From: Aeromicrobium flavum
GTDB taxonomy: Bacteria > Actinomycetota > Actinomycetes > Propionibacteriales > Nocardioidaceae
NCBI RefSeq assembly: GCF_007992115.1
Contig: NZ_BJZQ01000016.1
Location: forward strand, 1-64,000
Length of the DNA: 64,000 nucleotides
Direction: 5' to 3'
The notes under the pieces are model-generated. The model did no database searches, was not told where the DNA came from, and saw only the letters and a list, made by a program, of their open reading frames with translations. Each line of letters starts with the position of its first letter. Within the stretch, counting starts at the first letter, position 1. Position numbers and translations under genes: made by a program. Of this stretch, positions 1-64,000 are shown one piece after another.

Positions 1-212
1 TCGACCGTGGGCTCCGTGGTCGGCTCGACCGTGGGCTCCGTGGTGGGCTCCGTGGTCGGCTCGACCGTGGGCTCCGTGGTGGGCTCGACCGTGGGCTCCG
101 TGGTGGGCTCCGTCGTCGGCTCGACCGTGGGCTCCGTGGTGGGCTCCGTGGTGGGCTCCGTCGTCGGCTCGGTCGTCGGTGCCGTGGTGGGCTCCGTCGT
201 CGGCGCCGAGGT
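1..212 (-). repeat. Tandem 12-bp units coding for TTEP/TVEP tail
   Basis: Read on the minus strand, units of the type GAGCCCACCACG and GAGCCCACGGTC repeat in frame and code for E-P-T-T or E-P-T-V. The array continues past the left edge, so its full length is unknown. Arrays of this kind change length easily by slippage. Confidence 0.85.
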
Positions 213-872
213 CGGCACGACCTCCGGCGTGACGCCGATCGAGCCCAGGGTCAGGTTCGAGCCCTCGACCACCTTGCAGGCGAGGGTGGCGGGGACCTGG
301 TCATCGGGAGCGGGCTGCGCCGTGTAGATCGTCGCGACGACGTTGAACGCGGTCGGCAGACCGATGTCGACCTTGTCGACGGCGTAGGCCGGCGTGGTGA
401 TCTCGGGGACGATGCCGTTCGCCGGGATGAGCCACGGCGCGCCCGCCTCGAGCGGGATGTCCCGGCGCGGCGAGGAGAGGCTGGGGATCGCCACGTTGGT
501 GGTCTGACCACCGGTGGTCAACGTGACCACGGAGTCGGTCGAGCCGCCGCTGGCCGCGACGCCGCCGATGATGTCCACCGTGGAGGAGCGCAGGACCTCG
601 GGCATGGAGAGCGTGATCGTGACCGGGGTCGGGGGGATCTTGTCGCCGGGCGTGACGCTCTCGGGCACCGTGGTCTGGGCGCGGACGCCGACGGGGCGAT
701 TGCCGAGGTTGAGGCTGCCTGCCTTGACGACACACATGTAGTCGAAGCTCTTGTCGAGCGATGTCTCGGCGCTGGCGGGGCTGAAGACGCCCACGCCGAC
801 CGCGCCGGCGAGTGCCACGGCGAAGGCGGCGGCACCAGCGGTGACGCGGCGGGACGGATGGAGCAAGGTCAC
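1..872 (-). CDS. Secreted DUF6801-like protein with Thr-Glu-Pro repeat tail (3' end outside window)
   Basis: Reading the minus strand from a GTG at 872 gives an open frame to the window edge. An AGGGG ribosome-binding site lies about 8 bases upstream of the GTG. The product starts with a basic stretch and a hydrophobic segment rich in Ala, Val and Gly, ending in SPASAE, which looks like a Sec signal peptide. The next part (FDYMCVVKAGSLNLG...) resembles actinobacterial secreted DUF6801 proteins, and the two Cys (in YMC and LACK) could form a disulfide. From about residue 220 it turns into a low-complexity tail of TTEP and TVEP units. Its role is unknown; such tails often act as extracellular spacers. 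No cell-wall anchor can be judged because the end is missing. The DUF assignment is from memory. Confidence 0.75.
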   Translation of the reverse strand, partial: MTLLHPSRRVTAGAAAFAVALAGAVGVGVFSPASAETSLDKSFDYMCVVKAGSLNLGNRPVGVRAQTTVPESVTPGDKIPPTPVTITLSMPEVLRSSTVDIIGGVAASGGSTDSVVTLTTGGQTTNVAIPSLSSPRRDIPLEAGAPWLIPANGIVPEITTPAYAVDKVDIGLPTAFNVVATIYTAQPAPDDQVPATLACKVVEGSNLTLGSIGVTPEVVPTSAPTTEPTTAPTTEPTTEPTTEPTTEPTVEPTTEPTTEPTVEPTTEPTVEPTTEPTTEPTVEPTTEPTV

Positions 873-1027
873 GGATGATTCCCCTCATCGGAGGCCCTCG
901 CGACAGACACGAGGGCCGAGCTACGGCGTGTGATCCACCTCACCATAGGTGCTGTAACTGTCAGTGACAATAGGTTGGCCGGGTCTGCTTGACCTGCCGT
1001 TGTCCGTCCATCGACCACAATGGGCCC

Positions 1028-1573
1028 ATGCCCTCCGTGCGCACCCCTGACCCGAATCCCGGCTGGCTCTCGGAGTTCCAGCTCGAGGAGACCCGCTCCC
1101 GCGTCCCGATCCTCTACGTCGAGGCGGTCCCCGTCCGGCTCGACAGCCTGGGGCAGGTGGAGCAGGTCGGCCTGCTGCTGCGCGGCTCCGCCACCACCGG
1201 CACCCTGGCGCGATCGTTCGTGTCGGGCCGCGTGCTGCACGGCGAGCCGATCCGCACCGCCCTGATGCGCAACCTCGAGAAGGATCTCGGGCCCACGGCG
1301 TTCCCCCAGCTGCCGGCGCACATCGTGCCGTTCACCGTGGCCGAGTACTTCCCGATGCCCGGCATCACGCCGCTGCACGACGCGCGCCAGCACGCGGTGG
1401 CCCTCGCCTACGTCGTGGCGGTCACCGGCGAGTGCGATCCGCGTCAGGACGCGCTGGAGCTGAGCTGGCTCACGCCCGAGGAGGCGCTCATGCCCGGCAT
1501 CCTCAACGAGCTCGAGGGCGGTCGCGGCGTCCTGCTGCAACAGGCGATGGCACACCTCGGCGCCCTGGGGTGA
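1028..1573 (+). CDS. NUDIX hydrolase family protein (DUF4916-like)
   Basis: The 181-residue product begins PGWLSEFQLEETRSRVPILY and contains VEAVPVRLDS, which fits the actinobacterial DUF4916 group placed in the NUDIX superfamily. A clear NUDIX box (GX5EX7REUXEEXGU) is not visible, so catalytic activity is uncertain. I chose the ATG at 1028 over the in-frame ATG at 989 because the family normally starts only a few residues before the PGWLS segment. The stop overlaps the GTG start of the MFS gene by two bases, so the two genes are probably translated from one message. Confidence 0.75.
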   Translation: MPSVRTPDPNPGWLSEFQLEETRSRVPILYVEAVPVRLDSLGQVEQVGLLLRGSATTGTLARSFVSGRVLHGEPIRTALMRNLEKDLGPTAFPQLPAHIVPFTVAEYFPMPGITPLHDARQHAVALAYVVAVTGECDPRQDALELSWLTPEEALMPGILNELEGGRGVLLQQAMAHLGALG

Positions 1574-2751
1574 CCCGCCGCGCGGCGACGCGTGAGCCCA
1601 GCCCGTGGCTCATGCTCGCAGCCGGGATGGTCGCCCAGGTCACGGCCACGGCGATCGTCTCGACCCCGCTGCTGCTGATCCCCTACCTCCACCTCGACCA
1701 GGGGCTGTCGCTGCTCGCCAGTGGCAGCCTCGCCGCCGCACCGGCCGTCGGCACGCTGCTGACCCTGGTGGCCTGGGGCGCGATCGTCGACCACGTCGGC
1801 GAGCGCATCTCCCTGACGGCCGGGCTCCTGCTGCTCGTGCTGGGCAGCGCCCTCGCGCTGGCCGGCGCGCGCGGCGACGACACGCTCCTGCTGGCCTCCG
1901 GGTTCGCGGTGTGCGGCGTCGCGGCAGGGAGCTCCAACTCGGCCAGCGGCCGCCTCGTCGTCGGCTGGTTCCCGGCCCACCGGCGCGGACTGGCGATGGG
2001 CATCCGCCAGACCGGGCTGCCGCTCGGCGTGGGCCTGGCCGCCCTCGTCGTCCCGGCATGGGTGGACACCCGGGACGTCGCGTCCGTGGTGGCCCTGTGC
2101 GTCGGTCTCGCGGCCGCGGCCACCGCCTTCGTCGGCCTGACGGTCGTCGACCCTCCACGCGGCCCGGCCGGGCACGCGGAGGCGTTCGGCAACCCGTACC
2201 GGGGCGACACACGGCTCGTCCGCATCCACGCGGCCTCGGCCCTGCTGGTCATCCCCCAGTACGTGGTCTGGAGCTTCATGCTGCTGTGGCTCATCGAGCG
2301 TCACGGCTGGAGCGCCGGCGCCGCCGGTGCGCTGTACGCCGCCGCGCAGGGGCTGGGCGCGGCAGGGCGCATCGGCGTCGGCTGGTGGTCGGACCGCGTG
2401 GGCGACCGCCTCGGCCCCATGCGCCAGGTCGCGATGGGTGCGACCGCCGTGATGCTGGCGCTCGCCCTGCTCGACGAGACCCCGGTGGCCATCGCCGTGA
2501 TGGTCGTCGCCACCGCCGTCACGGTGGCCGACAACGGGCTGGCGTTCACGGCCGTCGCGGAGATCGCCGGGCCCCGCTGGTCGGGCCGGGCGTTCGGCCT
2601 GCAGAACACGGGCCAGTACCTCACCGCCGCCGCCGTGCCGCCGGTCGTCGGCGCGCTGATCCAGCACGCGGGGTACGGCTGGGCCTTCGCGGCGGCGGCG
2701 ATCTTCCCCCTCGTCGCAGTCGGACTCGTGCCGGTGGCTACTCGTAGGTAA
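1570..2751 (+). CDS. MFS transporter
   Basis: The 393-residue product has about twelve hydrophobic segments in two halves joined by a hydrophilic loop near residues 200-215 (DPPRGPAGHAEAFGNP). An MFS-type motif is visible after the second segment (GAIVDHVGERISL), with a related one in the second half (GWWSDRVGDRLGP). The cargo cannot be told from sequence. The GTG at 1570 overlaps the NUDIX-family stop (GTGA); the upstream part of the open frame has no membrane character and was left out. Co-translation with the NUDIX-like gene suggests a shared but unknown role. Confidence 0.85.
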   Translation: MTRRAATREPSPWLMLAAGMVAQVTATAIVSTPLLLIPYLHLDQGLSLLASGSLAAAPAVGTLLTLVAWGAIVDHVGERISLTAGLLLLVLGSALALAGARGDDTLLLASGFAVCGVAAGSSNSASGRLVVGWFPAHRRGLAMGIRQTGLPLGVGLAALVVPAWVDTRDVASVVALCVGLAAAATAFVGLTVVDPPRGPAGHAEAFGNPYRGDTRLVRIHAASALLVIPQYVVWSFMLLWLIERHGWSAGAAGALYAAAQGLGAAGRIGVGWWSDRVGDRLGPMRQVAMGATAVMLALALLDETPVAIAVMVVATAVTVADNGLAFTAVAEIAGPRWSGRAFGLQNTGQYLTAAAVPPVVGALIQHAGYGWAFAAAAIFPLVAVGLVPVATRR

Positions 2752-2766
2752 CATCACCCCGAAGTC

Positions 2767-2785
2767 TTTGGCTGGCCTAACTGAG
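2767..2785. promoter_or_regulatory. Weak DtxR/IdeR-like iron box (tentative)
   Basis: The stretch TTTGGCTGGCCTAACTGAG upstream of the Fe-S reductase matches 12 of 19 positions of the DtxR/IdeR consensus as I remember it. The spacing and the Fe-S product make it plausible, but the match is weak. A possible -10 (TAGGGT) lies further down near 2804. Confidence 0.2.
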
Positions 2786-2846
2786 CGAGCGTCGTGACCG
2801 CAGATTAGGGTCATCTCAAACTGCTTGAAGCGCGAAGGGAATCGGC

Positions 2847-5800
2847 ATGGAACCGATCAACATCATCGCTGGGGTGATCACCCTCGTCTCCACGGCGTTG
2901 GCGGTGTACTACCTGGCACCCGGCATCAAGCGGATGCTCGGGGTGATCCGGGCCGGAACGCCCGCCTACGGTCGCACCGACCAGCCCGCCAGCCGCACCA
3001 AGAACATGCTGGTCGAGACCCTGGGTCACACCCGCATGCTCCAGTGGGCGTGGATCGGCATCCTGCACTGGGCCGTGTTCTTCAGCTTCATCATCCTCAG
3101 CTCGGCGGTCGCCACCGCGTACCTGCAGGTCTGGGACCCGCACCTCGTGCTGCCGCTGATCGGCCACTTCTTCCTGTTCGAGTGGGTCAGCGAGGCCATC
3201 TCGTGGCTCGGCCTGCTCGGCATCATCGCGCTCATCGTCATCCGCCAGCGCAACCACCCGCGCAGCCAGGGCCGCAAGAGCCGCTTCTTCGGCTCGCGCT
3301 TCGGCCAGGCCTACTTCGTCGAGGCCATGGTTCTCCTGGAGTGCCTCGCCGGCCTCCTCATCCGCGGCGCCGAGTACCAGCTGATGAAGGTCGAGGGCGA
3401 CAGCCACGCGAGCGCCTTCCACTTCCCGACCACCAGCTGGATCGGTGAGACGCTCTGGTCCGGCCTGTCGGTCGCCGGCCTCGAGGCCGCGATCGCGGTC
3501 ATCGCCGTCGTCAAGGTCGTCTCGGCCACCGTCTGGCTGATGGTGATCGGCAAGAACCTCACGATGGGCGTCGCCTGGCACCGCTTCCTGGCCTGGTTCA
3601 ACATCTACTTCAAGCGCGAGGCCGACGGCGGCACCGCCCTGGGCGCCCTCGTCCCCCTCTACGTCGGTGGCAAGCCGCTCGACCTCGAGACCATGGAGGA
3701 CATGGAGGAGGAGGAGTTCGAGAAGCTCGGCGTCGGCAAGGTCGAGGACTTCTCCTGGAAGAGCATCCTGGACTTCTCGACGTGCACCGAGTGCGGTCGC
3801 TGCCAGAGCCAGTGCCCCGCCTGGAACACCGAGAAGCCGCTGTCGCCCAAGCTGCTGATGATGGGCCTGCGCGAGCACGCGTACGCCAAGGTCCCGCTGC
3901 TGGGCGCCGATCCCGAGACGCTCACCGAGGAGCAGCAGCGCGAGCTCGAGCGACCGCTGATCGGCTCCGAGGACCTCTTCGGCGTCATCGACCCCGACGT
4001 CCTGTGGTCGTGCACCAACTGCGGCGCGTGCGTCCAGCAGTGCCCCGTCGACATCGAGCACGTCGACCACATCGACAACATGCGCCGCTACCAGGTGCTC
4101 GTCGAGTCGAACTTCCCGACCGAGCTCAACAACATCTTCAAGGGCCTGGAGCGCAAGGGGAACCCTTGGGGCATGAACCCGCGCGACCGCATGAAGTGGG
4201 CCGAGGACCTCGACTTCGAGGTCAAGCAGGTCGGCGTCGACGTCGAGTCCCTCGACGAGGTCGAGTGGCTGTTCTGGGTCGGCTGCGCCGGTGCCTTCGA
4301 GGACCGCGCCAAGAAGACCACGCAGGCCGTCGCCGAGCTGCTGAACATCGCGGGCGTCACGTTCGCGGTGCTCGGTGACGGCGAGACCTGCTCGGGCGAC
4401 TCCGCCCGCCGCGCCGGCAACGAGATCGTCTTCAAGCAGCTCGCCATGGAGAACGCCGCGGTCTTCGAGGAGACCAAGGTCAAGAAGGTCGTCTCCACCT
4501 GCGCCCACTGCTTCAACACGCTCAAGAACGAGTACAAGGAGCTGGGCGTCGAGCTCGAGGTCGTGCACCACACGCAGCTGCTCAACCGCCTCGTGCGCGA
4601 GAAGAAGCTGAAGCCGGTCGCACCCGTCGCGCCCGCCGCCAAGGTCACGTACCACGACCCCTGCTTCCTGGGCCGCCACAACCAGGTCTACTCGCCGCCG
4701 CGCGAGCTGATCGGCGCCACGGGTGCGGACTACGTCGAGATGGATCGCAGCAAGGAGACCTCGTTCTGCTGCGGCGCCGGTGGCGCCCGCATGTGGATGG
4801 AGGAGAAGATCGGCTCGCGCATCAACATCAACCGCACCGAAGAGGCCATCGGCACGGGCGCCGAGAAGATCGCCGTGGGCTGCCCCTTCTGCCGCGTCAT
4901 GCTGGCCGACGGACTCACCGCCAAGCAGGCCGACGACGAGTCGCTGCTGAACGTGGAGGTGCTCGACGTCGCGCAGCTGCTGCTGCAGGCCGTCAAGCGC
5001 TCCGAGGAGGACGTGGTCGCCGAAGCCGAGGCGCTCGCCGCCGCGGCCGCCGACTCGCACGCCGCGGGTGACGAGCCCGAGGACGCCGAGCCGGGTCCGG
5101 AGGCGAAGGCCGATCCGGGCACTCTGACCGACACCGAGGACGTCGGCGCCGCCGCCGACGCCCATGAGGACGCCGAGGCGCCCACCGACGCCGGCGACGA
5201 TCTCGACAACCCCGAGGTCGACAGCCGCGCGGAGGACGCCGAGATGGCCGCCAAGCACAACATCGCGGTCGACGACAAGGGCACCGCCGGCGGCATCTTC
5301 GAGAAGGGCGAGGCGACCCCCGAGACCGGCGCCGACCACGAGGGCACCAAGCCCGTCGCGGTCGCCACCGAGCCCGAGGACGAGCCCGCCCAGTCCGATC
5401 CCGAGCCCGAGGCCCTGGACGACGCCGTCTCGAAGCCGGAGTTCGACTCCGAGACCGAGGACGGTCCGGCGCAGGCGGAGAAGCAGCCCGGCCTGGGTCA
5501 GCCCGATGCCGACACCGTGAAGGCCGAGGCGGCCTCGACCGAGGGGTCCACCGACGAGCCCGAGACGGAGCCGGCACCCGAGCCGGTCGTCGAGGAGGCG
5601 CCGGAGGCCGAGTCGGAGCCGGCGGCGGAGCCCGCCCCCGAGCCCGAGCCGGCGGCCGACGCCGCGCCCGCGGCCGAGCCCGAGCAGCCCTCGCTGCTGG
5701 ACTCGATCGAGGACGAGCCGAAGCCGCACACCGCGGCCGAGGACGAGCCGAAGCCCGAGCCGCACCCGGAGACCGGTGACACGACCAACCCCGACGCGGA

Positions 5801-6050
5801 GTCGGTCGTGTACGACGACTCGGAGCCTGAGCTTCCGGCCGAGAAGCACGCCGAGCCCACGTCCGAGCAGGAGGAGATGGCTGCCATCACCCCCGTCGAG
5901 GACGCCCCGGCTCCCGATCCGGTCTCCGAGGACGCGGCGCCGCTGAGCGATGCGAACCCCTCGGGTGACCAGCTCACCGGCTCGGCCACCGACGCTGCGA
6001 ACGCGGGCGCGTCCGCCGACGACGTGGAGGACGACGACACCAAGGCGTGA
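2847..6050 (+). CDS. Membrane (Fe-S)-binding reductase with long acidic C-terminal extension
   Basis: The product has 1067 residues. Residues 1-260 carry several membrane helices like the respiratory nitrate reductase gamma / HdrE fold. Two [4Fe-4S] ferredoxin motifs follow: CTECGRCQSQC (Cys313, 316, 319, 323) and CTNCGACVQQC (Cys389, 392, 395, 399). Two CCG-type heterodisulfide-reductase domains follow them (around VGCAGAF, and FCCGAGG at Cys641-642). This layout matches the mycobacterial Rv0338c-type iron-sulfur reductase, which probably passes electrons between the membrane quinone pool and a cytosolic partner. From about residue 717 to the end, some 350 residues are almost entirely Glu, Asp, Pro, Ala and Ser, which roughly doubles the soluble part. 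That tail looks disordered, and I know no function for it. It has its own promoter gap of 95 bases and a strong terminator. Confidence 0.85.
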   Translation: MEPINIIAGVITLVSTALAVYYLAPGIKRMLGVIRAGTPAYGRTDQPASRTKNMLVETLGHTRMLQWAWIGILHWAVFFSFIILSSAVATAYLQVWDPHLVLPLIGHFFLFEWVSEAISWLGLLGIIALIVIRQRNHPRSQGRKSRFFGSRFGQAYFVEAMVLLECLAGLLIRGAEYQLMKVEGDSHASAFHFPTTSWIGETLWSGLSVAGLEAAIAVIAVVKVVSATVWLMVIGKNLTMGVAWHRFLAWFNIYFKREADGGTALGALVPLYVGGKPLDLETMEDMEEEEFEKLGVGKVEDFSWKSILDFSTCTECGRCQSQCPAWNTEKPLSPKLLMMGLREHAYAKVPLLGADPETLTEEQQRELERPLIGSEDLFGVIDPDVLWSCTNCGACVQQCPVDIEHVDHIDNMRRYQVLVESNFPTELNNIFKGLERKGNPWGMNPRDRMKWAEDLDFEVKQVGVDVESLDEVEWLFWVGCAGAFEDRAKKTTQAVAELLNIAGVTFAVLGDGETCSGDSARRAGNEIVFKQLAMENAAVFEETKVKKVVSTCAHCFNTLKNEYKELGVELEVVHHTQLLNRLVREKKLKPVAPVAPAAKVTYHDPCFLGRHNQVYSPPRELIGATGADYVEMDRSKETSFCCGAGGARMWMEEKIGSRININRTEEAIGTGAEKIAVGCPFCRVMLADGLTAKQADDESLLNVEVLDVAQLLLQAVKRSEEDVVAEAEALAAAAADSHAAGDEPEDAEPGPEAKADPGTLTDTEDVGAAADAHEDAEAPTDAGDDLDNPEVDSRAEDAEMAAKHNIAVDDKGTAGGIFEKGEATPETGADHEGTKPVAVATEPEDEPAQSDPEPEALDDAVSKPEFDSETEDGPAQAEKQPGLGQPDADTVKAEAASTEGSTDEPETEPAPEPVVEEAPEAESEPAAEPAPEPEPAADAAPAAEPEQPSLLDSIEDEPKPHTAAEDEPKPEPHPETGDTTNPDAESVVYDDSEPELPAEKHAEPTSEQEEMAAITPVEDAPAPDPVSEDAAPLSDANPSGDQLTGSATDAANAGASADDVEDDDTKA

Positions 6051-6062
6051 GCCTGACGTGAA

Positions 6063-6098
6063 ACGACTGGCCGGCACCGCGAGGTGCCGGCCAGTCGT
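6063..6098. terminator. Bidirectional hairpin terminator
   Basis: A perfect 16-bp stem (6063-6078 with 6083-6098) encloses a 4-base GCGA loop between the convergent Fe-S reductase and PfkB kinase genes. There is no good T-run on either side. Confidence 0.75.
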
Positions 6099-6114
6099 CG
6101 TTCCGGGAGCCGTC

Positions 6115-6984
6115 TCAGGGACGGGCGCCACGCTGCTGCACGCAGCGGCTGGCGGCACCGATGCCGCCCTGGAGCGCCTGGTGCGGGTCGCGCTGTGCGA
6201 CCCACGTCGCCAGGAAGCCCGCGGTGAACGCATCGCCGGCGCCGGTCGTGTCGACCACCTGCACCCGCGGGGCCGCGACCTGCTCGCGGACGCTGCCGGC
6301 CACGTAGGCGGCACCCATCGAGCCGAGGGTGACCACGACGTGCGGGTACATCCGGGTGAGCACGTCGAAGTCGACGAACGGGCCCGTCGCGCCGACCAGC
6401 AGGCGTGCCTCGTCGAGGTTGGGCACGACGAGGTCGACGCCGCTGGTCCAGTCGACGAAGGCCTCGGGCGTGACCTCGCGCAGGAACGCGGTGGTGCTGG
6501 GGTCGACGCTGACGCCGACGCCGCGCTGCTTGGCCTCGGCGACCAGCTCGACCGCGACGTCGCGGGTCTGCGGGTCGAAGAACGTGTAGCCGGTCAGGTG
6601 CAGCCAGTCGACGTCCTGCCACAGGTCGTCGGTGACGTCGTCGAGCGTGAGCGTGCCGTTGGCGGCGCGGTCGACGTACATCGTGCGGTCGGCGTCGTCG
6701 TCGAGCGTGAGCACGATGGTGGCCGTGGGCAGCAGCGGGTCGGCGACGAGTCGGGGATCCACCTGGTGCTCGCGCAGAGCGCCGCCGTGGCGTTCGATCC
6801 CGTCGTTGCCCACCTTGCCGAAGAACCGCGTGTCCGAGCCGAGGAACCCGAGCCACGCGGCGGTGTTCGCCGCCGAGCCACCGGGCGTCATCCGGATCTG
6901 GGCGCGGGTGTCGCTGCGCGGAGCGACCGGCTCCAGGGGCAGGACGCCGATGTCGTCCACCACGTCTCCGACGACGAGGATCAC
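6115..6984 (-). CDS. psuK: PfkB-family kinase, probable pseudouridine kinase
   Basis: The 289-residue product is a ribokinase/PfkB-fold sugar or nucleoside kinase. It has the N-terminal glycine-rich signature TPGGSAANTAAWLG near residue 33 and the C-terminal signature DTTGAGDAFTAGF near residue 246, where the Asp of GAGD is the catalytic base. The GTG start at 6984 overlaps the psuG stop (GTGA). In the known pathway PsuK phosphorylates pseudouridine and PsuG then splits pseudouridine 5'-phosphate into uracil and ribose 5-phosphate. The substrate is therefore inferred from the neighbour; by sequence alone it could be another PfkB kinase. Confidence 0.75.
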   Translation of the reverse strand: MILVVGDVVDDIGVLPLEPVAPRSDTRAQIRMTPGGSAANTAAWLGFLGSDTRFFGKVGNDGIERHGGALREHQVDPRLVADPLLPTATIVLTLDDDADRTMYVDRAANGTLTLDDVTDDLWQDVDWLHLTGYTFFDPQTRDVAVELVAEAKQRGVGVSVDPSTTAFLREVTPEAFVDWTSGVDLVVPNLDEARLLVGATGPFVDFDVLTRMYPHVVVTLGSMGAAYVAGSVREQVAAPRVQVVDTTGAGDAFTAGFLATWVAQRDPHQALQGGIGAASRCVQQRGARP

Positions 6985-7886
6985 GCCAGCTCCGCCGCGG
7001 CCCGGGCGATGCGGGCCGCGACCGCGATGTTGTTGCGCGCGATGTCGAGGTTCACCGACAGGCTCGCTCCCCCGGTGAGCTCGACGATGCGCTTCAGCAG
7101 GAAGGGGGTGACTTCCTTGCCCGACAGTCCCTGTGCGTCGGCCTCGGCGAGCGCCCGCTCGAGGGCCTCGTCGTGGACGACGGGGTCGAGCTGCTGCTCC
7201 TCGGGCAGGGGGTTCGCCACCACGATGCCCGACGTGAGGCCGAGGTCGTCGCGACTGCGCATGACCGCGGCGACGGCGAACGCGTCCTCGGCCCGCCAGT
7301 CCAGCTCGTGCCCGGAGGACGTGAGCCAGAAGCTCGGGAAGTCCTTCGTGCGGAAGCCCAGCACGACGACGCCGAGGGACTCGAGCCGCTCGAGCGTGGC
7401 GGGGATGTCGAGGATCGACTTCACGCCGGCCGAGACCACCGTGATCGGCACCTGCGCCAGGACGGTGAGGTCGGCGGACTCGTCGAAGGTCTCGGACGCG
7501 CCGCGGTGGACGCCACCGAGGCCGCCGGTGGCGAAGACGCGGATGCCGGCGCGGTCGGCGATCCACGACGTCGCCGCGACGGTGGTGGCGCCGCTGCCGG
7601 CCATGGCCAGGACGACGGGCAGGTCGCGCACCGTCAGCTTGGGCACGTCCTCGTTGGCGATGCGGGCGAGCTCGTCGGCGGTGAGACCGGCCTTCAGCTC
7701 GCCGTCGAGCACCGCGATCGTGGCCGGCGTGACGCCCTGTGACCGCAGGATCTCCTCGAACTCCTGCGCCGCGGCGAGGTTGTCCGGACGCGGCAGCCCG
7801 TGGCTGATGATCGTGGACTCGAGGGCGACGACGGGGCGGCCCTCGGACAGGGCGGCGGCGACCTCTGGAGACGGCTGGACGTTCAC
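6981..7886 (-). CDS. psuG: Pseudouridine-5'-phosphate glycosidase
   Basis: The 301-residue product is typical in length for PsuG and carries the family blocks ALESTIISHGLPRP (near residue 22), FATGGLGGVHRG and SAGVKSILD; the Lys of the last is the likely Schiff-base residue. It reversibly breaks the C-C glycosidic bond of pseudouridine 5'-phosphate to give uracil and ribose 5-phosphate, in the cytosol. It starts with GTG at 7886, lies 9 bases after the dipeptidase stop and overlaps the kinase downstream. A uracil/xanthine permease lies 5 kb away but is not in the operon. Confidence 0.92.
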   Translation of the reverse strand: MNVQPSPEVAAALSEGRPVVALESTIISHGLPRPDNLAAAQEFEEILRSQGVTPATIAVLDGELKAGLTADELARIANEDVPKLTVRDLPVVLAMAGSGATTVAATSWIADRAGIRVFATGGLGGVHRGASETFDESADLTVLAQVPITVVSAGVKSILDIPATLERLESLGVVVLGFRTKDFPSFWLTSSGHELDWRAEDAFAVAAVMRSRDDLGLTSGIVVANPLPEEQQLDPVVHDEALERALAEADAQGLSGKEVTPFLLKRIVELTGGASLSVNLDIARNNIAVAARIARAAAELA

Positions 7887-7895
7887 GCCGCGACT

Positions 7896-9095
7896 CTAGC
7901 GATCGCTGCCCGCGGGCAGGGCAGCACGCAGGACGCGCAGCGTGTTGCCGCCCATGATCGCGGCGATGTCCTCGTCCGCATGGCCGCGGTCGCGCAGCTC
8001 CTGGGTGACGACCGCGATGTCGCTGGTGTCCCAGGCCACCTCGGTGGCTCCGTCGTAGTCGCTGCCCAGACCTGCGGTCTCGATGCCGCCGACCTCGATG
8101 ACGTGCTCGATCGCATCGACGACCGCAGCAGGGGTCAGCTCACAGACCGCCGCGTCCCAGTAGCCGATGCCGACGACTCCGCCGGTCGCGGCGACGCCGC
8201 GGATCTCGTCATCGGTGAGGTTGCGGTTGACGTCGCACGTCGCCTGGACGCCGCCGTGGCTGGCGACCACCGGCTTCGTGGCGAGCTCGAGCATCTCGGC
8301 GATCGCCGGGTGGCTCGCGTGGGCGATGTCGACGACCATCCCGCGGCGCTCCATGTCGGTGAACACCTCGCGGCCGAGGTCGGTCAGCCCGCTCTTGTCC
8401 TCGCCGTGCATCGACCCGGAGACCTCGTTGTCGAAGAAGTGGGTGAAGCCCGCCATGCGCGCACCCGCGCCGAAGAGTCGTCCGAGGTTGCCGGGGTCTC
8501 CCTCGAGGCTCTGCAGGCCCTCGAGGGAGAACAGGGCTCCCGTCACGTCCTTGCCGGCCTCACGGTCGGCCACGAGGCGATCGAGGTCGCCACGCGAGCG
8601 GATGAGGCGCAGCTCGCCCTCGGACTCGGCGACCGCGTCCTGCAGCTTCTCGGCGTGGTAGAGCGACCGCTGCAGCAGCGAGTTCCACGTGCGCGGCGGC
8701 TGCAGCTGCAGGATCGCCAACGCGGTGATGTTGTCGGTGTCCGCGGGATTGGAGTCGTAGTTCTGGTTCCTGGGCGTCTTGGACACCGAGGAGAACACCT
8801 GCAGGCCGACGTTGCCGTCCTGGAGCCGGGGCAGGTCCATGTGCCCCCGGTCCGACCGGTCGAGCAGGTCGCGGTTCCACATCAGCGTGTCCGAGTGCAG
8901 GTCCGCGATGAACAGGGAGTCGTGCAGCGCGAGCGTCTCCCGGTCGGGCTCGGGCAGGTCGGTGTCGGCCACCCGGTTCATGCTGTTCTCGATGATGGCC
9001 GGACCGAGGGTGAAGAACCCGACCGCTCCGATCAGGACGAGCACGAGAAGGACGAGCAGGGTGCGCCTCAGCCAGGTCCGGGTCTTCTTCGCCAC
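7896..9095 (-). CDS. Membrane-anchored M19 (renal-type) dipeptidase
   Basis: The 399-residue product has one N-terminal membrane helix (about residues 11-31) after a basic MAKKTRTWLRR start, then a zinc-dependent M19 dipeptidase domain. Metal ligand motifs are in order: DLHSDTL near residue 65, SLEG, DIAHAS and SHGG, followed by GLGSDYDG. It is expected to hydrolyse dipeptides, possibly D-residue-containing ones, outside the membrane or at its surface. The start is a GTG. It lies 9 bases upstream of psuG and 44 bases after the HAD gene, so it may be the first gene of the psuGK unit. No functional link to pseudouridine is obvious. Confidence 0.88.
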   Translation of the reverse strand: MAKKTRTWLRRTLLVLLVLVLIGAVGFFTLGPAIIENSMNRVADTDLPEPDRETLALHDSLFIADLHSDTLMWNRDLLDRSDRGHMDLPRLQDGNVGLQVFSSVSKTPRNQNYDSNPADTDNITALAILQLQPPRTWNSLLQRSLYHAEKLQDAVAESEGELRLIRSRGDLDRLVADREAGKDVTGALFSLEGLQSLEGDPGNLGRLFGAGARMAGFTHFFDNEVSGSMHGEDKSGLTDLGREVFTDMERRGMVVDIAHASHPAIAEMLELATKPVVASHGGVQATCDVNRNLTDDEIRGVAATGGVVGIGYWDAAVCELTPAAVVDAIEHVIEVGGIETAGLGSDYDGATEVAWDTSDIAVVTQELRDRGHADEDIAAIMGGNTLRVLRAALPAGSDR

Positions 9096-9139
9096 GGCCG
9101 CACGCTATCGGCCGATGTGACGTGAGTCATGCGTGGGGG

Positions 9140-9949
9140 TCAGAGCCCGAGGACCGACCGCACGGTGGTGATGACGCCGTTCTCGTGGTTCGGCGGGGCG
9201 AGGTGGTTGGCGACGTCGATGATGTCGGGGTGGGCGTTGCCCATGGCGAACGACCAGTCGGCTGCCTGGAGCATCTCGTAGTCGTTGAGGTAGTCGCCGA
9301 AGGCCATCGTCTGGGTGGAGTCGATGCCCATGGCCTTCTGCAGCTCCCGGACGGCCAGGCCCTTGTCGACGCCCTCGGCCATCACGTCGACCCAGTGGGC
9401 CCCGGAGACGGGCACCGGGTTCGGCTGGCAGTGCTCACGCAGGAACGGCGCCGTGACCGCCTCGAGGTCGCCGAAGTCGTGCACGGCGATCTTGATGATC
9501 GTGTCGTCGATCGCCGTGAGGTCGTCGGTCACCTCGAGGCGCCGGTAGTACGGCTCGACCTGGTCGAGGAACGCGCGGTCGGTGCGGGTGATCCACGCCG
9601 ACCTCACGCCGCACACGACGATGCCGAGGTCAACGCCCTCGTCGCTCAACCCTTGGATCCGGGCGACGGTCCGCGAGACCCAGGGTCCCTCGAACGGGTG
9701 CACGGCCACCTCGGTGCCGCGGTCGGTGACGTAGGCGCCGTTCTCGGCGATGATCACCAGGTCGTCGGCGACGGGCTCGAACATCGAGGCGAGGGTGGCC
9801 CACTGGCGACCGCTGGCGGGGGCGAACGCGACGCCCGCCGCGTGCAGGTCGCGGATCAGCCCGAGGGTCCCGGCCGGCAGCTGCTTGTGCTCGTCGAGGA
9901 GAGTGCCGTCGAGGTCGGCCACGACGAGTCGGATGTCGGGCGCGGTCAT
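9140..9949 (-). CDS. Cof-type HAD phosphatase
   Basis: The 269-residue product has the HAD motif I DLDGTLLDEHKQ with nucleophile Asp at the N terminus, motif II ASGR, the conserved Lys in EGVDKGLAV, and motif IV FGDYLNDYEML. A C2-type cap lies between about residues 80 and 190. This is the Cof/YbiV group of sugar-phosphate or flavin-related phosphatases; the substrate is unknown. ATG at 9949 lies 4 bases after the dcd stop, so it is co-transcribed with dcd. Confidence 0.88.
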   Translation of the reverse strand: MTAPDIRLVVADLDGTLLDEHKQLPAGTLGLIRDLHAAGVAFAPASGRQWATLASMFEPVADDLVIIAENGAYVTDRGTEVAVHPFEGPWVSRTVARIQGLSDEGVDLGIVVCGVRSAWITRTDRAFLDQVEPYYRRLEVTDDLTAIDDTIIKIAVHDFGDLEAVTAPFLREHCQPNPVPVSGAHWVDVMAEGVDKGLAVRELQKAMGIDSTQTMAFGDYLNDYEMLQAADWSFAMGNAHPDIIDVANHLAPPNHENGVITTVRSVLGL

Positions 9950-9953
9950 GCCC

Positions 9954-10532
9954 TCAGTCGATCACACTCCGGTGGAAGTTCGCGTGGGACCGCGAGGCCG
10001 TCGGACCGCGCTGGCCCTGATAACGGGAGCCGTACTTCGCCGAGCCGTAGGGGTTCTCCGCCGCCGACGTCAGCCGGAAGAAGCACAGCTGGCCGATCTT
10101 CATGCCCGGGTAGAGCTTGATCGGGAGCGTGGCGACGTTGGCCAGCTCGAGCGTGATGTGGCCCTGGAAGCCGGGGTCGATGAAGCCGGCGGTCGAGTGC
10201 GTCATCAGGCCGAGACGGCCGAGCGAGGACTTGCCCTCGAGGCGGGCGGCCACGTCGTCGGGCAGCGACACGTACTCGTACGTGGAGCCGAGCACGAACT
10301 CGCCCGGGTGCAGGATGAACGCGTCGTCGCCGCTCACCTCGACCTCGCGGGTCAGGTCGGACTGGTCCTGTGCCGGGTCGATGTGGGGGTACTTGTGGTT
10401 GTCGAAGACGCGGAAGAACTTGTCGAGGCGCACGTCGATGCTCGACGGCTGGATCATCGAGGGCTCATAGGGGTCGAGCGCGACCCGTCCGGCGTCGATC
10501 TCGGCGAGGATGTCGCGGTCCGAAAGCAGCAC
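9954..10532 (-). CDS. dcd: dCTP deaminase, probably bifunctional (dUMP-forming)
   Basis: The 192-residue product has the dCTP deaminase/dUTPase trimer fold signatures [31 protein letters not shown] and [18 protein letters not shown]. Actinobacterial Dcd of this length (for example in M. tuberculosis) both deaminates dCTP and hydrolyses the product to dUMP, and I expect the same here. The start is GTG at 10532; the ribosome-binding site is poor. It heads a two-gene unit with the HAD phosphatase and diverges from the universal stress protein gene. Confidence 0.93.
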
Positions 10533-10612
10533 AAGGAGAACCTAACGCACCGGCGGCGGCTGGCCCCGTGGTGTGCGAAGGTGCAGGGACGGCAATCGTG
10601 AGGAGAGACCAC

Positions 10613-11032
10613 GTGTACAAGACCATCCTTGTCGGAGTCGACGGCAGTGCCACCGCGTCCCGCGCGGCTGAGGTCGCCGCCGGACTCGCCTCGGCCACCG
10701 GCGCCGCCCTGCACATCGTGACCGCGGTCGACGAGAAGGCCACCGCAGCCAGCGACCTCCCGCCGGGCATGAACCCGCTGAGCCCCGGCGAGCGCGCCGA
10801 AGCCATCGCCCGCCAGGTCGCCGAGAGCCTGTCCTACCAGGGAACCGTGGAGGCGAGCCCCGCACCGGGTAAGCCCGCCGACGCCCTCGTGCACGTGGCG
10901 AAGGAGATCGGCGCCGACCTGATCGTGGTCGGCAACCGGCGCGTCCAGGGGATCAGCCGGGTGCTCGGCAGCGTGGCCACCGACGTGGCCCACCACGCGC
11001 CGTGTGACGTCTACATCGTCAAGACGACCTGA
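10613..11032 (+). CDS. Universal stress protein (UspA family)
   Basis: The 139-residue single-domain Usp begins YKTILVGVDGS. Its C-terminal nucleotide-binding region (VVGNRRVQGISRVLGSVATD) resembles the GX2GX9G(S/T) motif but departs from it in the first part, so ATP binding is likely but not certain. GTG at 10613 is preceded by AGGAG at 10601-10605 with ideal spacing; the longer upstream frame is an artefact. It is a single gene, with a tRNA on the other strand downstream. Confidence 0.88.
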   Translation: MYKTILVGVDGSATASRAAEVAAGLASATGAALHIVTAVDEKATAASDLPPGMNPLSPGERAEAIARQVAESLSYQGTVEASPAPGKPADALVHVAKEIGADLIVVGNRRVQGISRVLGSVATDVAHHAPCDVYIVKTT

Positions 11033-11055
11033 GCCCTGGTGGTTGGTTGGATGGA

Positions 11056-11129
11056 TGGAGCCGGTGACGGGAATCGAACCCGCGTATCTTGCTTGGGAAG
11101 CAAGCGCTCTGCCATTGAGCTACACCGGC
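11056..11129 (-). tRNA. tRNA-Gly (anticodon CCC)
   Basis: The 74-base gene folds into a full cloverleaf: acceptor GCCGGTG/CACCGGC, D stem GCTC/GAGC, anticodon stem CTTGC/GCAAG with loop TTCCCAA, and T arm GCGGG-TTCGAAT-CCCGT. Position 34-36 is CCC, which reads GGG. The discriminator is T and the 3' CCA is encoded. Confidence 0.97.
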
Positions 11130-11165
11130 GTGCTGCACCGATCGTACAAGTACCCCCGGCCGGCG

Positions 11166-12056
11166 TCAGAACTGGCGCAGGAAGTCGCGGACGTGACCGA
11201 CGAGCTCGGCCGGCTTCTCCTCCGGCACCCAGTGGCCGCTGCCCGAGATCTCGGTGACGGTGACGTTCGGCGGGCCCTCGGCGCGACGCACGAGGCTCGG
11301 GGCCAGGACGACGTCGCCGGTGCCGGGGAGGAAGAGCAGCGGGATCTCGTCGACCCGGCGCGCGTACCCCCGCCCGATCTGCGGCATCTCCTTGAGCATG
11401 AACGCGCGGTACATCGACTGGCCCGCGCGAGCACGTGCCGGGTCGCGGTAGCGGGCGAGGTACTCCTCGCGCTCCGAGCGCTGCCAGCGGAACTTCCGCG
11501 AGGCGCCGAGCTTGAAGATGGTCTTGAGCAGCACCTGCTTCGCGTGCCGGTGCAGGAACGCCCCGGCCGGGCCGCCGGCGATCGGCTGGTAGGCGAACCG
11601 CCACAGCTGGTGCCACGGCATGTCGGCCCACGGCGCGACGATCGCCGTCGCCACGACACCTCGGGTCGAGCCGGGGTGGCGGCTCGCGACCAGCAGCGAG
11701 ATCCACGCGCCCCAGTCGTGCCCGAGCAGCACCGGTCGGTCGAGCTCGAGCAGCTCGATCGCCCGGGCGATCTCGTCGGCCATGACCCGCTTGTCGTAGG
11801 CGCTCGTGCCCTCGGGCACGTCGCTCCAGCCCGCGCCGCGCAGGTCGAGCGCGACGACGTGGTGGGTCTCGGCCAGGGCCGGCATCACCTTGCGCCAGCA
11901 GAACCAGTGCTGTGGCCATCCGTGCAGCAACACCAGGGACGGACGATCGGTCGATCGGTGCGCGGCCCCCGCCTCGGCGACGTGCAGGCTCACGCCGTCG
12001 ACGTCGATCCAGCGATGGTCGACGCCGGGCACCACGGGCATGGTCCGTTCAGTCAT
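11166..12056 (-). CDS. Alpha/beta hydrolase, epoxide hydrolase-like
   Basis: The product from ATG 12056 has about 296 residues. It shows the HGXP oxyanion motif (LLHGWPQHW), a GHDWGAW nucleophile elbow with Asp instead of Ser, and a C-terminal GSGHWVPEE with the catalytic His. Asp at the elbow together with HGXP is the pattern of epoxide hydrolases and haloalkane dehalogenases, so an epoxide hydrolase or related activity is the best guess. An upstream in-frame ATG at 12086 would overlap the divergent hydratase start, so I prefer 12056. The two divergent genes share only 23 bases, which must hold both promoters. Confidence 0.8.
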   Translation of the reverse strand: MTERTMPVVPGVDHRWIDVDGVSLHVAEAGAAHRSTDRPSLVLLHGWPQHWFCWRKVMPALAETHHVVALDLRGAGWSDVPEGTSAYDKRVMADEIARAIELLELDRPVLLGHDWGAWISLLVASRHPGSTRGVVATAIVAPWADMPWHQLWRFAYQPIAGGPAGAFLHRHAKQVLLKTIFKLGASRKFRWQRSEREEYLARYRDPARARAGQSMYRAFMLKEMPQIGRGYARRVDEIPLLFLPGTGDVVLAPSLVRRAEGPPNVTVTEISGSGHWVPEEKPAELVGHVRDFLRQF

Positions 12057-12079
12057 GCGTTGATCGTAGGGTGAGATGC

Positions 12080-12832
12080 ATGTCACTCGTCGAGCTCACG
12101 CACGAAGACTCCGTCCGCACGATCACCCTGAACGCGCCCGACCGGCTGAACGCGCTCGACTGGCCGCTGCTGCAGGAGCTGCGCGCCGCGGTCGAGCAGG
12201 TCGCCGCCGACGACGACGCCCGCGCCCTCGTGGTGACCGGCGCCGGCAAGGCGTTCTGCTCCGGCGCCAACCTCGAGAGTCTCTTCGGTGACACGAGCCG
12301 TCCCGCCGACGTCCTGCGCGAGCACCTGATGAACGTCTACGCGTCGTTCCTCGGCATCCGGAACCTCACGATCCCCACCGTCGCGGCCGTCCAGGGCGCC
12401 GCCGTCGGCGCCGGCCTCAACATCGCCCTGGCGTGCGACGTGATCATCGCCGGACCGCACGCCGGCTTCGGCCCGACGTTCAGCCGCATCGGCCTGCACC
12501 CCGGCGGCGGGTGCACGTGGATGCTCACCCAGCGGATCGGGTCGGCCAACACCGCTGCCGCCCTGTTCAACGGCGACATCATCGACGCGGACACGGGCCT
12601 GCGCCTCGGCATCGCCCAGGAGATCGACAAGGACCCGAAGGCCCGCGCGGCCGTCCTCGCCCGGACCTGGGCCAAGCGCAATCCCAAGCTGATGTCCGAC
12701 ATCAAGAAGTCGGTCGGCGTCGCGGGCCGGTCCGATCTGCACGAGTCACTCAACTTCGAGTCGTGGGCGCAGGCCGAGTCGCTCAGCAGCGAGGAGTTCG
12801 CGGCGTTCGCCGCGAAGTTCGCCTCACGCTGA
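12080..12832 (+). CDS. Enoyl-CoA hydratase/isomerase family protein
   Basis: The 250-residue crotonase-fold protein has the two oxyanion-hole segments KAFCSGANLE and AVQGAAVGAGLNIALACD. The region SRIGLHPGGGCTWML is typical of actinobacterial EchA proteins. In this alignment the first catalytic Glu of true hydratases is not obvious, so it may be an isomerase or another crotonase rather than a beta-oxidation hydratase. ATG 12080 is chosen because the crotonase fold starts right there (LVELTHEDSVRTITLN). It diverges from the epoxide-hydrolase-like gene. Confidence 0.85.
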   Translation: MSLVELTHEDSVRTITLNAPDRLNALDWPLLQELRAAVEQVAADDDARALVVTGAGKAFCSGANLESLFGDTSRPADVLREHLMNVYASFLGIRNLTIPTVAAVQGAAVGAGLNIALACDVIIAGPHAGFGPTFSRIGLHPGGGCTWMLTQRIGSANTAAALFNGDIIDADTGLRLGIAQEIDKDPKARAAVLARTWAKRNPKLMSDIKKSVGVAGRSDLHESLNFESWAQAESLSSEEFAAFAAKFASR

Positions 12833-12838
12833 CCGACG

Positions 12839-12860
12839 CACGGGCTGTCGGGAGCCCGTG
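12839..12860. terminator. Hairpin between hydratase and permease
   Basis: CACGGGCT (12839-12846) pairs perfectly with AGCCCGTG (12853-12860) around a 6-base loop. It has no T-run, so it may be a weak terminator or an mRNA end. It covers the GTG at 12858, which argues against that codon as the permease start. Confidence 0.45.
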
Positions 12861-12875
12861 AGAAAGTCAGTGTCC

Positions 12876-14156
12876 ATGTGGACCCTGCACGGTGACGGCC
12901 AGAACGTGAAGCCCGACGCGATCGTCCTGCCCGAGGAACGTCTCTCGTGGCCCCGCACCCTCGGCTTCGGGGCGCAGCACGTCGTCGCGATGTTCGGCGC
13001 GACGTTCCTCGTCCCGATCATCACCAAGATGCCGCCGACCACCACGTTGTTCTTCTCAGGTGTCGGCACCCTGCTGTTCCTTGCGCTCACGCGCGGCCGC
13101 CTGCCCAGCTACCTCGGCTCCTCGTTCGCCTTCATCGCGCCGGTCCAGGCCCTCGTGGCAGACGGCGACATGGGAGCGGCTCTGTTCGGCATCATGTGCA
13201 CCGGCATCGCCCTGGCCGTCTTCGGCTTCATCGTGCAGGCCACCGGCTCGGCGTGGCTCGACGTCCTGATGCCGCCGGTCGTCACCGGGGCGATCGTCGC
13301 CCTGATCGGCTTCGCACTGGCCGGCGCAGCGACGAAGAACTTCGCCGCGGGCCCGTGGCTCGGCCTGTTGACGCTCGCGGTCGTGTGCCTGTCGGCCGTG
13401 GTGCTGCGCGGCTTCCTGGCTCGGCTCTCGATCCTGTTCGGCATGGTCATCGGCTACCTCGCGGCGGCGATCACCGGCCAGCTGGACTTCGCCAAGGTCG
13501 AGAAGGCGGCGTGGTTCGGCCTGCCGGACTTCCACACGCCCACGGTGGACTGGTCCGTGCTCCCGATGTTCCTGCCGATCGTCCTGGCTCTCGTCGCCGA
13601 GAACGTCGGCCACGTGCGCAGCGTCGCCCACCTCACCGACCGGCCCTCCATCAACGACGAGTCGGGGCGCGCCCTGATCGCCGACGGCCTGGCCACGACG
13701 CTCGCGGGCGGCCTCGGCGGCTCGGCCACCACGACCTACGGCGAGAACATCGGCGTCATGACGGCCACCCGCGTCTTCTCGACGGCTGCCTACGTGGTGG
13801 CAGGTGTGGCGGCCGTCCTGCTGAGCCTCTCCCCCAAGTTCGGTGCGCTGCTCGGCACCATCCCGCCGGGTGTGATCGGTGGCGTCACCGTCGCCCTCTA
13901 CGGGCTCATCGGCCTGATCGGTGTGCGGATCTGGATGGACAACAAGGTCGACTTCGCGAACCCCGTGAACACCTACACGGCGGCCGCCGCCCTGATCATC
14001 GGCATCGGCAACCTGACCCTCACCAACGGCGACGTGTCGATCGCCGGCATCACGCTGGGCTCCGTCGCCGCAATCGTGATCTACCACGTGATGCGGGCGC
14101 TCCAGCGCGACGAGCACGCCACCGTCGCCGACCAGACGGTCGACCCGGGAGCCTGA
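12876..14156 (+). CDS. Uracil/xanthine permease (NCS2 family)
   Basis: The product from ATG 12876 has 426 residues and about 12-14 hydrophobic segments. NCS2 signatures are LGFGAQHVVAMFGATFLVP at the first helix, the conserved Glu in LVAENVGHVRS, and GGLGGSATTTYGENIGVM in the half-helix region that binds the base. It most likely imports uracil or xanthine by proton symport. A GTG at 12858 is also in frame but lies inside a hairpin. TauE/SafE follows after 7 bases, so the two may be one transcript. Confidence 0.9.
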   Translation: MWTLHGDGQNVKPDAIVLPEERLSWPRTLGFGAQHVVAMFGATFLVPIITKMPPTTTLFFSGVGTLLFLALTRGRLPSYLGSSFAFIAPVQALVADGDMGAALFGIMCTGIALAVFGFIVQATGSAWLDVLMPPVVTGAIVALIGFALAGAATKNFAAGPWLGLLTLAVVCLSAVVLRGFLARLSILFGMVIGYLAAAITGQLDFAKVEKAAWFGLPDFHTPTVDWSVLPMFLPIVLALVAENVGHVRSVAHLTDRPSINDESGRALIADGLATTLAGGLGGSATTTYGENIGVMTATRVFSTAAYVVAGVAAVLLSLSPKFGALLGTIPPGVIGGVTVALYGLIGLIGVRIWMDNKVDFANPVNTYTAAAALIIGIGNLTLTNGDVSIAGITLGSVAAIVIYHVMRALQRDEHATVADQTVDPGA

Positions 14157-14163
14157 CCACCCC

Positions 14164-14895
14164 GTGGGGATCGAGACGGCGCTGCTGGTCGGGGTCTGCG
14201 CCTTCGCCACCTCGGCCCTCACGGCCGTGCTCGGCTTCGGCGGCGGCATCGTCCTGCTGGCGGTGCTGGTCGCCTTCGTCGATCCGCTCGTCGCGATCCC
14301 GCTGCACGCGGCCATCCAGGTGGTGTCCAACGGCACCCGGACCATCGTGCGGCGTCGCGACGTCGACTGGTCGATCGTCTGGCGCACGTCACTCTTGCTG
14401 CTCCCGGCGGGCGCGCTGACCCTGCCGCTGGCACGGCAGGCGCCCGAGGCCGCGCTGCAGGCGCTCATCGCGGTCGCCGTGCTCGCGGCCACCTGGCTCC
14501 CCGAGTGGAACTCGCGGCCGCTCCCCGCACCCAGCAGCGGGGGCTGGATCGGGCTCGGCGCGGTGGTGGGCGCGCTGAACCCCGTCGTCGGCGCGACCGG
14601 CCCGCTGATCGCGCCGTTCTTCCGCGCGGGCACGCGCGACCGACTCGGGTTCGTCGGCACCTTCGCCGCCTCGCAGGTCACGGGGCACCTGGCCAAGCTC
14701 GTGCTGTTCGGCGTCGTCGGCCTGCTTCCTGCCTCGCAGGCACCTGCCGCGGCGACCGGGATCGTCGGGGTCATCGCCGGGACCTGGGTGGGCAGCCGCA
14801 TCCTCGATCGGATGCCCGAGCGCCGGTTCGACCGGCTCTACCTCGTCGCCATCACCGCGGTCGCGGCGTGGCTGCTGGTCGACGCGCTGCGCTGA
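14164..14895 (+). CDS. TauE/SafE-family membrane transporter
   Basis: The 243-residue product has about eight membrane segments in two repeats. Each repeat carries the family pattern, GFGGGIVLLAVLVAF in the first half and NPVVGATGPLIAPFF in the second. Members move sulfite, sulfoacetate or other small organic anions, and the substrate here is unknown. The start is GTG at 14164, 7 bases after the permease stop. Confidence 0.87.
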   Translation: MGIETALLVGVCAFATSALTAVLGFGGGIVLLAVLVAFVDPLVAIPLHAAIQVVSNGTRTIVRRRDVDWSIVWRTSLLLLPAGALTLPLARQAPEAALQALIAVAVLAATWLPEWNSRPLPAPSSGGWIGLGAVVGALNPVVGATGPLIAPFFRAGTRDRLGFVGTFAASQVTGHLAKLVLFGVVGLLPASQAPAAATGIVGVIAGTWVGSRILDRMPERRFDRLYLVAITAVAAWLLVDALR

Positions 14896-14917
14896 CCCCG
14901 CCGCCCGTCCCGCGCGC

Positions 14918-14988
14918 GAGATGTGGAGCGCGGTCCACCCGAAATGGTCCGAATCTGGCTCCTGACGGTGGATACCGCTACACATCTC
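14918..14988. repeat. Long imperfect palindrome (about 22-bp arms)
   Basis: The stretch 14918-14939 pairs with 14967-14988 apart from a few mismatches; both arms end in GAGATGTG-type sequence when read outward in. The element fills most of the gap between the convergent TauE/SafE and LysR genes. It may end transcription, but it has no T-run and looks more like the other long palindromes in this window. Confidence 0.65.
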
Positions 14989-15011
14989 GCTGACCGGAGG
15001 TCAGTGCCGGG

Positions 15012-15932
15012 TCACAGGGAGGCCTGCCGGACCTCCACCGCGCGGGCCTCCTCGCGCAGCGCCTCGACGACGAAGCGCACGCTGGGCCGCTCGAACCGGT
15101 CGGGACGGAGCACCGCGGTGATGTCGCGCTTCGCGCGGATGCCGACCAGTGGGCGCGTGACGAGGCCGTTGCCGCGGGTGCGGGTCGTGAAGCGCGGCAG
15201 GATCGCGATGCCGTGACCGGCCGCCACGATGGCCTCGACCACCCCGTTGTCGTCGAAGCGCTGGGCGATCCGCACCGACTCGCCGGTCACGGTGACGAGG
15301 TGCTGCAGCACCCGGTCGTACGGGAAGTCGTGCGGGGCGCCGATCCAGGTCTCGCCGATGACGTCCTTCGGCGAGAGGCTCTGCTTGGCCGCGAGACGGT
15401 GGTTCTCGGGAAGGGCCACGTCGAGAGGCTCCCGCAGCAGGGGCACCAGCTGCAGGCCGCGGTCGTGCCACTCCTCGGTGGCCGCGGGCGAATCGGCCAC
15501 GACGACGTCGAAGTGCGCGACCATGTCGAGCACGTCGAAGCGCTGCGTGGGGTCGCGGTCGGTGCAGATCAGGTTGACCGCCGGCTCCGCGGCCACGCGG
15601 GTGAGCAGGCCAGGGAGCAGCATCTCGCCGCCGGTCGGGAACGCGGTCAGCGTGACGTCGCCGGCCGGCCCGCCGAGGTACTCACGCCACTTCGCCTCGG
15701 CCCGCTCCAGGGCGACCGCGACCTCCGTGGCCGTCTCGGCCAGGGCCCGTCCCGCGCCGGTCAGCTTCACGCCACGCCCCGCGGGCTCGAGCAGGGGCAC
15801 TCCCGCCTCGGCCTCGAGCAGTTTGAGCTGTTGAGAGACCGCCGAGGGTGTGACGTTCATCTCGTCGGCGACGGCCCCGATCGTGCCCCGCTCCGCCAGT
15901 TCCCGCAGCATTCCGAGACGTCTCGCATCCAT
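15012..15932 (-). CDS. LysR-family transcriptional regulator
   Basis: The 306-residue product has an N-terminal winged helix-turn-helix (GTIGAVADEMNVTPSAVSQQ, residues 16-35) and a LysR substrate-binding domain to the end. ATG 15932 puts the HTH at its usual place. A palindrome touches the start codon, suggesting autoregulation. It diverges from a 36-codon gene, and LysR regulators commonly control the divergent neighbour. The effector cannot be deduced. Confidence 0.9.
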   Translation of the reverse strand: MDARRLGMLRELAERGTIGAVADEMNVTPSAVSQQLKLLEAEAGVPLLEPAGRGVKLTGAGRALAETATEVAVALERAEAKWREYLGGPAGDVTLTAFPTGGEMLLPGLLTRVAAEPAVNLICTDRDPTQRFDVLDMVAHFDVVVADSPAATEEWHDRGLQLVPLLREPLDVALPENHRLAAKQSLSPKDVIGETWIGAPHDFPYDRVLQHLVTVTGESVRIAQRFDDNGVVEAIVAAGHGIAILPRFTTRTRGNGLVTRPLVGIRAKRDITAVLRPDRFERPSVRFVVEALREEARAVEVRQASL

Positions 15933-15946
15933 GTAGCAAAACTACA
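15932..15946. promoter_or_regulatory. Probable LysR operator (T-N11-A palindrome)
   Basis: TGTAGCAAAACTACA is a perfect 5-bp inverted repeat around 5 bases and fits the T-N11-A form of LysR boxes. It overlaps the first base of the LysR start codon, so binding would block the regulator's own expression. TTGACC at 15949 and TTGACA at 15975 are candidate -35 elements towards the small gene, but no good -10 follows either. Confidence 0.55.
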
Positions 15947-16021
15947 CGTTGACCATAGTTTGTGTGGATTGTGCTTGACAGTTGAACGCGGGACCATGGG
16001 AGGGAACGAAAGGACCCCCTC

Positions 16022-16132
16022 ATGACCTTCCTCGCCCTCTCCGGCCTCCTCGCCGTCACCGCCGGCACCATCCACACGGCCTACCTGGTCGCCACGGACG
16101 GCCTCACGCGCATTCCCACGCGTCGCGCCTGA
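16022..16132 (+). CDS. 36-residue membrane peptide next to LysR
   Basis: The frame encodes a short protein with one hydrophobic segment (FLALSGLLAVTAGTIHTAYL) and a C-terminal DGLTRIPTRRA. An AAAGGA ribosome-binding site precedes the ATG. A strong intrinsic terminator starts only 15 bases after the stop, so this is probably a complete transcription unit. I recall similarly placed short single-helix proteins with a DG..R.PTR ending beside LysR genes in other actinobacteria, but cannot verify it. Function unknown; it may be the LysR target. Confidence 0.6.
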   Translation: MTFLALSGLLAVTAGTIHTAYLVATDGLTRIPTRRA

Positions 16133-16146
16133 CCCACCCGCGAAAC

Positions 16147-16182
16147 CGACCCGCTCTCCCCCTGAGGAGACGGGTCGTTTTT
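16147..16182 (+). terminator. Intrinsic terminator after small membrane peptide gene
   Basis: CGACCCG plus TCTCC pairs with GGAGA plus CGGGTCG with one bulged C and a 6-base loop. Five T residues follow (16178-16182). This is the best textbook terminator in the window. Confidence 0.9.
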
Positions 16183-16234
16183 CATTTCCGGAATCGCCTT
16201 TCGCCGTGGCGCGCCGCTGGAGTACCATTCTAGT

Positions 16235-16267
16235 TACTGGCCAGTAGAACCCGCCAGTAACACTGGC
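16235..16267. promoter_or_regulatory. Two adjacent palindromes upstream of fadE5-like gene (TetR-type operator)
   Basis: TACTGGCCAGTA (16235-16246) is a perfect 12-bp palindrome. GCCAGT-AAC-ACTGGC (16253-16267) is a second one sharing the CCAGTA core. They lie 30-60 bases before the start codon, where a repressor would block transcription. TetR-family fatty-acid repressors bind such sites, but the regulator is not encoded nearby. Confidence 0.6.
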
Positions 16268-16296
16268 AGCTTCATCCTTCCGGAGGTCCACGGCCC

Positions 16297-18165
16297 ATGA
16301 GCCACTACAAGAGCAATCTGCGCGACGTCGAGTTCAACCTCTTCGAGCTGTTCGACCGGCAGTCGATCCTGGGCACGGGCCCCTTCGACGAGGTTGACCT
16401 GGACACGGCGAAGAGCATCCTCTCCGAGGTCGAGCGCCTCTCGCGCGAGGACCTCGCCGCGTCCTTCGTCGACGCCGACCGCAACCCGCCGGTCTTCGAT
16501 CCCGCCACGCACACCCTGACGCAGAACCCCGCGTTCAAGGAGAGCTACCAGAAGTGGATCGACGCCGAGTGGTGGCGCCTGCAGCTGCCGACCGAGCTCG
16601 GCGGCCAGACGGCCCCCTCCTCCCTGATGTGGGCCATGGGCGAGTTCGTGCTGGGCGCCAACCCCGCCATCTGGATGTACGGCGCGGGCCCGGGCTTCAG
16701 CCGCATCGTGTGGGAGAACGGCACCGAGCGCGACAAGAAGATCGCGCAGATCATGATCGACCGCCACTGGCTGACCACCATGGTGCTGACCGAGCCCGAC
16801 GCGGGCTCGGACGTCGGCGCCGGCCGCACCAAGGCCTTCCAGAACGAGGACGGCACGTGGCGCATCGAGGGCGTCAAGCGCTTCATCACCTCGGCCGTGA
16901 GCGACCTGGGCGAGAACACGATGCACCTCGTGCTCGCGCGCCCCGTGGGCATCGAGGGCGTCGGCGGTCCGGGCACCAAGGGCCTGTCGCTGTTCCTGGT
17001 CCCCGAGCACCACTTCGACGTCGAGACCGGTGAACTGACCGGCGAGCGCAACGGCGCCTACGTCACCAACGTCGAGAAGAAGATGGGCATCAAGGCCTCG
17101 GCCACGTGCGAGGTCACCTTCGGCGACCCGCAGCTCGGCGGCCCCGCCACCGGCTGGCTGCTCGGCGAGGTGCATGACGGCATCAACCAGATGTTCCGCG
17201 TCATCGAGAACGCCCGCATGATGGTGGGTGCCAAGGCCATCGCGACGCTGTCGACCGGCTACCTCAACGCCCTCGAGTACGCCAAGGAGCGCGTGCAGGG
17301 CGCCGACATGACCAACCCGGCCAAGACCGCCCCGCGCGTCACGATCACGCACCACCCCGACGTGCGTCGCTCGCTGCTCACGCAGAAGGCGTACGCCGAG
17401 GGCCTGCGCTCGCTGATGATCTACGCGGCCACGTTCCAGGACGAGGTCATGGTCAAGCAGGCCTCGGGCGAGGACGGCAGCCTGGCGGCGTCCATCAACG
17501 ACCTGCTGCTGCCGCTGGTCAAGGGCTACGGCTCGGAGCGCTCGTGGGTCCTGCTGGGCACGGAGTCGCTGCAGACGTTCGGCGGCTCGGGCTTCCTGCA
17601 GGAGTACCCGCTCGAGCAGTACGTCCGCGACGCCAAGATCGACACCCTCTACGAGGGCACCACGGCGATCCAGGGCCAGGACCTGTTCTTCCGCAAGATC
17701 GTCAAGGACCAGGGCCGCGCCCTGGGCTGGCTGTCCGAGCAGATCAAGTCGTTCATCGACAACGAGGCGGGCAACGGCCGCCTCAAGGTCGAGCGCGACC
17801 TGCTCGCCACGGCGCTCGACGACACGACCGCCATCATCACGGCGATGTTCACCGACCTCATGGCTTCCAACCCGGCCGACGAGAACGGCGACGCGCGCAA
17901 CGTCTACAAGGTCGCGCTCAACACGACGCGGCTCGTGTACGTGCTCGGCGACCTGGTCGTGGGCTGGCTGCTGCTGCGCGGCGCCGAGGTGGCGCAGGGC
18001 CAGCTCGACGGCGGCGCCACCGGTGCCGACAAGTCGTTCTACGAGGGCAAGGTCGCCGCGGCGTCCTTCTTCGCCAAGACCGTCCTGCCCCGCCTGACCT
18101 CCGAGCGCGCGATGGCCGAGGCCGTCGACCTCGACGTGATGGAGCTGGACGAAGCGGCCTTCTGA
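16297..18165 (+). CDS. fadE5: Acyl-CoA dehydrogenase, FadE5-type
   Basis: The 622-residue product is much longer than a standard 380-residue acyl-CoA dehydrogenase. It starts [19 protein letters not shown] as in mycobacterial FadE5 (about 611 residues). The core includes [17 protein letters not shown] for FAD/substrate contact and the catalytic region [22 protein letters not shown]-terminal helical domain (residues 480-622) is typical of this large-subunit type. It oxidises acyl-CoA to trans-2-enoyl-CoA with FAD in beta-oxidation, with broad chain length in the mycobacterial homologue. GGAGG at 16282-16286 precedes the ATG. Operator palindromes upstream suggest control by fatty acid or acyl-CoA. 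Confidence 0.92.
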
Positions 18166-18178
18166 GCCACTGAGTCAG

Positions 18179-18215
18179 ACGAGCGGCGCGCACCCGATGG
18201 GTGCGCGCCGCTCGT
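18179..18215. terminator. Strong hairpin terminator after fadE5
   Basis: A perfect 17-bp stem (18179-18195 with 18199-18215) closes on a 3-base GAT loop, 14 bases after the stop. A short T-stretch follows at 18219-18221. Confidence 0.85.
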
Positions 18216-18259
18216 GCGTTTCGGGCGGTGCCTCCGCGCCCGCCCCGCCACCCTCACTT

Positions 18260-18320
18260 CACTTTTGGAACTGGATCCACGTCGGTCGGCTCGTGGAACG
18301 TGGATCCAGTTCCAAAAGTG
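18260..18320. repeat. Dispersed palindromic element, copy 1
   Basis: The arms 18260-18282 and 18298-18320 are perfect 23-bp inverted repeats starting CACTTTTGGAACTGG, with a 15-base loop. A second, slightly diverged copy lies inside the AtuA-like gene at 49375-49436. The preceding gene already has its own terminator, so this is an extra element. It is unlike an IS end and carries no ORF of its own. Confidence 0.9.
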
Positions 18321-18440
18321 GAGAGAGAGCGGGCGCCGACCGTCCTTCACAGGTGGTGCGTCATGACCGCGGACCGTACCGACCGAGGGGCTCGCACCGG
18401 CCTCGGCGAGATCGCCCTCGCGCCCCTCTAGGCTGACCGG

Positions 18441-18947
18441 GTGGAACTGACCCGACGACGCTGGTACCTCGTCGCGGCGCTGATCGCGGCGCTCGCGTGG
18501 GTCGCCGGGACCGCGTTCGCCGCGTCGGCGTGGGACCCGTTGCGCTCGGCCGAGGTCGTACCGATCGGTCAGCCGATCAAGGCCACGGGCGACGACCTCG
18601 CCGTGCTGACCGACCTGCCCCAGGCCGAGCGCGCCATCACGTGCGTCGCCCGGTCGGGCAAGAAGCGGCTCCGCGTGCCCGCCGCGACCGTCGACATCGT
18701 GGTGGACAGCGACGGCAGCCGCTGGCACCTCATCGGCGTCCTTCCGGACGCGCCCGACCAGACGAAGGTCGTCTGCAAGCCGAAGGACGACCAGACCGAC
18801 ACGGCTCGCTACGGCACCGCCCTGGTGGACCTCTCGAGCCGCGTCGGCACCGGCCAGGCGATCGCCTGGGCCGGATTCATCGCGGGACTCGGCCTGGCCG
18901 GCGCCACCCTGACCGCTCGCACCCGGAGGACATTGGCCCATGACTGA
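18441..18947 (+). CDS. Small membrane protein of unknown function
   Basis: The 168-residue product has an N-terminal membrane segment (about residues 8-29), a globular part with two Cys (ITCVAR and KVVCKP) and a second membrane segment near the C terminus (GQAIAWAGFIAGLGLAGATL). The middle domain would lie outside the membrane, where the Cys could pair. I do not recognise a family. GTG 18441 is the start. Its end overlaps the next gene by 8 bases, so the two are translationally coupled. Confidence 0.75.
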   Translation: MELTRRRWYLVAALIAALAWVAGTAFAASAWDPLRSAEVVPIGQPIKATGDDLAVLTDLPQAERAITCVARSGKKRLRVPAATVDIVVDSDGSRWHLIGVLPDAPDQTKVVCKPKDDQTDTARYGTALVDLSSRVGTGQAIAWAGFIAGLGLAGATLTARTRRTLAHD

Positions 18948-19707
18948 CCTGACCCCCTACATCACCGCGTGGCGGCAGTCCATCGCCGCCGTGCTGGAGC
19001 TCGAGCCCGACGACTGGGACGTCCCCACCGACCTGCCCGGCTGGACGGCCAAGGACGTGCTGGCGCACCTGGTGCACCTCGAGCGCGTGATGGTCGAGGG
19101 CGAGCCGGCCCCGGTCGGCGGCGCGGCCGTGCCCAGCGACTACACCAATGCCGGCGTGGCGGCCCTGCGCGACGTGCCGGTCGACCAGCTGCGCCGCGAC
19201 CTCGCCGACCTCGTCGAGCGGCGCGCCGAGACGCTCGCCGACCTGCCCGACTCGCAGGCCCCCGCCGTGAACACCCCCGCCGGGGTCGAGTGGCCGTGGG
19301 AGGTCGCGCTGCGCAACCGCGCGATCGACGCATGGACCCACGAGCAGGACATCCGCCGCGCGGTCGGCATCCCCGGAGGCCTCGACTCCCCCGGCGCCCA
19401 CGTCACGACGGCGACGTTCGCCGCCGCCCTGCCGTACATCCTGGGGCGGAGGGCGAAGGCCCCGATCGGCAGCGTCGTGCGCTGGGTGGTCACGGGCCCG
19501 GTCCCGCTCGACGCGACCATCGCGGTCGGCGACGACGGACGCGCCCGCCCGACCCACGTGCCTGCCGGCGCGACCCTGCGCATGGACACCGAGGCGTTCA
19601 CGGTGCTCGGCGCCGGCCGCCGGGGACCCGACGCGGTGACGGTCGAGGTCGAGGGAGACCGGGAGCTGGCCGCGCGCGTCCTGGGCGCGATGGCCGTCAC
19701 GACCTGA
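18940..19707 (+). CDS. Maleylpyruvate isomerase family mycothiol-dependent enzyme
   Basis: The 255-residue product has a DinB-like four-helix N-terminal domain with GWTAKDVLAHLVHLERVM, whose His residues fit the metal site, and a second conserved metal-site region with NRAIDAWTHEQDIRRAVG near residue 128. This family (TIGR03083-like) includes mycothiol-dependent maleylpyruvate isomerase. Most members are uncharacterised, so the true reaction is open. It overlaps the preceding gene by 8 bases and the following one by 1 (TGATG). Confidence 0.85.
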   Translation: MTDLTPYITAWRQSIAAVLELEPDDWDVPTDLPGWTAKDVLAHLVHLERVMVEGEPAPVGGAAVPSDYTNAGVAALRDVPVDQLRRDLADLVERRAETLADLPDSQAPAVNTPAGVEWPWEVALRNRAIDAWTHEQDIRRAVGIPGGLDSPGAHVTTATFAAALPYILGRRAKAPIGSVVRWVVTGPVPLDATIAVGDDGRARPTHVPAGATLRMDTEAFTVLGAGRRGPDAVTVEVEGDRELAARVLGAMAVTT

Positions 19708-20501
19708 TGCGCGTGCGTCGGCCCCCGGTCCCCGTCTCGGCGCTGGTGCGCCTGGCGCGGCGCGGGGTCTCGCGCCTGCACCGCGCGGCACCGGCCCCCG
19801 CGCGCGGTCTCTCTACCGCCGCGGCCGGACTGCCGGCGGAGACGATGGGCCGCCTCACCGCCCACATGAACCGCCTGTCGGACGCCGAGCGACGCGCCCT
19901 CGACCCCACGACCCACCCGCGCGACTTCCGCCAGCCCGACGACACGTCGTGCGGTGCCGCCTCCCTCGTCGTCTCACGGATGCTCAACGACCAGCCCTAC
20001 GCGATCTGGCTGACGACCGGCTACGACCCGCACACCGATCGCTCCGACCAGGCCGCGCTCCAGGACCGGTGGCGGGCCGAGGTGCTCGCGACGCACCGCC
20101 GCGTGACGAGCCTGCGCGACCATGACGGCGATCTGCAGTGGCCGTGGCTGCGGGTCGTGGGCACCTCGCCGTGGGGCGCCGCGCGTCAGATGACCGGCGA
20201 GGGCGGCTCGGGCGTGCCGGGCGCTCGGTACAGCGCCCGCACCCTCGACCCGGACGACCTCCTCACCGAGTTCGACCGCGTCCTCGCAGCGGTGGAGGCG
20301 GGCCACACGGTGCCGCTCTACGTGGGCGACGAGGTGCGCCCCGCTCACGTCGTCCTGGCCGTCCGCACGCGGTCGGACGGCCTCGAGTTCTTCGAGCCCA
20401 GCGCCGGTCGGCTGGTCCGTGTCGCGCGGGACGCGTTCGCCGCGGGTAGGTTCACACTCGGCGGGTGGTCGGTGCCGTGGTTCGCGGTCCTGCCCCGCTG
20501 A
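19707..20501 (+). CDS. Predicted C39/papain-like cysteine peptidase domain protein
   Basis: The 264-residue product contains FRQPDDTSCGAASLVVSRML near residue 72. This is the Gln...Cys-Gly pattern of papain-like C39-type peptidases. A likely catalytic His follows in VRPAHVVLAV, and FFEPSAG has a residue that could complete the triad. An N-terminal basic and hydrophobic stretch is not a clear signal peptide. Target unknown. ATG 19707 overlaps the previous stop (TGATG), making this the third gene of a tightly coupled trio. The peptidase call rests on motifs only. Confidence 0.65.
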   Translation: MRVRRPPVPVSALVRLARRGVSRLHRAAPAPARGLSTAAAGLPAETMGRLTAHMNRLSDAERRALDPTTHPRDFRQPDDTSCGAASLVVSRMLNDQPYAIWLTTGYDPHTDRSDQAALQDRWRAEVLATHRRVTSLRDHDGDLQWPWLRVVGTSPWGAARQMTGEGGSGVPGARYSARTLDPDDLLTEFDRVLAAVEAGHTVPLYVGDEVRPAHVVLAVRTRSDGLEFFEPSAGRLVRVARDAFAAGRFTLGGWSVPWFAVLPR

Positions 20502-20514
20502 GATCGGAGTGAGC

Positions 20515-21405
20515 ATGGGTTGGGACACGACCGCGATGGGCGACCTGACGGGGCGACGCGCCCTGGTCACCGGCGCCACCAGCGGCATCGGCACCGAGAC
20601 GGCGCGCGAGCTGCTGCGGCACGGCGCGGAGGTCGTCATCACGGCGCGCGACGACCGCAAGGCCGCCGACACCGTCGCGGACCTCGGCGATGTCGAGGTG
20701 GTCACGCTCGACCTGTCCGACCTGCCGGGAACGATCGCCGCCGCGCAGGGCGTGGTGGATGACGGGCGACCGTTCGACATCGTCGTGAACAACGCCGGCG
20801 TGATGATCCCGCCGTTCACGCGCACGATGGACGGCTTCGAGCTGCAGATCGCGACGAACCACCTCGGACACTTCGCCTGGAACGCCACCCTGTGGCCGCT
20901 GCTGCGCGAGGGCTCCACCCGGATCGTCACGGTGGCGTCGTTGGCGCACTCGATGACGAAGGGCATCGACCTGCGCTCGCTCGAGCCGAACGGCGACCCG
21001 CGCCGCTACAAGAAGTGGCGGTCGTACGCCGAGTCCAAGCTCGCGAACCTGCTGTACATGAAGGAACTCGACCGTCGCGTGAAGGCGGCGGGCCTCGGCG
21101 TCGTGTCGGTGGCCGCGCACCCGGGCCTGACCTCGACGAACCTGACCAAGCCCGGCGGCTTCGCACTGCACAGCCTCTCGGGTGCCTTCAGCCAGCCGGC
21201 GCGGATGGGCGCCCTGCCCTCGCTGCGCGCGGCCACCGACCCGGCGCTCACCGGCGGCGATTACCTCGGGCCCGACGGCTTCCGGCAGACCCGGGGTCGC
21301 CCGCGGTACGTCGGCATGACGGCTGCTGCGAGCGACCCGGAGCTGGCCGCCGAGCTGTGGTCGGCCAGCGAGACCGCCACGGGCGTCGTCTTCGACGTCT
21401 CCTGA
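20515..21405 (+). CDS. Short-chain dehydrogenase/reductase
   Basis: The 296-residue SDR has the NAD(P) motif VTGATSGIGTETA, the NNAGVM motif, the catalytic Ser in VTVASLAHS and the YAESKLAN motif with catalytic Tyr and Lys. The spacing and long C-terminal tail are like retinol dehydrogenase/WWOX-type SDRs. Substrate unknown. ATG 20515 has GGAG 6 bases upstream; the open frame further upstream belongs to the previous gene's region. Confidence 0.9.
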   Translation: MGWDTTAMGDLTGRRALVTGATSGIGTETARELLRHGAEVVITARDDRKAADTVADLGDVEVVTLDLSDLPGTIAAAQGVVDDGRPFDIVVNNAGVMIPPFTRTMDGFELQIATNHLGHFAWNATLWPLLREGSTRIVTVASLAHSMTKGIDLRSLEPNGDPRRYKKWRSYAESKLANLLYMKELDRRVKAAGLGVVSVAAHPGLTSTNLTKPGGFALHSLSGAFSQPARMGALPSLRAATDPALTGGDYLGPDGFRQTRGRPRYVGMTAAASDPELAAELWSASETATGVVFDVS

Positions 21406-21427
21406 GTCCGTCCGCCGGTGCCCTCGC

Positions 21428-21506
21428 CGAGTGGCGCAAAGCGGGGTCCCGAGTGGCGCAGAATGGCCCGCCACTCGGCGAGTGGCGGGCATTTTTGCGC
21501 CACTCG
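21428..21506. repeat. Triple CGAGTGGCG repeat/palindrome between convergent genes
   Basis: CGAGTGGCG occurs at 21428, 21450 and 21479, and its complement CGCCACTCG at 21469 and 21498. Segments 21450-21477 and 21479-21506 are each hairpins and are inverted copies of one another with about four mismatches. The set sits between the SDR and MFS stops and could stop transcription both ways; ATTTTT lies in the second loop. Confidence 0.8.
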
Positions 21507-21516
21507 CGGGGCGGGG

Positions 21517-22788
21517 TCAGCCGATGCCGGCGTGGCGGGCCCAGCGCTCGGGGTCGTCGCGCACGAGGCGGGCGCGCGTCTTCACCCGGTAGCGCCACAC
21601 CTGCGCGAGGCCGAGGCCCCACAGCACGTACTGGAAGCTCATCGCGGCCTTGAAGTTCTGACCCGTCTGGTCGAGGATCACGCCGACGGCGATGACGGTG
21701 ATGAGGCTGGCGAGGAAGCCCGCCTGGTTGACGATGCCGGTGGCGGCCGAGAGCCGGTCGATCGGGTTGGACGTGCGCACCAGGTCGAAGCCGATCATCG
21801 AGGCCGGACCACCGACACCCACCACGATCACCAGGACCACGAGCATCCAGCCCGGCGCGTCGCCGGGCCACGCCAGCACGATCGTCCACACCAGCACGAT
21901 GCTCAGCACGATCGCCAGCACCAGGGTCGAGCGATGCCACGGGTGGTTCGAGATGAGGCGGCCCAGGACGGGCCCGGCGAACATGACCGCGACCACCATG
22001 ATCGTCAGCAGCACGCCGGCGAACGCCTCCGAGGTGTGCTCGCCCCGCACGAAGAACGGGTAGCCCCACAGCAGGCCCAGCACGGTCGAGCTGAACTGCG
22101 TGACGAAGTGCATCCAGAAGCCCAGCCGGGTGCCGGGGTGCTCCCACGAGGCGCTGAGCGATCGACGGATGTTGGTCCACGACAGTGCGGGGCCGCGGAC
22201 CGACCGCGCGTGGGGCTCGTCGCGCACCCACACCAGCACGGCGAGGGTCACGACGACGCCGAACGAGGCCGCCAGCAGGTACGCCTTCGTCCAGCCGAGG
22301 TTGCTCAGCGCCCAGGTCATCGGCACGGCCGCGATGATGGCGCCGAACTGCCCGATGGGGCCGGTCAGCAGCGTGATCTCGGGGACCTTGCGCGCCGAGA
22401 ACCACGCGTTGACCAGCCGCAGCAGGCACACGAACGTCATCGCGTCGCCCATGCCGACGAAGAAGCGAGCCGCGAGCGCCGTGGGGTAGGACTCCGCGAA
22501 GGCGAACGCCGTCTGCGACAGCGTCAGCACGGCGGCGCCGGCCAGCATCACCGCGCGCGGGCCGAAGCGGTCGACGGCCAGCCCCACGGGGATCTGCATG
22601 CCGGCGTAGACCAGCAGCTGCAGCATGACGAAGGTCGAGAGCTGGGCGGCGCTGATGTCGAAGCGCTCCGACGCCACGAGGCCGGCGACCGCGAGGGAGG
22701 AGCGGTGGAAGACCGCGAGCAGGTAGGCGGCCAGGCCGACCACCCAGACGAGGTAGGCGCCCCGGTGGTGCTGCTCCTGGACACTCAC
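21517..22788 (-). CDS. MFS transporter (nitrate/sugar-phosphate antiporter-like layout)
   Basis: The 423-residue product has about twelve membrane segments with a loop rich in charged residues near the middle (VRDEPHARSVRGPALSW). The early motif GLAVDRFGPRAVML is the MFS motif A. The start is uncertain: GTG at 22788 gives VSVQEQHHRGAYLVW; an in-frame TTG at 22803 adds five residues. No substrate can be assigned. Confidence 0.85.
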   Translation of the reverse strand: MSVQEQHHRGAYLVWVVGLAAYLLAVFHRSSLAVAGLVASERFDISAAQLSTFVMLQLLVYAGMQIPVGLAVDRFGPRAVMLAGAAVLTLSQTAFAFAESYPTALAARFFVGMGDAMTFVCLLRLVNAWFSARKVPEITLLTGPIGQFGAIIAAVPMTWALSNLGWTKAYLLAASFGVVVTLAVLVWVRDEPHARSVRGPALSWTNIRRSLSASWEHPGTRLGFWMHFVTQFSSTVLGLLWGYPFFVRGEHTSEAFAGVLLTIMVVAVMFAGPVLGRLISNHPWHRSTLVLAIVLSIVLVWTIVLAWPGDAPGWMLVVLVIVVGVGGPASMIGFDLVRTSNPIDRLSAATGIVNQAGFLASLITVIAVGVILDQTGQNFKAAMSFQYVLWGLGLAQVWRYRVKTRARLVRDDPERWARHAGIG

Positions 22789-22807
22789 CGATCCAGTGTG
22801 CAACTGC

Positions 22808-22875
22808 AGCGCTGAGCGTGACGTTTCGGGGGTCGGAAACGGCGTGTCGACCCCGCAAACGTCACGCCCAGCGCT
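22808..22875. repeat. Long palindrome at the end of the bkd operon
   Basis: Arms 22808-22835 and 22848-22875 are 28 bases each and complementary except for about three positions, with a 12-base spacer. The right arm ends 3 bases from the bkdC stop, so RNA from the bkd operon would fold into it at once. A terminator role is likely, but there is no T-run and the arms are unusually long. Confidence 0.8.
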
Positions 22876-22878
22876 TCC

Positions 22879-24072
22879 TCAGAAGGCCAGGGCCATCGCC
22901 GGGTGCTCGAGGATCGTGGCGACGTCGGCGAGGAAGCGGGAGGCCTGCTCGCCGTCGGCGACGCGGTGGTCGAAGGTGACCGCCAGCGTCGTGACCCAGC
23001 GCGGGACGACCTCCTCGTCCACGACCCACGGCCGGCGGGCGACCCGCCCCAGCGCCAGGATCCCGGACTGGCCCGGCGGCAGGATCGGCGTGCCGCCGTC
23101 GACCCCGAAGACGCCGACGTTCGTGAGGGTGAACGTGCCGCCGGACATCTGGTCGGGTTGGATCCGCGCCGCACGCGCCGTGGCCACGAGGTCGTCGATC
23201 GCGTGGCCGAGGTCGGCCAGCGACAGCCGTTCGGCCTCGCGGACCACCGGCACGACCAGGCCTCGCTCCGTCGCGGCGGCGATGCCGAGCCCCACGGAGG
23301 CGGGGTGCTCGATGGTCGAGTCGTTCCAGCGTGCGTGCAGGTCGGGCGTCCGGCCGAGGGCGAGGCAGACCGCCCGGGCCGTGAGCAGGGTCGTCGTCAC
23401 CTTGACCCCGTCGAACCGGCGGTCGGCCCTGAGCCGCTCGACGAGCTCGACGGACGCCGACACGTCGACCGTGACCCACTCGGTGGCCTGCGGCACCGCG
23501 ACCGACGCGATCATCGCCTCGGCCGTGGCGCGCCGGACGCCGGTGACGGGCGCGGCCGTCGTGCCGGCCCCGGACAGCATGCGGGCGAACTCCTCGACCT
23601 CGGCCCGGGTCACGGCGTCGCCGCGGGCGGGCACCTTCGCGAGGTCGATGCCGAGGTCCTTGGCGAGCTTGCGCACCGGCGGCTTGGCCAGCACGCGCAC
23701 CGACGGCGCGGGGCTGCCGTTCCGGGGCCGGTTGCGGGTGCGCCGACGGCTAACACTCGGCCCGTAGCCGACCAGGACCTCGCGCTTCTCGGTGGTCGGC
23801 GCCTCGCTCGCCTCGGCCGGAGCGCCCCCGCCGATCTGCACGATCGGCGTGCCGACCCTCACGGTCTGGCCCTCCTCGACCAGCAGGGCCTCGACGCGCC
23901 CGGCGAACGGGCTCGGCAGCTCGACGATCGACTTGGCGGTCTCGATGTCGACCAGCGGGTCGTTCACGCCCACCTCGTCCCCCACCGCGACGTGCCACGA
24001 GACGATCTCGGCCTCGGTGAGCCCCTCGCCGACGTCGGGCAGCGCGAAGACGTTCGGCGTGTCCGTGCTCAT
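22879..24072 (-). CDS. bkdC: Dihydrolipoamide acyltransferase E2 of branched-chain 2-oxoacid dehydrogenase
   Basis: The 397-residue product has one lipoyl domain (residues 6-80, lipoylated Lys in DIETAKSIVELPS), a linker, a peripheral-subunit-binding domain (PPVRKLAKDLGIDLAKVPAR) and a catalytic domain ending with TFDHRVADGEQASRFL, where the His of DHR is catalytic. It transfers acyl groups from E1 to CoA. The linker around residues 110-130 (SRRRTRNRPRNGS) is unusually Arg-rich. It overlaps the E1-beta stop by one base (TGATG). The E3 subunit is not in the operon. Confidence 0.9.
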   Translation of the reverse strand: MSTDTPNVFALPDVGEGLTEAEIVSWHVAVGDEVGVNDPLVDIETAKSIVELPSPFAGRVEALLVEEGQTVRVGTPIVQIGGGAPAEASEAPTTEKREVLVGYGPSVSRRRTRNRPRNGSPAPSVRVLAKPPVRKLAKDLGIDLAKVPARGDAVTRAEVEEFARMLSGAGTTAAPVTGVRRATAEAMIASVAVPQATEWVTVDVSASVELVERLRADRRFDGVKVTTTLLTARAVCLALGRTPDLHARWNDSTIEHPASVGLGIAAATERGLVVPVVREAERLSLADLGHAIDDLVATARAARIQPDQMSGGTFTLTNVGVFGVDGGTPILPPGQSGILALGRVARRPWVVDEEVVPRWVTTLAVTFDHRVADGEQASRFLADVATILEHPAMALAF

Positions 24073-25031
24073 CAGAACTCCCCCGTGACGGCCACGGCGT
24101 CGAGGATCCGCTCGACGCTCGGCAGGTGGTCGTGCTCGACCCGGCACGGCGGGTAGGGCAGGTCGTACCCCGTGACGCGCTGCACCGGTGCCTCCAGCGA
24201 GTAGAAGCACTCCTGCGTGATCCGCGTGGCGAGCTCGGCACCGAGGCCCAGCGTGCGGGCGGCCTCGTGCACCACGACGACACGTCCCGTGCGACGGACC
24301 GACTCGAAGACCGGGTCGAGGTCCAGCGGCGACAGCGAGCGCAGGTCGATGACCTCCGCCGAGACGTCCGCCTCGTCCGCGGCCTGCAGGCACGTCTTCA
24401 CGACCGGCCCGTAGCCCACCACGGTGACGTCGTCGCCGGAGCGGACGACGCGGCTCTCGTGCAGGCCGAGGCCGGCCGCGTCGCCGACCTCGCTGATGTC
24501 CCAGTACCGCTGCTTCGGCTCGAGGAACACGACCGGGTCGTCCGACGCGATCGCCTGCTGGATCATCCAGTACGCGTCGTGCGGAGTCGACGGCGAGACC
24601 ACGGTGAGACCCGGTGTCATGACGAACTGCGCCTCCGGGCTCTCGGAGTGGTGCTCGACCGCGCCGATGCCGCCGCCGTACGGGATGCGAATGACGATCG
24701 GCATGGCGACCGCGCCCTCGCTGCGGAACCGCACCCGGGCCACCTGGTTCACGATCTGGTCGTACGCGGGGTAGACGAACCCGTCGAACTGGATCTCGAC
24801 GACGGGACGGAATCCGCGGTAGGCCAACCCCACCGACGCCCCGAGGATCGCGGACTCGGCCAGGGGCGTGTCCATGACGCGCTGGTCGCCGAAGTCCTTC
24901 TGCAGGCCGTCGGTGACGCGGAAGACACCGCCGAGCCGGCCGATGTCCTCACCCAGCAGCAGCACCTTCGGGTCGTTCTCCATGGCGGCGCGCAGGCCCG
25001 CGTTGAGGGCCTTGCCGATGCTCAGCTCCAT
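24072..25031 (-). CDS. bkdB: 2-oxoacid dehydrogenase E1 component, beta subunit
   Basis: The 319-residue product is a standard E1-beta: KVLLLGEDIGRLGGVFRVT, TPLAESAILGASVGLAYRG, and IPYGGGIGAVEHHSESPEA, which contacts thiamine diphosphate and E2. With E1-alpha it decarboxylates branched-chain 2-oxo acids from Val, Leu and Ile. ATG 25031 overlaps the E1-alpha end by 10 bases, which is consistent with coupled production of the heterotetramer. Confidence 0.9.
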   Translation of the reverse strand: MELSIGKALNAGLRAAMENDPKVLLLGEDIGRLGGVFRVTDGLQKDFGDQRVMDTPLAESAILGASVGLAYRGFRPVVEIQFDGFVYPAYDQIVNQVARVRFRSEGAVAMPIVIRIPYGGGIGAVEHHSESPEAQFVMTPGLTVVSPSTPHDAYWMIQQAIASDDPVVFLEPKQRYWDISEVGDAAGLGLHESRVVRSGDDVTVVGYGPVVKTCLQAADEADVSAEVIDLRSLSPLDLDPVFESVRRTGRVVVVHEAARTLGLGAELATRITQECFYSLEAPVQRVTGYDLPYPPCRVEHDHLPSVERILDAVAVTGEF

Positions 25032-26056
25032 GACCGCACCTCCTCGCGCTGGGCCACCAGCTCCGGTGGCAGGTCGGCGTACACGTGCTCGAACAGCGCC
25101 GCGAGGTCCGGGTCGGGCAGCGCCTTGCACGCCTCACGCAGGCGCTGCCCGAGCTGCTCGGCCTCGGCCTGCACCTGCGCGTCGAACTCGGCGAAGCCGG
25201 GGTCGGTGCGCTCGAGGAGCGCCCTCAGGCGCAGCAGCGGATCGCGCTCGGCCCACTCGTCGGCCTCGCGTGGGTCGCGGTACCGGCTCGGGTCGTCGGA
25301 GGTCGTGTGCGCGCCCATCCGGTAGGTGATCGCCTCGATCAGGGTCGGCCCGCCGCCCGACCGCGCCTTCGCGAGGGCCTCGCTCGTGACCTGGTGGACG
25401 GCCAGCACGTCGTTGCCGTCGACGCGGATGCCCTCGAAGCCGAAGCCGGCGGCGCGCTGGGCGATGGGGATCCGGGTCTGGCGCTCGAGCGGCACGCTGA
25501 TCGCGTACTGGTTGTTCTGGCAGAAGAACACCACGGGCGCGTTGTAGGACGCGGCCCAGGCGAAGGCTTCGTTGGTGTCGCCCTGGCTCGTGGCACCGTC
25601 ACCGAAGTACGTGACGACCGCGTCCTCCTTGCCCTCGAGCGTCAGGCCGATGCCGTAGCCGACGGCGTGCAGCGTCTGGGCGCCGATGATGATCGCCGGG
25701 AGCGCGAACCCGTGCTCGGCGGGGTCCCAGCCGCCGAGGCTCGTGCCGCGGAAGATCGCCAGCAGGAGCGTGGGGTCGACGCCGCGGCACCAGGCGACGC
25801 CGTGCTCGCGGTAGGACGGGAAGACGAAGTCGTTCGCGGCCAGTGCCCGGCCGCTGCCGATCTGGGCGGCCTCCTGGCCGAGCATCGGGGGCCACAGGCC
25901 CAGCTCGCCGTGCCGCTGCAGCGCGAACGCCTCGGTGTCGATGCGGCGAGCGAGGACGAGGTCGCGGTGGAACGCGCGCAGCTCGTCGGCCGTGAAGTGG
26001 TGCGCTGCGACGAGCTCGCCGTCGGGCGCCAGGGTCTGGGAGATGGGTAGGCCCAT
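25022..26056 (-). CDS. bkdA: 2-oxoacid dehydrogenase E1 component, alpha subunit
   Basis: The 344-residue product has the thiamine-diphosphate motif GDGATSQGDTNEAFAWAASYN...NNQYAIS and the phosphorylation-loop-like region YRMGAHTTSDDPSRYR. The size and order alpha-beta-E2 match the actinobacterial bkdABC (M. tuberculosis Rv2497c-Rv2495c) rather than the AceE-type pyruvate dehydrogenase of this phylum. It supplies branched acyl-CoA starters for fatty acids or degrades branched amino acids. AAGGAGG precedes the ATG, and a perfect CRP-type site lies about 79-104 bases upstream. Confidence 0.9.
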   Translation of the reverse strand: MGLPISQTLAPDGELVAAHHFTADELRAFHRDLVLARRIDTEAFALQRHGELGLWPPMLGQEAAQIGSGRALAANDFVFPSYREHGVAWCRGVDPTLLLAIFRGTSLGGWDPAEHGFALPAIIIGAQTLHAVGYGIGLTLEGKEDAVVTYFGDGATSQGDTNEAFAWAASYNAPVVFFCQNNQYAISVPLERQTRIPIAQRAAGFGFEGIRVDGNDVLAVHQVTSEALAKARSGGGPTLIEAITYRMGAHTTSDDPSRYRDPREADEWAERDPLLRLRALLERTDPGFAEFDAQVQAEAEQLGQRLREACKALPDPDLAALFEHVYADLPPELVAQREEVRSWS

Positions 26057-26134
26057 GACTGCCTCCTTGCCGGGAGCGGGATCACCGCTCCGTTGACGCG
26101 GTCCGGGGCTCGAGGATGGTGAGCCAGATGGACC

Positions 26135-26160
26135 GCAGATGTGACAGGCATCACATCTGC
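26135..26160. promoter_or_regulatory. CRP/GlxR-type operator upstream of bkdABC
   Basis: The core TGTGACAGGCATCACA matches the TGTGA-N6-TCACA consensus of CRP/GlxR proteins perfectly, and the symmetry extends to 10-bp arms (26135-26144 and 26151-26160). It lies between the aminotransferase stop and bkdA, so bkdABC is the only divergent-free target. Confidence 0.75.
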
Positions 26161-26199
26161 TCAGAGGCTATCAGGCGGGGGAGGACTCCCGGGCCACCC

Positions 26200-27249
26200 T
26201 CACCTGGCGAACGACGCGGCGCGGTCGAGGAAGGCGTCGTTGATCTCGGGGGTGGCGATGGTGACGCGCACGCCCTCGGGGAAGGGGCGGACCGAGAGGG
26301 GCCAGACATGCTCGGCGAACTCGGTGGAGCGCTCGCCCAGCGGCAGCCAGACGAAGTTGGCGTGCGAGTCGGGGACGTCCCAGCCCTGATCGCGCAGCGC
26401 CGCCAGGACGCGCTCGCGCTCGGAGACGATCGCGTCGACGCGCTCGGTCAGCTCGGCGTCGGCGTCGAGCGACGCGAGCGCGGCGGCCTGAGCGACGTCG
26501 CTGACCCCGAACGGCGGCAGCGCCTTGCGGATCGCCTCGGTGATCTCGGGCCGCGCCATCGAGTAGCCGACGCGCAGGCCCGCCAGGCCGTACGCCTTCG
26601 AGAACGTCCGCAGCACGACGACGTTCGCGTACCTCGCGAGCGCCTCCGCGCCCGACAACGCCGCCGGGTCGCGCACGAACTCCAGGTAGGCCTCGTCCAC
26701 CACCACGAGCACGCTGGCGGGCACCCGCTCCATGAACGCGTCGAAGTCGGCGGCGGCCACGACCGGGCCGGTGGGGTTGTTGGGCGTGCACACCAGGACG
26801 ACCTTCGTCCGCTCGGTGATCGCGTCGGCCATCGCCGGCAGGTCGTGACGGTGGTCGGCCGCGAGCGGCACGCGCACCGAGGTGGCGCCGGGCAGGTCGA
26901 CCGCGATCGGGTAGGCCTCGAACGAGCGCCATGGGTAGACGACCTCGTCGCCCGGGCCGCACCAGGCGTCGAGCAGCGCGAAGAGCACCGAGACCGATCC
27001 GGTGCCGAAGGCGAAGTGGTCGGGGCTCAGGCCGGTGCGCGCAGCCAGCGCCTCGCCGAGGACGGTCACACCCGGGTCCGGGTACCGGTTCATCCGGCCC
27101 AGCTCGGCCGCCGCGCGCTCGACCACGCCCGGCAGCGGCGGGAACGGGTTCTCGTTGCTGGAGAGCTTGCGGCTCTCGTCCGACGCGGGCCGCCCCGGGC
27201 GGTACGCGGGGATCGTGGCGAGGACCTGACGCGGAAGGGGCTCGAGCAT
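26200..27249 (-). CDS. Histidinol-phosphate/aromatic aminotransferase (class I/II PLP)
   Basis: The 349-residue product is a fold-type I aminotransferase of the HisC group: KLSSNENPFPPLPGV at the N terminus, PNNPTGPV, VDEAYLEF, the PLP Lys in TFSKAYGLAGLRVGYS, and an Arg near the C terminus in RPFPEGVRVTIATP. It may be the second HisC-like enzyme of the genome, acting on aromatic 2-oxo acids (like Pat). ATG 27249 begins MLEPLPRQVLATIPAYRPG, the family start; upstream codons belong to another frame. It diverges from the EamA gene. Confidence 0.88.
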   Translation of the reverse strand: MLEPLPRQVLATIPAYRPGRPASDESRKLSSNENPFPPLPGVVERAAAELGRMNRYPDPGVTVLGEALAARTGLSPDHFAFGTGSVSVLFALLDAWCGPGDEVVYPWRSFEAYPIAVDLPGATSVRVPLAADHRHDLPAMADAITERTKVVLVCTPNNPTGPVVAAADFDAFMERVPASVLVVVDEAYLEFVRDPAALSGAEALARYANVVVLRTFSKAYGLAGLRVGYSMARPEITEAIRKALPPFGVSDVAQAAALASLDADAELTERVDAIVSERERVLAALRDQGWDVPDSHANFVWLPLGERSTEFAEHVWPLSVRPFPEGVRVTIATPEINDAFLDRAASFAR

Positions 27250-27313
27250 GGATCGAGCGTACGACCGCACGAGCCCTCGCCACGGCGCCGGTGGCCGGTG
27301 CGACAATCGTCCG

Positions 27314-28270
27314 GTGCCCCAGACCCACGTGCGGCGCGGGCTCGCGCTCGTCGTCACCGCCGCGGTCCTCTTCGGCATCAACGCCGGGGTCACGCGGATC
27401 CCGATCGAGGCGGGCCTGCCGGTCTCGACCTACACGACGATCCGCGTCACGTTCGCGTGGCTGGTCTTCGTCGCGATCGCGCTGGCGTTCGACCGCGCCG
27501 CGCTGCGCCGCCCCCGCGGTCGCGACCTGCTGCTCGTCCTGGCGCTCGGCATCGTCGGCGTCGCCTTCGTCCAGTGGACCTACAACGTGGCGATCGTGCG
27601 GCTCCCGATCGGCGTGGCCCTGCTGCTGGAGTACCTCGCCCCCGTCCTGGTGGTGCTGTGGGTGCGCTTCGTGCGGCGCGAGCCGGTCCATCCGCGGGTC
27701 TGGCCGGCGATCGCGCTCGCCCTGGCGGGGCTGGCCCTCGTCGGACGGGTGTGGGACGGGCTCCAACTCGACGGGTTCGGCGTGCTCATGGCGCTGGGCG
27801 CGGCCGTCTGCTTCGCTGCGTACTTCCTGCTCGGCGAGGAGCTGACGTCGTCGCCGGTCGAGCCCCTGACCGCCCTGCGGACGGTCGTGTGGTCGTTCGG
27901 CGTCGGCGCGATCGCCATGAACGTCCTCGGGGGGTGGTCGGAGACCGACGCACTCGCCTCGTCCGCGTCCATGCTCGGCCGGCTCTCCGACCTGACCGTG
28001 CCGGCGTGGGCCGCGATGGTCTCGGTCGTCGTGTTCGGCACCGTGACGCCGTTCTTCCTCTACCTCGCCTCACTGCGCCACCTGTCCAGCGCGAAGGCCT
28101 CGGTGACGGCGATGCTCGAGCCCGTCGTCGCGGTCGTCGTGGGGTGGCTGTGGTTCTCCGAGACCCTCGACCCGGTGCAGGTCGCCGGGGTCGTCGCCGT
28201 CGTGGCGGGCATCATCCTGGCCCAGACGGCCCGACACGTCCCCGCCGACGAACTGCCGCCGCCCCTCTAG
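27314..28270 (+). CDS. EamA-family (DMT) transporter
   Basis: The 318-residue product has ten membrane segments in two EamA repeats, the second beginning near GFGVLMALGAAVCFAAYFLL. It ends with the usual LEPVVAVVVGWLWFSE block. Members export amino acids or other metabolites. GTG 27314 is chosen because the first helix starts shortly after it; the frame before it overlaps the divergent promoter. Confidence 0.85.
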   Translation: MPQTHVRRGLALVVTAAVLFGINAGVTRIPIEAGLPVSTYTTIRVTFAWLVFVAIALAFDRAALRRPRGRDLLLVLALGIVGVAFVQWTYNVAIVRLPIGVALLLEYLAPVLVVLWVRFVRREPVHPRVWPAIALALAGLALVGRVWDGLQLDGFGVLMALGAAVCFAAYFLLGEELTSSPVEPLTALRTVVWSFGVGAIAMNVLGGWSETDALASSASMLGRLSDLTVPAWAAMVSVVVFGTVTPFFLYLASLRHLSSAKASVTAMLEPVVAVVVGWLWFSETLDPVQVAGVVAVVAGIILAQTARHVPADELPPPL

Positions 28271-28280
28271 GGTGAAGGAC

Positions 28281-28658
28281 ATGGAACGCTTCCTGTCCTC
28301 CTGGTTCGTCAGCAGTGTCGCGCTGGCCCTCGCCGCCCTCCTGCTCGGCAGCCGCATGACCATCGGCGAGGAGGGCGAGTCGCTGCTCAACCGCGTCATC
28401 GCCCTCGCGGTCGTCGGCCTGGTCTTCACGTTCGTCCACCAGCTGATCGGCACGATCCTCAAGACGATCTCGCTGCCGTTCATCATCCTGACCCTCGGAG
28501 TGCTGCTCGTCATCATCAACGCCGTGCTGTTGCTGCTCACCGAGGCGATCACCAACGGCTTCGGCATCGAGTTCGCCGTGGCGGGCTTCGGCTGGGCGAT
28601 CCTGGCCGCCGTCGTCATCTCGGTCTGCCAGTCGATCCTCTCGGCGTTCGTCGACTGA
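28281..28658 (+). CDS. Phage holin family IV-like membrane protein
   Basis: The product has about 125 residues and four hydrophobic segments, with the PF04020-type pattern LPFIILTLGVLLVIINAVLLLL. Despite the family name these are usually chromosomal proteins of unknown role, not phage lysis genes. ATG 28281 is preferred; an in-frame GTG at 28272 adds three residues. It overlaps the phosphatase gene by one base (TGATG). Confidence 0.8.
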   Translation: MERFLSSWFVSSVALALAALLLGSRMTIGEEGESLLNRVIALAVVGLVFTFVHQLIGTILKTISLPFIILTLGVLLVIINAVLLLLTEAITNGFGIEFAVAGFGWAILAAVVISVCQSILSAFVD

Positions 28659-29140
28659 TGACCCACCGCGTCGCCCTGGTCTGCCTGGGCAACATCTGCC
28701 GCTCCCCCATGGCCGACGTGGTGCTCGAACACCGGCTGGCCGAGGCCGGCATCGACGACGTCGTCGTGTCGTCCTCGGGCACCGGCGACTGGCACGTCGG
28801 TCAGGCCATGGACGAGCGCGCCGCCGCCACCTTGTCGGCGGCCGGCTACGACCCCACGCGCCACCGTGCCCGCACCTTCACCGCCGACTGGTTCGACGAG
28901 CAGGACCTCATCCTGACGATGGACGCGAGCAACCACGCCGACGTGCTGGCGCTGGCCACCCGCGACGAGCACCGCGACAAGGTGCGGATGTACCGGTCGT
29001 TCGACCCCGAGGCCGACCGGCCCGACGCCGAGGTGCCCGACCCGTGGTTCGGCGGACCCGAGGGCTTCGACGACGTCCTGGCGATGGTCGAGCGCACCAC
29101 CGCCGGGATCGTGCGGCACCTGGCGCACGACCGCGACTGA
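28658..29140 (+). CDS. Low-molecular-weight protein tyrosine phosphatase
   Basis: The 160-residue product has the catalytic loop CLGNICRS (CX5R) at residues 9-16 and the acid loop DPWFGGPEGF near residue 127. It is similar in layout to M. tuberculosis PtpA. It removes phosphate from tyrosine in proteins; there is no recognisable secretion signal. It is coupled to the holin-like gene upstream. Confidence 0.92.
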   Translation: MTHRVALVCLGNICRSPMADVVLEHRLAEAGIDDVVVSSSGTGDWHVGQAMDERAAATLSAAGYDPTRHRARTFTADWFDEQDLILTMDASNHADVLALATRDEHRDKVRMYRSFDPEADRPDAEVPDPWFGGPEGFDDVLAMVERTTAGIVRHLAHDRD

Positions 29141-29196
29141 TCCCGCAGCCCCACGACCCGTCACGGCGCTGGTGCGCAGCCGGTAGGTTTCAGGTC

Positions 29197-30066
29197 ATGG
29201 CACGAATGGCGGGAACGGCGGCGCTGGCCGAGTCGCTGCTGCAGGTCGCCGTGGTGTCGACGACCTCGGTGGCCGGCGGTGACATCTGCACGACGACCCG
29301 GTTGCGACTGACGGACGGGCGCAGCGCGGTCATCAAGACCCGGCCCCAGGCGCCCGCGCACTTCTTCACGACCGAGGCCGACGGCCTGCGCCGGCTGCGT
29401 GCGGCCGGCGGCGTGGCGGTTCCCGAGGTCCTCGCCGCCGACGACGACTGCATCATCCTCGACTGGATCGAGCCCACCAAGCCGTCCACCGACCTCGCCG
29501 AGGCCTTCGGGCGCGCCCTCGCCACCACCCACGCCTCGGGCGCCGGCGGGTTCGGCGCCGACCAGGACGGCTACATCGGCCTGGCGCCGCTGCCCAACCG
29601 TCCCCTCCCGACGTGGGAGGAGTTCTACGCCAGCCGGCGCGTCATGCCCTACGTCAAGGCCGCCGTCGACCGCGACTCCCTCTCGCTCGAGCAGGCCGCG
29701 ATCATCGAGCGGGCGATGAGGAAGCTGCCCTCGCTGACCGCCGACCCGGAGCCGCCGGCGCTGCTGCACGGCGACCTGTGGTCGGGCAACCTCGTGTGGT
29801 CGGCCGACGGCGTGCACCTCGTCGACCCCGCCGCCCACGGCGGCCACCGCGAGACCGACCTGGCGATGCTCGCCCTGTTCGGCGCCCCTCACCTGCAGCG
29901 CATCCTCGACGCGTACGCCGAGGCCGCGCCGCTGCAGGACGGCTGGGTCGAGCGCGTGCCGTTGCACCAGCTGCACCCGCTGCTCGTCCACGCCGTGATG
30001 TTCGGCGGCGCCTACGGGCCCCGCGCGGCCGCCGCCGCCCAGAGCCTGCTCGACGGCAAGCCGTAG
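29197..30066 (+). CDS. Fructosamine kinase / ketosamine-3-kinase family protein
   Basis: The 289-residue product has a kinase-like fold: the nucleotide Lys in SAVIKTRP, the catalytic loop [13 protein letters not shown] and the metal motif [17 protein letters not shown]. These are the hallmarks of FN3K-family enzymes, which repair glycated protein amines. ATG 29197 is supported by the start of the fold shortly after. It is followed after 13 bases by the response regulator gene. Confidence 0.87.
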
Positions 30067-30079
30067 GACGGGAGCCGCG

Positions 30080-30772
30080 ATGCGAATCCTCGTCGTCGAC
30101 GACGACCGCGCGGTGCGTGACTCGCTGCGCCGGTCGCTGGAGTTCAACGGCTACACCGTCGAGGTGGCCGGCGACGGCGCCGAGGCGCTGGCCAAGGTGG
30201 CGCAGTCCGGCCCCGACGCGATCGTCATGGACGTGATGATGCCGCGCCTGGGCGGGCTCGACGCCACCCGCGCGCTCCGGGCCGCCGGCAACGACGTGCC
30301 GATCCTCGTGCTGACCGCGCGCGACGCCGTCAGCGACCGGGTCGACGGCCTCGACGCCGGCGCCGACGACTACCTGACCAAGCCGTTCGCGCTCGAGGAG
30401 CTGCTGGCGCGCGTCCGGGCCCTGCTGCGCCGGGTCGGCCGCTCGCGCGACGAGCTCGACGACGAGCCCGCCCTGGCCTTCGCCGACCTCACCCTCGACC
30501 CGAACACCCGCGAGGTGCGCCGCGGCGAGCGCTCGATCTCGCTGACCCGCACCGAGTTCGCCCTGCTAGAGCTGTTCATGCAGCGACCCAAGCGCGTGCT
30601 GGAGCGGTCGTTCATCCTCGAGGAGGTGTGGGGCTTCGACTTCCCCACCACCGCCAACTCGCTCGAGGTCTACGTCGGCTACGTCCGCCGCAAGCTCGAG
30701 GCCGAGGGCGAGAGCCGGCTGCTCCACACGGTGCGTGGCGTCGGCTACGTGCTGCGGGAGACGCCTCCGTGA
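30080..30772 (+). CDS. mprA: OmpR-family response regulator, MprA-like
   Basis: The 230-residue product has a receiver domain with acidic pocket VVDDDR, phosphoacceptor Asp in IVMDVMMP (near residue 52), Thr in VLTARD and Lys in [15 protein letters not shown] winged-helix DNA-binding domain follows from about residue 135. Its order with the kinase and PepD-like protease matches mprA-mprB-pepD of mycobacteria, an envelope stress system. It overlaps the kinase start by four bases. Confidence 0.9.
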
Positions 30773-32172
30773 CCATGAGCGATCGGGTGCACGCCCGCGC
30801 GCACTCGCTGTTCGAGCCCATCACCACGCGGCTCTCGCTCGCCGGCCGCGTCGCCCTGCTGACCACCGCGGCCGTGGCGGCCGTCCTGACGATCATCTCC
30901 GTCAGCATCTTCGTGCTGGTGCGCCAGGAGATCATCGGCGCCCTCGACGACTCGATGATCAAGCGCGCGAACGAGGCCGTCGAGGCCGGGTACACGCCGC
31001 GGAACCTCACGGTCGACGAGGCGAACCTGCTGGCGATCGCCGGCATCCAGCTGCTGACCATCAAGAGCGGCGGCGGCGAGTTCCTCGTGCACTCGGCCGA
31101 TGCGTTCCCGTACGACAACCGCGAGCGCGAGGTCGCGATCGGGCTGGTCGACCACTCGGCCCGCACGGCCCGCGTCGACGGCGTCACCTACCGGGTCGTG
31201 GCCGTCCAGGCCGGCCCGGGACAGGCGTTCATGCTGGCGCAGTCGATGGAGTCGACCAAGCGGGCGCTCGAGCGACTCAGCGTGGTGCTGATCCTGTCCA
31301 CCCTGTCGGGCATGATCCTGGCCGGCATCGCCGGGTGGGCCGTGGCCGGCAACGGCCTGAGACCGGTCCGCCGCCTCACCGCCGCGATCGAGCGGGTGGC
31401 CGCGACGCGCGACCTCACGCCCATCCACGTCAGCGGCAAGGAGGACGAGCTGGCCCGCCTCACCCGCTCGTTCAACGCGATGCTGCTCGCGCTCGACGAC
31501 ACCCAGCGCCGGGAGCGGCAGCTGATCGCCGACGCGGGCCACGAGCTGCGCACCCCGCTGACCAGCCTGCGGACGAACATCGACCTGCTGCGCCAGGCCA
31601 GCGGCCAGCCCGGGCGCAGCCTGGACGCCACCGCGCACCGCGAGCTGCTGCACGACGTCGGCGCCCAGCTCGACGAGCTCACGACCCTCGTCAGCGACCT
31701 GACCGAGCTCGCCCGCGACGAGCCGCTGCACCGCGACCCCGAGCCGCTCGACCTCGCCGAGGTCGTGCAGCGTGCCATCGACCGGGTCCAGCTGCGCGCG
31801 TCGACGATCGGGTTCGACGTCCTGCTCGAGCCGTCGTGGGTCGTCGGCGACAGTCGCCTGCTGGAGCGCGCCCTCACCAACCTGCTCGACAACGCCGTGA
31901 AGTGGAGCCCCGACGACGGCACCGTGCGCGTGCGCCTCAGCCGGGGCGCCGTGACGGTGGCGGACCAGGGACCTGGCATCGCGGCGGAGGACCTGCCGCG
32001 GGTGTTCGACCGCTTCTACCGCTCGACCGAGGCGCGGACCCTGCCCGGCTCCGGCCTCGGCCTGGCGATCGTCAAGCGCGCCGCCGACCGCCACGGCGGC
32101 ACGGTCGACGTCACCTCGCAGCCCGGCCAGGGCGCCACGTTCACGTTCCGCGTCCCCCTGGACGAGGCGTGA
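30769..32172 (+). CDS. mprB: Sensor histidine kinase, MprB-like
   Basis: The product from GTG 30769 has 467 residues (an ATG at 30775 is equally possible). It has two membrane helices (around residues 28-50 and 168-190) flanking an extracellular sensor region, a HAMP domain, an H-box [18 protein letters not shown] with the phospho-His, and a catalytic ATPase domain with [16 protein letters not shown] and GSGLGLAI. It phosphorylates the MprA-like regulator. The GTG overlaps the regulator stop (GTGA). Confidence 0.92.
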
Positions 32173-32277
32173 GAACGGTGAGTCGTCAACCCTGCAGCAC
32201 CTCGATACGGTGGCCTTCTGAGGCGGTCCCCAGTGTCTTCACAAGCGATTCTCAGGTCACCGCAGGAAGGTGTAACC

Positions 32278-33663
<1,386 letters not shown>

Positions 33664-33679
33664 CCCCCGGCGGACCCGA

Positions 33680-33715
33680 CGAGGGCGTTCTCACCGACCG
33701 GTGAGGACGCCCTCG
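33680..33715. terminator. Bidirectional hairpin between pepD and trpEG
   Basis: Stem 33680-33695 pairs with 33700-33715 with one internal mismatch. The trpEG stop codon (33691-33693) lies inside the stem, so the hairpin ends both convergent genes. Confidence 0.7.
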
Positions 33716-35568
33716 GTCAGCTCACGCAGGATGTCGTAGCCGTTCTGGGTCAGGATCGACTCCGCGTGGAACTGGATGCCGCGGTAGTGCGGACCGGCCA
33801 CGAGGTGGATGTCGCCCGACGCCGGGTCCGTCTCGACCGTGACGCCCTCGGGCAGGCCCGACTCCGGCACCCGACCCACGAACGTGTTGTAGAAGCCGAC
33901 GGTCTCGGTGCGGCCCAGCAGCGGCAGCGCGCTCTGCGTGCCCTGGAAGACGATGTCCTTGTAGACCAGGTCGAGACCCAGCGCGTCACACAGCGTCTGG
34001 TGCCCGAGGCAGATCGCCAGGAAGGGCTGCCCGCGATCGAGGAGTCGGCGCGTGGCCTGCCGCAGCACCGCGATCTTGGCGTCGTCGCCGTCGCGCGGGT
34101 CGCCGGGACCGGGGCCGATCACCACGAGGTCGTGGTCGTCGAGGGCCGTCTCGGTCCACGCGTCGTGGCGGACGATGTCGGTCGTCATGCCCATGACCCC
34201 GAAGACGTGCGACAGCATGTTGACGAAGTCGTCCTCGCCGTCGAGCACGACCACGCGCTTGCCGGCCAGCGACGGCACCTGCGGGGTGCTCGACTGGTCG
34301 CTGAGCCAGAACTGGCTGAGCCGCTGGTTGCGTGACCCGAGCGCGATCAGCACGTCGTCCTCGCGGGTGAACGCGTCGAAGCCCTCGACCGGCTCGGGCG
34401 CCGACTCCACGAGGCCGAACGCGCTGAGGATCCCCGAGGCCTTGGCCCACGTCTCGTTGGTCTCGTACTCGGCGTCGGAGTCGCGCACGAGGGTGGCGCC
34501 GGCCGTGACGGTGAGGTTGCCCTCGAGGTCGACGTCGGCCGTGCGGATCAGGATGGGGGCGTCGAGCCGGGGCGCACCCTGGTCGTCTCGGCCCAGCAGC
34601 GCCGCGACGCTGGCGTAGTACCCGCGGCCCTGCGCCTCGTACTGCTTGATCACCCGGCAGGCGTTCTCGACCGGGCTGCCGGTGACGGTGGCGGCGAACA
34701 TCGAGTCGCGCAGGATCTCGCGCGGGTCGCGGTCGGTGCGGCCGGCCAGCAGGTACTCGGTGTGCACGAGGTGGCTCATCGGCTTGAGGTAGGGCCCGAG
34801 CACGAGGCCGCCCTCGTGGCACAGGTCGCACATCATCTTCAGCTCCTCGTCGACGACCATGAAGAGCTCGTAGATCTCCTTCTCGTCGGACAGGAACCTG
34901 AGCAGCTCGCGCTTGCGGTCGGCGTGGGTCTCGAGACCGCGCATGCGGAACGTGCCGCTGATCGGGTTCATCCGCAGCTGACCTGCGTCGAGGCTGACGT
35001 GCCGCTCGGGGCTGGCGCCGATCAGGTAGCGGTCGCCGGTGAAGATGCAGAACGTCCAGAACGCCCCGCGCTCGCGCTCGAGCAGGCGGCGGAACACCGA
35101 CAGCGCCTTCGTGTGGTCCCAGTCGGCCACCGTCGCGTGGTACCGCCGACCGATGACGACGTTGGCGCCCTCGCCCTGACCGATCTCGTCGTCGATGACG
35201 CGGCGCACCATCGTCGCGTAGTCCTCGTCGGACGTCTCGAACCCGCCGCGGTCGGCCAGGTCGATGGGGTCCGCCGGCAGCACCTCGAGCAGGTCGGCGA
35301 GGGCGACGTCGTGGTGCGTCCGCGCCTCGATGACCGACAGCGGCGTGCCGTCCTGGTGGACCTCGAAGCCGCGCTCGGCGACCTGGGCGAACGGCACCAG
35401 CACGAGGTGGTCCCACGACGCCTCGGCACCCTCGACGAGCGGCACGTCGGCGAGCTTCTCGACATCGGTGCGCGGACCGCCGATCAGCGTGACCCGGTCG
35501 GTCTCACGGCCCCGGATGAGGGCGAACGCGGGCAGCCCCAGCAGGCCGTCGAGGATCTCTTGCGTCAT
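33691..35568 (-). CDS. trpEG: Anthranilate synthase, fused TrpE-TrpG (PhzE-type)
   Basis: The 625-residue protein joins a chorismate-binding synthase domain (residues 1-400; NPISGTFRMRG, DEELKMMCDLC, FAATVTGSPVENACRVIK) to a glutamine amidotransferase domain (residues 430-625; GPGPGDPRDGDD, catalytic Cys in LAICLGHQTLCDALG, and IQFHAESILT). It makes anthranilate from chorismate and glutamine. Fused forms include TrpEG and PhzE, and the latter makes ADIC for phenazines. The Trp-codon leader upstream favours tryptophan biosynthesis, and no phenazine gene is near. Confidence 0.9.
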   Translation of the reverse strand: MTQEILDGLLGLPAFALIRGRETDRVTLIGGPRTDVEKLADVPLVEGAEASWDHLVLVPFAQVAERGFEVHQDGTPLSVIEARTHHDVALADLLEVLPADPIDLADRGGFETSDEDYATMVRRVIDDEIGQGEGANVVIGRRYHATVADWDHTKALSVFRRLLERERGAFWTFCIFTGDRYLIGASPERHVSLDAGQLRMNPISGTFRMRGLETHADRKRELLRFLSDEKEIYELFMVVDEELKMMCDLCHEGGLVLGPYLKPMSHLVHTEYLLAGRTDRDPREILRDSMFAATVTGSPVENACRVIKQYEAQGRGYYASVAALLGRDDQGAPRLDAPILIRTADVDLEGNLTVTAGATLVRDSDAEYETNETWAKASGILSAFGLVESAPEPVEGFDAFTREDDVLIALGSRNQRLSQFWLSDQSSTPQVPSLAGKRVVVLDGEDDFVNMLSHVFGVMGMTTDIVRHDAWTETALDDHDLVVIGPGPGDPRDGDDAKIAVLRQATRRLLDRGQPFLAICLGHQTLCDALGLDLVYKDIVFQGTQSALPLLGRTETVGFYNTFVGRVPESGLPEGVTVETDPASGDIHLVAGPHYRGIQFHAESILTQNGYDILRELTEGVLTGR

Positions 35569-35592
35569 CGTGTTCTTCTTCCCGCGGTCGGA

Positions 35593-35629
35593 CGAACAAC
35601 GCCCAGACCGCCATGTGGGGGTCTGGGCG
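35593..35629 (-). terminator. Attenuator terminator of the trp leader
   Basis: Read on the minus strand, CGCCCAGACC pairs perfectly with GGTCTGGGCG around a 10-base loop and is followed by TTGTT. It lies between the leader peptide and trpEG, where a regulated terminator belongs. A small CCTCC/GGAGG hairpin (35646-35660) overlaps the leader stop. Confidence 0.8.
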
Positions 35630-35650
35630 TGGGTACGTCGACAGTCCTCC

Positions 35651-35686
35651 TCAGCGGAGGGGCCACCAGGTGCTGGTCGTCGACAT
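35651..35686 (-). CDS. trpL: Trp-rich leader peptide (attenuation)
   Basis: A short frame ATG to TGA codes for MSTTSTWWPLR. Two adjacent Trp codons (35663-35668) lie just before the stop, upstream of a hairpin terminator and the anthranilate synthase gene. This is the classic layout of a tryptophan attenuator: ribosome stalling at Trp codons when tryptophan is scarce would let transcription continue. I did not work out the antiterminator pairing. Leader peptides with Trp codons precede trpE genes in other actinobacteria. Confidence 0.8.
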   Translation of the reverse strand: MSTTSTWWPLR

Positions 35687-35728
35687 GGCGTCAGCGTACC
35701 GGTCCGCGCTGGGTGGGCGTGGCCGGAG

Positions 35729-36910
35729 TCAGCGCACCATCCGCCGCACCCGGTCGCGGGTGCGCCGCCAGGCCGCGCGCGCGAAGCCCTTCGTGGGCAC
35801 CGGCTGCGCGCCGATGATCGACCCGTGCACCTTGCCGTGCCCGACCACCTCGGGCAGGCCGCTGGCGTGGACCAGACCCATCAGCGCGGCGGCACCGAGC
35901 TCGGGCGGCAACGACGCGTCGGGGGGGCCCTCCCCCTTGCGCCGCAGGCCCGAGGTGGGCATCGCGCCCAGCGACGCGAGGTCGCCGACGACGTGCACCC
36001 CGGAGGCGGTGATCGACTCGGCCATGCGGGCGCCCAGGTCGGCGGCCTCGCGCGCGGCCCAGCGCGGGGTGAGCAGGCGCGGCTCGTCGGGCGCCGGCGT
36101 GCGCTGCTGCAGGTAGCGCGCCGTGCCGAACCGGATGGCGTGGTGGTGCACCGAGCGCGGCAGGCCCGACTTCGCGAACTGGCGGTTGAACTGGCGGATC
36201 AGCTCGATCTCGGGCCAGGTCAGGGAGCGGTTGTCCGACACGGGCGACTCGAGCGTGCCCGCCGGCAGCGAGAAGAGCCGCTCCACGTCACGGAGCAGCT
36301 GGTCGGGGTCGGACTCGTCGAGCGCCACCACGACGACGCGCTCCGGGCCGACCACCTCGGCCCAACGGGCCACGAGCCGGTCGTGGCGGTGCCGCTGCCA
36401 GAACGACGGGGTCAACGTCGTGGTCTCGGCCTCGCGCAGCATCGCACGCAGCCATTTCACGTAGCCGGACTTCAGGCCGTTCTGCACGTACTGCTGCCAC
36501 TGCGACGGCATGATCCGGGCCAGCGGCCGCAGGGTCACGAGCACGTACGGGGACTCGCCGCCGAGCTCGGCCACGGCCCGGCGGACCGCCGCCTCCCGGG
36601 CGTCGGCGAAGAACTCGCTGCTGACCAGCACCGTCCGGTCTCCCTGCTCGCGGACCTCCTTGACGAGGCGTCGCCACGGGCGGTCGTTCGCGGGTGCCCC
36701 GAAGGGCGGCTTGGGGTTCTCGACGGCCAGCATCGAGAGCACCTCGTCGATCGGCTGGCTGGTCGGTCCGGCGTAGTGCAGTCCGTGCGCGGCGACGGCG
36801 TCGCGGCCGGCGTGCAGGGCCCGCTGCAGGGACGTGGTGCCCGTCTTGTGCGGGCCCACGTGGATCACCCGCGCACCAGGCGGGAAGCGGAAGCTCGATC
36901 GGATCGTCAC
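35729..36910 (-). CDS. Sulfotransferase-like protein
   Basis: The 393-residue product begins with RVIHVGPHKTGTTSLQRALH, a P-loop-like 5'-phosphosulfate-binding motif of PAPS-dependent sulfotransferases. A likely 3'-phosphate-binding region follows (YVLVTLRPLARIMPSQWQQY). The C-terminal half has no clear family mark. GTG 36910 is the start. No sulfated-product pathway is visible nearby, so the acceptor is unknown. Confidence 0.7.
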   Translation of the reverse strand: MTIRSSFRFPPGARVIHVGPHKTGTTSLQRALHAGRDAVAAHGLHYAGPTSQPIDEVLSMLAVENPKPPFGAPANDRPWRRLVKEVREQGDRTVLVSSEFFADAREAAVRRAVAELGGESPYVLVTLRPLARIMPSQWQQYVQNGLKSGYVKWLRAMLREAETTTLTPSFWQRHRHDRLVARWAEVVGPERVVVVALDESDPDQLLRDVERLFSLPAGTLESPVSDNRSLTWPEIELIRQFNRQFAKSGLPRSVHHHAIRFGTARYLQQRTPAPDEPRLLTPRWAAREAADLGARMAESITASGVHVVGDLASLGAMPTSGLRRKGEGPPDASLPPELGAAALMGLVHASGLPEVVGHGKVHGSIIGAQPVPTKGFARAAWRRTRDRVRRMVR

Positions 36911-36948
36911 GTCCCTTGAACCTAACTCCGGCCTCCCCACCGCGCCCG

Positions 36949-38469
36949 TCAGGGAGTGGGAGCAGGTGGCACCGGCAGCGTGGTGTAGTCGCCCACGTCG
37001 ATGAGCCCGCCGGGCCTGAACGTGACGACCTGGAGCCCGACGACCCGCCCGTCCTCGAAGGTCAGCACGGCCACCTGCGCGTCGCGGCGCAGCTTGGTGC
37101 CCAGCGCGAACGCGTAGACGGCACCCCCGGTCGAGCCGATCGTGAGGTCGGTGGAGGTGCCGTTCGGGCCCTCGGTGCTGACCGGCCCCTTCTGGCGGTG
37201 CAGGTGCCCGCTGATCGCGAGGTCGACGCACCCGCGGGCGACGGTCTCCTTCGCCGAGGCGGCGCTGTGCGTGACCAGCAGGCTGACGCCGCCGTCCTCG
37301 CAGGCCTTGTCGGCCAGGGCCGCGTCCTGGTCGGTGATGGCGGCGATGTTGTCGCCCTCGTTGCCGTTGTAGCCGGCGGTCAGGCCCGAGCTGCGCGGGT
37401 CGCTCTCGCCGAGCATCCGGACGCCCTCGATGTCGACCGGCTCGCCGTCGAAGACCGTGAAGTCGTTGCGCTCCATCTCGCGCAGGACGTACCGGCCCGT
37501 GTCGTGGTTGCCGGCGACGGCGACGATCGGCAGGTCGTCGAACGTCTCGCGCAGCGACTTGATGCTGAAGGACTCCCACGACGCACCGTTGGAGGTGTCG
37601 TCGCCGAGGTCGATGACGAGCGACGCCTCGGCTGCGTCGGCGACCTGGCGGGCGACCGGGTCCATGCCGACGTTGTCGTGGCGGTCGGTGACGACCAGCG
37701 CGGTGGTCTGGCCGGACTCCGGCGCGCGCACGGGCAGGCCCTCCGCCTTCGCAGCGAGTGCCGAGTAGAAGGACAGCGACTCCTCGTACGTGTCGAGCGC
37801 ACCCTGGACGATCGCCTTGCTGGTGGCGGTGGCCGCGCCTCGCGAGATCTGGACGCTGCCGAGCCGCGGCTCGTCCGGGAGCTCGGGGAACTCCTGGCGG
37901 ATCGGCACCCACGCGACCTCGCGCTTCGTGCTGGGGTCGGGGGCGTAGACCATCAGCGCGCCCAGCACGACGATGGCCATCGCGCCCGAGACCAGGGCGG
38001 TGCGCGGCTCGGGCGGCCACTGCGCCCTCAGCTCGCGACGGCGGCGCTCGCCGACCAGCCACCAGCCGGCCCCGACGACGACCATCGCGATCACCCCGGC
38101 CGCGGCGCCCCGCGTCAGGGCGGCGGTGGCCATCTCGGTGATCTCGGACGTCATCGCGGCGATCTCGCCCTCGGGCTGGCTGGCGATGGCCGCGTCCTGG
38201 GCCAGCACGCGCTCGAGGTCGGTGTCGGGACTGTCGCGCAGGACGACCTCGGCACCGATGCCGAGCAGGGCGTCCGACGGCATGCGCAGTTCGGGCAGCA
38301 GCGGCCCGGCGACGATCGTGACGTGGTTGTCGAACGTGGGCCGAGCCGTCGCGTTGTGCGCTCCGATCGTGACGGCGCGCTCGGTGTTGACGAACGTCGT
38401 CGCGGCCACGGGCACGGCGACGACCACCCCGACGACCGCGAGCGCGACCGCCGCGAGGGCACGGCTCAC
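36949..38469 (-). CDS. Membrane-anchored metallophosphoesterase
   Basis: The 506-residue product has an N-terminal membrane helix, an external segment of about 90 residues, two more helices (around residues 120-175) and a calcineurin-like phosphoesterase domain. Metal motifs in order: TDRHDN (DXH), IDLGDDTSN, VAGNHD, LVTHS and ISGHLHR. It probably acts outside the membrane on a phosphodiester or phosphomonoester, substrate unknown. Its GTG at 38469 overlaps the helicase stop (GTGA). Confidence 0.85.
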   Translation of the reverse strand: MSRALAAVALAVVGVVVAVPVAATTFVNTERAVTIGAHNATARPTFDNHVTIVAGPLLPELRMPSDALLGIGAEVVLRDSPDTDLERVLAQDAAIASQPEGEIAAMTSEITEMATAALTRGAAAGVIAMVVVGAGWWLVGERRRRELRAQWPPEPRTALVSGAMAIVVLGALMVYAPDPSTKREVAWVPIRQEFPELPDEPRLGSVQISRGAATATSKAIVQGALDTYEESLSFYSALAAKAEGLPVRAPESGQTTALVVTDRHDNVGMDPVARQVADAAEASLVIDLGDDTSNGASWESFSIKSLRETFDDLPIVAVAGNHDTGRYVLREMERNDFTVFDGEPVDIEGVRMLGESDPRSSGLTAGYNGNEGDNIAAITDQDAALADKACEDGGVSLLVTHSAASAKETVARGCVDLAISGHLHRQKGPVSTEGPNGTSTDLTIGSTGGAVYAFALGTKLRRDAQVAVLTFEDGRVVGLQVVTFRPGGLIDVGDYTTLPVPPAPTP

Positions 38470-40553
38470 TCGGCTACCCGATCGAGCCAGCCCCGCCCGG
38501 TGCCGATCGTCACGAGGCGCTGCGTCGCGCGGGTGAGCACCACGTAGAGCGTGCGCCAGCCGGAGGCGGCCTCGGCGACGACGCCGTCGGGGTCGACGAG
38601 CACGACGCCGTCGAACTCCAGGCCCTTCGTGTCGAGGGGCTCGAGCACGCGCAGCCGGCCGTCGGCCGGCACGGCGGCCGCGACCTCGGCCAGCCGGCCG
38701 GGCAGGGCGACGACGGCGACGGTGCCGTCGACCTGGCCCAGCATCTCGGCGGCCTCGGCGGCCACCCGGGCGAGCAGGTCGCCGGCCGGGACGACCTCGT
38801 GTCGCGGACCGACACCGGTGCGGCGCACCGCGTCGGCGAGGTCGGGACGGTCGATGGCGTGCGTGGCCACCCGGGCCGCGAACTCGTAGATCTCGGCGGA
38901 GTTGCGGTAGTTCGTCGACAGCCGGAACCGGTGGACGGGCATCGTGCCGAGCGCCTCGGTGCGGGCGGCGACCGACTCGGCCGGGACGGGCCACGACGAC
39001 TGCGCCTCGTCGCCCACGATCGTCCAGCTGGCAGTGCGGCCACGGCGGCCGAGCATGCGCCACTGCATCGGCGAGAGGTCTTGGGCCTCGTCGACCAGCA
39101 CGTGGGCGTAACCCTCGTCGTCGATGCTGCCCGTGGCCTGGACGCGGTCCTCGCGCTCGCGCTCCTCGAAGCTCATCATCTGCTTCGGCGTCGCCCAGTC
39201 GTCCTCCGAGCGGACCGGCGCCTCGCCGAGGAGGTGTCGCAGCTCGTCGATCAGCGGGATGTCCTCGATCGTCAGCTCGTCGGACCACTCGCGGCGCAGC
39301 ACCTGCTGCTCGAACGAGGTGTAGAGGTCGGAGGCGACCTCGCCCAGCCGCGTCGGGACGGTGCGCCACACCTCGACCGGGTCGAGCTCGGGCCACCACT
39401 GGTCGACGAACGTCTCGAAGGTGAGGTCGCCGTCGAGCTGGTCGGCGAACGCCTCCTCGCCGCGGTCGAGGCCACGGTCGCCGGTGACCCGTTCCCACAG
39501 GGCCTTGACGAGCTCCTCGCGCACCGCGGCCTGGGTCGTGTTGGGCAGGCCGTTGGCCAGCACCTTGCGGCGGATGCGGGCGAGGTCGGAGGCCTCCAGC
39601 ACGAGCCGGTCGTCGCGGTAGAACAGGTCGAAGCGGGTGGGGGTTCCGGGCTGGGGCGACCTGGCCACGCGCGACAGCACCTTCGCCATGCGGTCGGAGC
39701 CGAGCAGCGCCGCCATCTCCGGCGACGCGTGCCGCGACGCACGGATGCCGTCGACGACCTCGCCGATCGAGCGCAGCACGACGCTCGTCTCGCCGAGGCT
39801 GGGCAGCACCCGCTCGATGTAGTTCATGAACACGCCCGACGGGCCGACGACCAGCACGCCGCCGGACTCGAACCGGCGCCGGTCGGTGTAGAGCAGGTAG
39901 GCCGCACGGTGCAGCGCGACGACGGTCTTGCCGGTGCCGGGACCGCCGCCGATGATCGTGGCGCCGCGCGCGGGGGCGCGGATCGCCTCGTCCTGCTCCT
40001 TCTGGATCGTGGCGACCACCGAGTGCATCGAGCTGTCTCGGGCGCGGCTGAGGCTGGCCAGCAGCGCGCCCTCGCCGATGACGACCATGTCGTCGGGAGC
40101 GGCGTCGGCGTCGAGCAGCTCGTCCTCGATGCCCACGACCCTGTCGTTGACGCAGCGCAGCACGCGACGGCGCACGACGCCGGCCGGCTCCTGCGCGGTG
40201 GCCTGGTAGAACACCGCGGCCGCCGGCGCGCGCCAGTCGACGAGAATGATCTCGCGGTCGGCGTCGCGCACCCCGATGCGGCCGATGTAGCGGGCGACGC
40301 CGCCGTTCAGGTCGAGGCGGCCGAACACCAAGCCCTCGTGGGCGGCGTGCAGCGCGTTGAGTCGGCGCGAGGCCTGGTAGACCATCGCGTCGCGCTCGAC
40401 CAGCCCGCCCTCGTGGCCGATGTGCCCGCGCGCGAGTCCCTCCGCGACGAGCGACTTCGCCACCTTCGTGGACTCCTCCAGCCGCTCGTAGACCGTGTCG
40501 ACGTACGCCTGCTCGTGGGCGAGCTCGCGTTCATCGGGTGATGGGTTCGTCAT
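38466..40553 (-). CDS. helR: HelR/HelD-type UvrD-like ATPase that removes RNA polymerase
   Basis: The 695-residue product has an N-terminal coiled coil (residues 8-60), a Walker A motif IIGGGPGTGKTVVALHRAAY near residue 210, HVLVDEAQDLSPMQWRML (Walker B), STNYRNS and GLEFDGVVLVDP. This is the HelD layout. The HelR subgroup in Streptomyces and mycobacteria displaces rifamycin-bound RNA polymerase and gives rifampicin tolerance. Whether this copy is HelR or a plain HelD cannot be settled by eye. ATG 40553; TAGAAT at about 40587-40592 (minus strand) is a good -10 candidate. Confidence 0.85.
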   Translation of the reverse strand: MTNPSPDERELAHEQAYVDTVYERLEESTKVAKSLVAEGLARGHIGHEGGLVERDAMVYQASRRLNALHAAHEGLVFGRLDLNGGVARYIGRIGVRDADREIILVDWRAPAAAVFYQATAQEPAGVVRRRVLRCVNDRVVGIEDELLDADAAPDDMVVIGEGALLASLSRARDSSMHSVVATIQKEQDEAIRAPARGATIIGGGPGTGKTVVALHRAAYLLYTDRRRFESGGVLVVGPSGVFMNYIERVLPSLGETSVVLRSIGEVVDGIRASRHASPEMAALLGSDRMAKVLSRVARSPQPGTPTRFDLFYRDDRLVLEASDLARIRRKVLANGLPNTTQAAVREELVKALWERVTGDRGLDRGEEAFADQLDGDLTFETFVDQWWPELDPVEVWRTVPTRLGEVASDLYTSFEQQVLRREWSDELTIEDIPLIDELRHLLGEAPVRSEDDWATPKQMMSFEEREREDRVQATGSIDDEGYAHVLVDEAQDLSPMQWRMLGRRGRTASWTIVGDEAQSSWPVPAESVAARTEALGTMPVHRFRLSTNYRNSAEIYEFAARVATHAIDRPDLADAVRRTGVGPRHEVVPAGDLLARVAAEAAEMLGQVDGTVAVVALPGRLAEVAAAVPADGRLRVLEPLDTKGLEFDGVVLVDPDGVVAEAASGWRTLYVVLTRATQRLVTIGTGRGWLDRVAE

Positions 40554-40634
40554 CGACGTCCTTCGGTGCGTGGGGGAACTCTCCATTCTAGGCACCGGAC
40601 ACCACCCGGCACGCCCCATCACCGCCCGTTGGAC

Positions 40635-40739
40635 TCAGTTGATGCGCAGGACCTTCGTCACGGTCTCGGGCGCGACCTTCGCGTCACCGCCGTAGGTGAT
40701 CGTGAGGGACTGCTCGCCGCGGGGCAGGTCGCTGCCTCG
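40635..40739 (-). pseudogene. Remnant: C-terminal end of an Ig-like domain protein
   Basis: On the minus strand about 34 codons read as the last strand of a bacterial Ig-like domain (GEQSLTITYGGDAKVAPETV, then TKVLRIN and a stop). Upstream the frame soon becomes unrelated sequence and meets a stop at 40752. No start or signal exists, so this is the broken end of a lost surface-protein gene. It does not match the repeat unit of the large surface protein at 56 kb closely. Confidence 0.65.
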
Positions 40740-40775
40740 ACGACATGCTGGTCAACGCCGTACGGGGAGGTGAGA

Positions 40776-41159
40776 ATGTGCGGAACCTTCAATGTCAACA
40801 TGGAAGAGCGTGGCGGCGTCATGCACCAGAGGACTCGCAAGATCAAGTTCGAGGCGGCTCCCGTCCCCGGGGCCGGCAGGGGATACCGCGTCCTGAGCAT
40901 CAAGATCGTGCACTCGGCGAAGAGCCGGTGTCGCACGTCCACGTGGTCCGCGTGCCGCAAGATCGACGTGAAGAAGTGGAAGACCTTCAGCGGCATCGGA
41001 CCTCACGTGGTCGTGCCGAGCTACAGCGACAAGTGGGGCGAGCTCTCCCACGGCCCCAACTGGACGGGGGCGACCGCCACGGTCACCTACCAGTACGGCA
41101 CCGGGAAGAAGCAGACCATGACGAAGTGGATCAATCACGGGACTATCTCCTGGTGGTGA
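40776..41159 (+). CDS. Orphan 127-residue hypothetical protein
   Basis: The frame from ATG 40776 has a good GGGGAGG site at 40764-40770. The product is basic, with a Cys pair (KSRCRTSTWSACRK) and a Trp-rich C terminus (KWINHGTISWW). I recognise no family and no clear signal peptide. Codon use is less GC-biased than its neighbours, and it directly follows a gene remnant, so it may have arrived by transfer. It ends before a strong terminator. Confidence 0.55.
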   Translation: MCGTFNVNMEERGGVMHQRTRKIKFEAAPVPGAGRGYRVLSIKIVHSAKSRCRTSTWSACRKIDVKKWKTFSGIGPHVVVPSYSDKWGELSHGPNWTGATATVTYQYGTGKKQTMTKWINHGTISWW

Positions 41160-41215
41160 GCGAGACCTTCGCGCCAAGGACGAGAACAACGCCGTGAACC
41201 GTCCCCGGGCCGCAG

Positions 41216-41257
41216 GACGCGAAAGCCCCCTCCCAGTCGGGAGGGGGCCTTCGCGTC
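41216..41257. terminator. Large bidirectional terminator hairpin
   Basis: Arms 41216-41234 and 41239-41257 pair over 19 positions with one mismatch; the inner stem is GCCCCCTCCC/GGGAGGGGGC. It lies between the orphan ORF and the convergent hydratase, whose stop is 7 bases away. Confidence 0.85.
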
Positions 41258-41263
41258 TGTCGC

Positions 41264-42010
41264 TCAGCCCTTGCGGGAGAGGAACGCCAGCATGGCGTCG
41301 CGGGCCTCGTCGCTGCCGAACAACTGCGCCGACTTCTCGGCCAGCTGCGGGCCCAACCGGTCGATGCGCTCGACCAGGTCGTGGTTCAGCAGTGCCTTCG
41401 TCTCGCGGAATCCCTGGGCGAAGCCGAGCGCGAGGTCGGCGAGCACGGCCTGCAGCGCGCTCTCGAGCTCGCCGTCCTCGACGACCCGCGTGACCAGCCC
41501 GATCTCCGCCGCCTCGGCGGCGTCGAACTTCCGACCGGTGAGGAAGAGCTCGGACGCCGCACGCGGGGCCAGCCGCGGCAGCAGCGAGAGGCTGATGACC
41601 GCCGGGGCGAGCGCGAGGCGGACCTCGGTCAGCGCGAACGTGACCGGCCGGGTGGCCAGCACGATGTCGGCCGCACCGACCAGGCCGAGGCCCCCGGCGC
41701 GGACGGGGCCCCCGAGCACGACGACGACCGGCTTGACGCTCGTGGCGAGCCGCCGCTGCAGGTCGATGAGCGCGGCGGCACCCTGCTGCATCGAGCCCTC
41801 GGCCGCCTCGGACAGGTCGGCGCCCGAGCAGAAGACCCGGTGGGCCGACCGCAGCACGATGACCTTGGCGTCGGCGTCGGCCTCCGCGGACTCCAGGTGC
41901 GCCCCCAGTTCGGTGACGAGCTGGCGGCTGAGCGCGTTGCGGTTGTGCTCGCTGTCGAGCGTGATCGTCGCGACGCCCTCGGCGACGTCCAGGTGGACGA
42001 GTTCGGTCAT
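41264..42010 (-). CDS. echA7: Enoyl-CoA hydratase family protein, EchA7-like
   Basis: The 248-residue crotonase has oxyanion motifs HRVFCSGADLSEA and VVLGGPVRAGGLGLVGAADI. It is the last gene of the carboxylase operon, 11 bases after the dehydrogenase. By position it matches M. tuberculosis echA7 (Rv0971c) as I recall that operon. It probably hydrates the unsaturated (glutaconyl-type) CoA made by the carboxylase, as AtuE does in acyclic terpene breakdown. Symbol given by gene order, not by alignment. Confidence 0.82.
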   Translation of the reverse strand: MTELVHLDVAEGVATITLDSEHNRNALSRQLVTELGAHLESAEADADAKVIVLRSAHRVFCSGADLSEAAEGSMQQGAAALIDLQRRLATSVKPVVVVLGGPVRAGGLGLVGAADIVLATRPVTFALTEVRLALAPAVISLSLLPRLAPRAASELFLTGRKFDAAEAAEIGLVTRVVEDGELESALQAVLADLALGFAQGFRETKALLNHDLVERIDRLGPQLAEKSAQLFGSDEARDAMLAFLSRKG

Positions 42011-42021
42011 GACCTTCCCTC

Positions 42022-43188
42022 TCAGTACGACTTCGGCAGGCCGAGCGAGAACTGCGCCACGAAGTTGAGCGCCATCTGCTTGCTCACCGGGGCGATGTTC
42101 GACAGGCGCGAGGCTGCGAGCGCCTGCACCAGCCCGTACTCGTTGGCCAGGCCGTTGCCGCCGTGCGTCTGGATCGCGGTGTCGACCGCCCGAGCCGCGG
42201 CGTCGCCGGCGGCGACCTTGGCCATGTTGGCGGCCTCGCCGGCGCCCATGAGGTCGCCCGCGGCGTAGAGCGCGGCCGCCTTCTGGGTCAGCAGTCGCGT
42301 CATCTCGACGTCGATGTGCAGCTGCGCCAACGGGTGGGCGATCGCCTGGTGCGCGCCGATCGGCTTGCCCCACACGTCGCGCTCCTTCGCGTACGCGACG
42401 GCCTTGTTGAGCGCCCAGCGCGCGGTGCCGGTGCCCATCGAGGCCGCCATGATGCGCTCGGGGTTGAGGCCCGCGAACAGTTGCTCGAGGCCGGCGTCCT
42501 CGCTGCCCACCAGCGCGTCGGCCGGCAGGTGGATGTCGTCGAAGAACAGCGTGAACTGCTTCTCCGGGCTGGTGATGCCCATGTCGATCTCCTGGGCGTT
42601 GAAGCCCTCGGCACCGGTCGGCACCATGAACAGCGCAGGCTTGAGCTTGCCGCTGCGGGCGTCGGCCGTGCGTCCGACGACCAGCACGTGGCTGGCCTCG
42701 TCGACACCGGAGATGTAGGTCTTGCCGCCCTTGAGGATCCAGCCGCCGTCCTCGGTCTTCGTGGCGGTCGTGACGAGGTTGTGCGAGTTCGACCCGGCGT
42801 CCGGCTCGGTGATGCTGAACGCGTACGTCGCGGTGCCGTCGGCCAGGCCCGGCAGCCAGCGCTGCTTCTGCTCCTGAGTGCCGTACTGGGCGATGACCGT
42901 GCCGACGATCGCCGGCGAGACCACCATCAGCAGCAGCGGGCAGCCGGCGACCGCCAGCTCCTCGCACACCGCGGCGAGGTCGCCGATGTCGCCGCCACCG
43001 CCGCCGAACTCCTCAGGGATCGAGACGCCGAGGTAGCCGAGCTTGCCCGCCTCCGACCACAGCTCGGTGGTCTTGCGCCCCTCCTTCGCCGCGTCGTAGA
43101 AGTAGTGCTCGCCGTACTTGGCGCCCAGGGCCGCGACGGCCTTGCGCAGCTCGCGGCGCTCCTCGGACTCGGTGAAGTTGTTGCTCAT
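42022..43188 (-). CDS. fadE12: Acyl-CoA dehydrogenase, FadE12-like
   Basis: The 388-residue product is of standard length with ITEPDAGSNSHNLVTTATK, KGGKTYISGVDEA and the C-terminal DTAIQTHGGNGLANEYGLVQ block. It uses FAD to desaturate an acyl-CoA; within this operon a branched substrate such as citronellyl-CoA or isovaleryl-type CoA is plausible. ATG 43188 overlaps the biotin carboxylase stop (ATGA). Symbol by gene order compared with Rv0972c. Confidence 0.85.
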   Translation of the reverse strand: MSNNFTESEERRELRKAVAALGAKYGEHYFYDAAKEGRKTTELWSEAGKLGYLGVSIPEEFGGGGGDIGDLAAVCEELAVAGCPLLLMVVSPAIVGTVIAQYGTQEQKQRWLPGLADGTATYAFSITEPDAGSNSHNLVTTATKTEDGGWILKGGKTYISGVDEASHVLVVGRTADARSGKLKPALFMVPTGAEGFNAQEIDMGITSPEKQFTLFFDDIHLPADALVGSEDAGLEQLFAGLNPERIMAASMGTGTARWALNKAVAYAKERDVWGKPIGAHQAIAHPLAQLHIDVEMTRLLTQKAAALYAAGDLMGAGEAANMAKVAAGDAAARAVDTAIQTHGGNGLANEYGLVQALAASRLSNIAPVSKQMALNFVAQFSLGLPKSY

Positions 43189-45095
43189 GCGGTCTCCTCC
43201 TCGATGACGGCGAGGACGGCTCCGGCCTCGACCTGCTGCCCGACGCTGACCGCCAGGTTGCTGACGACGCCGTCGGACGGCGCCGTGATGGTGTGCTGCA
43301 TCTTCATGGCCTCGAGGACGACGACGGGGTCGCCCTTCGAGACGCGGTCGCCGTCGGCGACCTTCACGTCGGTGACGGCCGCCGGCATGGGAGCCAGCAG
43401 CGAGCCCTCGGCGACGACGTCGGCCGGGTCGACGAACCGCGGCACCGGGGTGAGGCTCGTCGAGCCCTCCGGACCGTCGACGTCGACGTGCTTCTCGGCC
43501 ACCGTGACGCGGTAGCGGCGCGTGATGCCGTCCGCCTCGAGGAGGACCTCGACGACTGCACCGTGGGTCTCGATCGAGACCACCTCGGCGCCGTCGACGA
43601 CCAGGCGGCCCCGCTCGCTGCGGTAGCGGACGGGCTCGACGCCCTCGTACTCGCGCGTGAGCGGCTGGCTCGGGACGTTGCGGAACCCGGCCGGGATCCG
43701 GTTCAGGACCCGCGCGGTCGTCGCGGCCAGGGTGGCCTCGGCGAGCGCGGCCGCGACGGGCACCAGGGGGTCGCCGGCCTCCGTCGTGATCCAAGCGTCG
43801 GCGTGCTCCTCCAGCATCGAGGTCCACAGCTCGGCGTCCTGCACCTGCTGGGCCTCGAGGATCTGGCGCAGCGCCGACCGGTTGGTCGTGACGCCGTGCA
43901 CGCGCGACCGGCGCAGGGCGTCGACCAGCGTGCGCAGTGCCGTCGTGCGGTCAGGTCCGTACGCGATGACCTTGGCGATCATCGCGTCGTAGTGGATGCC
44001 CACGACGCTGCCGACCTCGACCGCGGAGTCGACGCGCACCGAGTCGGGGAACTCGAACGCGCGGATCGTGCCGGTCTGCGGCGACCAGTCGTCGGCCGGG
44101 TCCTCGGCGTAGAGGCGGACCTCGATCGAGTGGCCCTGCGGCGCGGAGACTTCGCCCTCGAGCGGCCTGCCCTCGGCGATCGCGATCTGCGCGGCGACGA
44201 GGTCGATGCCGTGCACCTGCTCGGTGACCGGGTGTTCGACCTGCAGGCGGGTGTTCATCTCGAGGAAGAAGACCCGGTCGCCGTCGACGAGGAACTCGAC
44301 CGTGCCGGCGCCGCGGTAGCTCACGGCCTCGGCCGCGGCGCGGGCCGCGGTGTGCAGGGTCTTGCGAGCCGTGTCGGAGAGGTTCGGCGCGGGGGCCTCC
44401 TCGACGACCTTCTGGTGGCGGCGCTGGATCGAGCAGTCGCGGTCGCCCACGGCCCAGACGGTGCCGTGCGTGTCGGCGAGGATCTGCACCTCGACGTGGC
44501 GGGCGCGGGGCAGGTACGGCTCGACGAAGACGGTGCCGTCGCCGAAGGCGGACTGCGCCTCGGCCGTGGCCTTCGCCAGCTCGCCGTCGAGGTCCTCGAG
44601 GCGCTCGACCACGCGCATGCCGCGGCCGCCGCCGCCGGCGCTGGCCTTCACCAGCAGCGGCAGGTCGGCGTCGGTCGCCGAGGCGACGTCGACCGACAGG
44701 ATCGGCACGTCGGCCGCGGCCATGATCTCCTTGGCGCGGATCTTGCTGCCCATCTCGTCGATCGACTCCGGGCTCGGGCCGATCCAGACGAGTCCGGCCG
44801 CCTCCACCTCGCGGGCGAAGTCGGCGTTCTCGGACAGGAAGCCGTAGCCGGGGTGGATCGCGTCGGCGTCCGTGCGGCGCGCCGCGTCGATGACGAGGTC
44901 GCCGCGCAGGTACGTCTCGGACGGCGCGTTGCCCGGCAGCCGGACGGCTTGGTCGGCCTCGGCCACGAACGGCATCGTCGCGTCGGCGTCGGAGAACACG
45001 GCCACGGTCTCGATGCCGAGGTCGCGGGCCGTGCGGAACACGCGGCGGGCGATCTCACCACGGTTGGCGACGAGGATCTTTCTGATGGTGCTCAA
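43185..45095 (-). CDS. accA2: Biotin-dependent acyl-CoA carboxylase alpha subunit, AccA2-like
   Basis: The product from TTG 45095 has 636 residues. It contains a biotin carboxylase domain beginning STIRKILVANRGEIARRVFR, an ATP-grasp glycine loop (VKASAGGGGRGMRVVE), a catalytic region EMNTRLQVEHPVTEQV, and a C-terminal biotinyl domain with the biotin Lys in VLEAMKMQHTI. It carboxylates biotin and passes CO2 to the beta subunit. GGAGG lies about 6 bases before the TTG, and the family motif begins right there, so the longer upstream frame is rejected. A repeat element separates it from accD2. Confidence 0.9.
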   Translation of the reverse strand: MSTIRKILVANRGEIARRVFRTARDLGIETVAVFSDADATMPFVAEADQAVRLPGNAPSETYLRGDLVIDAARRTDADAIHPGYGFLSENADFAREVEAAGLVWIGPSPESIDEMGSKIRAKEIMAAADVPILSVDVASATDADLPLLVKASAGGGGRGMRVVERLEDLDGELAKATAEAQSAFGDGTVFVEPYLPRARHVEVQILADTHGTVWAVGDRDCSIQRRHQKVVEEAPAPNLSDTARKTLHTAARAAAEAVSYRGAGTVEFLVDGDRVFFLEMNTRLQVEHPVTEQVHGIDLVAAQIAIAEGRPLEGEVSAPQGHSIEVRLYAEDPADDWSPQTGTIRAFEFPDSVRVDSAVEVGSVVGIHYDAMIAKVIAYGPDRTTALRTLVDALRRSRVHGVTTNRSALRQILEAQQVQDAELWTSMLEEHADAWITTEAGDPLVPVAAALAEATLAATTARVLNRIPAGFRNVPSQPLTREYEGVEPVRYRSERGRLVVDGAEVVSIETHGAVVEVLLEADGITRRYRVTVAEKHVDVDGPEGSTSLTPVPRFVDPADVVAEGSLLAPMPAAVTDVKVADGDRVSKGDPVVVLEAMKMQHTITAPSDGVVSNLAVSVGQQVEAGAVLAVIEEETA

Positions 45096-45110
45096 CGGGA
45101 GCCTCCTGCC

Positions 45111-45209
45111 GGGGACGGAAGATGATGCGTTCGGCCCACGCAGGGGGACGAACGATGATGCATATGGGTACCTGAGCGGGGGCGAATGCATAATCCTTCG
45201 TCCCTCAGG
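45111..45209. repeat. Two direct and one inverted 27-bp repeat between accD2 and accA2
   Basis: GGGGACG..GATGATGC-type units occur at 45111-45137 and 45144-45168, and an inverted copy lies at 45181-45207. The second and third units can form a hairpin of about 19 bp with three mismatches. The arrangement (direct, direct, inverted) resembles the element at 21.4 kb, though the sequence differs. It falls inside an operon, so a strong terminator function is unlikely. Confidence 0.75.
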
Positions 45210-45222
45210 AGCGGGCGGGCGT

Positions 45223-46824
45223 TCACAGGCGGAACACCCCATAGCCGCCGCGGGCACCCTCGACGGGTGCGTTGGCGATGGCGGACAGGCAGATGCCCAG
45301 GATGGTGCGCGTGTCGCGCGGGTCGATGACGCCGTCGTCGTAGCCGAGGCCGCTGGTGAAGTACGCCAGCGACTGCTCCTCGATCTGCTGCTCGACGATG
45401 TCCTTGATGCCCTGGAAGCCCTCGGCGTCGAACGGGATGCCCTTGGACTCCGACGACTGGCGGGCGACGATCTCCATGACGCCGGCCAGCTGCGCCGGGC
45501 CCATGACGGCCGACTTGGCGCCCGTCCAGCTGAACATGAAGCGCGGGTCGTAGGCGCGGCCGCTCATGCCGTAGTGACCGGCGCCGTACGAGGCACCCAT
45601 CACGATCGAGATGTGCGGGACCTTGCTGTTGGAGACGGCGTTGATCATCTGCGCGCCGTGCTTGATGATGCCGCCCTGCTCGTACTCGGCGCCGACCATG
45701 TAGCCGGTCGTGTTGTGCAGGAACAGCAGCGGCGTGTCGATCTGGTTGGCCAGCTGGATGAACTGCGCGGCCTTCTGGGCCTCCTGGCTGAACAGCACGC
45801 CCTGGGCGTTGGCCAGGATGCCGATCGGGTGGCCGTGCAGCTGGGCGAAGCCGGTGACGAGGCTCTGGCCGTAGAGCGGCTTGAACTCGTCGAACTCGCT
45901 GCCGTCGACGAGGCGGGCGATGACCTCGCGCGGGTCGAACGGCACCTTGAGGTCGGTCGGGACGATGCCGAGCAGGTCCTCGGGGTCGAGCAGCGGCTCG
46001 CTGTAGACCGAGGCGGGCACGGGACCGGCCTTGCGCCAGTTGATGCGGCGCATGATCTGGCGGCCGAGGCGGATCGCGTCGCGCTCGTCGACGGCCAGGT
46101 AGTCGGCCAGGCCCGAGGTCTTGGCGTGCATCTGCGCGCCGCCCAGCGACTCGTCGTCGGACTCCTCGCCGGTGGCCATCTTCACCAGCGGCGGGCCGCC
46201 GAGGAAGACCTTGGCGCCACCGTCGACCATGACGACGTAGTCGCTCATGCCCGGCACGTAGGCGCCGCCCGCGGTGGAGTTGCCGAAGACGAGCGCGACC
46301 GTGGGACGACCGTCCTCGCTGGCCTGGGTGATGTTCTTGAAGCTGGCGCCGCCGGGGATGAAGATGTCCTTCTGCGTCGGCAGGTCGGCGCCGCCGGACT
46401 CCACGAGGTTGATCGTGGGGAGGCGGTTCTCGGCGGCGATCTGGGCCGCGCGGAAGCCCTTCTTGACCGTGACGGGGTTGGACGATCCGCCCTTCACCGT
46501 CGGGTCGTTCGCGATGATCATGCACTCGACGCCCTCGACCACGCCGATGCCGGTGATGATCGAGCCGCCGACCGTGAAGTCGGTGCCCCAGCCGGCCAGC
46601 GCGCCCAGCTCGAGGAACGGCGCGTCGGGATCGACGAGCAGCTCGATGCGCTCGCGCGCGGTCAGCTTGCCGCGGCTGTGATGACGGTCGACGTACTTCT
46701 CGCCGCCGCCGGCCAGCGCCTTCGCGTGCTGGTCGGCGAGGTCGGCGACGCGTGCGAGCGCCGCCTCCCGGTTCTCGGCGTACGTGGCCGACGTCGGGTC
46801 GACGGCGGTCCTGACTGCACTCAT
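45223..46824 (-). CDS. accD2: Acyl-CoA carboxylase carboxyltransferase subunit, AccD2-like
   Basis: The 533-residue product has the two crotonase-like halves of a carboxyltransferase: HHSRGKLTARERIELLVDP at the N terminus, NLVESGGADLPTQKD, GNSTAGGAYVPGMSDY, and GASYGAGHYGMSGRAYDPRF. The pattern is that of methylcrotonyl/geranyl-CoA carboxylase beta subunits rather than propionyl-CoA carboxylase. It moves CO2 from biotin to an unsaturated branched acyl-CoA. ATG 46824 overlaps the winged-helix stop (ATGA). Symbol by order compared with Rv0974c. Confidence 0.9.
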   Translation of the reverse strand: MSAVRTAVDPTSATYAENREAALARVADLADQHAKALAGGGEKYVDRHHSRGKLTARERIELLVDPDAPFLELGALAGWGTDFTVGGSIITGIGVVEGVECMIIANDPTVKGGSSNPVTVKKGFRAAQIAAENRLPTINLVESGGADLPTQKDIFIPGGASFKNITQASEDGRPTVALVFGNSTAGGAYVPGMSDYVVMVDGGAKVFLGGPPLVKMATGEESDDESLGGAQMHAKTSGLADYLAVDERDAIRLGRQIMRRINWRKAGPVPASVYSEPLLDPEDLLGIVPTDLKVPFDPREVIARLVDGSEFDEFKPLYGQSLVTGFAQLHGHPIGILANAQGVLFSQEAQKAAQFIQLANQIDTPLLFLHNTTGYMVGAEYEQGGIIKHGAQMINAVSNSKVPHISIVMGASYGAGHYGMSGRAYDPRFMFSWTGAKSAVMGPAQLAGVMEIVARQSSESKGIPFDAEGFQGIKDIVEQQIEEQSLAYFTSGLGYDDGVIDPRDTRTILGICLSAIANAPVEGARGGYGVFRL

Positions 46825-47879
46825 GCGGGGTCCTTCCACTGCAGGTCGACGGTGGTGTCGAGGTGGTCGATGAGCGAGGCGGCATCGGTCTCGATGCGCT
46901 CGCGGTCGGAGGGCGAGAGGGCTCGCGAGGGGGTGATCTCGAGCAGGACCGGATCGGCCCGGCGCTTCGGCTTGAGGCGGCGCCAGGTGCCGGCGACGAC
47001 GCCGTCGAGCAGCGCCAGGTTGCCGCCCCAGACGTCGATGATGCCGTCGCGCGCGGTGGGCACCTCGTAGTGCGAGCGGTCCTGGTAGGCGATGACGAGC
47101 TCGTCGAAGAGGCTCAGCAGGAAGGCGGTGCCGTCCGAGCTGGGAGCCTCGATCGGGTCGGTCTCGACCTGCGCGAACGCGCGCTTGGCGTCGGTGACCG
47201 TGAGGCCGGCCCACCAGGCGAAGTCATGGGCCGTGGCGGGCGCGTGTCCGGCGAGGTACATGGAGGCGAGACGCACGAGCGCCTCGTCGCGGTCGATCTG
47301 CGTGGCGGGGATGCGCGAGGCGTAGGGAACGAAGGTGTCCCAGCTGCCGCGGCGCGGGCCCGTGGTGACGACCTTGTCGAGCTCGGCGCTCATCGTGACG
47401 TGGCCGAGGGCCTGGCCCTTGAGCTCGATCCCTCGCGTCGCGAGGGCCGCGCCGATCTCCTTGCGGGTCAGCGGCGCGTCCGCGGCCTCGACGATCTCGC
47501 CGACGAGGCCGACGAGCCGATCGCGGTCCTCGAGCAGGCCCGTGGAGCGCAGTCCCGACCGCATCTGCGCGACGATCCGAGGCGCGGTCAGGTCGAGCAT
47601 CCAGCCGAGGTCCTCGGCGCGGACGACGTGCCACGTCGGGCGCAGCACGTGGTGACGCACGAGGTCGCCCTGGGCGATCTCCGTGGTGATCGCCTCGCGG
47701 CTCGGCCGGTCCTTGGTGCGGCGCGCCAGCGACCACAGCGAATCCTCGAACTCCTGGAACTGCACGGCGCCGAGGGTGCCGACGCAGGAGCCCAGGTCGG
47801 GGAACGGGTCGCCGACCAGGCGCTGGCGAGCCATCCGCTCACCGCGCACCCGGTCGGGCGGCATCGTCGAGAGATCCAC
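46821..47879 (-). CDS. Winged-helix DNA-binding protein, AlkZ/YcaQ-like
   Basis: The 352-residue product fits the HTH_42/AlkZ-like group: MARQRLVGDPFPDL start, GLVRHHVLRPTWH-like region (GDLVRHHVLRPTWHVVRAED), AHDFAWWAGLTVTDAKRA and LLSLFDELVIAYQDRSHY. AlkZ-type members unhook DNA crosslinks or act as DNA glycosylases, but most actinobacterial ones are untested. GTG 47879 directly follows the fadE13 stop, and its own stop overlaps accD2, so it is firmly inside the carboxylase operon where the M. tuberculosis operon has no such gene, as I recall. Confidence 0.8.
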   Translation of the reverse strand: MDLSTMPPDRVRGERMARQRLVGDPFPDLGSCVGTLGAVQFQEFEDSLWSLARRTKDRPSREAITTEIAQGDLVRHHVLRPTWHVVRAEDLGWMLDLTAPRIVAQMRSGLRSTGLLEDRDRLVGLVGEIVEAADAPLTRKEIGAALATRGIELKGQALGHVTMSAELDKVVTTGPRRGSWDTFVPYASRIPATQIDRDEALVRLASMYLAGHAPATAHDFAWWAGLTVTDAKRAFAQVETDPIEAPSSDGTAFLLSLFDELVIAYQDRSHYEVPTARDGIIDVWGGNLALLDGVVAGTWRRLKPKRRADPVLLEITPSRALSPSDRERIETDAASLIDHLDTTVDLQWKDPA

Positions 47880-49031
47880 TCAGTACCCCAGCAGCTTCGC
47901 GGCGAGGTCCTTCATGACCTCCGTGGCGCCGCCGCCGATGCCCAGGATGCGGGCGTCGCGGTAGTGGCGGTCGATCTCGGACTCGCGCATGTAGCCCATG
48001 CCGCCGAAGATCTGGACGGCCTCGTGCACGACGAACTCGGCGCACGCGACCGCCTGGTTCTTCGCGACGACGGCATCGAGGATCAGCGTCGGGTCGGACT
48101 TCGGGGTGTCGATCGCGCGCTCGACGACCTCGCGGGTCAGGGCGCGGGCCGCGGCGGTGCGCGAGTGCATCTCGACGAGCTTGTGGCGGATGACCTGGCG
48201 CGCGATGAGCGGCTTGCCGAACGTCTCGCGCTCCTTGGCGTACGCGGCGGCGAGGTCGAGCGCGCGCTGTGCGGTGGCGTAGGACTGCGTGGCGAGGTTG
48301 ATGCGCTCGCCGACGAACTGCTGGGCGATCAGGTAGAAGCCGCTGTTCTCCTCACCGACGACGTTCTCGACCGGGACGCGGACGTCCTCGAACGAGAGCT
48401 CGGCGGTGTCGGAGCAGTGCCAGCCCATCTTGCGCAGGCTGCGACCGACGGTGAAGCCGGGCGTGTCCTTCTCGATGACCAGCAGGCTGATGCCACCGTG
48501 GCCCTCGTCGCCGGTGCGGACGGCGGTGGTGACGAAGTCGGCGCGGACGCCGCTGGTGATGAAGGTCTTGGCGCCGTTGACGACGTAGTGGTCGCCGTCG
48601 CGCACCGCGCGGGTGCGGATGTTGGCGACGTCGGAGCCGCCGCCGGGCTCGGTGACGCCGAGGGCGCCGATCATCTCGCCCGCCAGCGTCGGGCGGACAT
48701 ACCGGTCGATCAGGTCGGCGTTGCCCGAGTCGATGATGTGCGGGGTCGCGATGGAGTGCGTGAACAGGCTGGCCTGCAGGCCCGTCGAGCCGCCGGCGGC
48801 CATCATGGCCTCGGTGGCGATGCCGGCGTCGATCATGTCGCCGCCGTCGCCGCCGACCTCCTCGGGGAAGCCGATGGCCAGGAAGCCCGCCTTCGCGGTC
48901 TTGTGGTGGAGCTCGCGCGGCAGCTCGCCGTCGTCCTCCCACTGGGCGATGTGCGGCGCGATCTCGGCACGGGTGAAGCTCTCGACGGCCGTGCGGAGCG
49001 CCTCGCGCTCGGGGGTGTTCCAGGGGTTCAT
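47880..49031 (-). CDS. fadE13: Acyl-CoA dehydrogenase, FadE13-like
   Basis: The 383-residue product has GVTEPGGGSDVANIRTRAV, NGAKTFITSGVRADFV and the catalytic C-terminal block QIFGGMGYMRESEIDRHYRD. Asp/Glu placement in the last block fits a standard short- or branched-chain dehydrogenase. It is the second FAD-dependent dehydrogenase of the operon, so the pathway has two desaturation steps or two chain lengths. ATG 49031 overlaps the AtuA-like stop (ATGA). Confidence 0.87.
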   Translation of the reverse strand: MNPWNTPEREALRTAVESFTRAEIAPHIAQWEDDGELPRELHHKTAKAGFLAIGFPEEVGGDGGDMIDAGIATEAMMAAGGSTGLQASLFTHSIATPHIIDSGNADLIDRYVRPTLAGEMIGALGVTEPGGGSDVANIRTRAVRDGDHYVVNGAKTFITSGVRADFVTTAVRTGDEGHGGISLLVIEKDTPGFTVGRSLRKMGWHCSDTAELSFEDVRVPVENVVGEENSGFYLIAQQFVGERINLATQSYATAQRALDLAAAYAKERETFGKPLIARQVIRHKLVEMHSRTAAARALTREVVERAIDTPKSDPTLILDAVVAKNQAVACAEFVVHEAVQIFGGMGYMRESEIDRHYRDARILGIGGGATEVMKDLAAKLLGY

Positions 49032-50755
49032 GCGAGCAGCTCCTCGGGGATGGTGACGATGCGGGCGCGCAGCCATTCGCCGAGCGCCTTGGCCTGCGGG
49101 TCGAAGCGCGTCGACGACGCGACTCCCTCGCCGAGCAGGCCGTGCAGGATCACGTTGATGCCGAACAGGTTCGGCAGGGGGTGGACGTCGATGTCGAGGT
49201 CGGCCGCCTCGGGCAGCAGCTCGCGGATGCGGTCCTCGGTGAGGAACCCCGCCAGCCAGGCGTAGGCGTCGGCGCGCCGGGGGTGCGTCGCGGGGATCCA
49301 CACGCCGACGTTCGCGTTGCCGCCCTTGTCTCCCGAGCGCGCGTGGACGAGCCGCCCGAGCGCCGCCTCCTTGCCACTTTTGGAACTGGATCCACGTGCA
49401 TCGGCAGGTTCCGCGTGGATCGGGTTCCAAAAGTTGTCCGCATCCGCCGTGACGGTCGGCGGAGCGATCTCCGTGCGCGAGCCGTCGGCGTGCACGACCA
49501 CGTGCGGCACCTCGGCCTGCGGCACGTACGCCGCGCGGTAGATGCCGTAGGGGGCGCCGCGGCCGGGAGGCGCGGTCATCGTGAAGCCGGGGTACGAGGC
49601 CAGCGCGGTCTCGACGGCGGCCCCGCTGAAGGTCCGGCCGACCTTGTTCATGTCGGCGTCCTTGACGTGGCAGCGCAGGATGGCCGCGGCCGCCGGCTGC
49701 GAGGTCGGGTCGACGTGGTCGGTGCGCGCGAGGTCCCAGGTGATCTCGGCCGGCGGGTTCGCGGCCAGCGCCGACTCGATCTGCGCCGTGACCCAGGCGG
49801 CCTTCTCCTCGATGTCGAGGCCGGTGACGACGAACTCGACGTGGTTGCGGAAGCCGCCGAACGCGTTGAGGCAGACCTTCGTGGTGGCCGGCGGCGCCGT
49901 GCCGCGGACGCCGGAGATGCGCACGCGGTCGTCACCGTCCTGCGCGAGCGCGAGGCTCGTCAGGTCGACCACCACGTCGGGGTTGAGGTACTTCTGGTCC
50001 TGGATCTCGTAGACGAGCTGCGCGGTGACCGTGTCGACCGTGACCGCGCCGCCGGTGCCCTCGTGCTTGGTGATGACGAGGTCGCCGTTCTCGCTGATCT
50101 CGGCGATCGGGAAGCCCAGCGGCCTGCTCATGTCGATGTCGCGGAAGCCGCTGAAGTTGCCTCCGGTCGCCTGGGCGCCGCACTCGATGACGTGTCCGGC
50201 GACGACCGCACCCGCGAGCTGGTCGAAGTCCTCACGGCCCCAGCCGAACTCGGCGATCGCGGGGCCCACGATGACGGAGGCGTCGGTGACCCGGCCGGTG
50301 ACGACGATGTCGGCGCCGGCGGTCAGCGCCTCGGCGATGCCGAACGCGCCGAGGTAGGCGTTGGCGGTGAGCGCGTCGCCGAAGCCGAGCTCGCCCGCGC
50401 GGGCCAGCAGGTCGTCGCCCTCGACGTGGGCGACGGAGACGTCGACGCCCTGCTCGGCGGCGACCTTGCGGATGGCGTCGGCCAGGCCCTGCGGGTTGAG
50501 GCCGCCGGCGTTGGCGACGATCCTGACGCCGCGCTCCTTGGCCAGGGCGAGGTTCTCGGCGACCTGCTTGAGGAAGGTCTTCGCGTACCCGAGGTCGGTG
50601 TCCTTCATCCGGTCGCGGCCGAGGATCAGCATCGTCAGCTCGGCGAGGTAGTCGCCGGTCAGGTAGTCGAGCTCGCCACCCTCGAGCATCTCGCGCATCG
50701 CGGAGAAGCGATCGCCGTAGAAACCCGAGCAGTTGCCGACACGAAGGGTACGCAC
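49028..50755 (-). CDS. AtuA-like (DUF1446) protein carrying an in-frame palindromic insertion
   Basis: From GTG 50755 the product has 575 residues. Residues 1-430 are the DUF1446/AtuA domain (RTLRVGNCSGFYGDRFSA, NAGGLNPQGLADAIRK, GRVTDASVIVGPAI, GGNFSGFRD); about 465-575 form the AtuA-like C-terminal domain (GRLVHARSGDKGGNANVGVW). AtuA is needed for acyclic terpene use in Pseudomonas, reaction unknown; M. tuberculosis Rv0976c is the positional match. The linker NFWNPIHAEPADARGSSSKS comes from a palindromic element found elsewhere in the window. I prefer GTG 50755 to GTG 50776 because a TTGACT -35 box is placed for a leaderless message starting there. Confidence 0.85.
   Translation of the reverse strand: MRTLRVGNCSGFYGDRFSAMREMLEGGELDYLTGDYLAELTMLILGRDRMKDTDLGYAKTFLKQVAENLALAKERGVRIVANAGGLNPQGLADAIRKVAAEQGVDVSVAHVEGDDLLARAGELGFGDALTANAYLGAFGIAEALTAGADIVVTGRVTDASVIVGPAIAEFGWGREDFDQLAGAVVAGHVIECGAQATGGNFSGFRDIDMSRPLGFPIAEISENGDLVITKHEGTGGAVTVDTVTAQLVYEIQDQKYLNPDVVVDLTSLALAQDGDDRVRISGVRGTAPPATTKVCLNAFGGFRNHVEFVVTGLDIEEKAAWVTAQIESALAANPPAEITWDLARTDHVDPTSQPAAAAILRCHVKDADMNKVGRTFSGAAVETALASYPGFTMTAPPGRGAPYGIYRAAYVPQAEVPHVVVHADGSRTEIAPPTVTADADNFWNPIHAEPADARGSSSKSGKEAALGRLVHARSGDKGGNANVGVWIPATHPRRADAYAWLAGFLTEDRIRELLPEAADLDIDVHPLPNLFGINVILHGLLGEGVASSTRFDPQAKALGEWLRARIVTIPEELLA
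49375..49436. repeat. Dispersed palindromic element, copy 2, inside the AtuA-like gene
   Basis: The left arm from 49375 is identical to copy 1 (18260) for over 20 bases. The right arm (about 49414-49436) matches with a two-base change and one end difference, and the 17-base loop differs. It lies in the interdomain linker of the coding sequence and keeps the frame open, encoding about 20 extra residues. Confidence 0.88.
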
Positions 50756-50781
50756 GAGACGAGTGTCCCCTGTCACAAAGA

Positions 50782-50805
50782 AACAGTCAAGCCTGCTTGT
50801 TAGTT
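50782..50805. promoter_or_regulatory. Operator and promoter of the carboxylase operon
   Basis: The half-sites CAAGC and GCTTG around CT form a palindrome that extends to AAC/GTT at both ends. On the minus strand it includes TTGACT, a good -35, with GACACT 17 bases on as a weak -10 and the GTG start 29 bases after the -35. The 13-mer ACAGTCAAGCCTG is repeated exactly in the TetR promoter at 55984. Confidence 0.65.
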
Positions 50806-50841
50806 TCCCGGCCCGGTTTCTCGTTCCGGCAAGATGGCGGG

Positions 50842-51177
50842 ATGGACGTTCGACACCAGTTGGAGGAGGAAGCCGCGCAGACCCGGCGGCGGCTGGCCGA
50901 CCTCGGTCGCGACTTCGAGGGCGTCGTCGAGGCGTCGCGGGACTCGAACGCCGACGACGAGCACGACCCCGAGGGAGCGACCATCGCCTTCGAGCGCTCC
51001 CAGGTCGGGGCGCTGGTCGCCCAGGGTGAACGCCACCTCACCGAGATCGCGGCGGCACTGGAGCGACTGGACGCCGGCACCTACGGCATCTGCGAACGGT
51101 GCGGTCGGCCCATCCCCGCCGGACGCCTCGAGGCCCGACCCGTCGCCCGCACCTGCGTCGCTTGCGCCACCGCCTGA
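50842..51177 (+). CDS. TraR/DksA-type zinc-finger protein
   Basis: The 111-residue product has an N-terminal helical region with acidic tip (residues 1-75) and a C-terminal four-Cys zinc finger CERCGRPIPAGRLEARP...CVAC. DksA/TraR proteins bind in the RNA polymerase secondary channel; short actinobacterial versions are mostly untested. ATG 50842 is preferred to an upstream frame because the helix starts there. It diverges from the carboxylase operon. Confidence 0.85.
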   Translation: MDVRHQLEEEAAQTRRRLADLGRDFEGVVEASRDSNADDEHDPEGATIAFERSQVGALVAQGERHLTEIAAALERLDAGTYGICERCGRPIPAGRLEARPVARTCVACATA

Positions 51178-51239
51178 AAGATGAGGCGCTCAGGCCCACA
51201 CAGGGGCCGAAGCGGCACATCATTCGCGAGCCCGGCGCC

Positions 51240-52019
51240 TCAGTCCTTCACCTCGCCCGAGCCCTCCAGGATCCGCCGGGCGACGAGGCGCCGGTCGGAG
51301 GTCTTCTCGCCGAGCGGGCCCGCCAGCAGCGTCTCGACCGCGGCGCGCACCCGGTCCTGATCCGCCGCGGGCAGGTGTACCCAGGCCCGCTCGGCGGCCA
51401 CGAGAGCGTGGTACTGCTCGTACGACGAGCGACTGTGGCCGATCGCGTCGACGAGGAGGTCGGCGCGCGCCAGCCTGGGCTCGGCCTCCAGCAGCGCCAA
51501 CGCCGTGATCCGGTCGCCGTCGGAACCGCTGCCGAAGATGCGCGACACGTCGGCGGCCGACAGCGACTCCGTGTCGAGGTCTCGGGCCTCGCGCAGGAGG
51601 CCCTCCATGCGCGCCGTGCGGTCCCAGCCGGGCGGCTCGGCCGAGCGCAGCTGCTCGTACCGCGTGCCGACCATCGCGGCTGCGGCAAGGAGCCCCTCGG
51701 CACGCTGCTCGAGCTGCGCCGCCTGCTCGGTCTTGCCCGCGGCCCGCGCGCGCACGGCCTGCTGGCGGACGCTGCGCGCACGGCGCTCCAGCTCGAAGCG
51801 GACGCCGGCCGCCTCCACCGCCTCGAGTCGGTTCCCGAAGACGGCCAGCGCGGCGATGACGACACCAGCCGCCACGAGCGCCGTCGATCCCAGCTCGTTG
51901 TCCGTCAGGAACACCGCCACTCCCCCGGCGACCAGGACGAGCATCCCGACGATGACGCCGGCGACCCGCGCGGCGCGGTTCAGCACCGGTACCGGTGGAT
52001 TCGCGGGCGGCTGGGCCAT
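51240..52019 (-). CDS. Membrane protein of unknown function
   Basis: The 259-residue product has two membrane helices near the N terminus (about residues 17-39 and 46-62) and a cytosolic alpha-helical part rich in Ala, Arg and Glu, likely coiled coil at residues 65-115. I recognise no catalytic motif. It is a single gene, convergent with the DksA-like gene and divergent from the GIY-YIG gene, with 52 bases between starts. Confidence 0.7.
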   Translation of the reverse strand: MAQPPANPPVPVLNRAARVAGVIVGMLVLVAGGVAVFLTDNELGSTALVAAGVVIAALAVFGNRLEAVEAAGVRFELERRARSVRQQAVRARAAGKTEQAAQLEQRAEGLLAAAAMVGTRYEQLRSAEPPGWDRTARMEGLLREARDLDTESLSAADVSRIFGSGSDGDRITALALLEAEPRLARADLLVDAIGHSRSSYEQYHALVAAERAWVHLPAADQDRVRAAVETLLAGPLGEKTSDRRLVARRILEGSGEVKD

Positions 52020-52071
52020 GGGTTCAGCGTAGATCCGTCGAGGAAGGATCGGCCTGCTCTAGCCTGACGCC

Positions 52072-53007
52072 ATGCTCGACCGGACTCCGACAGGACCAAA
52101 CGCTCCCTCCGAGACGCAACAGGAGTCGAGCAGCGTCGACGTCCTGGCGTTGGGGCACGTCCTGACAGGCATCGGCGCAGAGAACGATCCACCGATCCGG
52201 CTCGAGGACATCCACGTGATCCGGCACAGCTTCAATCCCGGAAACCACGAGGGCCTGCAGGGACCCGAGGACCTGACCCTGGAACGCGTCCTCTCCTACA
52301 CCCGCAGGCAGAGCATCTCTCCCCAACGCTTTCCTGCGAACCCTCCTCGCTACTGGGTCATCCTCGTCGCGGACGGAAAGAAGCGATCCCGCCTGTTCGG
52401 CACGTTCGAGAACGGCGGCGAGATCGAGGAACTCCGCGATGACGTCTACCGAACGTTCGACCTGCGCCCGAGCGGTTTCCTCGCGCCGCTCGTCGACCGA
52501 CTCGTCATCGAATGGAACAGCCCTCGCAACTGGCACCGCAAGGGCGGGAGCGCAGCGAAGCTACCGGTCCTCGAGATCGCCGATCGCGACAAGGTCCCGT
52601 TCCCCGGTTTCGAGCGGGTGCGACTCACGCACGGCGAATTGCAGGACATGGTCGAGGATGCGCGCTACGCCGACTGGCGCGCTGCGCTGCGCGAGGTGCA
52701 GGGCATCTACCTGATCACCGACTCCACGAACGGCAAGCAGTACGTCGGCAAGGCCGATGGTGCCGAACGCATCCTCGGCCGCTGGACCACCTATGCCAGG
52801 GACGGACACGGCGGCAACGTCGCGCTGCGCGAACTCGCCTTCGACAGCACCGGCGCCGATCCGATCAAGACCGACCACGCGCGGCATTTCATCTTCAGCC
52901 TCCTTCGGGTGTTCGGCCCGAGCACCTCGATGTCCGAGGTCAACGCGGCTGAGTCGCACTACAAGCGCGCCCTGCTCACTCGTGAGTTCGGCCTGAACCG
53001 CGGCTGA
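52072..53007 (+). CDS. GIY-YIG nuclease family protein
   Basis: The 311-residue product has an uncharacterised N-terminal region (1-205) and a C-terminal GIY-YIG domain: GIYLITDSTNGKQYVGKADG from about residue 212, a conserved Arg in ERILGRWTTY, and a metal-binding Glu in MSEVNAAESHYKRALL. Such nucleases cut DNA in repair, restriction or homing. The region is noticeably less GC-biased than the flanks, suggesting transfer. Its stop overlaps the next start (TGATG), so both proteins are made together. Confidence 0.85.
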   Translation: MLDRTPTGPNAPSETQQESSSVDVLALGHVLTGIGAENDPPIRLEDIHVIRHSFNPGNHEGLQGPEDLTLERVLSYTRRQSISPQRFPANPPRYWVILVADGKKRSRLFGTFENGGEIEELRDDVYRTFDLRPSGFLAPLVDRLVIEWNSPRNWHRKGGSAAKLPVLEIADRDKVPFPGFERVRLTHGELQDMVEDARYADWRAALREVQGIYLITDSTNGKQYVGKADGAERILGRWTTYARDGHGGNVALRELAFDSTGADPIKTDHARHFIFSLLRVFGPSTSMSEVNAAESHYKRALLTREFGLNRG

Positions 53008-53714
53008 TGCGGGCGATGATCGATACGACGTTCGACGTCCGAGCAGATGCCGGAGGCAAGGATCCAGACACGTACAGCCGGACCTTGCGTGAGTACCACC
53101 GACTGCTGTGGAGCAAGCAGCTGCCCGATGGCCGGATGTTTACGCTCGACAGCACCGTTCACGGGGCGTACCTGCATCACGACGACGACCGCGGAGGACT
53201 CTGGCTCTCGAGCGACTCGATCATCCCGACGTACTCGACGTCGGCAGCGATGCGCTCGATCGTGAGCCAAACGGAGGCCGAGGAGACTCGTGAATTCGTG
53301 GATCTTGCGTACACGATCGGCGGGTTCATCATCTGGCCGGCACACCGAGTCGACGGAAGACAGACCCTGAACGGTGCGCGTGGGTTTCATCCCAGGATCA
53401 AGGACCGAATGGACCTCACTCTCGAGTGCATCCGACGGCATTACGTCAGGCAGAGGAGCCCACTGGAGGCAACGCTCGCGAGGTACGGCGACTTCTTCGA
53501 GCTCTTCGGTGACTTTGAAGGCTACGTCGAGTTCTTCCTCCTTCAGGACCTGACCACCTCGAAGGGTGAGGTGCGGTTCTTCACGAGCTTCGAGGATTTC
53601 GTCACTCCGGCTCTTCCTTCGGATCTCGCCGCCTACCACTCGTATCGCCGGCAGAGCATGTCCTTCATCGCAGCCCGAAACGCTCGCATTCAGGCGTGGT
53701 CGGGTCTCTCGTGA
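53007..53714 (+). CDS. Unknown-function partner of the GIY-YIG gene (DUF6994-like)
   Basis: The 235-residue product (DTTFDVRADAGGKDPDTYSR, LREYHRLLWSKQLPDGRMF) resembles what I remember as the DUF6994 family, an uncharacterised cytosolic family. It is rich in Tyr, Phe and Arg with no signal or membrane segment. It is translationally coupled to the nuclease and followed by its own hairpin, so the pair is a two-gene module. It might be a target-recognition, toxin or immunity partner; this is speculation. Confidence 0.6.
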   Translation: MRAMIDTTFDVRADAGGKDPDTYSRTLREYHRLLWSKQLPDGRMFTLDSTVHGAYLHHDDDRGGLWLSSDSIIPTYSTSAAMRSIVSQTEAEETREFVDLAYTIGGFIIWPAHRVDGRQTLNGARGFHPRIKDRMDLTLECIRRHYVRQRSPLEATLARYGDFFELFGDFEGYVEFFLLQDLTTSKGEVRFFTSFEDFVTPALPSDLAAYHSYRRQSMSFIAARNARIQAWSGLS

Positions 53715-53726
53715 CGCCATTGCGTT

Positions 53727-53750
53727 CGGCGCAGAGGGCTCTCTGCGCCG
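53727..53750 (+). terminator. Hairpin after the GIY-YIG module
   Basis: CGGCGCAGAG (53727-53736) pairs perfectly with CTCTGCGCCG (53741-53750) around a GGCT loop, 13 bases after the stop. There is no T-run. Confidence 0.65.
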
Positions 53751-53849
53751 TGGTCGCGATCGGCTGACGATCTCGGCGCCGGTGGTACGAAATCGCTCTG
53801 GCCCGTCTCTCCAGCGGTGACATCAACGGCTCAAGAGATGGAGAGAACC

Positions 53850-54494
53850 ATGCCCAAGTACCGAGCCACCACCACACCCCGGCCGAAGCGCCGGCTCATG
53901 CACACCCTGCTCCTGTCCTCCGCGCTCGCGATCGGCCTGCTCAGCGTCACGCCCAGCGCCCAGGCGCGTGAGCGGACGACGACCGATCCCGGCGGCGGCG
54001 CCACGAGTGCCTTCGACCTCTACAAGGTGAAGGTCGTCAACAACGCCAGGGGCGTCCGGATCACCGTACGGATGCGCCCCGTCGACTGGGAGGCGTCGAC
54101 CACCCCCGTGGGCGAGTTCCGCCTGCTCCTCGACACGAAGGCGTCGTCGCGCGGCGCCGAGTTCGCCGACGAGTTCGGCATCCCGGGCGACGGCGGGTTC
54201 CGTGCGCTCAAGGGCTCCGTCAAGCACCGCCGCAGCTGGGAGACCTACCCGTTCCCGGGCAAGTGCGGCAAAACCGTACGCGAGCGGTGGGACCTCGAGT
54301 CCGGCAAGGTCGTCGTCCACATCAAGCCGAAGAAGGGGTGCCTCTACCACCCGAAGAAGGTCCGCGTGAACGTGCGGACCATCCAGTCCGGCTACATCGA
54401 CGAGGACGGGTACGTGGAGTACACGCCGTCCCGCGTCGACCACCTGCCGTACAAGGGCAAGTTCACGCCGTGGGTGAAGTACTCGCGGTACTGA
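53850..54494 (+). CDS. Secreted protein of unknown function
   Basis: The product from ATG 53850 has 214 residues. It has a signal peptide: basic RPKRRLMHTLLLSSALAIG, hydrophobic core, and probable cleavage after PSAQA. The mature part is rich in Lys, Arg and beta-type sequence, with two Cys (GKCGKT and KKGCLYH). I recognise no family. GGAGAG precedes this ATG; earlier in-frame starts (GTG 53817, ATG 53838) would lengthen the signal needlessly. Confidence 0.75.
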   Translation: MPKYRATTTPRPKRRLMHTLLLSSALAIGLLSVTPSAQARERTTTDPGGGATSAFDLYKVKVVNNARGVRITVRMRPVDWEASTTPVGEFRLLLDTKASSRGAEFADEFGIPGDGGFRALKGSVKHRRSWETYPFPGKCGKTVRERWDLESGKVVVHIKPKKGCLYHPKKVRVNVRTIQSGYIDEDGYVEYTPSRVDHLPYKGKFTPWVKYSRY

Positions 54495-54506
54495 CAGCGA
54501 TCAGAG

Positions 54507-54540
54507 CGAGGGGTCCGGCCGGTGCAGGCCGGGCCCCTCG
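54507..54540. terminator. Bidirectional hairpin terminator
   Basis: Stem 54507-54520 pairs with 54527-54540 with a single T-G pair and a 6-base loop, between the convergent secreted-protein and TIGR03084 genes. Confidence 0.8.
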
Positions 54541-54564
54541 TTCGTCGGACCGACCGGGTTTCCC

Positions 54565-55356
54565 TCAGCGCTCCGACAACGGCTTGGGGTCGTTGCCAGG
54601 CATGCCGGCGAAGGCCTGGATGATGTCGAGCCAGTGGTCGGCGGCGGGGCCCTCGGCGGTGACATCGACGTCGGAGCGGTGGCGGCGGCGGGTGGCCAGC
54701 AGGGCGAAGTCCCAGCCGTCGCCGGTGACGCGCTCGGGCGAGTCCGCGGGGCCCCAGGTCCACAGCTCGCCGGACGGGCCGGTCAGCTCGACGCGCGGCT
54801 GCACGTCGGGCGCCTCCTCACCGCGCATCATGTGGGTGAACGCGAAGGTGCGGACGCCGATGTGGCACACGTGCTTGGCGCGGTCGGTGCGCGGGACCGA
54901 GATGCCGAGCGCCTCGGCGACGTCGTGGGCGTGGGCCCAGGTCTCCATCAGGCGGGCGGTGACCATCGAGACGGGGCTCATCGGCGGGCCGAACCATGGG
55001 ATCTTGTTGCCGTCCGGCACGGCGCGCAGCGCCTCGACGAGGTCCGATCGACCTTGCCGCCAGGCGGGCAGCAGCGACTCCGGCGGCTCCTGGGCCAGCT
55101 CGTCGGTGGCCTGGTCGATGTAGCCCTCGGGGTTCTCGAGCGCCTTCATGATCAGCGCGTCGAACGCTTCCTTGTCGTTGATCGCGTAGGTCGAGGTGAC
55201 GTCGGTCCAGTGCAGGTGCGCCACCTGGTGCGCGACGGTCCAGCCCTCGGGCGTGGTGACGGTGCCCCACTGGTCGGGGGTCAGGCCGGCGACCCAGCCG
55301 TCCAGCTGCAGCGACTCGGCGGCCAGGTCGTCAAGGACGGTGTCAAGAGTGCTCAT
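54565..55356 (-). CDS. TIGR03084-family metal-binding protein
   Basis: The 263-residue product has a DinB/maleylpyruvate-isomerase-like helical domain with GWTVAHQVAHLHWTD and METWAHAHDVAEALG, whose His residues would bind a metal, plus a C-terminal beta domain. I recall the family occurring near AtuA-like/acyl-CoA dehydrogenase clusters in actinobacteria, which fits the shared promoter motif here. Reaction unknown. ATG 55356 overlaps the TetR stop (ATGA), so the regulator and enzyme are one unit. Confidence 0.82.
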   Translation of the reverse strand: MSTLDTVLDDLAAESLQLDGWVAGLTPDQWGTVTTPEGWTVAHQVAHLHWTDVTSTYAINDKEAFDALIMKALENPEGYIDQATDELAQEPPESLLPAWRQGRSDLVEALRAVPDGNKIPWFGPPMSPVSMVTARLMETWAHAHDVAEALGISVPRTDRAKHVCHIGVRTFAFTHMMRGEEAPDVQPRVELTGPSGELWTWGPADSPERVTGDGWDFALLATRRRHRSDVDVTAEGPAADHWLDIIQAFAGMPGNDPKPLSER

Positions 55357-55955
55357 CGTTCCAGTTCTCGGTCGAGGGTTTCGGCCCAGGCATCGAGGAT
55401 CGAGGCCCGGCGTCGGGAGTCATCGGTCAGGGTCGCGGCAAGACCGAGGCCGCGCAGGAGGTCGAGGGTGGCCTGCACCAACTGGCGGTTGCGGCCGCGC
55501 GACTGGTCGACCTGCAACAGCTCGACGGCGCGGGCGTGGGTCTCGCGGCCCACCCGTCGCTCGAACGGGGCGACCTTCGCCTGCAGGTCGGGGTCGGTGC
55601 GCGCGGCGCCCCACAGCTCGAGGGCGGCCAGGAACACCGGCGAGGTGAACTGCCCGGCGAGCATGTCGAGCACCACCCGGGTGCGTCCCTGCTCGGGCAA
55701 CTCCTCGGCGTCGACCGCCAATTCCTCGCGGCGACGTTCGGCGATGTACTCCACGGCGGCGACGACGAGGTCCTGCTTGCTGGGGAAGTGGTGCAGCTGC
55801 GCGCCACGGCTGACGCCGGCGCGCTGGCTGACCACCGTGGTCGAGGTGCCGGCCCAGCCGAACTCGACGAGGCAGTCGACTGTGGCCTCGAGGAGGCGCT
55901 GCCGCATGAGCCGCGTGCGCTCGGGCTGCGGCGTCCTCGTGGGGCTGTCGGTCAC
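55353..55955 (-). CDS. TetR-family regulator, likely controls the carboxylase operon
   Basis: From GTG 55955 the product has 200 residues: an N-terminal HTH (TTVVSQRAGVSRGAQLHHFP, roughly residues 40-60) and a helical ligand domain. The annotated frame could begin earlier at a TTG (55991), but that codon is part of the -35 element TTGACT. The GTG lies 30 bases after this -35, the same layout as in the AtuA-like gene, so a leaderless transcript is likely. The shared 13-mer in both promoters suggests it represses itself and the carboxylase operon, with an acyl-CoA as likely inducer. Confidence 0.85.
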   Translation of the reverse strand: MTDSPTRTPQPERTRLMRQRLLEATVDCLVEFGWAGTSTTVVSQRAGVSRGAQLHHFPSKQDLVVAAVEYIAERRREELAVDAEELPEQGRTRVVLDMLAGQFTSPVFLAALELWGAARTDPDLQAKVAPFERRVGRETHARAVELLQVDQSRGRNRQLVQATLDLLRGLGLAATLTDDSRRRASILDAWAETLDRELER

Positions 55956-55983
55956 CGGGCCAGCATGATCGACATCCGCACTT

Positions 55984-55996
55984 ACAGTCAAGCCTG
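55984..55996. promoter_or_regulatory. TetR promoter motif shared with the carboxylase operon
   Basis: ACAGTCAAGCCTG is identical to 50783-50795. On the minus strand it includes TTGACT of the tetR promoter. The opposite half-site is poorly conserved here, so autoregulation may be weaker than at the operon. Confidence 0.6.
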
Positions 55997-56136
55997 TCGG
56001 TTTTTACGGATGCATTCGATGCAGAAGTAGTTCCGAGTGATGGTTGTGATGGAAAAGGTGTCGTGGGACCGGGGCCATCCCTAGGGTTTCACTGGCCGAG
56101 CCGCCGCTCGCCCTGCCCCGATGAGAGTGAATCCCG

Positions 56137-59100
56137 ATGCTGAAGCGCGTCACCTCCCTCGCGACGAGCGGAGCCCTCGCGATTGCCACCGCGGTCGCCC
56201 TGCTCCCCGCGAGCGCCCACGCCGCACCCGAGACCTACACCGGACACGTGCAGGTGATCGTCGGTGACACCATCGTCGGCTGCGCCGCTGAGGATTCCCG
56301 CTACCCCTACGCCGGGTACACGACCGATCCCTCCCTCGCCTACGACGTAACGATCGGCGAAGGTGCTCACCAGGAGCTCGTGCTCGGGAACGATCCGACG
56401 CAGCGCCTGGGCAGCTTCAGCCCCTACATGCAGCAGGGAGTTTCGTCCTCCTACACCTTCCTGCGCCCGGTGGCGCCCGGCGGCGGCGACCAGACCGCCC
56501 TGTGGACCATCGATCCGGCGACGCGGGTGCTCTCGGCGACCTGGACGTGGCCCGACACGTCCACAAAACGCCTCCACTCGTGGAGTTACGACACCGGAGG
56601 CACCGGAGGCACCCGGTACGTCGGCCTGGCCGTGAACGTCGCGGACTTCAGCAGAGCGCACTCGGGCCCGCGGGGGGTGGCAGCCACGTTCCGCATCGGA
56701 AGCACCTGCTCGGGTCCCGTCGTGCCTGACGTCTCGCAAGCGATCACCTTCACCTCCACCGCTCCCACCACCGCGCACCCGGGCCAGACCTACACGGTCG
56801 CGGCCACGGGCGGCGCCTCCGGCAACGCCGTGACGTTCTCCTCGGCGACCGAGGAGAACTGCACGGTCAACGGCACCACCGTCACGTTCGGCAAGCCCGG
56901 CACCTGCACGATCACGGCCGATCAGGCCGCGGCGCCGGGCTACGCCGCCGCACCCAAGGCCACGCAGGACATCACCGTCAGCGCCATCGCGACCTCCGTC
57001 GAGCTCACCCTCGACCCGGAGAGCAAGTTCGACGGCCAGACGTCCACCGCCACCGCCGACATCACCGTCTCGACCGGCTCAGCGACCGCAGCCGGTGGTG
57101 TCGTCCAGTTCGCGGTCGGCGGCACCCTCGTCGGCTTCGCCACCATCGATGCACGCGGTCGCGCCATCTTCTCCGGGCTCGTCGTCCCGATCGGCACGTA
57201 CAACGTCACCGCCACGTACATCCCGTCCAACCCCTCCTACGCGGGATCCACGGACACCGCGACCCTGACGGTGAAGGCCCCGGCATCGCAGGAGATCACC
57301 TTCACCTCCTCCGCACCCACGCCCGCCCACCCGGGCCAGACGTACGACGTCGAGGCCACCGGCGGCGCGTCGGCGAACCCGGTCATCTTCTCCTCGGCCA
57401 CCGCGGAGGTCTGTGACGTCGACGACGCCACCGTCACCTTCACGAAGCCGGGCACCTGCACGATCCGGGCGAACCAGGCCGGATCCACGGGCCACACCGC
57501 TGCGCCCACCGCCTCCCAGGACATCACCGTCTCCGCGATCCCGAGCGCCGTCAAGCTCACCCTCGACCCGACGAGCATGTTCGACGGCCAGGTCGCCACG
57601 GCCACCGCCGACGTCACCGTGACGACCGGCTCACTGACCGCCGCCGGCGGCACCGTGCAGTTCGCGGTCGACGGCGACGCCGTCGGCGCGCCCGTCGCGA
57701 TCGACGCCGACGGCCGCGCCGCCAGCTCCGAGATCGAGCGTGCCGTCGGCATGCACGACGTCACCGCCACCTACACCCCGGCGAACGCGAACTACGTCGG
57801 GTCCACCGACACCGCGACCCTGACGGTCAAGGCGAAGTCCCCGCAGGAGATCACCTTCACGTCCTCCGCGCCCAAGCCCGGATACCCGACCGACTCGTAT
57901 GAGGTCGAGGCCATCGGCGGCGGCTCCGGGAAGCCGGTCACGTTCTCCTCGGCCACCGAGGAGGTCTGTGACGTCGACGACGCCACCGTCATCTTCACGA
58001 AGCCGGGCACCTGCACGATCGAGGCGAACCAGGCCGGGGGCGTCGGTCACTTCGCCGCTCCGACCGCCACGCAGGACATCACCGTCAGCGCGATCCCCAG
58101 CGCCGTGGAGCTCACGCTCCACCCGAAGAGCATGTTCGACGGCGAGGCCTCCACGGCCACCGCCGACGTCTCCGTCACCGCCGGCTCGCTGACCGCCGCC
58201 GGCGGCACCGTCCAGTTCGCGGTCGACGGCGACGACGTCGGCTCCCCCGTCGCGATCGACGCCGACGGCCGCGCGACGAGCCCCGCGCTCGCGCGCACCG
58301 TCGGCTCGTTCGACGTCACCGCCACGTACGCCCCGGCGAACGCGAACTACACCGGGTCCACCGACACGGCGACCCTGACGGTCACGGCCAGGACTCCGCA
58401 GAGGATCATCTTCGTCTCGTCCCCGCCCAGGCCCGCCCACCCGGGCCAGATCCACCGGGTCGCGGCCACCGGTGGCTCGTCCACGAAGCCGGTCACCTAC
58501 TCCTCGGCCACCCCGGACGTCTGTGAGATCACCGGAGACTCCGTCACCTTCACCATGCCGGGCACCTGCACCATCGAGGCGAACCAGGCCGGCACCGCCG
58601 GCTACTCCGCCGCTCCGACGGTGATGCAGGACGTCACGGTCACCGCGATCCCCACCGCCGTCGCCCTCTCCCTCGACGCCACGACGGTCTTCGACGGTCA
58701 GAACGCCTCGGCGACCGCCGTCGTCACCGCCACGTCGGGATCGGTGAAGGCCGCCGCGGGCTCGATCCAGTTCGCGGTCGACGGCACGAAGGTCGGCTCG
58801 CCCGTCGCCGTCGGAGCAGACGGTCGCGCCGTCAGCCCCGACCTGGGAGGCGCGGTCGGCAGCCACGACGTCACCGCCGCCTACGTCCCGGCGAACACGA
58901 ACTACACAGGCTCCACCGACACGGCGACCCTCACCGTGAAGGCCAAGGCAACGCAGGAGATCAGGTTCACCTCGCCCGCACCCAAGCCCGCCCACCCGGG
59001 CATGACCTACACGGTCGCGGCCACCGGCGGTGAGTCCGGCAAGCCGGTCACCTTCTTCTCGACCACCGAGAAGGTCTGTGAGATCGACGGAGCCTCCGTC

Positions 59101-61032
59101 ACGTTCACCACGCCGGGCACCTGCACGATCGAGGCGAACCAGGCCGGAGCCACCGGCCACGCCGCCGCCCCGACCGCCACCCAGGACGTCACCGTCAGCG
59201 CCATCCCCAGCGCCGTCGCCCTGTCCCTGGACCTCGACACGGTCTTCAACGGGCAGGTCGCCACGGCCACCGCTGACGTCACCGTCACCTCGGGATCGCT
59301 GGAGGCCGCCGGCGGCTCGGTCCAGTTCGCGGTCGACGGCGACGCGGTCGGCTCCCCGCGCATCATCGATGCCGACGGCCGCGCCACCAGCCCGGAGCTC
59401 GAGGGCGCCGTCGGCACGCATGACGTCACCGCCACCTACGTCCCGGCGAACTCGAACTACGCGGGCTCCCGGGGCACCACGCCCCTCACCGTCACGGCCA
59501 AGGCGCCGCAGGCCATCACGTTCACGTCCTCCGCTCCCAGCCCGGCGTACCCGGGCAGGACCTACCCGGTCGCGGCCGTCGGTGGTGCTTCCGGCCAGCC
59601 GGTGAAGCTCGTCTCGACCACGGCCGACCACTGCACGACCGACGGCACCACCGTCACCTTCGGCAAGCCCGGCACCTGCACGATCGAGGCCACCCAGGCC
59701 GGCACCACCGGCTTCTCGGCGGCGCCCGCGGTCTCGCAGCGCGTCACGGTCTCCGCGATCCCCAGCACCGTGGCCGTGAAGCTCGGGCTGCCCTCGGTGG
59801 TCACGGGTCAGCGCACGACGGCCACCGCCGACGTCACCGTCCCGGCCGGGTCGATCTCCGCCGCCGGCGGGACGGTCCAGTTCGCCGTCGACGGCACGAA
59901 GGTCGGCTCGCCGGTCGCGGTCCGCGCCGGCGGCCGCGCCGTCAGCCCCGAGCTCGGCGGCACCGTCGGCACGCACCGGGTCACCGCGACCTACGTCCCG
60001 ACGGACGGCACGCGCTACGCCGGCTCGAGCACCACGGCGGCGTTGATCGTCGTCGCCGCCGGCACCACGACGAAGGTCTCGGTCTCGGCCTCCGCGCTCA
60101 CGGCCACGGTCGCTCCGATCGCTCCGGGCGCCGGGACGCCGACCGGTGAGGTCACGTTCCACGTCGACGGCAAGAAGGTCGGCGCCGCCACGCTGAAGGA
60201 CGGCTCGGCGAAGCTCACGCACGCCGTCCCGACCGACACGACCCACGCGGTCTCGGCCGAGTACACGGGCGACGCCGGATTCACGGCCTCGTCGGCCTCG
60301 ACGTCCCGGTCGAACCCGAGCATCACCGCCAAGGTCAGCTCGGCACAGAAGTCGCGCAACGGCTGGTTCCGCACCCCGGTGACGGTCTCGTTCACGTGCG
60401 ACGCCAAGGGCGCCGAGCTGGTCACCGCCTGCCCGAAGCCCGTCACGGTGAGCAAGCAGGGCGCCAGCAGCGTCACCCGCACCGTCCGCACGGCCGACGG
60501 CGGCATCGCGACCGCGACCGCCGGCGTCAAGGTCGACAGCACCAAGCCGCGCGTCTCCCTCAAGGGCGTCAAGGCCGGCCGTCGCTACTTCGACGCGCCG
60601 AAGCCGCGCTGCACCGTCAAGGACACGGGGTCGGGCGCGCAGACCTGCAAGGTCACGACCCAGCGTCGCGGCAGCAGGGTCGTCGTCACGGCGAAGGCCA
60701 CCGACGCGGCCGGCAACGTGAGCACCAAGCGCGTGTCGTACCGCCTCGCGAGCTTCACGATCCGGGGCGCGAAGAAGGTGGGCAACACCTACCGCGTGAA
60801 GCACGGCCGGACGTACACGCTCCAAGTCCGCGGCACGAAGGCCCGTTACGTCTACGCGACGCCCGCCCCGGGCAGGCCGCATCGTGGTTCGGTGCCCTTC
60901 AAGAAGGCGGGCAGGAACACCTGGACGCTGGGCGTGACGATGTCGATGACCACGCGCGGGACCCGCTCGTGGAACCTCGGCTACACCCAGAACGGCAAGC
61001 TGCACATCGTCAAGGTGAAGGTCACGGGCTGA
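56137..61032 (+). CDS. Giant secreted Ig-like repeat protein
   Basis: The 1631-residue product has a signal peptide (MLKRVTSLATSGALAIATAV, cleavage after SAHA), a unique N-terminal domain (residues 32-200) with Cys, six tandem 185-residue repeats (about 201-1308), another Ig-like domain (PTGEVTFHVDGKKVGAATL), a Cys-containing Ig-like region (residues 1390-1540) and a basic C-terminal domain. Each repeat has a half with two Cys (EVCDVDD and GTCTI) and a Big-type half (GGTVQFAVDGDAVG). No LPXTG or membrane anchor is visible, so it is probably released or held by the C-terminal domain. Likely adhesion or envelope function; unproven. Confidence 0.85.
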   Translation: MLKRVTSLATSGALAIATAVALLPASAHAAPETYTGHVQVIVGDTIVGCAAEDSRYPYAGYTTDPSLAYDVTIGEGAHQELVLGNDPTQRLGSFSPYMQQGVSSSYTFLRPVAPGGGDQTALWTIDPATRVLSATWTWPDTSTKRLHSWSYDTGGTGGTRYVGLAVNVADFSRAHSGPRGVAATFRIGSTCSGPVVPDVSQAITFTSTAPTTAHPGQTYTVAATGGASGNAVTFSSATEENCTVNGTTVTFGKPGTCTITADQAAAPGYAAAPKATQDITVSAIATSVELTLDPESKFDGQTSTATADITVSTGSATAAGGVVQFAVGGTLVGFATIDARGRAIFSGLVVPIGTYNVTATYIPSNPSYAGSTDTATLTVKAPASQEITFTSSAPTPAHPGQTYDVEATGGASANPVIFSSATAEVCDVDDATVTFTKPGTCTIRANQAGSTGHTAAPTASQDITVSAIPSAVKLTLDPTSMFDGQVATATADVTVTTGSLTAAGGTVQFAVDGDAVGAPVAIDADGRAASSEIERAVGMHDVTATYTPANANYVGSTDTATLTVKAKSPQEITFTSSAPKPGYPTDSYEVEAIGGGSGKPVTFSSATEEVCDVDDATVIFTKPGTCTIEANQAGGVGHFAAPTATQDITVSAIPSAVELTLHPKSMFDGEASTATADVSVTAGSLTAAGGTVQFAVDGDDVGSPVAIDADGRATSPALARTVGSFDVTATYAPANANYTGSTDTATLTVTARTPQRIIFVSSPPRPAHPGQIHRVAATGGSSTKPVTYSSATPDVCEITGDSVTFTMPGTCTIEANQAGTAGYSAAPTVMQDVTVTAIPTAVALSLDATTVFDGQNASATAVVTATSGSVKAAAGSIQFAVDGTKVGSPVAVGADGRAVSPDLGGAVGSHDVTAAYVPANTNYTGSTDTATLTVKAKATQEIRFTSPAPKPAHPGMTYTVAATGGESGKPVTFFSTTEKVCEIDGASVTFTTPGTCTIEANQAGATGHAAAPTATQDVTVSAIPSAVALSLDLDTVFNGQVATATADVTVTSGSLEAAGGSVQFAVDGDAVGSPRIIDADGRATSPELEGAVGTHDVTATYVPANSNYAGSRGTTPLTVTAKAPQAITFTSSAPSPAYPGRTYPVAAVGGASGQPVKLVSTTADHCTTDGTTVTFGKPGTCTIEATQAGTTGFSAAPAVSQRVTVSAIPSTVAVKLGLPSVVTGQRTTATADVTVPAGSISAAGGTVQFAVDGTKVGSPVAVRAGGRAVSPELGGTVGTHRVTATYVPTDGTRYAGSSTTAALIVVAAGTTTKVSVSASALTATVAPIAPGAGTPTGEVTFHVDGKKVGAATLKDGSAKLTHAVPTDTTHAVSAEYTGDAGFTASSASTSRSNPSITAKVSSAQKSRNGWFRTPVTVSFTCDAKGAELVTACPKPVTVSKQGASSVTRTVRTADGGIATATAGVKVDSTKPRVSLKGVKAGRRYFDAPKPRCTVKDTGSGAQTCKVTTQRRGSRVVVTAKATDAAGNVSTKRVSYRLASFTIRGAKKVGNTYRVKHGRTYTLQVRGTKARYVYATPAPGRPHRGSVPFKKAGRNTWTLGVTMSMTTRGTRSWNLGYTQNGKLHIVKVKVTG
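56737..60063 (+). repeat. Six tandem 552-555 bp coding repeats
   Basis: Repeat starts, marked by the codons for Q-(E/A/R)-I, lie at 56737, 57289, 57844, 58399, 58954 and 59509. The period is 552 bp for the first unit and 555 bp for the rest. Units are similar but clearly diverged, so the array is old rather than a fresh duplication. It is a likely site of recombination and assembly error. Confidence 0.9.
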
Positions 61033-61033
61033 C

Positions 61034-62092
61034 CTAGTCCGCGAGCTCGCCCTCGAGCAGGTCGGGCTGAGCCCCCGCGTCGTCGACCTCGACGGCCGGG
61101 GGCTCTCCAATGTGACGGAGGGCGAACTCGACGGCCAGCTCGATCGCCAGGTCGGCGTCCGGCAGGTAGCCGGCCATGATCGGGAAGGCGTGCACCTGAC
61201 CGCGCCACAGGTGGACGTCGACCTCGACGCCCTTGTCGTCGAGCAGCAGCGCGAACGCCTCCACCTCGGGCCGCAGGAACTCGTCCTCGACGGCCACCAG
61301 ATGCGTCGGCGAGGTGATGTAGGCGGTCGCGTGCAGCGGGTCGGCGAAGCCCTCGATGATCGCGTCGTCGGCCAGCCACAGCCGGCGCAGCGCGGCGACC
61401 CGCGCGATCGGCAGCACCGCCTCGCGCACCTTGTCGACGCGCACCACGTTCTTGTCCTGGCGGTCGGGCTCGAGGCTGAGCAGCGGCGAGAAGGCCAGCA
61501 GCGCGGCCGGCGCGGGCAGGCCGCGGCGGCGGGCCAGCTCGGCCACCTTCATCGTCAGGTAGCCGCCGGCCGAGTCGCCCGCCACGACCACCTTCGCGGG
61601 GTTGCCGGCCCGCTCGAGCACGCCTGCGTACGCGTTGATCGCGTCCTGCACCGAGTCGGCGACCGGGTGGTCGGGCAGCTGGCGGTAGTCGATCGCGTAG
61701 ATCGTGCCGCCGGTGGCGCGGACCATCGCCTCGAGCATCGAGCGGTAGGAGTGGACACTGCCGGTGAAGAAGCCGCCGCCGTGCAGGTAGAGCAGGTGCA
61801 ACCCGGTCGTCGGTCCGTCCCCCGGCGTCAGCACCTCGCCCGGGACCCCGCCGATCTCGCCCACCTCGGCCGCGATGTCGGGCGACCCGCCGCGGTTGAC
61901 CACGGCGGAGAACCGCTGGAGGCGCCGGAACGTGCGCTCGTGCACCGGAGCGAGGCGCAGCAGCGGCTTCACCGTCATCCGCGCGCCGCGGCCCACCATC
62001 CGGGCGAGCGGGGTGGGATCGTCGTGGAGGGTGGCAGCGGCGTGCACGGCACGCATCGGACGGCGCCGTCCGCGGCTGGAATCCGAGCGCAT
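61034..62092 (-). CDS. HSL-type alpha/beta hydrolase (esterase)
   Basis: The 352-residue product has the hormone-sensitive-lipase motif YLHGGGFFTGS, the nucleophile elbow VAGDSAGGYLTMKV with catalytic Ser, and catalytic His in GQVHAFPIMAGYL. It hydrolyses short esters in the cytosol; substrate unknown. ATG 62092 is better spaced from the GGTGGGGG stretch than the in-frame GTG 62098. Its stop lies one base from the stop of the convergent repeat protein, leaving no room for a terminator between them. Confidence 0.85.
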   Translation of the reverse strand: MRSDSSRGRRRPMRAVHAAATLHDDPTPLARMVGRGARMTVKPLLRLAPVHERTFRRLQRFSAVVNRGGSPDIAAEVGEIGGVPGEVLTPGDGPTTGLHLLYLHGGGFFTGSVHSYRSMLEAMVRATGGTIYAIDYRQLPDHPVADSVQDAINAYAGVLERAGNPAKVVVAGDSAGGYLTMKVAELARRRGLPAPAALLAFSPLLSLEPDRQDKNVVRVDKVREAVLPIARVAALRRLWLADDAIIEGFADPLHATAYITSPTHLVAVEDEFLRPEVEAFALLLDDKGVEVDVHLWRGQVHAFPIMAGYLPDADLAIELAVEFALRHIGEPPAVEVDDAGAQPDLLEGELAD

Positions 62093-62195
62093 GGCCACGC
62101 CCCCACCCTACGGTCAGGTTCCGCACCGCGCCCGGACGTCGGGGGTGATCCTCGCGATCTACCGCCGTGCGATCACGCTCCGATAGCCTGAAGCG

Positions 62196-63518
62196 GTGGT
62201 GACGCTCGAGGAACTCCAGGTCCGCACCCTCGGTGAGTGCAGGTACGACTCGCCGCTCGCCGACTACGTCGCCAGCCGCACCACCAATGCCTACTACGTC
62301 GCCGAGACCGATCGCGTCCTCATCGACGACACCATCTCGCTGCTGGCCGCTCGCGGCGAGACGCCGCTGACCGAGGTCCCCTCGTTCGAGCCCGGCGGCC
62401 CGCGCCGCAAGATCTTCTTCGACCCCAAGAAGACCAAGGTCGGCATCGTCACCTGCGGCGGCCTGTGCCCGGGCCTGAACGACGTCATCCGCGCCATCGT
62501 GCTGGAGCTCTTCGAGCACTACGGCGTCACCGACATCACCGGGTTCAAGAACGGCTACGCGGGCCTCGTGCCGGGCAAGTCGCCCGACCCGATCACCCTC
62601 ACCCCCGCGTTCGTCGAGACGATCACCGACCGCGGCGGCACGGTGCTGGGTTCGTCGCGCGGCAGCCAGAACGTGCCGCAGATCGTCGACAACCTCGTGC
62701 ACCGCGAGATTGACATCCTCTTCGTCATCGGCGGCGACGGCTCGATGCGCGGCGCGCACGCCATCGCCGAGGAGGCCCTCTCGCGCGAGCTCGACATCGC
62801 CGTCGTGGGCGTGCCGAAGACGATCGACAACGACATCCCGCTGATCGGCACGAGCTTCGGATTCCAGACCGCCTACGCGAAGGCCGCGGAGTCCATCAAG
62901 GGCGCCCGCGTCGAGGTCGAGGCGGCCATCGGCGGCGTCGGCGTCGTCAAGGTCATGGGCCGGGCGGCCGGGTTCATCGCCTGCTACGCCGCGCTCGCCA
63001 ACCACGACGCCGACTTCGTGCTCATCCCCGAGGTGCCGTTCAACCTCCAGGGCGAGAACGGCCTGCTCGCCACGCTGCGCAAGCGGGTCAAGGAGCGCGG
63101 CAGCGCCGTCATCGTGCTGGCCGAGGGCGCCGGCCAGGACCTGATCCCCGCCAGCCGGCGCAAGGACGCCAGCGGCAACACCGTGCTGGGCGACTTCGCG
63201 GGCTTCCTGCGCGCCCAGATCGCCCGCGACTTCAAGGACCACGACGAGCCGCTGACGCTGCGGTACTTCGACCCGGGCTACATGATCCGCTCGGTGCCGG
63301 CCGATGCCGCCGACTCCGTCTACTGCACGCGCCTGGCCCAGGCGGCCGTCCACGCGGCGATGGCCGGGCGCACCGACATGGTCATCGGCCGTCCCCGTCA
63401 TCGCTTCGCTCACGTGCCGATCTCGGTCGTCGTGAAGAACACCCAGCAGGTCAACCCGGACGGCGACCTGTGGCTCTCGGTGCTCGAGTCCACGGCGCAG
63501 CCGTTCGACATGTCCTAG
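62196..63518 (+). CDS. pfkA: ATP-dependent 6-phosphofructokinase (long form)
   Basis: The 440-residue product is longer than the 320-residue bacterial PfkA and has an N-terminal extension of about 75 residues, like the plant/trypanosome-type and some bacterial ATP-PFKs. The motif FVIGGDGSMRGAHAIAEE has Gly after GGD, which marks ATP rather than pyrophosphate use. PKTIDNDIPLIGTSFGFQTA is the substrate motif. It makes fructose 1,6-bisphosphate in glycolysis. The start is GTG at 62196. Confidence 0.9.
   Translation: MVTLEELQVRTLGECRYDSPLADYVASRTTNAYYVAETDRVLIDDTISLLAARGETPLTEVPSFEPGGPRRKIFFDPKKTKVGIVTCGGLCPGLNDVIRAIVLELFEHYGVTDITGFKNGYAGLVPGKSPDPITLTPAFVETITDRGGTVLGSSRGSQNVPQIVDNLVHREIDILFVIGGDGSMRGAHAIAEEALSRELDIAVVGVPKTIDNDIPLIGTSFGFQTAYAKAAESIKGARVEVEAAIGGVGVVKVMGRAAGFIACYAALANHDADFVLIPEVPFNLQGENGLLATLRKRVKERGSAVIVLAEGAGQDLIPASRRKDASGNTVLGDFAGFLRAQIARDFKDHDEPLTLRYFDPGYMIRSVPADAADSVYCTRLAQAAVHAAMAGRTDMVIGRPRHRFAHVPISVVVKNTQQVNPDGDLWLSVLESTAQPFDMS

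Positions 63519-64000
<482 letters not shown>

Follow-up and report, generated by a model that had tools for sequence, protein, structure and literature searches.

The palindrome downstream of fadE5 in Aeromicrobium flavum is, by our reading, a non-coding member of a dispersed family served by a dedicated nuclease gene, in an arrangement like that of REP sequences and RAYT. We give this reading somewhat better than even chances; binding, cutting and copying by the nuclease are inferred. The pairing of nuclease gene and palindrome was observed directly and, backed by controls, is strongly supported. The window analysed here is the whole stretch of 64,000 nucleotides in which this palindrome lies. 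The genome (G000) comprises 3.09 Mb in 31 contigs, and other G-numbers designate the genomes compared with it.

The palindrome behind fadE5 and its family

The region downstream of fadE5 contains the following features:

16297 to 18165, plus strand: fadE5, 622 aa (gene name from an earlier note on this DNA)
18179 to 18215, no strand assigned: short hairpin behind fadE5, with 17-bp arms and a 3-nt loop, present in five of six class A congeners
18250 to 18260, no strand assigned: C/T-rich left flank of the class A element, based on the flank profile of the family
18261 to 18319, no strand assigned: class A element, 59-bp core, with half-site ACTTTTGGAACTGGATCCAC; the perfect arms extend one base further on each side
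18320 to 18330, no strand assigned: G/A-rich right flank of the class A element, mirror of the left one, also based on the family flank profile

The arms of the palindrome (18260-18282 and 18298-18320), separated by 15 nt, proved fully complementary over 23 bp each, as the earlier note had stated. Folding of the region 18250-18330 as single-stranded DNA gave -30.3 kcal/mol (z = -9.2), and none of 200 shuffles was as good. Ten inverted repeats with a score of at least 13 were detected in the window, whereas one shuffle in blocks of two bases yielded none. The earlier note had also regarded the short hairpin, which is separate from the palindrome and lies 45 bases before it, as the terminator of fadE5. 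The hairpin exists as described; its terminator role is an inference only, because no T-run follows either the hairpin or the palindrome and a terminator scan of 18000-18700 returned 0 sites. The palindrome does not meet the intrinsic terminator criterion of a GC-rich hairpin followed by a T-run, in support of the claim that it is not the terminator of the gene. Termination was discarded as the main reading of the palindrome in view of the missing T-run, the separate hairpin in five of six species and the match of palindrome class to gene described below. Insertion into a pre-existing hairpin was rejected as well, as the flank positions of an element pair with each other no better than with those of other elements. 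A search of the whole window with Rfam at gathering thresholds returned a tRNA only and no known RNA family for the palindrome; the tRNA gene is at 11059-11129 on the minus strand.

Counting copies in the genome, as the earlier note had proposed, yielded 24 class A elements in G000, 23 places being identified by one search and C2:16865 by another. Both end octamers are exact in 22 of the 24. Of 47 occurrences of the end octamer ACTTTTGG in the genome, 46 fall inside elements; the sole outside occurrence looks by eye like rRNA spacer. The length of the element is fixed at 59 bp, in 13/13 pattern matches when the spacer was left free between 20 and 50 and in 27/27 when it was free between 20 and 60; a control pattern with a spacer of 47 instead of 45 matched in 1 of 49 genomes. 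The half-site consensus derived from 82 elements (164 half-sites) is C-rich, then ACTTTTGGAA(C/A)nGGATnCAC, the C-rich stretch covering about -10 to -1 of each half-site and being mirrored as a G-rich stretch on the right. The two arms covary, with a score of 0.191 versus 0.085 in shuffles (0/500 shuffles reach it) and 94 two-sided cells versus 43.1 +/- 5.5; the number of arm pairs with a two-sided change is only mildly high (11 versus 9.1 expected; 34/500 shuffles). Arm pairs 1-20 are well paired, and pairs 21-23 are paired only about half the time.

Eight of the 49 congeners have exact class A-type ends, as do 8 of the 341 genomes examined across the taxonomic family. The shorter ends CTTTTG-N45-CAAAAG occur in 12 of 341, every one an Aeromicrobium genome. 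G006 carries at most 39 copies by pattern. Ten viral contigs match the end pattern, none with a convincing arm match. Among the matches listed when named genomes were scanned for elements in other phyla (81 in 80 loci), at least 10 of 17 inner arm positions are paired in the two Aeromicrobium ones only, and a stricter scan of named genomes for the element gave no match. Several arm classes could be distinguished, namely A (GGAAC..), B (TGACG..), C (CCGGGTTGTGG..), C' (GCCAGTTGTGG..) and D (AAGCGTTGCG..); those other than A are not all 59 bp long, their spans being about 50-78.

The window holds other palindromes. An imperfect one at 21450-21506 has similar copies at the start of contig C3 of G000, in G006 (L153:4404-4470) and in G013 (L248), and is a member of another repeat family, which may be breaking contigs. 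A strong one at 22808-22875, with 28-nt arms and a 12-nt loop, has no match among the loci compared.

A nuclease gene between matching palindromes

The likely class A partner gene of G000 is located on contig C7 (54656-55612), between two class A elements, and encodes a 319-aa product that matches DUF559. One gene is enclosed by a pair of class A copies, spaced about 1.1 kb, in each of G000, G006, G017 and G042. Relatives of this gene were present in 46 of the 49 Aeromicrobium genomes searched and, by profile search, in 52 of 54 from other genera. We compared the 350 bp before with the 350 bp after each of 70 Aeromicrobium nuclease genes, taking the best match per genome (n=30) and 40 others, mostly the best-ranked of a longer list, with a match score threshold of at least 50 and also of at least 40. 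Left and right flanks matched at 50 or more in 46 of the 70 genes, versus 8/560 mismatched flanks, and at 40 or more in 60 of the 70, versus 13/560; 24 genes thus remained below 50 and 10 below 40. Matching flanks were obtained for 19/30 of the best-per-genome genes and for 27/40 of the added ones. In four of the 70 ORFs, the stop falls 9-24 bases short of where the aligned stretch ends.

Controls at the threshold of 50 gave no matching flanks for fadE5 (0/29) or AtuA (0/30), and for ordinary ORFs a match in 1/131, with coding homology in that case. In other genera, the flanks matched at 50 or more for 19 of 30 genes and at 40 or more for 23, with 0/240 for mismatched flanks. The matched segments were palindromic (score of at least 10) in 35/46 cases in Aeromicrobium, versus 1/46 in the control, and in only 9/19 cases in other genera, versus 1/18. 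The median distance from the end of the 5' copy to the gene is 102 bp, and the 3' copy lies a median of 33 bp behind the gene. At three loci of other genera (L365, L359 and L369), the nuclease gene is bordered by arrays of several repeats and not by single palindromes.

Different genes are enclosed by different palindromes. In G006, class A encloses one nuclease gene and class B another; class B also encloses a G044 gene, class C a G008 gene, and class D genes of G045 and G047. Sharing of the element followed protein identity, being found in 13/13 pairs at 80% identity or more, in 11/22 pairs at 70-80% and in 0/529 pairs below 40%; homology of the neighbouring genes probably accounts for some high cross-gene scores at 50-70% identity. 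None of 40 pairs of paralogues from the same genome had a palindrome in common. As judged from sequence comparison, the pairing is recurrent across Aeromicrobium and other genera, the palindrome differing from gene to gene.

A palindrome of a further class lies in the window:

14916 to 14990, no strand assigned: class E palindrome between two convergent ORFs, with half-site CGAGATGTGTAGCGGTATCCACC on the minus strand

The 23 bases of this half-site are identical to one beside a G060 nuclease gene (L334), both flanks of which match. The match between the class E palindrome and the C6 nuclease gene of G000 was not above threshold.

The AF2 model of the 319-aa protein (pLDDT 93.5, pTM 0.89) predicts an AbiEi-like DNA-binding fold (residues 1-181) joined to a fold resembling Vsr and the EDxHD homing endonucleases (186-290). 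The modelled C-terminal part aligned with the catalytic domain of I-Bth0305I (3r3p) with a Z score of 9.7 over 96 residues at 2.6 A, and the model further matched NGO0050 (Z 8.8), Vsr (1vsr, Z 7.5) and Rv2827c (Z 6.8). The N-terminal part aligned with AbiEi (6y8q) over 173 residues with a Z score of 8.4, but at an rmsd of 6.1 A. Foldseek alone found nothing in the PDB at E <=0.001; mitoribosomal proteins headed its list, and I-Bth0305I ranked fourth. Profile matches of the protein in the PDB were 3hrl (E 0.0006) and 3r3p (E 0.0012). Among 40 relatives, Pfam identified the MTES_1575 nuclease in 37 and DUF559 in 36, and PADLOC AbiEi models matched 39; Y1 (Pfam01797, the Y1/HUH transposase family) was not among the five Pfam families that these relatives matched. 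Seven residues are invariant in all 40 (E189, R193, D222, E233, G236, H239 and R252), four of them of catalytic type (E189, D222, E233 and H239).

The protein thus has the predicted 186-290 fold and the conserved acidic and histidine residues in common with EDxHD homing endonucleases (I-Bth0305I) and Vsr. Unlike these, its nuclease is joined to an AbiEi-like part and its gene has palindromes on both sides; there is no intron, and homing has not been shown. With the type IV antitoxins AbiEi and Rv2827c it shares the predicted 1-181 fold; paired repeats of 59 bp in total are the published binding target of Rv2827c (PMC7319586). It differs from them in that its C-terminal part is a nuclease and that the repeats also occur behind the gene and genome-wide.

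Positions, history and loss of the dispersed copies

The positions of 49 class A copies from G000 and G006 were compared with ORFs called by a crude, simple GC-based caller. Between ORF calls lay 37 copies, of which 18 were convergent, 18 tandem and 1 divergent, and 12 lay inside ORF calls; 42 of the 54 stop codons adjoining copies are within 50 bp. The expectation from REP/RAYT that dispersed palindromes lie mostly outside genes is met.

The comparison of close relatives that the earlier note had suggested covered 30 fadE5 loci, from 48 congeners with a match, 29 of which were readable downstream (L287 was left out for its short flank). The class A element follows fadE5 in six of the 29 (G000, G060, G044, G017, G042 and G006) and is absent from the other 23; the short hairpin accompanies it in all of the six species except G060. 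The earlier note would have been refuted if the palindrome always stood behind fadE5 in relatives and had no other copy in the genome, which is not the case. The copy behind fadE5 is common to a six-species clade by descent, and therefore is not a recent insertion. Behind fadE5 in G062 and G048 (L282 and L275), other long-loop palindromes of 63 and 74 bp are found where congeners have the short hairpin only.

By our reading of the matches listed, at least 17 of the 24 G000 copies have an orthologous copy in another species, so that movement can be rare at most. At some class A sites, a copy is present in one close species and absent from another. No target-site duplication was clearly seen at four such presence/absence loci, where the empty sites are old or deleted, and two losses of the element resemble ordinary deletions.

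A second class A element of the window is located within a gene:

49028 to 50776, minus strand: AtuA-family ORF, 582 aa; the AtuA domain spans 11-427 and the AtuA ferredoxin-like domain 473-571, and the linker between them includes the translated element
49376 to 49434, no strand assigned: second class A element, within the AtuA-family gene and in frame, where the linker between the two domains is encoded

This element has the same ends and the same length as that behind fadE5. The earlier note had described the fadE5 copy as the better preserved of the two, and the arm positions paired in the 59-bp core bear this out (22/23 versus 20/23). The AtuA linker was compared across 30 loci, 10 of which were left out as the motif was not found. 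Class A is in frame in G000, G042 and G017, with a decayed copy in G060; class B occupies the linker in G006 and G044, other palindromes (by eye) in G039 and G061, and none in G041. The presence of different palindromes in different species (for instance at L243, at L255 and at 49376-49434 of the window) suggests that the linker is a tolerant hot spot. Palindromic elements of Rickettsia can also sit in frame within genes; they resemble the present ones in this respect and differ in size, sequence and host.

Dependence of the elements on the cognate gene was assessed in samples of 400 kb each from G006, G060 and G044, at sites orthologous to elements of other genomes. The G006 sample was picked where elements of G006 are dense, the sites being defined by other genomes. 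No class A gene was present among the relatives found by search in G060 and G044. G006, which has the gene, showed intact class A at 6 of its 7 orthologous sites; the corresponding figures were 1 of 7 for G060 and 1 of 8 for G044. Several other orthologous sites had copies with 1-3 changes in the end octamers. A stricter subset, limited to elements present in at least two gene-bearing genomes and excluding the AtuA site, gave 4/4 versus 2/8 (P = 0.06). Class A queries found 10 places in the G006 sample, 2-3 in that of G044 and 1-3 in that of G060, and class B queries 2-3, 5 and 0, respectively. Class E and one more class had 2 and 4 places in G060 and none in the G006 and G044 samples, and 15 queries of other classes had 2 places in 45 query-by-sample tests. 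G044 retains five exact class A copies without a class A gene. Dispersed copies mostly accompany the cognate gene in these three samples.

Possible mechanism and other readings

The target of Rv2827c consists of paired 23-bp inverted repeats separated by 13 bp, 59 bp in total, and AbiEi, like Rv2827c, represses its own promoter by binding inverted repeats there (PMC7319586). Because the length of the element (23+13+23) equals that of the repeats bound by Rv2827c, we infer that the AbiEi-like N-terminal part binds the half-sites. This agreement is suggestive only, since pairs 21-23 are paired only about half the time and the other classes differ in span. We offer a mechanism as a proposal, with no data on binding, cleavage or movement. 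The N-terminal part would recognise two inverted half-sites of its own class and position the nuclease at the element, and the nuclease would nick or cut the DNA there or nearby. Repair or copying of the cut DNA may then, rarely, place a copy elsewhere and would keep existing copies alike. Copies would survive mainly just behind stop codons, where they may do little harm, and would be lost by mutation or deletion once the cognate gene is gone.

The elements could instead be binding sites only, the AbiEi-like part being an autoregulator with the upstream palindrome as its operator, the dispersed ones a regulon or decoys, and the nuclease acting elsewhere. Repression by AbiEi and Rv2827c of their own promoters through inverted repeats (PMC7319586) and the position of the 5' copy, with a median distance of 102 bp from its end to the gene, speak for this account. 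It has to contend with another copy behind the gene, at a median of 33 bp, with solo copies that avoid promoter positions (a single divergent one among the 37 inter-ORF class A copies of G000 and G006), and with copies inside the AtuA reading frame, which a regulon leaves unexplained; we consider it unlikely, without setting it aside. That the palindromes are RNA 3' hairpins, either bidirectional terminators or mRNA stabilisers evolving in place, appears improbable. Most adjoining stop codons are close (42/54 within 50 bp), the arms covary above shuffles (94 versus 43.1 +/- 5.5 two-sided cells) and no hairpin other than the element was found behind fadE5 in G060; but there is no T-run, a separate short hairpin stands alongside in five of six species, the length is fixed, two copies border the nuclease gene, and the arm classes track the gene type.

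An ordinary MITE or REP family mobilised by a transposase of the DDE or Y1 type, on which the nuclease genes would merely ride along or of which they would make use, would likewise yield palindromic, dispersed, non-coding elements occasionally inserted in frame. The gene bordered by the elements and matched to them in class is nevertheless the AbiEi-nuclease, and no Y1 is among the five Pfam families of its 40 relatives (a search confined to those relatives and not genome-wide), so that we regard this origin as quite improbable. Very improbable, in our view, is a defence or addiction system in which the nuclease is harmful and the palindromes titrate it or protect from it, so that a gene-bearing genome must keep them. 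AbiEi belongs to the setting of toxin-antitoxin systems and phage defence, the N-terminal part is matched by PADLOC models, and copies are lost at many sites in genomes without the gene; yet a single flanking pair ought to suffice for protection.

The preferred reading, a palindrome family served by its own nuclease, has its closest likeness in REP/REPIN sequences and RAYT (TnpA-REP). There too, the gene lies between two copies of its own palindrome with dispersed non-coding copies elsewhere, and gene and palindrome change together, palindromy being kept while the sequence changes (PMC2817692, PMC3116915). The enzymes differ, RAYT being a Y1/HUH tyrosine transposase (Pfam01797) and the Aeromicrobium partner an AbiEi-like/Vsr-like nuclease. 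REP copies usually number more than 100 per genome, against 24 of class A in G000 and at most 39 in G006, and the class A element, unlike REP, ends in ACTTTTG(G). We found no description of the gene-palindrome pairing in the literature searched, which was covered only in part for some queries, and no function in print there for DUF559/AbiEi-type genes.

It is possible, although we put it at rather less than even, that the AbiEi-type part and EDxHD nuclease form a new mobile or gene-drive-like class, widespread in the order, that spreads and maintains its own palindrome without Y1/HUH or DDE enzymes, each paralogue having a private one. If the pairing holds, DUF559/AbiEi-type genes would gain a predicted substrate and their own predicted binding site on both sides. 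Since class A and class B define cognate and non-cognate pairs, this prediction can be put directly to the test. If the elements do move, dispersed palindromes would have been solved independently by two enzymes, RAYT and this nuclease.
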